Positions 1-17,782 of a stretch of DNA of 17,782 bases are shown here, in pieces (within the stretch, counting starts at the first letter, position 1; each line of letters begins with the position of its first letter). The notes beneath the pieces were generated by a model. It was not told where the DNA came from. It made no database searches and saw only the letters and a program-made list of their open reading frames with translations. The position numbers and the translations under genes are program-made. The stretch spans positions 1-17,782 of the forward strand of contig URGY01000015.1 of NCBI GenBank assembly GCA_900547505.1, given 5' to 3'. The DNA comes from an uncultured Collinsella sp. (GTDB lineage: Bacteria; Actinomycetota; Coriobacteriia; Coriobacteriales; Coriobacteriaceae).

Positions 1-49
1 ACGAGATGCAGCGTAGTCTCGTGGGCTCGGAGATGTGTATAAGAGACAG
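1..49 (+). other. Illumina Nextera i7 adapter (not genomic)
   Basis: Bases 1-7 match the end of the P7 arm, bases 8-15 (GCAGCGTA) sit where the 8-base index goes, bases 16-30 are the Nextera read-2 segment, and bases 31-49 are the 19-bp Tn5 mosaic end (AGATGTGTATAAGAGACAG). The exact reverse complement closes the contig. Genomic sequence begins at base 50. Translation through it adds false residues (MYKRQ in the priA frame). The identification rests on the known adapter sequence and the perfect match over the whole segment. Confidence 0.97.
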
Positions 50-1351
50 GAGCACGAGACCAGTTACAAGCAAGGCTCTAGCCCGCGTTACCACGCGCGA
101 GAGGTGGCGGCCGAGATGGCGCGGCGCTACCGCTGCCCGCTCGTGTTGGGCTCCGCCACTCCTTCTGCTGAGGCTCTCGATCGCTGCCGCCGCGGCACGT
201 ACAACGGTGTTACCTGGACGCGTGTGGAGATGCCCGAGCGCCCGGGACACGCCGTGCTGCCCACGGTCCGCATTGCCGACCTGCGCCGTGAGTTTTCTCA
301 CGGCAGCCGCTCCATGTTCTCAAAACCGCTGATGGAAGGCTTGGAGCGCGTGGTCGAGCGCCGCGAGAAGGCCGTGCTGCTGCATAACCGCCGTGGCTTT
401 GCGCCGTTCCTGATGTGCCGCGAGTGCGGCTGCGTTCCCACCTGCAACCACTGCTCCACCGCGCTTACGTATCACGAGCGCACGCACACGCTACAATGTC
501 ACACCTGCGGTTCGTCTTGGCGCGTGCAGCCGTATCCCGCGCCCACGAGCCGTTGCCCCAAATGTGGCAGTCGCTACCTGGCAAAAATGGGTCTGGGCAC
601 TCAACAGATCGAGGACGCGCTGCACCAGATGCTTCCCGAGGACGTCGCCATTATTCGCATGGATGCCGATTCCACGCGCGGCAAGGATGCGCACAAAAAG
701 CTGCTCGAGCAGTTCGATGCCGCCGATTGTGCGGTGCTGCTGGGCACCCAGATGATCGCCAAGGGCCTCGACTTTCCCGAGGTCACGCTCGTGGGCGTGG
801 TCAATGCTGACTCTGCCCTCAAGCTGCCCGATTTTCGTGCGGGGGAGCGCGCCTACGACCTGCTCGAGCAGGTGGCGGGCCGTGCCGGTCGCGGCGATCG
901 TCCCGGCGAGGTCATCATCCAGACCTATCTGCCCGAGGACCCGGTCATCCGAGCCGTCGCTGAGCACGATCGCTCGATCTTTACCGATTACGACCTGGAT
1001 CAGCGCCGCGACGCACTGTATCCGCCGTTCGTGCGCCTGATCAACATTTTGGTGTGGTCGGCAAGCCGCGATGATGCACAGGATTATATCGGGCGCATCG
1101 CAAAGCTTCTCAAGCGCCGCTGGCACGCCGTCGCACCCGACTTTTTGCGGGTAGGGAGCGCCGTGCCGCAGGTGTTGGGTCCGGCTTCGTGTGTAATCGA
1201 GAGAGCCAAGGACCGTTACCGCTTCCATCTGCTTGTGAAGTCGCCGGTAGGGTACCATGTCTCTGATGATATCGACGCCTGTCTCAAAGAAGCGGGCTCC
1301 GTGCGCGGCGTGAGCGTGAGCGTTGACGTCGATGCCTATGATTTGATGTAA
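50..1351 (+). CDS. priA: PriA primosomal replication-restart helicase, C-terminal part (5' truncated)
   Basis: PriA is a 3'-5' superfamily-2 DNA helicase that recognises stalled forks and starts reloading of the replicative helicase. Only the last 433 residues are present, a little over half the usual length. The genomic reading frame opens with EHETSYKQ, the tail of helicase motif II (normally DEEHE.SYKQ). It continues with GSATPS (motif III), a zinc-binding cysteine cluster (CRECG, CNHC, CHTCG, CPKCG, encoded at about 416-570), motif V (GTQMIAKGLDFP) and motif VI (QVAGRAGRG), then the C-terminal PriA domain. The missing 5' end is caused by the contig edge and adapter, not by mutation. The frame can be read back into the adapter to an ATG at 35, but that start is artificial. 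The gene lies 18 bp upstream of the preferred def start and is probably co-transcribed with it. Confidence 0.97.
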   Translation, partial: EHETSYKQGSSPRYHAREVAAEMARRYRCPLVLGSATPSAEALDRCRRGTYNGVTWTRVEMPERPGHAVLPTVRIADLRREFSHGSRSMFSKPLMEGLERVVERREKAVLLHNRRGFAPFLMCRECGCVPTCNHCSTALTYHERTHTLQCHTCGSSWRVQPYPAPTSRCPKCGSRYLAKMGLGTQQIEDALHQMLPEDVAIIRMDADSTRGKDAHKKLLEQFDAADCAVLLGTQMIAKGLDFPEVTLVGVVNADSALKLPDFRAGERAYDLLEQVAGRAGRGDRPGEVIIQTYLPEDPVIRAVAEHDRSIFTDYDLDQRRDALYPPFVRLINILVWSASRDDAQDYIGRIAKLLKRRWHAVAPDFLRVGSAVPQVLGPASCVIERAKDRYRFHLLVKSPVGYHVSDDIDACLKEAGSVRGVSVSVDVDAYDLM

Positions 1352-1369
1352 CAAACCGAAAGGATGGCC

Positions 1370-1906
1370 ATGGAAGCCAACGGAATCGTACTGTCCCCCG
1401 ACCCTCGTCTGCGCCAGGAGTGCGCCGTCATCGAGGAGATCACCCCGGCGATTGAGGCGCTTGCCGAGAAGATGAAGAAGATGATGTTCGAGAACGGCGG
1501 CTGCGGCCTGGCTGCTCCGCAGATCGGCGAGCTCATTCAGCTCGTCACCATCGACTGCGACTACAGCGACAAGAACGACTACGACCCGTACGTGCTCATC
1601 AATCCCGTCATTGTTGAGCAGAGCGACCATCTGGTGCCGTTTAGCGAGGGCTGTCTGTCCATTCCTGGCATTAGCTGCGAGATCGAGCGTCCCGACCATG
1701 TCGTCGTTGAGGCGTACGACTTGGACGCAAACCTGATTCGCTATGAGGCTTCGGGCGACCTGTTCTGCGTGTGCCTGCAGCACGAGATCGATCACCTGCA
1801 CGGCAACACCATGTTCGAGCGACTGAAGCCGATGCAGAGGATCAAGGCAGTCAAGGAGTACCAGGACGCCCTGGCCCGCGGCGCTCGACCGGGCGAGACG
1901 GAGTAG
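1370..1906 (+). CDS. def: Peptide deformylase
   Basis: This metalloenzyme removes the formyl group from the N-terminal Met of nascent proteins, reversing what the fmt product adds. At 178 residues it has normal length. All three family motifs are present: GCGLAAPQ (44-51), EGCLS (93-97, metal ligand Cys95) and HEIDH (138-142, two His ligands and the catalytic Glu). Two in-frame ATGs exist, at 1364 and 1370. The Shine-Dalgarno-like GAAAGG at 1358-1363 abuts the first ATG with no spacing but lies 6 nt before the second, so 1370 is preferred; the longer form would add Met-Ala. The gene follows priA closely, and the priA-def-fmt-rsmB order is common in bacteria. Here fmt is separated by an unusual 362-bp gap. 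Confidence 0.96.
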   Translation: MEANGIVLSPDPRLRQECAVIEEITPAIEALAEKMKKMMFENGGCGLAAPQIGELIQLVTIDCDYSDKNDYDPYVLINPVIVEQSDHLVPFSEGCLSIPGISCEIERPDHVVVEAYDLDANLIRYEASGDLFCVCLQHEIDHLHGNTMFERLKPMQRIKAVKEYQDALARGARPGETE

Positions 1907-1914
1907 GTCCCACC

Positions 1915-2051
1915 GTCCCCTTCCGCCGCAGGGCTTAGGTTTTGCTCCATGCTCAAACAGTCCTGCTCGCATGAAGAGCACATTAAGTGCTCTTCGGCTC
2001 GTGCGGAACTGCGCGTGGAGCAATAACCTAAGCCCTGCGGCGGAAGGGGAC
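1915..2051. repeat. 137-bp long inverted repeat between def and fmt
   Basis: The left arm (1915-1948) and right arm (2017-2051) are reverse complements. The outer 27 bases match perfectly, then there is a one-base bulge and 7 more paired bases. The 68-nt loop contains its own perfect hairpin (9-bp stem 1973-1981/1987-1995, 5-nt loop) and the 11-mer CAAACAGTCCT at 1954-1964. The arm starts 9 nt after the def stop codon. It encodes nothing convincing. A TTTT run follows at 2055-2058, so it could serve as a terminator for def. Its size and nested structure look more like an intergenic palindromic repeat or MITE-like unit. I see no clear target-site duplication. Confidence 0.8.
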
Positions 2052-2268
2052 TGCGTTTTCGTGCTCCTCTTCGCCTGGGTGCCGTCGGGTCAGGGATGGG
2101 CGTCTTCGCTGATAGTCTTTGTTGAGAGAGAGCTGCTTTTATTGCGGCTCTTTCTTTGGTTTTGGGTATATTTGTTCTTGTTGAATTGTTATTGCGGATG
2201 GGCTGGGTATTTGGCTTTCCGCTGTTATTTGTAGCCGTCTCGGCTTTGGTTGAGGGGAGACGTCCTTT
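2052..2268. other. Gene-free T-rich leader upstream of fmt
   Basis: No supported gene lies here. The plus strand becomes T-rich from about 2110. A weak stem with one mismatch (AGAGAGAGC near 2123 with GCTCTTTCT near 2146) is followed by more T-rich sequence, so a weak terminator or attenuator ahead of fmt is possible but not demonstrated. If the inverted repeat after def stops transcription, the fmt promoter must lie in this stretch; I could not find a convincing -35/-10 pair. The ribosome-binding site for fmt (GAGGGGAG, 2252-2259) is at its end. Confidence 0.5.
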
Positions 2269-3189
2269 ATGCGTATTGTGTTTATGGGTACGCCTGATTT
2301 TGCTGTGCCTTCGCTGACTTCGCTTGTCGAGGCCGGGAATGAGATTGCGCTTGTTGTTACTCGCCCTGATGCTGTTCGTGGGCGTGGTAAGAAGCTTGAG
2401 CCTTCTCCTGTTAAGGCCAAGGCGCTTGAGCTGGGGTTACCGGTTGTTGAAGCCAATCGTATGACGCCGGAGGTAGTTGATGCACTCCAGGCTGCGCAGG
2501 CTGATATTTTCTGTGTGGCTGCCTATGGCTGCATTTTGCCTGATGAGGTGCTGCATATGGCGCCGCTCGGCATTGTGAACGTTCATGCGTCCTTGCTGCC
2601 TCGTTGGCGTGGGGCTGCTCCTATTCAGCGTGCGATTCTCGCTGGTGATGAGGTTGCTGGCGTTTCTATCATGCGCATCGGTCACGGCGTGGATACTGGT
2701 GCTTATTGTGCGCAGGCCTCGACCTCGGTTGCCGGTAAGCATGCCGAGGCACTGACTATGGAGCTTGGCGAGCTGGGCGGTAAACTGCTTGCCGATACGC
2801 TTCCTTTGCTTGCTGACGGCACCGCTGTTTGGACCGAGCAGGATGAGTCGCTCGTTACCCATGCTGCCAAGATTTCTAAGCAGGAGATGCGTCTGGATCC
2901 GCAAATGACGGCGCTTGATTGCGTGCGTCATGTGCTGGCCTCGTCCGATACCGCGCCTGCTCGTTGCGTGATTGCCGGCAAGACCGTGCGCGTGCTTGAT
3001 GCTGCGCCGGCTGATGTGTCGCTTGGCGAGGATCAGGTTCTCGTTAAGGCCAAGCGTGTTTACCTGGGTCTTTCCGATGGTTCGGTTGAGTTGCTCGAGG
3101 TTAAGCCTGATGGCAAGCGTGCTATGGCCGCTTCTGCTTGGGCTGCTGGCCTGCAGGGCGCCGATCTTATCTGGGGTGTTTTGTCATGA
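2269..3189 (+). CDS. fmt: Methionyl-tRNA formyltransferase
   Basis: The enzyme transfers a formyl group from 10-formyl-tetrahydrofolate to initiator Met-tRNA. At 306 residues it has typical length. It opens with the expected MRIVFMGTPDFAVPSL and shows RGRGKKLEPSPVK (tRNA-acceptor loop region, 37-49), NVHASLLPRWRGAAPIQRA (104-122) and GHGVDTG (138-144). The catalytic trio is Asn104, His106 and Asp142, matching Asn106/His108/Asp144 of E. coli Fmt. The C-terminal tRNA-binding domain follows from about residue 205. A GAGGGGAG Shine-Dalgarno at 2252-2259 supports the start. The stop overlaps the rsmB start (ATGA), so the two are translationally coupled. Codons end in T far more often than in the glg genes. 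Confidence 0.97.
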   Translation: MRIVFMGTPDFAVPSLTSLVEAGNEIALVVTRPDAVRGRGKKLEPSPVKAKALELGLPVVEANRMTPEVVDALQAAQADIFCVAAYGCILPDEVLHMAPLGIVNVHASLLPRWRGAAPIQRAILAGDEVAGVSIMRIGHGVDTGAYCAQASTSVAGKHAEALTMELGELGGKLLADTLPLLADGTAVWTEQDESLVTHAAKISKQEMRLDPQMTALDCVRHVLASSDTAPARCVIAGKTVRVLDAAPADVSLGEDQVLVKAKRVYLGLSDGSVELLEVKPDGKRAMAASAWAAGLQGADLIWGVLS

Positions 3190-4586
3190 GCAAGTTGTCT
3201 CCCGCGCGCAAGCTTGCGCTCGATGTGTTGATGGAGGCCGATCGCCGCGGCATGTACGCGCGCGACGTGCTGTCTTCCCGTGCTTCGGCCAAGGCCATTG
3301 ACCAGCGCGATTCTGCTTTTGCCGCTCGCTTGGCGCTGGGTGTTGCCGCCACGCAGGGTGTTTTGGACGAGCTGCTCGATCGGTTTCTTGATAAGCCTAA
3401 AAAGGTTGCGCCTCGTGTGCGCATGGCACTTCGTATCTCGGCCTTCGAGATGCTCTATCTGCATACGCCTGGCCGCGTTGCCGTAAGTCAGGGTGTTGAG
3501 CTGGTGCGCAGCGGAGCTAAGTCTGCCGCCGGTCTGGCGAACGCTGTGCTGCATAAGGTCGCGGACAACGTTGAGGACTTTGCTACTGCGTCCGATGTGG
3601 ATGAGTCTGAGCGACGCTTGGTTCGTCTGTCGCGCCTGATGGGACTGCCGCGTTGGCTGTGCGCTCGCATTATGGCATCGTTCGACACGCCTGAGGGTGC
3701 GCTTAACTTTGCCGGCAATCTGGCCCCCGCACCGCTGGCCCTGCATGAGAACGCCTTTGCGACCAAACCCGATCCGTATATCTCGCAGCTCGTCGCACCT
3801 GTCTTCCCGGGCTGCCATGCCCCGGTTGATGCCCAGGTTACCGTTGCTTCGGGTGTGTTTGAGCGTGCTGCCGCGGTGGCATCCGATCTCAACGCGCAGC
3901 TTATCGCCACGGCTGCCACGCGCCCTGGTAGCTGCCTTGAGATTGGTGCCGGTCGTGGCACCAAGACCTATGTGATGATGTGCCAGGCCAAGCGTGCCGG
4001 CTATGAGCGTCAGCATACGGCACTTGATCTTCATGACCGTAAGTGCGATCTGAATCTCGCTCGCCTGCATAAGGCCGGTATTCAGGGCGTTCGTACGGTT
4101 TCGGGTGATGCCTGCGAGCTTGATGAGGTGCTCACATCGTTTGATGCCATGCTTGGCGAGCCGGTTAAGTTCGACACGGTTTTTATCGATGCGCCGTGCT
4201 CTGGCACCGGAACCATGCGTCGTCATCCCGAGATCCCGTGGCGCCTAACCGAGAATGATGTGACGGCCGAGTTACCCAAGCTTCAGCTGACGATGCTTAA
4301 GGAGGCTTCTGCGCGCGTGGCCGCCGGCGGAGAGCTCATCTATGCCACCTGCTCGGTTTTTGATGAAGAGAACACGCAGGTCGTGGATGCCTTCCTGGCC
4401 TCTCCCGAGGGCGTCGACTTTAGCGTCGCACCGCTCTCCGAGGCGCAGATTCTGCAACTCACCGAGTTCGATCAGGCTAAGAAGCTCGTATCCGTACGCC
4501 AGAACGATCGAGGACTTTTCCAAAGCGTCCCCGTAAACGCCGACTCCTACGACGGCCACTTTTGCGCCCGTCTGGTTCACAAGTAG
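3186..4586 (+). CDS. rsmB: 16S rRNA (cytosine-5)-methyltransferase RsmB (NusB-domain + SAM methyltransferase)
   Basis: RsmB/Fmu proteins place m5C at position 967 (E. coli numbering) of 16S rRNA using S-adenosylmethionine. The 466 residues give the standard two-part layout: an all-helical NusB-like RNA-binding domain (about 1-140) and a Rossmann methyltransferase domain (about 230-466). Motif I reads EIGAGRGTKT (252-261) rather than the commoner APGGKT. Motif IV is DAPCSGTG with Cys338, and motif VI is YATCSV with Cys389, the two cysteines used for release and catalysis. The start at 3186 is chosen because its ATG overlaps the fmt stop as ATGA; an in-frame ATG at 3138 lies inside fmt and is unlikely. 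T-ending codons dominate the 5' half, and C-ending codons return towards the 3' end. Confidence 0.95.
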   Translation: MSKLSPARKLALDVLMEADRRGMYARDVLSSRASAKAIDQRDSAFAARLALGVAATQGVLDELLDRFLDKPKKVAPRVRMALRISAFEMLYLHTPGRVAVSQGVELVRSGAKSAAGLANAVLHKVADNVEDFATASDVDESERRLVRLSRLMGLPRWLCARIMASFDTPEGALNFAGNLAPAPLALHENAFATKPDPYISQLVAPVFPGCHAPVDAQVTVASGVFERAAAVASDLNAQLIATAATRPGSCLEIGAGRGTKTYVMMCQAKRAGYERQHTALDLHDRKCDLNLARLHKAGIQGVRTVSGDACELDEVLTSFDAMLGEPVKFDTVFIDAPCSGTGTMRRHPEIPWRLTENDVTAELPKLQLTMLKEASARVAAGGELIYATCSVFDEENTQVVDAFLASPEGVDFSVAPLSEAQILQLTEFDQAKKLVSVRQNDRGLFQSVPVNADSYDGHFCARLVHK

Positions 4587-4592
4587 CTACTA

Positions 4593-4659
4593 AGTTGCGG
4601 TGAAATAGGGATTGAATAGCGGCTTCTGCCCGCCAAACAGTCCTTATTTCACCGCAACT
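4593..4659. repeat. 67-bp hairpin repeat downstream of rsmB
   Basis: A perfect 15-bp stem (4593-4607 with 4645-4659) is extended in RNA by a G-U pair and three more pairs (4608-4611 with 4641-4644), giving 19 pairs around a 29-nt loop. It begins 6 nt after the rsmB stop. It has no T run, so it is a poor intrinsic terminator, and a proper one follows at 4687. The segment 4634-4644 is the same 11-mer (CAAACAGTCCT) that lies in the loop of the larger palindrome after def. This suggests both belong to a family of intergenic palindromic repeats. Confidence 0.75.
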
Positions 4660-4686
4660 CATAGAGATGCCTGGGTAGCTAAAGAA

Positions 4687-4720
4687 TCAGCCCCGCGATC
4701 GGTGTCGGTCGCGGGGCTGA
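4687..4720. terminator. Bidirectional intrinsic terminator between rsmB and the fmdB-like gene
   Basis: A perfect 12-bp GC-rich stem (4687-4698 with 4709-4720) encloses a 10-nt loop. T-rich sequence follows on the plus strand (TTGGTTT) and on the minus strand (TTCTTT). It lies between two convergent genes, ending 7 bp before the stop of the minus-strand gene, so it can serve both. Confidence 0.85.
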
Positions 4721-4727
4721 TTGGTTT

Positions 4728-4964
4728 CTAGTGGTTATGTGGGCAGTTGGCGCAGCAGCCGCTCGTGGCACTGGTGCTGGAGCCCCCGCTTCGCTGGTCG
4801 GTGTTGTAGAAACCGCTGCCCTCAAATTTAATGCCGCTGGCCGAGAACGTCTTGGCCGCCGGGGCACCGCAGCTCGGGCACACGACCTCGGGAGTCTCGG
4901 ACATGGGATGCTCAACCTCAAACACGTTGCCGCAGCTCGAGCACTTGTAATCGTAGCGCGCCAT
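4728..4964 (-). CDS. FmdB-family zinc-ribbon protein
   Basis: This small 78-residue protein starts MARYDYKCSSCGNVFE and has two CxxC knuckles (CSSC 8-11, CPSC 29-32), the layout of the FmdB/CxxC_CxxC_SSSS family. The first half forms the zinc ribbon, followed by a Gly/Ser-rich linker and a C-terminal Cys/His cluster, GCCANCPHNH. FmdB was named as a possible regulator of formamidase genes, but the molecular role of most members is unknown, and no formamidase genes are nearby. The start is supported by AAGGAAG a few bases upstream on the minus strand. It lies 88 bp downstream of the GH13-GH77 gene, with a hairpin between, so it may be transcribed separately. Confidence 0.9.
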   Translation of the reverse strand: MARYDYKCSSCGNVFEVEHPMSETPEVVCPSCGAPAAKTFSASGIKFEGSGFYNTDQRSGGSSTSATSGCCANCPHNH

Positions 4965-4986
4965 AATACTTCCTTTTCAGCACAAA

Positions 4987-5008
4987 GCGGGCAGATTACT
5001 CTGCCCGC
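4987..5008 (-). terminator. Probable terminator after the GH13-GH77 gene
   Basis: A perfect 9-bp GC-rich stem (4987-4995 with 5000-5008) with a 4-nt loop lies in the 88-bp gap between the GH13-GH77 gene and the fmdB-like gene. On the minus strand it is followed only by TTTGTG, so the T run is weak. On the plus strand A-rich sequence follows. Confidence 0.6.
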
Positions 5009-5052
5009 AAAAATTCAAACGTCTGTAACTGTACCCTATATCGGGGGTTTTA

Positions 5053-8000
5053 TCACGCTTCGCCCCAGAATCTATGGTTGTTGCGCAGGAGCTGTGCGGT
5101 TTTGTTCTCAGCGGCTGCAATGTCCGCCTCGTCAGCCTGCCAGGTCCAGTTGCCCGTGGCCACGCCCGGAACGTTCATGCGCGCGTCGTCGCCCAGCCCC
5201 AGGACATCCTGCAGCGGCATCATCACCAGGGGAGCGTCGCTCGCCAGCGCGTCGCTCATCAGCTTGGCCGCCACCTCAACACCGCTCGGTTCATCGCCGC
5301 CCGCAAAGGAACGTGTGCACCAACCGGCCAGCGTCGACGTATCGTGCGTCGAGGTGTACAGAATCTTGCCGGGCGTGGGATGCACACCGCAGCGAACGTC
5401 GTAGTCGCTAAACTCCAGCACGTCCATGCCGGGGAAACCACAGGTCGAAGCCATGGCGCGAACACCGGGCGTCAAATAGCCCAGGTCCTCGGCGATAAAG
5501 TTGAGCGGACCCAGCTCGTCGTAGGCGGTCTGGAACAGGTCCTTGCCCGGGCCCGCCAGCCAGCGACCGTCGGCGCAAGCCTTGCCCGCGGGGATACTAA
5601 AGTAGCTGTGGAATCCCAGGAAGTGATCCAGACGCACGCGGTCGTAGAGCGAAAACGCACGACGCAGGCGATCCATCCACCAGCTATAGCCGTTCTGCTT
5701 CATGTGGTCCCAGCGGAACGTCGGGTTGCCCCACACCTGGCCCTCGGGCGCAAAGTTGTCGGGCGGCGCACCGGAAATCTCGATCGCCTTGCCGGTATCG
5801 GACAGCCAGAAGTTCTCGGGTTCGCTCCACGCGTCTGCCGAATCGTCGGACACGTACATAGGAATATCGCCGATGACCTCGATGCCCTTCTTGTGCGCAT
5901 AGTTCATGAGCTCGCACCAAGCCAGGTCAAAGCGGTACTGCATGTACGCCTGCAGCTCGGCCTCGTTGTGGAAGCGCTTGTCGTCGATCAGATGCTCGTT
6001 GTATCGCGCGACATCTTCCGGCCAATCATGGCGCGACTCGCCCTCAAAGTACTTCTTAACGGCCATGTAGACGCAGTATTTCTCGAGCCAATCGGCATTG
6101 CGATGTTTAAACGCGGTGTACAGTGGATCGGCATCCTCGCCTCCGCGGGCCTTCCAGGTCTCAAAGTCGGCTGCCAGCTCCTCGTGACTCTCGGGCAGCA
6201 GGTCGATGTTGCCCGCAAAAGCCGAGGGTCCGGCATAGGGGGAGCGAAAGAAATCCGTTGGGTTGACGGGCAGGACCTGCCAGTAGCGCATGCCCATGGC
6301 GGCCAGATGGTCGATAAATCGCCGCGTGGGCGCGCCGATCGTACCGGGCTTGCCGTCGTCGGTCGGCACCGATGTGATATGGCACACAACACCCGCACCG
6401 TGATCGAGCGGCTCCTGCAGGCGCTGCTCGGCATGGTGATAGATTATCGACGAGCCCAGCGGATACAGGTCGAGCGTGACCGTGCCGTTGTGAATTTCGC
6501 ACTCGTGACCGCTGATCACGTCGCTTGCACATTCGCCGAGCGCCGGAATCGTCACACGGTGCGAGTTGCGCAGGCTGCGGTTGATGATAACCGTCGCAGA
6601 CTCGCCGTCCTTGCCCGTACGGTTGTAAGCAAGCACCTCATCATTGAGCGCGAAGGCCTTGATCTCGCCATCGATCATAAACGGCAGCGCGCGGCGCACA
6701 GCAGATGCGTTCTTGACGATTGCGAACGTATCGAAGTCGTGCAGGTCTTCCTTGGTCGGCATGGTGCGGCGATTACCCGGATCGGTCAGGCCCTCAAGGC
6801 CGTACTCGTCGCCATAGTAAATCGAAGGCACACCGGGGAACGTCATCTGCATGAGCGTCGCGAGCCAAAAACGACTCTTGGCCAGGCCCATCGAGTTCTC
6901 GTCCAGGCGCCATTTGCTGCGCTCGCACTCGGGCAGCTGCGACTCGTCGGGGCCGCCGCCGAGCACCGAGATGATGCGCGGACGGTCGTGGCTCGACAGC
7001 AGGTTGAGCGCGCAGGACAGGGCCTCACGCGGATAGTTCTCGCGTAGGGTCTCGATATCCTCGGCAGCTTGGTAGGCGTTTTTGTAGCCCATCAAAAAGC
7101 CGATGACCATGTCGCGGAAGGGGTAATCCATAGCAGAGTCCAGCTCGGAGCCCTGCAGGTAGCGACGCAGATGGCCGTAGCTGATCTTGTTGGAGGCATC
7201 TTCCCAGACCTCGCCGAGCAGCAGCGCGTCGGGCTTCTCGGCGAGTACGGCCTTTTTGATCTCGGTCAGGAAGTCATCGGAAAGCTCGTCGGCCACATCC
7301 AGGCGCCAGCCGTGAGCGCCGGCGCGCAGCCATTTACGAATAACGCCGTCCTTGCCCAGGAGCCGCTCGCGTACCAGTTCGGAGCTCTCATTGATGGCGG
7401 GCATATTGCCCACGCCCCACCAACAGTCGTACGAGCCGTCCTCGTGGAAATAAAACGCATCACGCCACGGCGAATCCTCGCTCTGCCACGCGCCCACACC
7501 GGGGTAGTTGCCGTAGCGGTTGAAGTAGATCGAATCATCGCCCGTGTGGTTGAACACACCGTCCAGAATGATGGAAATGCCCAGCTTCTCGGCCGCCTCG
7601 CACAGCTCGGTAAAGTCTTGCTCGGTGCCCAGAATCGGATCGATCTTGGTGTAATCGGCGGTGTCGTAGCGGTGGTTGCTCGCGGCTTCAAAAATGGGGT
7701 TGAGGTAGATGGCTGTAAAGCCCAGCTCGGCGATGCGAGGCAGGTCTTCCTGGATGCCCTTGAGCGAGCCGCCGTAGAAGTCCCAGGTCTTGATGGAGCC
7801 GTCCTCGGCGCGCTCGTACACAGGCGGCTCGTTCCAGTCCTCGACCATGCGGCGCTGAATGCCCTTACGCGGTTTTTCGACCTCGGCCAGCGTGCGCTCG
7901 CGCCAGTGCTCGTCGCGGGCATAGCGATCGGGGAAGATCTGGTAGACCATACCGCGCTCGTACCAGGTGGGACGGTTCTCACGGTGTTTGTAGACGGTGA

Positions 8001-8349
8001 CCTGGAATGACGGCACCTCAGCGTAGTCGTAGGTTAAGCCTTCGCCGCCGGTGCGGCCCTGTGGTGCGCCCAGGCGGACCTCGGGCTGGCCCTCGATATT
8101 GCAGATGAAGCTGTACCAGATGAGACAGGGCTCGGTGCACTCAAGCTCTACGGTAAATATGCCGTCGCCCTCGTGCGTCATGGGATACCGAGACTCACCG
8201 ATCTCATCGACCCAGGTGCGCAGCGTAAGCGTTGCCTGGTTGGGGTCGGCATCCTCCAGAATCACGGAGAGCGAAAGGGTAGTTCCTGTGGTCACAGCGC
8301 CAAACGGAGTGCGAAACTGCGGCAGACGGCTGTTGTGTATCAATCTCAT
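5053..8349 (-). CDS. GH13-GH77 fusion: alpha-amylase/pullulanase-type hydrolase fused to 4-alpha-glucanotransferase
   Basis: This 1098-residue protein joins two complete enzymes. Residues about 1-120 form a beta-rich N-domain like those of neopullulanase/cyclomaltodextrinase. Residues about 130-635 form a GH13 domain with DGVFNH (region I), GWRLDVADE (nucleophile Asp351), LLGEVWED (acid/base Glu380) and SSHDRPR (Asp455). Residues about 645-1098 form a GH77 amylomaltase (MalQ/DPE) with RYWQVLPVNPTDFFRSPYAG, GDIPMYVSDDSADAW, RLDHFLGF (nucleophile Asp908), IAEDLG (acid/base Glu954) and STHDTSTLAGW (Asp1003). No signal peptide is visible, so it is probably cytoplasmic. It likely trims or debranches glycogen outer chains and disproportionates maltodextrins; the exact GH13 specificity is an inference. 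It lies downstream of glgA with its own 430-bp upstream region. The ribosome-binding site before the ATG is weak (GGAC). Confidence 0.93.
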   Translation of the reverse strand: MRLIHNSRLPQFRTPFGAVTTGTTLSLSVILEDADPNQATLTLRTWVDEIGESRYPMTHEGDGIFTVELECTEPCLIWYSFICNIEGQPEVRLGAPQGRTGGEGLTYDYAEVPSFQVTVYKHRENRPTWYERGMVYQIFPDRYARDEHWRERTLAEVEKPRKGIQRRMVEDWNEPPVYERAEDGSIKTWDFYGGSLKGIQEDLPRIAELGFTAIYLNPIFEAASNHRYDTADYTKIDPILGTEQDFTELCEAAEKLGISIILDGVFNHTGDDSIYFNRYGNYPGVGAWQSEDSPWRDAFYFHEDGSYDCWWGVGNMPAINESSELVRERLLGKDGVIRKWLRAGAHGWRLDVADELSDDFLTEIKKAVLAEKPDALLLGEVWEDASNKISYGHLRRYLQGSELDSAMDYPFRDMVIGFLMGYKNAYQAAEDIETLRENYPREALSCALNLLSSHDRPRIISVLGGGPDESQLPECERSKWRLDENSMGLAKSRFWLATLMQMTFPGVPSIYYGDEYGLEGLTDPGNRRTMPTKEDLHDFDTFAIVKNASAVRRALPFMIDGEIKAFALNDEVLAYNRTGKDGESATVIINRSLRNSHRVTIPALGECASDVISGHECEIHNGTVTLDLYPLGSSIIYHHAEQRLQEPLDHGAGVVCHITSVPTDDGKPGTIGAPTRRFIDHLAAMGMRYWQVLPVNPTDFFRSPYAGPSAFAGNIDLLPESHEELAADFETWKARGGEDADPLYTAFKHRNADWLEKYCVYMAVKKYFEGESRHDWPEDVARYNEHLIDDKRFHNEAELQAYMQYRFDLAWCELMNYAHKKGIEVIGDIPMYVSDDSADAWSEPENFWLSDTGKAIEISGAPPDNFAPEGQVWGNPTFRWDHMKQNGYSWWMDRLRRAFSLYDRVRLDHFLGFHSYFSIPAGKACADGRWLAGPGKDLFQTAYDELGPLNFIAEDLGYLTPGVRAMASTCGFPGMDVLEFSDYDVRCGVHPTPGKILYTSTHDTSTLAGWCTRSFAGGDEPSGVEVAAKLMSDALASDAPLVMMPLQDVLGLGDDARMNVPGVATGNWTWQADEADIAAAENKTAQLLRNNHRFWGEA

Positions 8350-8372
8350 AGTACGGTCCAGTTCAATAGAAT

Positions 8373-8390
8373 CATGGCCTGCTGGCCATG
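8373..8390. promoter_or_regulatory. Perfect small palindrome in the 5' leader of the GH13-GH77 gene
   Basis: CATGGCC (8373-8379), a 4-nt spacer, and GGCCATG (8384-8390) form a perfect inverted repeat 24 bp upstream of the start codon. It could be a repressor operator for maltodextrin control or an mRNA hairpin near the ribosome-binding site. The sequence alone does not decide between them. Confidence 0.35.
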
Positions 8391-8558
8391 GGCTTTACGC
8401 ACAGGATGTAAGTATATCTGTTGTACACAGGCTGTATAAACAACATCCGTTTACCATCGGCGAACGGTTGTCCTAGAAAATCGTTTTACCACTCAAATTA
8501 TCGCGATATCCGAAATAGCCTAGACTGATACTATTTTTAGCCAAACAAAAGTACTTCG

Positions 8559-8686
8559 GTTTACTACGACGAATTGAATGATCTTAACCACGGTCATTTT
8601 GGTGATATTAAAACCGCAGGTAGAAGCGTTGCCAATTTTTTAGATTACTCGCTGTGGTCGGCCGGAGCCATTTTGTCGTAGTAAAC
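8559..8686. repeat. 128-bp segment bounded by 12-bp inverted repeats
   Basis: GTTTACTACGAC at 8559-8570 recurs as its exact reverse complement at 8675-8686. The 104 bp between them hold no supported gene. The pattern fits either a small non-autonomous element or a pair of protein-binding sites. No target-site duplication is evident outside the repeats. Confidence 0.5.
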
Positions 8687-8717
8687 TGGCCCTCTTTTTA
8701 ATACATAAGTTCAACCA

Positions 8718-8750
8718 AAAAGAGGGCGCCTGGTTGGGACGCCCTCTTTT
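8718..8750. terminator. Strong intrinsic terminator ending the glg operon
   Basis: A perfect 11-bp stem (8718-8728 with 8740-8750) with an 11-nt loop is flanked by A/T tracts. On the minus strand it reads into a run of five or more T residues, ideal for terminating after the glgA stop about 30 bp upstream. It is also T-flanked on the plus strand, so it may work both ways. Confidence 0.88.
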
Positions 8751-8779
8751 GCTTTAAGGATTAAGTTTAATCGTCCGGA

Positions 8780-11080
8780 TTAGCGGCGCTTGCGGGTGGC
8801 AGTTGCCTTGCGGACGGAGGTCTTCTTGGTCGGGGCCTTTTCCTCGACCGGAGTGGCGGGGGAGACCGGGGCCTCCTTGGCGGGCTTGGGCTTGGCCTTT
8901 ACCTCGGCCTTGGGCTCCTCTTTGGCGGCAGCAGGCTTGACCTCGGCGGCCTTCGGCGCCGGCTTGGCCTTTACTGCGGGCTTGGCCTCGGCCTTAGCCT
9001 CCGCCTTTGGAGCAGCAGCCTTGGTCGTGGTCTTTTTGGCCGTCGTCGCAGTGCGCTTGCGCGTGGTGGTCTTGGCGGCCGGCTTGGCCTCGACGGTTGC
9101 CTCAGCATTGGACTCGGCGGGCGTCTCCTCGACTTTGGCGGCCGGCTTTGCGGCTGCCTTGGTCGTGGCGGGCTTCGCGGTCGTTGACTTGGTTGCCGTG
9201 GTCTTCTTGGCTGCCGTTGACTTTTTGGCGGTCGTGGTCGCCTTCTTAGCAGCGGTCTTTGCCGGAACCTTGGCGGCCGGCTTGGCCACGGCGACCTCGG
9301 CCTTTACCTCGGGAGTAGCCTCGGCTTCTGCGGCCTTCTTGGCAGCGGCGGTCGTGCGCTTGCGCGTGCTCGTTGTCTTGGCAGCGGTGGTCTTTGTTGC
9401 CGCCGCCTTGGTCGCTGTGACCTTCTTGGCCGTCGTCTTACGAGTCGCGGTCTTCTTAACTGCGGGCTTGGCCTCGGCCTTTGCCTCAGGAGCAACCTCA
9501 GCCTTCACCTCAGGGTCGGCCTTTGCGGGCTCAGCTTCAACCGGCTTCTCCTCGGCCTTGGGCTCCGACTCAGCAACAGCCTCAGACTCGTCGACAACCG
9601 CCGTCGGCCTTTCAATCTCTGGATGCATAAAGAAGTACAGGTCCAGATACTTGTCGGCCGAGCGCGTCCAGCTAAAGTCCTGGCTCATAGCCTGCGTGAC
9701 CAGCTGGTTCCAGGCCTCGCGGTTGTCCCAGAACAGGCGGGCCGCGCGGAACACCGCGTCGCCCATCTCGTCGCCGTTAAAGTTGCTAAACGAGAAGCCC
9801 GTTCCCTCGCCGGTAAACTCGTTGTACGGGATCACGGTGTCCTTCAGGCCGCCGGTCTCGCGCACGATGGGCAGGGTACCGTAGCGCATGGCGATAATCT
9901 GCGACAGGCCGCAGGGCTCAAACTTCGAAGGCATCAGGAACATGTCGGCGGCAGCATACATGCGCTGCGACAGTGCCGGATCGAACTCGATGCGAGCCGC
10001 CATGGTGCCGGGGTACTTGTCCTGGAAGTAGCGCAGGCCGTCCTCGTAGTCGCGGTCGCCGGTGCCCAGCACCGCCACCTGCACGCCGCCGGCCAGGATG
10101 CGGTCGAGCGCGTACATGACCAGGTCTAGGCCCTTCTGGCGCGTCAGACGCGTGACCATCACCATGAGCGGACGGTCGTCGCGAACCTCGAGCCCCAGCT
10201 CTTCCTGCAGCTTGGCCTTGCATACGGCCTTGCCGGAACGGTCCTCCACGGTGTAGTTGGCGGCAATGCGCTTGTCGGTCGCCGGGTCAAAGCCCGCGAC
10301 GTCGATGCCATTCAAAATGCCCTGCAGCGCGTACGAACGCTCGCGCAGCACGCCGTCCAGGCCCTCGCCAAACTCGGGCGTCTGGATCTCGTTGGCATAG
10401 GTAGGGCTCACCGTGGTGATGGCGTCGGCATAGCGCAGCGCGCCCAGCATGTAGTTGATGCTGCAGGCGTCGCAACGCAACTGCGAGGCGGCCGCAGGAA
10501 TATGCGCCACACCCAGGATGTCCTCCATCACGGTGTCGCTAAACTGGCCCTGGAACGCCACGTTGTGGATCGAGAACACGGTCTTAACGCGGTCATACAG
10601 CGGCAGGCCCTGGTAGAACTCGCGCAAAAACACGGGCGCCAGCGCCGTCTGCCAGTCGTTGCAGTGCAGGATGTCGCACTCAAAGCCGGCCGGCAGGTGC
10701 TGCAGGCTCTCGGTGATGGCCTTGGAGAAGAACGCAAAGCGCTCGCCGTCATCAAAAAAGCCGTACGGATAGTCGCGCGCAAAGTAGCGCTCGTTGTCGA
10801 TGAACATATAGGTGACGCCGTCGTGCTCGAGTTTCTCGAGTCCGCAGTACTCATTGCGCCAGCCCAGGCTAACGTAAAAGTCGGAGAAGTGCTCCATCTG
10901 CGCCTTGTACTCGTCCTTGATGGTGGCATACTTGGGCACCATCACGATGACTTCGGCGCCGGCGCGCACAAGCGCCGCAGGCAGCGAGCCCGCCACGTCG
11001 CCCAAGCCACCGGTCTTCACAAACGGTGCGCACTCGGCCGAGGCAAACACGATCTGCATCTTTTTGCTGGAATCAGCCAT
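8780..11080 (-). CDS. glgA: Glycogen synthase (GT5) with a histone H1-like C-terminal tail
   Basis: GlgA adds glucose from ADP-glucose to the non-reducing ends of glycogen chains. The catalytic part covers residues 1 to about 490 and is a full GT5 synthase: KTGGLGD (22-28, ADP-glucose binding), HCNDWQTA, FEPCGL (Glu388, equivalent to Glu377 in E. coli) and ETGGL. About 270 further residues follow. They begin acidic, become rich in Lys, Ala, Thr and Pro with AAKK/TAKK repeats and TRKR boxes, and end in RKRR. Usual bacterial GlgA stops at about 480 residues, so the tail is a large extension. The start at 11080 has GGGAG 5 nt upstream; the in-frame ATG at 11092 has no ribosome-binding site and would add MGDN. 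It is the last gene before the operon terminator. Confidence 0.95.
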   Translation of the reverse strand: MADSSKKMQIVFASAECAPFVKTGGLGDVAGSLPAALVRAGAEVIVMVPKYATIKDEYKAQMEHFSDFYVSLGWRNEYCGLEKLEHDGVTYMFIDNERYFARDYPYGFFDDGERFAFFSKAITESLQHLPAGFECDILHCNDWQTALAPVFLREFYQGLPLYDRVKTVFSIHNVAFQGQFSDTVMEDILGVAHIPAAASQLRCDACSINYMLGALRYADAITTVSPTYANEIQTPEFGEGLDGVLRERSYALQGILNGIDVAGFDPATDKRIAANYTVEDRSGKAVCKAKLQEELGLEVRDDRPLMVMVTRLTRQKGLDLVMYALDRILAGGVQVAVLGTGDRDYEDGLRYFQDKYPGTMAARIEFDPALSQRMYAAADMFLMPSKFEPCGLSQIIAMRYGTLPIVRETGGLKDTVIPYNEFTGEGTGFSFSNFNGDEMGDAVFRAARLFWDNREAWNQLVTQAMSQDFSWTRSADKYLDLYFFMHPEIERPTAVVDESEAVAESEPKAEEKPVEAEPAKADPEVKAEVAPEAKAEAKPAVKKTATRKTTAKKVTATKAAATKTTAAKTTSTRKRTTAAAKKAAEAEATPEVKAEVAVAKPAAKVPAKTAAKKATTTAKKSTAAKKTTATKSTTAKPATTKAAAKPAAKVEETPAESNAEATVEAKPAAKTTTRKRTATTAKKTTTKAAAPKAEAKAEAKPAVKAKPAPKAAEVKPAAAKEEPKAEVKAKPKPAKEAPVSPATPVEEKAPTKKTSVRKATATRKRR

Positions 11081-11103
11081 ATTGTCTCCCATGTTGTTAT
11101 TCG

Positions 11104-11139
11104 AGAATAGCCGCCAGGCGCGAACCGGGCGGCTATTCT
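11104..11139. repeat. 12-bp stem hairpin between glgD and glgA
   Basis: Perfect 12-bp arms (11104-11115 with 11128-11139) enclose a 12-nt loop in the 90-bp glgD-glgA gap. No T run follows on the minus strand, so it is unlikely to be a full terminator. An mRNA stabilising or processing hairpin, or a REP-like element, fits better. Confidence 0.7.
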
Positions 11140-11170
11140 ACATGTTACGAGCGATGTTGCGGTGCCAACG

Positions 11171-12298
11171 TTAACGCACGATCGTGGTATCGGAGGTTAA
11201 CGGAGCCTTTCCCAGCACCAGGATATTCTCGGGCGTGCCGCGAAGCTCGGTGTTGGTGGGAACCACGTTGTTCTTGTCCAGGATGGCATTCTCAACACGG
11301 GCGCCACTCTTGATGATGCAGCTCTGGTTGATGATCGAGTTGGTCACCGAGGCTCCTTCCTCGACCACAACGCCGCGCGACAGGATCGAGTTGCGCACGG
11401 TGCCCTTGATGATGCAGCCGGCCGAGATGATCGAGTTACACGCGTGGCTGCCGGTCGCATAGCGCGAAGGCGGCACGTCGTGAGCCTTGGTCAGGATCGG
11501 GCGCTCGGGATCGAAGAGCTGGTCGGCCACGGTCTGGTCGAGCAGGTCCATGCTGCGGCGATACAGCGACTTTTCGCTAAACACGCCCACGACCTCGCCC
11601 TTGTACTCGTAGCTGCACACATCGATGTTGCCAAAGTCGCCCTGGAGTGCCTCGAGCAGGTCCAGATAGTCGGCGGCCTGGTAGTGGTCGATGATCTCGA
11701 GCAGCGTCTCGCGGTTGACGATGCAGCAGTCCATGGAGGCGTTGTCGCCGTACACGACGCCGGCGCTCACGCCCGTCAGGCGGCCGTTCTCGTTAATTTC
11801 GAGTTTGGTCTCGTCATCGACGTTGTGCGTGGCCTTGCAGTACACCACGGTCATCTGGGCACCGGAGTTCTCGTGCGCGTCGATGATGGTGTTGAGGTCC
11901 ATGTTAAAGATGATGTTGGTGCCCATCATCACAACATAGGGCTTGTCAGAGCGCTGGAAGAGCGTCTTGTTGGAGATGATGTCGCGCAGCAAGAAGCGCA
12001 TGCCGCCCTTGGTGGTGCCATACGCGTTGCCGGGCACCATGAACAGGCCGCCCTTCTTGCGGTCCAGGCCCCAGTCCTTGCCCGAGCCCACGTGGTCGAT
12101 CAGCGAGCGGTAGTTGCCCGGCATGACGACGCCGACGGTCTTAATGCCGGCATTCATCATGTTGGACAGCGGGAAGTCGATCAGGCGGTAGCGGCCCAAA
12201 AACGGAACGGACGCGATGGGGCGGTCCTTGAGCAGCACGCTGCCGTAGGTCGAAGAGTAGTTAGCGGTGATATAACCGATGGCCTTGCGATTGATCAT
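11171..12298 (-). CDS. glgD: GlgD, degenerate (regulatory) subunit of ADP-glucose pyrophosphorylase
   Basis: The 375-residue protein has the same fold plan as GlgC: a nucleotidyltransferase domain (1 to about 245) and a C-terminal left-handed beta-helix. It keeps RYRLIDFPLSN, which resembles [10 protein letters not shown] in GlgC. It lacks the nucleotide-binding GGxGSRL loop, having ITANYSSTYGS instead. Where GlgC has SGDHLYRMD, it has GTNIIFNMD, so the catalytic Asp (GlgC Asp128) aligns with Asn128. This is typical of GlgD proteins of Gram-positive bacteria, which form mixed complexes with GlgC and change its activity. The start at 12298 lies 4 nt after the glgC stop with a GGGGGA Shine-Dalgarno 8 nt upstream. 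A longer in-frame start at 12337 would overlap glgC and lacks such support. Confidence 0.93.
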   Translation of the reverse strand: MINRKAIGYITANYSSTYGSVLLKDRPIASVPFLGRYRLIDFPLSNMMNAGIKTVGVVMPGNYRSLIDHVGSGKDWGLDRKKGGLFMVPGNAYGTTKGGMRFLLRDIISNKTLFQRSDKPYVVMMGTNIIFNMDLNTIIDAHENSGAQMTVVYCKATHNVDDETKLEINENGRLTGVSAGVVYGDNASMDCCIVNRETLLEIIDHYQAADYLDLLEALQGDFGNIDVCSYEYKGEVVGVFSEKSLYRRSMDLLDQTVADQLFDPERPILTKAHDVPPSRYATGSHACNSIISAGCIIKGTVRNSILSRGVVVEEGASVTNSIINQSCIIKSGARVENAILDKNNVVPTNTELRGTPENILVLGKAPLTSDTTIVR

Positions 12299-12302
12299 CG
12301 GA

Positions 12303-13451
12303 TCATTCCCCCTTCCCGATAACGACGTCATTTCCAACGACGGCCGTATCCTTGGTGGTATCGACAGAGCCGAGCTTCACGCCCTCTTCGACCGTGGAGT
12401 TCTCGCCCAAAATAGCGCGGCAGATGTGCGCACCGCTCTTAACGTGCGCACCCGGCAGCAGCACGGAGTCCTCGACCACGGCGCGCTCCTCGATAATGAC
12501 ATCGGTCGAAAGGATCGAGTGGCGAGCGGTGCCGTAGATCTTGCAGCCGTTGGAGACCAGGCAGTCGTCCAAGCGACCATCCGGACCAATGTAGTGCGGC
12601 GGACGCGTGGTGATGTTGGACATGATGGGGAAGTGCTTGTCAAACAGATCGAACTCGGGGTTGTTGCCCAGCAGGTCCATCGAGGTCTCGTGGAAGCTGG
12701 CGATGGTGCCGACGTCCTTCCAAAAGCCGTGGAACTCGTAGCTGTACAGGCGCTTGCCCTCGCCGAGCAGCTTGGGGATGATGTCCTTGCCAAAGTCGTG
12801 GCTCGAGCGCTGGTCCAGAGCGTCCTCCTTGAGCGCCTCGATCAGCACGTCTGCCGAGAAGATGTAGATGCCCATGGACGCGAGGTTCGAATCGGGCTTA
12901 TCGGGCTTCTCGGTGAACTTGGTGATGCGGCCGTCCTCGGGGTCGGTGGTCAGGATGCCAAAGCGGCTGGCCTCCTCCCACGGCACGGGCATAACGCTCA
13001 CCGTGAGGTCGGCGTTGTTCTCAATGTGCGTCTTGAGCATCTTGCGGTAGTCCATGCGATACAGGTGATCGCCCGAAAGAATCAGGACATACTTGGGGTC
13101 GTTGGCCTTGATGTAGTCAAGGTTCTGCGTGATGGCGTCTGCCGTGCCCGCATACCAGGCACCGCCGGTCTGCGTTTCGTACGGCGGCAGGATCGACACA
13201 CCGCCGTCGCGGCTGTCCAGATCCCATGCCTCTCCGGAGCCCACATAGGCATGCAGCAGGTAGGGGCGATACTGCGTCAGAACGCCCACCGTGTCGATGC
13301 CCGAGTTGGAGCAGTTGGAGAGCGAGAAGTCGATAATGCGGAACTTGCCACCAAAGCTAACCGCCGGCTTGGCGATCTTTTGGGTGAGTGCCCCCAATCG
13401 GCTGCCCTGTCCTCCTGCGAGGAGCATCGCGATGCATTCTTTCTTACTCAT
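12303..13451 (-). CDS. glgC: Glucose-1-phosphate adenylyltransferase (ADP-glucose pyrophosphorylase), catalytic subunit
   Basis: GlgC makes ADP-glucose from ATP and glucose-1-phosphate, the committed and usually allosterically controlled step of glycogen synthesis. The 382-residue sequence is intact: GGQGSRL (13-19, nucleotide loop), [15 protein letters not shown] (28-42), GTADA (102-106), [10 protein letters not shown] with catalytic Asp128, and FTEKP with Lys182, which corresponds to the glucose-1-phosphate Lys195 of E. coli. The C-terminal hexapeptide-like beta-helix follows from about residue 280. An AGGAG ribosome-binding site precedes the ATG. glgD follows after 4 nt, so the pair is co-translated, which fits a GlgC-GlgD hetero-oligomer. 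Confidence 0.97.
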
Positions 13452-13491
13452 CGATTTCTCCTTCTGTCATCGATGTTCTTAAACCCATTAG

Positions 13492-13522
13492 CGACGGGCG
13501 TGGCGCAACGTCGCGCCCGTCG
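13492..13522. repeat. Hairpin in the glgP-glgC gap
   Basis: A perfect 9-bp GC-rich stem (13492-13500 with 13514-13522) with a 13-nt loop lies in the 108-bp gap between glgP and glgC. There is no T run on the minus strand, so it is more likely an mRNA processing or differential-stability element than a terminator. Confidence 0.55.
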
Positions 13523-13559
13523 AGTAATGCCGTGCTGGCATAGGGGAGCTCGCGCGCCT

Positions 13560-15986
13560 TTACGCGTGCCAGATCTCGTCGCGGTACTCGCGAATGGTGC
13601 GGTCGCTCGAGAACCAGCCGCTCGAGGCGGTGTTGAGCAGGGCCTTGCGGTTCCAGTTCTCCTGGTCGCCGTAGCTGTTCGTGAGCGCCTCCCATGCATC
13701 CACGTAGCTGCGGAAGTCGGCCATGACCAGGTCGGGGTCGTTGTTGTTCATGAGCTCGTTGTAGATGCTCTCGAAGTTGCCCGAAAGACCCGCAAAGGTG
13801 TTGTCCTTGAGCTCGTCCATCACGCGGCCCAGGCGCTCGCGGTCGCCGTTGAGCGTATCCCACGCAAAGTAGCTGTTGGATGCCCAGAGCTGCTCGACCT
13901 CGGGGGCGGTCAAGCCAAAGATGGCCTCGTTCTCGCGACCTGCAAGGTCGGCGATCTCGATGTTGGCGCCGTCGAGGGTGCCCAGCGTAATGGCGCCGTT
14001 CATCATGAGCTTCATATTGGACGTGCCCGAGGCCTCCTTGCCGGCTGTGGAGATCTGCTCCGAGATCTCGGCGGCGGGGTAGATGAGCTGGGCGTTGCTC
14101 ACGCGGAAGTTGGGGATAAAGCAGACCTTCATGACCTCGTTGACGCGCGGGTCGTTGTTGATGACCTCAGCGACGGAGTTAATGAGGCGGATGGTCTCCT
14201 TGGCAAAGGTGTAGCTCGAGGCAGCCTTACCGCTAAAGATGAAGGTCGTCGGCGTCACGTGGAAGTTGGGATCGGCGATGCGACGGTTGTAGATGTCCAT
14301 CACCTTCATGATGTTCATGAGCTGGCGCTTGTAGGCGTGGAAGCGCTTCACCTGGACATCGAAGACGGTGTTGGGGTCGATGACCAGACCGGTCTCGGCC
14401 TTGACGTAGGCGGCCAGACGCTCCTTGTTGGCGCGCTTGGAGGCACCCACGGCCTTCAGGAACTCGGTGTCGTTCTGGAACTCCTTGAGCTTTTCCAGCT
14501 CAAAGGCGTCCTTGAGCCAGCCATCGCCAATGGCCTCGGTGACGAGCTTGGCATAGGTGGGGTTGGCCTCGGCAAAGAAGCGACGGTGCGAGATGCCGTT
14601 GGTCTTGTTGTTGAACTTCTCGGGCGTCAGGGCATAGAAGTCCTTGAGCACGATGTTCTTGATGATGTCGGAGTGGATCTTGGCCACGCCGTTGACGCTA
14701 TGGCTGCAGATCACGGACAGGTTGGCCATGCGAATCTCGCCGTCCCACAGGATGGCGGTCTGGCGCAGACGCTCCTGCCAGCCCTCCTGCGTGGTGTCAA
14801 AGGACTCGTGCCAACGACGGCTGATCTCGTCGATGATCTGGTACACGCGGGGGAGGAGCTTGGAGAACGTGCCGATGGGCCACTTCTCCAGAGCCTCGGG
14901 CAGGATGGTGTGGTTGGTGTAGCTCACGACCTGCGTCACGATGTTCCAGGCGTCGTCCCACTCGAGCTTCTTCTCGTCGATGAGGATGCGCATGAGCTCG
15001 GGGCCGCACATGGCGGGGTGGGTATCGTTGGTATGGATGGCCACAAACTGCGGCAGCAGCTCCCAGTTCGCGCCGTGCTCCTTCTCAAAGGTGTCGAGCA
15101 GGCTGTAGATGCCGGCCGAGACAAACAGGTACTCCTGCTTCAGGCGCAGCAGGCGGCCGTGCTCACCGGCGTCGTTGGGGTAGAGGATGGCGCTGATGGC
15201 CTCGGCCTCGGCGCGCTCGGCATCGGCCAGGGCGTAGTTGCCGCGGTTGAAGGCCTCCAGATCGAAGTGCTCCTCGACCGGCTCAGCGGCCCAGACGCGC
15301 AGCTTATTGACAGTCTCGCCGGCATAGCCCACCACGGGGATGTCATAAGGGACGGCCAGGATATCCTGCGTGTCCACCGTGCGGTAGAACGTGCGGCCGT
15401 TCTCCTCAAAGCCCTCTACACGGCCACCAAACTTGATGGTCACGGCCTTGTCCTGACGACGGACCTCCCAGGGATAGCCGTGGGTGAGCCACTCGTCGGT
15501 GGCCTCGACCTGGCTGCCGTTGACGATCTCCTGCTTAAACAGGCCGTAACGGTAGCGCATGCCGTTGCCGTAGCCGGCAATGCCCTCGGCTGCCATGGAA
15601 TCCAGGAAGCATGCGGCCAGACGGCCCAGGCCACCGTTGCCCAGCGCCGGATCGGGCTCCTGGTTCTCGATGACGGACAGGTCAAAGCCCATGTCGTCGA
15701 GCGCCTTGGCGACCATGTCGCGCACGCCAAAGTTGAGCAGGTAGTTGTCGAGCAGGCGGCCGATCAAAAACTCGATCGAGAAGTAGTACACGCGCTTTTT
15801 GCCCTCGGCCGTGGCGCGGGCGTCACTCTTGGTGGCAACGGTGCGTGCCTTCTCGGCCACGAGCTTGGCCAGGGCGTTAAAGCGGTCGAGGTCGCTCGCG
15901 GCCTCGACGCTCTTGCCGCTGATGCTCATGACGGCATCGCGATAGAGCTCGGTAAACTCCTGCTTGTTGTCGAAGATCTTATTCAT
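13560..15986 (-). CDS. glgP: Glycogen/maltodextrin phosphorylase (GT35)
   Basis: The enzyme phosphorolyses terminal alpha-1,4 bonds of glycogen, giving glucose-1-phosphate, and needs pyridoxal phosphate. At 808 residues it has normal length. Characteristic stretches are ALGNGGLGRLAACF, TNDTHPAMCGPELMR, and the cofactor signature EASGTSNMKLMMNGA with PLP-binding Lys659, followed by GTLDGANIE. A Shine-Dalgarno AAGGA lies 5-6 nt upstream of the start. It follows glgB with a 94-bp gap containing a small GC hairpin (16041-16055) and precedes glgC by 108 bp. A breakdown enzyme therefore sits inside the synthesis operon, which implies flux is set by allostery or cofactor levels rather than by opposite transcription. 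Confidence 0.96.
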   Translation of the reverse strand: MNKIFDNKQEFTELYRDAVMSISGKSVEAASDLDRFNALAKLVAEKARTVATKSDARATAEGKKRVYYFSIEFLIGRLLDNYLLNFGVRDMVAKALDDMGFDLSVIENQEPDPALGNGGLGRLAACFLDSMAAEGIAGYGNGMRYRYGLFKQEIVNGSQVEATDEWLTHGYPWEVRRQDKAVTIKFGGRVEGFEENGRTFYRTVDTQDILAVPYDIPVVGYAGETVNKLRVWAAEPVEEHFDLEAFNRGNYALADAERAEAEAISAILYPNDAGEHGRLLRLKQEYLFVSAGIYSLLDTFEKEHGANWELLPQFVAIHTNDTHPAMCGPELMRILIDEKKLEWDDAWNIVTQVVSYTNHTILPEALEKWPIGTFSKLLPRVYQIIDEISRRWHESFDTTQEGWQERLRQTAILWDGEIRMANLSVICSHSVNGVAKIHSDIIKNIVLKDFYALTPEKFNNKTNGISHRRFFAEANPTYAKLVTEAIGDGWLKDAFELEKLKEFQNDTEFLKAVGASKRANKERLAAYVKAETGLVIDPNTVFDVQVKRFHAYKRQLMNIMKVMDIYNRRIADPNFHVTPTTFIFSGKAASSYTFAKETIRLINSVAEVINNDPRVNEVMKVCFIPNFRVSNAQLIYPAAEISEQISTAGKEASGTSNMKLMMNGAITLGTLDGANIEIADLAGRENEAIFGLTAPEVEQLWASNSYFAWDTLNGDRERLGRVMDELKDNTFAGLSGNFESIYNELMNNNDPDLVMADFRSYVDAWEALTNSYGDQENWNRKALLNTASSGWFSSDRTIREYRDEIWHA

Positions 15987-16080
15987 ACGTTCCTTTCCCC
16001 CGGGGATGTTTCTCCCGGAACGGTTATGACATGTATCCTACGCCCCCGCGGGGCGGGTAATTGCAGTGGTAACGCCTTTG

Positions 16081-17733
16081 TTACGCTTTTTTGGCAGGAG
16101 CCTTTACGGCAGCTGCCTTGGCCTTGGGAGCGGCCTTTTTGGCAGCCGGCTTCTTGGTCGCGGTAGCCTTTGCAGCGGGCTTTGCGGCAGCCTTAGTTTT
16201 GGCCTTGGCGGTGGGCTTTGCAGCCTTCGCCTTAGCCGGAGCCTTCTTAGCGGCTGCGGGCTTAGGCTTTACCGAGGACGAGCGCTTGCGCGTCGCCTTC
16301 TTGGGCTCCTCGACCACGGGCGGCTTATAGCTGCTGGGACCGCGGCGCTTAAGCACCACGCCCGCCAAGCCGGGCACCTTAATCTCGATGGAGTCCATCT
16401 GCCCGTTCCAGGGATAGGGCTCGCTCGAGCAGGTGTAGGGCTCCTCACCGGCGTATCCGCTGCCACCGAACTCGGGACGGTCGGAATCAAAGATGACCTC
16501 CCAGTCACCCTCGCGTGGCACGCCCACGCGGAAGCTCTCATAGCTCGCCGGGTCAAAGTTGATCAGGATCACCAGGTCGTCATCGACGTCCTCGCCCTGG
16601 CGCACAAAGCTCACGATGGACTGCTTGGAGTTATCCGCGTCAATCCAGGTAAAGCCGTCGTCGGTGTAGCCGCGCTCGTACAGGGCGGGCTCGGCGGTGT
16701 ACAGGTGGTTGAGCGCCTTGATGAACGCCTGATGATGACGGTGGGTCTCGTACTCCTCGGTCAGGAACCACTGGATGGACTCGTAGTAGCGCCACTCAAT
16801 AAACTGGCCGATCTCGTTGCCCATAAAGTTGAGCTTGGCACCGGGGTGCGTCATCTGGTAGAAAGCCAGCGTGCGTAGGCCGGCAAACTGGCGCCACCAG
16901 TCGCCCGGCATGCGGCCGATGAGCGAGCACTTGCCGTGCACGACCTCGTCGTGGCTCAGCGGGCAAATGAAGTTCTCGGTGAAGGCGTACATAATAGAGA
17001 ACGTGAGCAGCCCGTGGTTGCCGGGGCGCCACGGAAAATCGGTCTGCATGTAGTGGAGGGTGTCGTTCATCCAGCCCATGTCCCACTTGTAGTGGAAGCC
17101 CAGGCCGCCGTCCTGCGGCGGGTAGGTCACGAGCGGCCACGCGGTGGACTCCTCGGCCATCATCATCACGTCGGGGTAGTGGGCCTCCACGGCGCAGTTT
17201 ACCTGGCGGATAAACGCGCTGGCGTCCAGGTCCTCCTCGGTACCGTACTTGTTGAACTTCTTTTGGCCGGGGTCGTCGATACCAAAGTTGAGGTACAGCA
17301 TGCTGGACACGCCGTCCATGCGAATGCCGTCTACGTGGAAGTTTTCGAGCCAGTACAGCACGTTGGAGACCAGGAAGGAGCGGACCTCGCCGCGGGCGAA
17401 GTCAAACTTGTGCGTGCCCCAGTTGGGGTGAATCTCGTGCTCAAACAGCATGTGACCGTTAAAGGTGGCAAGGCCGTGGGAGTCGGCGCAAAAACCGCCG
17501 GGTACCCAGTCCATGATCACGCCGATGCCAGCCTCGTGGCACGCATCGATAAAGTGCATGAGCTGCTGCGGGTTGCCGTAGCGCGAGGTGGCGGCGTAGT
17601 AGCCGGTCGTCTGGTAGCCCCAGGAGCCATCGAAGGGATGCTCCATGAGCGGCATGACCTCGATATGCGTGTAGCCCATGTCGCGCACGTAGTCCACGAG
17701 CTCCACCGACAGGTCGTCGTAGGTGTAGAACTC
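16081..17733 (-). CDS. glgB: 1,4-alpha-glucan branching enzyme with Lys/Ala-rich tail (5' truncated)
   Basis: GlgB cuts alpha-1,4 chains and re-attaches them as alpha-1,6 branches. The 550 visible residues start inside the GH13 barrel; the N-terminal CBM48 domain is lost at the contig end. Seen are MEHPFDGSWGYQTTGYYA, GIRMDGVSSML (nucleophile Asp, codon 17314-17316), MAEEST (acid/base Glu) and PLSHDEVVHGK (Asp, codon 16948-16950). Region I reads DWVPGGF, with Gly (codon 17494-17496) where the family normally has His (DWVPGHF or DWVPAHF). After the usual beta-sandwich end (LAGVVLKRR) comes an 86-residue tail (16081-16341) rich in Lys, Ala and Pro, with ATRKRSSS. The tail resembles that of GlgA in this operon. 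The apparent Met start preceded by MYKRQ is adapter sequence. Confidence 0.95.
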   Translation of the reverse strand, partial: EFYTYDDLSVELVDYVRDMGYTHIEVMPLMEHPFDGSWGYQTTGYYAATSRYGNPQQLMHFIDACHEAGIGVIMDWVPGGFCADSHGLATFNGHMLFEHEIHPNWGTHKFDFARGEVRSFLVSNVLYWLENFHVDGIRMDGVSSMLYLNFGIDDPGQKKFNKYGTEEDLDASAFIRQVNCAVEAHYPDVMMMAEESTAWPLVTYPPQDGGLGFHYKWDMGWMNDTLHYMQTDFPWRPGNHGLLTFSIMYAFTENFICPLSHDEVVHGKCSLIGRMPGDWWRQFAGLRTLAFYQMTHPGAKLNFMGNEIGQFIEWRYYESIQWFLTEEYETHRHHQAFIKALNHLYTAEPALYERGYTDDGFTWIDADNSKQSIVSFVRQGEDVDDDLVILINFDPASYESFRVGVPREGDWEVIFDSDRPEFGGSGYAGEEPYTCSSEPYPWNGQMDSIEIKVPGLAGVVLKRRGPSSYKPPVVEEPKKATRKRSSSVKPKPAAAKKAPAKAKAAKPTAKAKTKAAAKPAAKATATKKPAAKKAAPKAKAAAVKAPAKKA

Positions 17734-17782
17734 CTGTCTCTTATACACATCTCCGAGCCCACGAGACTACGCTGCATCTCGT
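17734..17782 (-). other. Illumina Nextera i7 adapter, inverted copy (not genomic)
   Basis: This is the exact reverse complement of bases 1-49: mosaic end (17734-17752), read-2 segment (17753-17767), the same 8-base index (17768-17775) and the P7 end. Genomic sequence stops at 17733. The glgB truncation here is a contig-edge effect. Confidence 0.97.

Follow-up and report, generated by a model that had tools for sequence, protein, structure and literature searches.

Bacterial glycogen synthases (GlgA) usually end near the end of their catalytic part. The GlgA encoded on a Collinsella contig continues for 274 more residues, which raises the question of what this extension is, where else it occurs and what it could do for an enzyme that builds a storage polymer. 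GlgA, the branching enzyme GlgB and histone-like tails are each already known. In the portions of the open-licence PubMed Central literature that were covered, no report of tails of this kind on GlgA or GlgB turned up. The first 300,000 characters of a Chemical Reviews article on alpha-glucan enzymes (PMC11046441) contain none of the terms Coriobacter, Collinsella, lysine-rich, disordered or tail, and the single "C-terminal extension" in that portion concerns nucleotidyltransferases. The covered part of a 2025 review on how bacteria position their organelles has 0 occurrences of glycogen. The placement and inheritance of bacterial glycogen seem to have been little studied.

Results

A glycogen operon with two tailed enzymes

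The window, by which we mean the whole stretch of 17,782 nucleotides analysed, comes from Collinsella and is a contig whose ends look like adapter sequence. Based on the list of open reading frames and on family models, its minus strand carries an operon-like row consisting of glgB (branching enzyme, 16081..17748), glgP (glycogen phosphorylase, 13560..15986), glgC (ADP-glucose pyrophosphorylase, 12303..13451), glgD (ADP-glucose pyrophosphorylase subunit, 11171..12337) and glgA (glycogen synthase, 8780..11092, 770 aa with stop codon). After a 430-base gap follows a gene for a fused alpha-amylase-type enzyme and 4-alpha-glucanotransferase (5053..8349). The glgB gene is 5′-truncated by the contig end, and its listed GTG start falls in adapter-like sequence.

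Residues 12–486 of the GlgA protein match NF001898 at 658.9 bits (cut-off 603), while TIGR02095 gives 542.8 bits (cut-off 328.45). The protein is a complete bacterial GlgA (GT5, ADP-glucose type) followed by a tail, as an earlier note made from the DNA letters had proposed. We assign residues 1–496 (9605..11092, minus strand) to the GT5 catalytic part, as the best GlgA models stop at residue 486 and AlphaFold2 confidence is mostly above 90 up to about residue 489. Some of the nearest solved structures (2qzs, 1rzu, 4hln) are ordinary bacterial GlgA and plant starch synthases, which share this GT5 part; their matches end at query residues 487–490, and none of the three covers the tail.

The tail comprises 274 aa, from residue 497 (nucleotide 9604) to residue 770 (nucleotide 8783), close to the ~270 residues given in the earlier note. 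It is built from ten residue types (K56 A79 T44 E30 P25 V20 R9 S8 D2 N1); F, I, L, M, W, Y, C, H, Q and G are all absent. With a net charge of +33, it is a long K/A/P/T-rich segment without bulky residues, as in histone H1-like or lysine-repeat tails. Charge in successive 30-residue steps is −7, +4, +9, +1, +8, −1, +7, +5, +3 and +4. Since the first step is −7 and most later ones are positive, the tail is acidic mainly over its first 30 residues, the acidic lead-in (residues 497–526, 9515..9604). Thus, the order given in the earlier note, an acidic stretch and then Lys/Ala/Thr repeats, is correct, with an acidic part largely restricted to these 30 residues. The duplications that it listed are present (PEVKAEVA at 527 and 594, EAKAEAKPAVK at 536 and 698, TRKRT at 576 and 677), and the chain does end in RKRR. 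This basic C-terminal end, TSVRKATATRKRR (residues 758–770, 8783..8821, minus strand), is conserved better than any other piece of the tail. The most frequent lysine spacings are 4 and 5. KPAA occurs four times, scattered over the 274 residues, and does not form the dense repeats seen in AlgP.

The earlier note took the tail to be flexible and suggested a disorder prediction. In an AlphaFold2 model made with 16 aligned sequences, confidence is mostly above 90 in the core, ten-residue means fall to 22–33 beyond residue 500, and no secondary structure appears in the tail, from about residue 490. The tail is therefore predicted to be intrinsically disordered.

GlgB in the same window also carries a lysine-rich tail, of 89 aa and net charge +28 (16084..16350, minus strand). 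This second tail, which the earlier note did not describe, is the more widespread of the two across the class. TRKR[ST]-like sites recur in the tails of both enzymes. GlgP, GlgC, GlgD and the fused amylase have no tail. Within the operon, basic tails are confined to the two polymer-building enzymes.

The GlgA tail drifts in sequence and keeps its charge

We considered whether the GlgA tail could result from mis-assembly or a chance reading frame. We rejected this explanation, as the tail is in frame in 20 of 20 copies from the C. aerofaciens group. These copies are 19 loci plus the window; L018 was excluded because the contig end cuts its tail. In the unit used for that comparison, the tails are 214–303 aa long. 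The tail is also present in C. tanakaei, C. provencensis and C. phocaeensis. Scanning named genomes yielded 36 loci. Among the best 120 of 7,961 scored proteins, those closest to GlgA, all are 732–792 aa, lengths that imply a tail.

Within the 20 copies, identity is 80% in the tail versus 98.5% in the core. The ratio dN/dS is 0.25 in the tail versus 0.039 in the core, the tail value being rough since it comes from a low-complexity alignment. Throughout, lysine makes up 18.8–20.9% of the tail and net charge is between +23 and +41. As far as these alignments reach, charge and lysine content hold while sequence drifts fast.

GlgB tails are more widespread in the class than GlgA tails

The earlier note proposed aligning GlgA from many Coriobacteriia and recording where tails begin and how their length varies. 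GlgA scored above the family cut-off in 83 of 197 Coriobacteriia genomes. We analysed 80 stretches of at most 20 kb around such matches; a few above-cut-off matches, mostly C. aerofaciens-like, are not among them. In total, 105 GlgA loci of the class reduced to 96 distinct loci and, after removal of eight with a GlgA score below 600 (L074, L075, L081, L097, L100, L134, L135 and L152), to 88. A basic tail was defined as at least 25 residues with at least 15% K+R and a net charge of at least +5. Counts refer to these operon-type loci (GlgA score at least 600) and to genes with a closed 3′ end, contig-cut chains being dropped gene by gene.

By this measure, 80 of 84 GlgB and 46 of 86 GlgA proteins carry a basic tail. 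None was found on GlgP (0/86), GlgC (0/88) or the amylase-MalQ fusion (0/83) of the operon-type loci. The single GlgD with a tail (1/88; L078, 111 aa) is W-rich, unlike the K-rich tails, and we rejected it as a genuine case; it is probably a frameshift. Where both GlgA and GlgB are closed, 45 loci have both tails, 35 have the GlgB tail only, three have neither and one has the GlgA tail only. In the three loci with neither (L087, L096 and L131), GlgB still ends with 15–19 residues of net charge +4 to +6. Two of the low-scoring, uncounted loci have a GlgB without basic tail, with extensions of 8 aa (L075) and of 67 aa and net charge −5 (L135). These two speak against a class-wide GlgB tail; with both added, the GlgB count is 80 of 86.

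The counted GlgA tails are 57–331 aa long with net charges of +7 to +46, and the GlgB tails 27–270 aa with +5 to +37. In one GlgA tail (L148), R and S prevail over K (K 6%, R 11%), and the net charge is still +22. Among the 46 tailed GlgA, 45 have at least three K or R in their last eight residues, 39 have a net negative charge over the first fifth of the tail, and a loose SVSAARK/SVRK-like end motif, written after inspecting the ends, occurs in 36.

Outside the class, a basic tail was present on 0 of 20 GlgB from other Actinomycetota, hand-picked from 123 genomes over the cut-off. Nineteen stop 2–11 residues past the core, and the remaining one has a lysine-free extension of 48 residues in which G, S and P are abundant. 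Since the GlgB tail is widespread in Coriobacteriia and absent from these sampled relatives, it is probably an older trait than the GlgA tail. On a GlgA tree (quick method, 94 rows, L002–L018 left out), the GlgA tail needs two changes: tailed rows form a 35-row group around Collinsella (SH-aLRT 98), and a separate Atopobiaceae row, L025, is also tailed. We infer from the tree that the GlgA tail was added in a Collinsella-like lineage.

According to the earlier note, its reading would fall if related GlgA proteins ended near residue 490 with the tail in another frame or gene. Part of this holds, as GlgA of sister lineages ends near residue 495. However, no tail gene lies directly downstream of these tail-less GlgA, since the next gene begins 3 (L126) or 54 (L133) bases past the GlgA stop. 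By these comparisons, the GlgA tail is a lineage-specific gain.

The two tails stand out in a sampled half genome, and topoisomerase I ends in similar repeats

To place the tails in a proteome, we scored lysine-rich low-complexity segments in 60 evenly spaced 20-kb stretches (1.2 of 2.306 Mb) of a related Collinsella genome, together with its glg locus. The 3,959 six-frame open reading frames of at least 90 aa were scored with overlaps kept, and most are not genes. The GlgA tail ranked first (77.3) and the GlgB tail second (29.3); the next segment scored 19.6. Thus, within the sampled half, with GlgA and GlgB in the top ranks, we rejected the idea that lysine tails are a proteome-wide habit of Collinsella.

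Outside the sample, Collinsella topoisomerase I (TopA) ends in similar lysine repeats of the TAKKTTAKK type. The GlgA and TopA tails of the same genome share five 6-mers, a number reached by 0 of 1,000 shuffles; the TopA stretch used for this first genome began somewhat ahead of the tail proper. For C. tanakaei, the tails have two 6-mers in common, a weak overlap that 38 of 1,000 shuffles reach. GlgB and TopA tails share no 5-mer in either of the two genomes tested.

Discussion

The earlier note suggested that a flexible polycation could tether GlgA to nucleic acid, polyphosphate or phosphorylated glycogen, or seed granules by phase separation. The flexible polycation is confirmed and, as its charge has been conserved, is most naturally read as a tether. 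Of the partners named, nucleic acid is favoured because topoisomerase I of the same bacteria carries similar lysine repeats. Such repeats have been reported on DNA-binding proteins of Streptomyces (TopA, HupS, Ku and HrdB) and also of mycobacteria, according to the portions of PMC7398561 covered. Actinobacterial topoisomerase I, HupS/HupB and Ku have the same kind of tail as Collinsella GlgA and belong to the same phylum. They differ in being DNA enzymes or DNA-binding proteins, in which, as parts of that article describe, the tail raises processivity on DNA.

Granule proteins provide a second precedent. Passages of PMC13052382 and PMC3556143 describe how PhaF and PhaM set polyhydroxyalkanoate (PHA) granules on the nucleoid. 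Like GlgA and GlgB, they combine a part that holds a storage polymer with a histone-like C-terminal part; for GlgA and GlgB, the polymer-binding part follows from the known substrate of the enzymes. PhaF and PhaM are dedicated granule proteins acting on polyester, with reported DNA binding, whereas GlgA and GlgB are polymerising enzymes acting on glycogen and are known here from sequence. In AlgP of Pseudomonas aeruginosa, as described in part of PMC9239181, a KPAA-rich tail is required for the even spacing of polyphosphate granules. That tail is likewise disordered, K/A/P-rich and C-terminal. However, it has 25 perfect KPAA repeats plus variants and acts on polyphosphate, while the GlgA tail has its few scattered KPAA, is richer in T and E, and sits on a glycogen enzyme. 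The lysine-rich C-terminal part that characterizes granule-to-nucleoid tethers of the PhaF, PhaM and AlgP type is present in both GlgA and GlgB. The two enzymes appear to be built like such a tether, a likeness of architecture from which we do not claim membership.

The model that we favour on these observations is that the GlgA and GlgB tails are disordered polycationic anchors, with nucleic acid bound by the tail and glycogen by the catalytic domain, such that granules lie on the nucleoid. We hold this model tentatively, as somewhat short of an even bet; DNA binding, granule position and the benefit of the tails are what we infer. The GlgA catalytic domain would remain on the growing glycogen, while the tail would bind an ever-present polyanion, nucleoid DNA or possibly RNA, without sequence specificity. 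GlgB would act likewise through its own tail. With many tails per granule, the granule would be fixed to the nucleoid. Granules could then begin on the chromosome, keep apart and be divided between daughter cells, as described for PhaF and PhaM with PHA and for AlgP with polyphosphate. The acidic lead-in may keep the tail away from the active site or make contact with the tail of GlgB.

Several observations support the anchor model: the confinement of basic tails to GlgA and GlgB within the operon, their extreme rank in the sampled half proteome, the retention of charge despite drift and the words shared with TopA. A problem that an anchor would solve has been seen in an E. coli csrA mutant, where, as part of PMC4836754 describes, GlgA-GFP and glycogen collect at the old cell pole, from which they exclude the chromosome. 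Taken together, TopA-like repeats on DNA-binding proteins, the granule-protein precedents and polar glycogen in E. coli therefore favour anchoring to nucleic acid. Other observations count against it. Because polyanions of many kinds bind to lysine-rich tails, DNA cannot be identified as the partner from sequence. As 40 of 86 GlgA proteins are without a tail, the GlgA tail is dispensable for the class. The GlgB and TopA tails have no 5-mer in common in the two genomes compared, and the overlap of GlgA and TopA in the second genome is weak. AlgP and PhaF are dedicated proteins and not the polymerase itself. Finally, DNA binding alone does not predict the association between GlgB tails and polyphosphate kinase (PPK1) described below.

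The partner could instead lie within the granule. In an electrostatic co-assembly, the acidic lead-in of GlgA could pair with the basic GlgB tail, and the tails of GlgA with one another, so that synthase and branching enzyme become concentrated in one condensate or granule without nucleic acid. The net negative first fifth in 39 of 46 tailed GlgA is as expected for such pairing, and the depth of the lead-in tracks GlgB tail charge (Spearman −0.65 over 27 tailed GlgA rows; −0.53, p 0.035, in a thinned set of n=16). With independent contrasts, the correlation drops to r −0.35 (p 0.077, permutation p 0.067), with the expected sign in 16 of 26. Moreover, since 35 loci have a GlgB tail alone, the GlgB tail needs no GlgA partner. 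We consider this co-assembly unlikely. That the tails bind polyphosphate, either linking the glycogen and polyphosphate stores or regulating the enzymes through lysine-polyphosphate interaction, seems to us rather unlikely, despite several points in its favour. PPK1 was found in 52 of 67 genomes searched, and 50 of 50 PPK1 genomes with a countable GlgB have a GlgB tail, versus 11 of 15 without PPK1 (Fisher p 0.002, uncorrected for kinship and with many small genomes in the PPK1-less set). Median net charge of the GlgB tail is +20 with PPK1 versus +12 without (p 0.004, likewise uncorrected for kinship). AlgP, with its similar tail, sits on polyphosphate granules (PMC9239181, in part), and lysine-rich stretches bind polyphosphate, according to portions of PMC12077175. 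Because GlgB tails correlate with PPK1, polyphosphate remains a live rival. However, PPK1 is absent from 4 of 27 GlgA-tailed genomes (G155, G173, G185 and G003), and a requirement for polyphosphate is not supported. PPK2 is absent from the same four and from 14 of the 15 PPK1-less genomes, some of which are possibly incomplete. A GlgA or GlgB tail is retained in 12 of these 15, and they include some of the most highly charged GlgB tails (G131, +37; G178, +29; G119, +27). The tether reading of the earlier note survives in part, for a flexible polycation with nucleic acid as the favoured partner, and without polyphosphate as a necessary one.

Two further explanations dispense with granule positioning. 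The tails could hold RNA or ribosomes, or modification at lysine and R-K-x-T could regulate the enzyme. For a polycation, RNA would be as good a ligand as DNA, and the TRKR[ST]-like sites recur in both tails; we nevertheless regard this as decidedly improbable. Alternatively, the tails could be near-neutral low-complexity appendages that grew through slippage at repeats in GC-rich DNA and are tolerated because of their C-terminal position. Direct repeats are present in the DNA, and the counted GlgA tails evolve fast and range from 57 to 331 aa. The positive charge of the tails is in itself no evidence on this point, since our definition required a net charge of at least +5. Yet a neutral appendage should often lose its frame or charge, while 80 of 84 GlgB are basic-tailed and none of the counted GlgP, GlgC and amylase-MalQ from the same operon is. 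Lysine content is also near constant, and the dN/dS of the tail, rough as it is for a low-complexity alignment, is 0.25. A neutral origin is, in our judgement, very improbable.

If the anchor model is correct, the granule-to-nucleoid principle of PHA and polyphosphate extends to glycogen, and glycogen inheritance becomes testable through removal of one tail. In a class of common gut bacteria, the very enzymes that make the polymer appear to have acquired anchoring tails, and these bacteria may keep their glycogen attached to DNA. The sister lineages without a GlgA tail are natural controls.

A bolder idea is that GlgA and GlgB partly replace HU as H1-like nucleoid proteins, such that the carbon store would set chromosome compaction and glycogen and nucleoid would form one body. 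We consider this very doubtful. A match to an HU-fold protein was found in 1 of 119 Coriobacteriia genomes, contrary to a 2017 paper that reportedly lists HU for the class.

Distribution and variants of the basic tails

We compared the presence of polyphosphate kinase (PPK1) with that of the GlgB tail, counted as a C-terminal extension of at least 25 residues with at least 15% lysine plus arginine and a net charge of at least +5. Among the 65 Coriobacteriia genomes with GlgB, all 50 that encode PPK1 carry the tail, and PPK1 is absent from all four genomes that fail the count (G070, G084, G173, and G181).

Tail composition and placement vary. In the GlgA tail of locus L148 (genome G171), arginine and serine exceed lysine, and the net charge is still +22; this tail is a swap experiment made by nature. 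At four loci (L132, L138, L144, and L147), GlgB carries a tail of 116-270 residues and GlgA has none. Some genomes encode a second, divergent GlgA (L074, L081, L097, L100, and L134). None of these five proteins has a tail, and no further glg gene was found in the surrounding stretches.

HU and topoisomerase I

A match to the HU/IHF family (PF00216) was detected in 1 of 119 genomes sampled from Coriobacteriia, the class that includes genome G142, in 0 of 43 entries of another search, and in 9 of 14 control genomes. The count of 1/119 is at odds with a 2017 paper (PMC5683647), which places HU of clade HU_acti_0 in Coriobacteriia.

Topoisomerase I (TopA) sequences from C. tanakaei and one Collinsella-like genome (L238 and L239) end in ~45 residues of TAKKTTAKK-type repeats and retain cysteine pairs that appear zinc-finger-like. 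According to a review (PMC7398561), the C-terminal domain of actinobacterial TopA is without zinc fingers.

Contig ends and antisense frame

An identical 49-base sequence occupies both ends of the window (1-49 and 17734-17782). Its last bases, agatgtgtataagagacag, are presumably a Nextera transposase adapter. This end sequence results in false starts (e.g., MYKRQ) in the terminal ORFs, the listed GlgB start among them.

On the plus strand, an open frame of 1,295 codons (12279-16166) runs antisense to glgP, glgC, and the end of glgB. We interpret this frame as a side effect of GC-rich coding sequence on the opposite strand.
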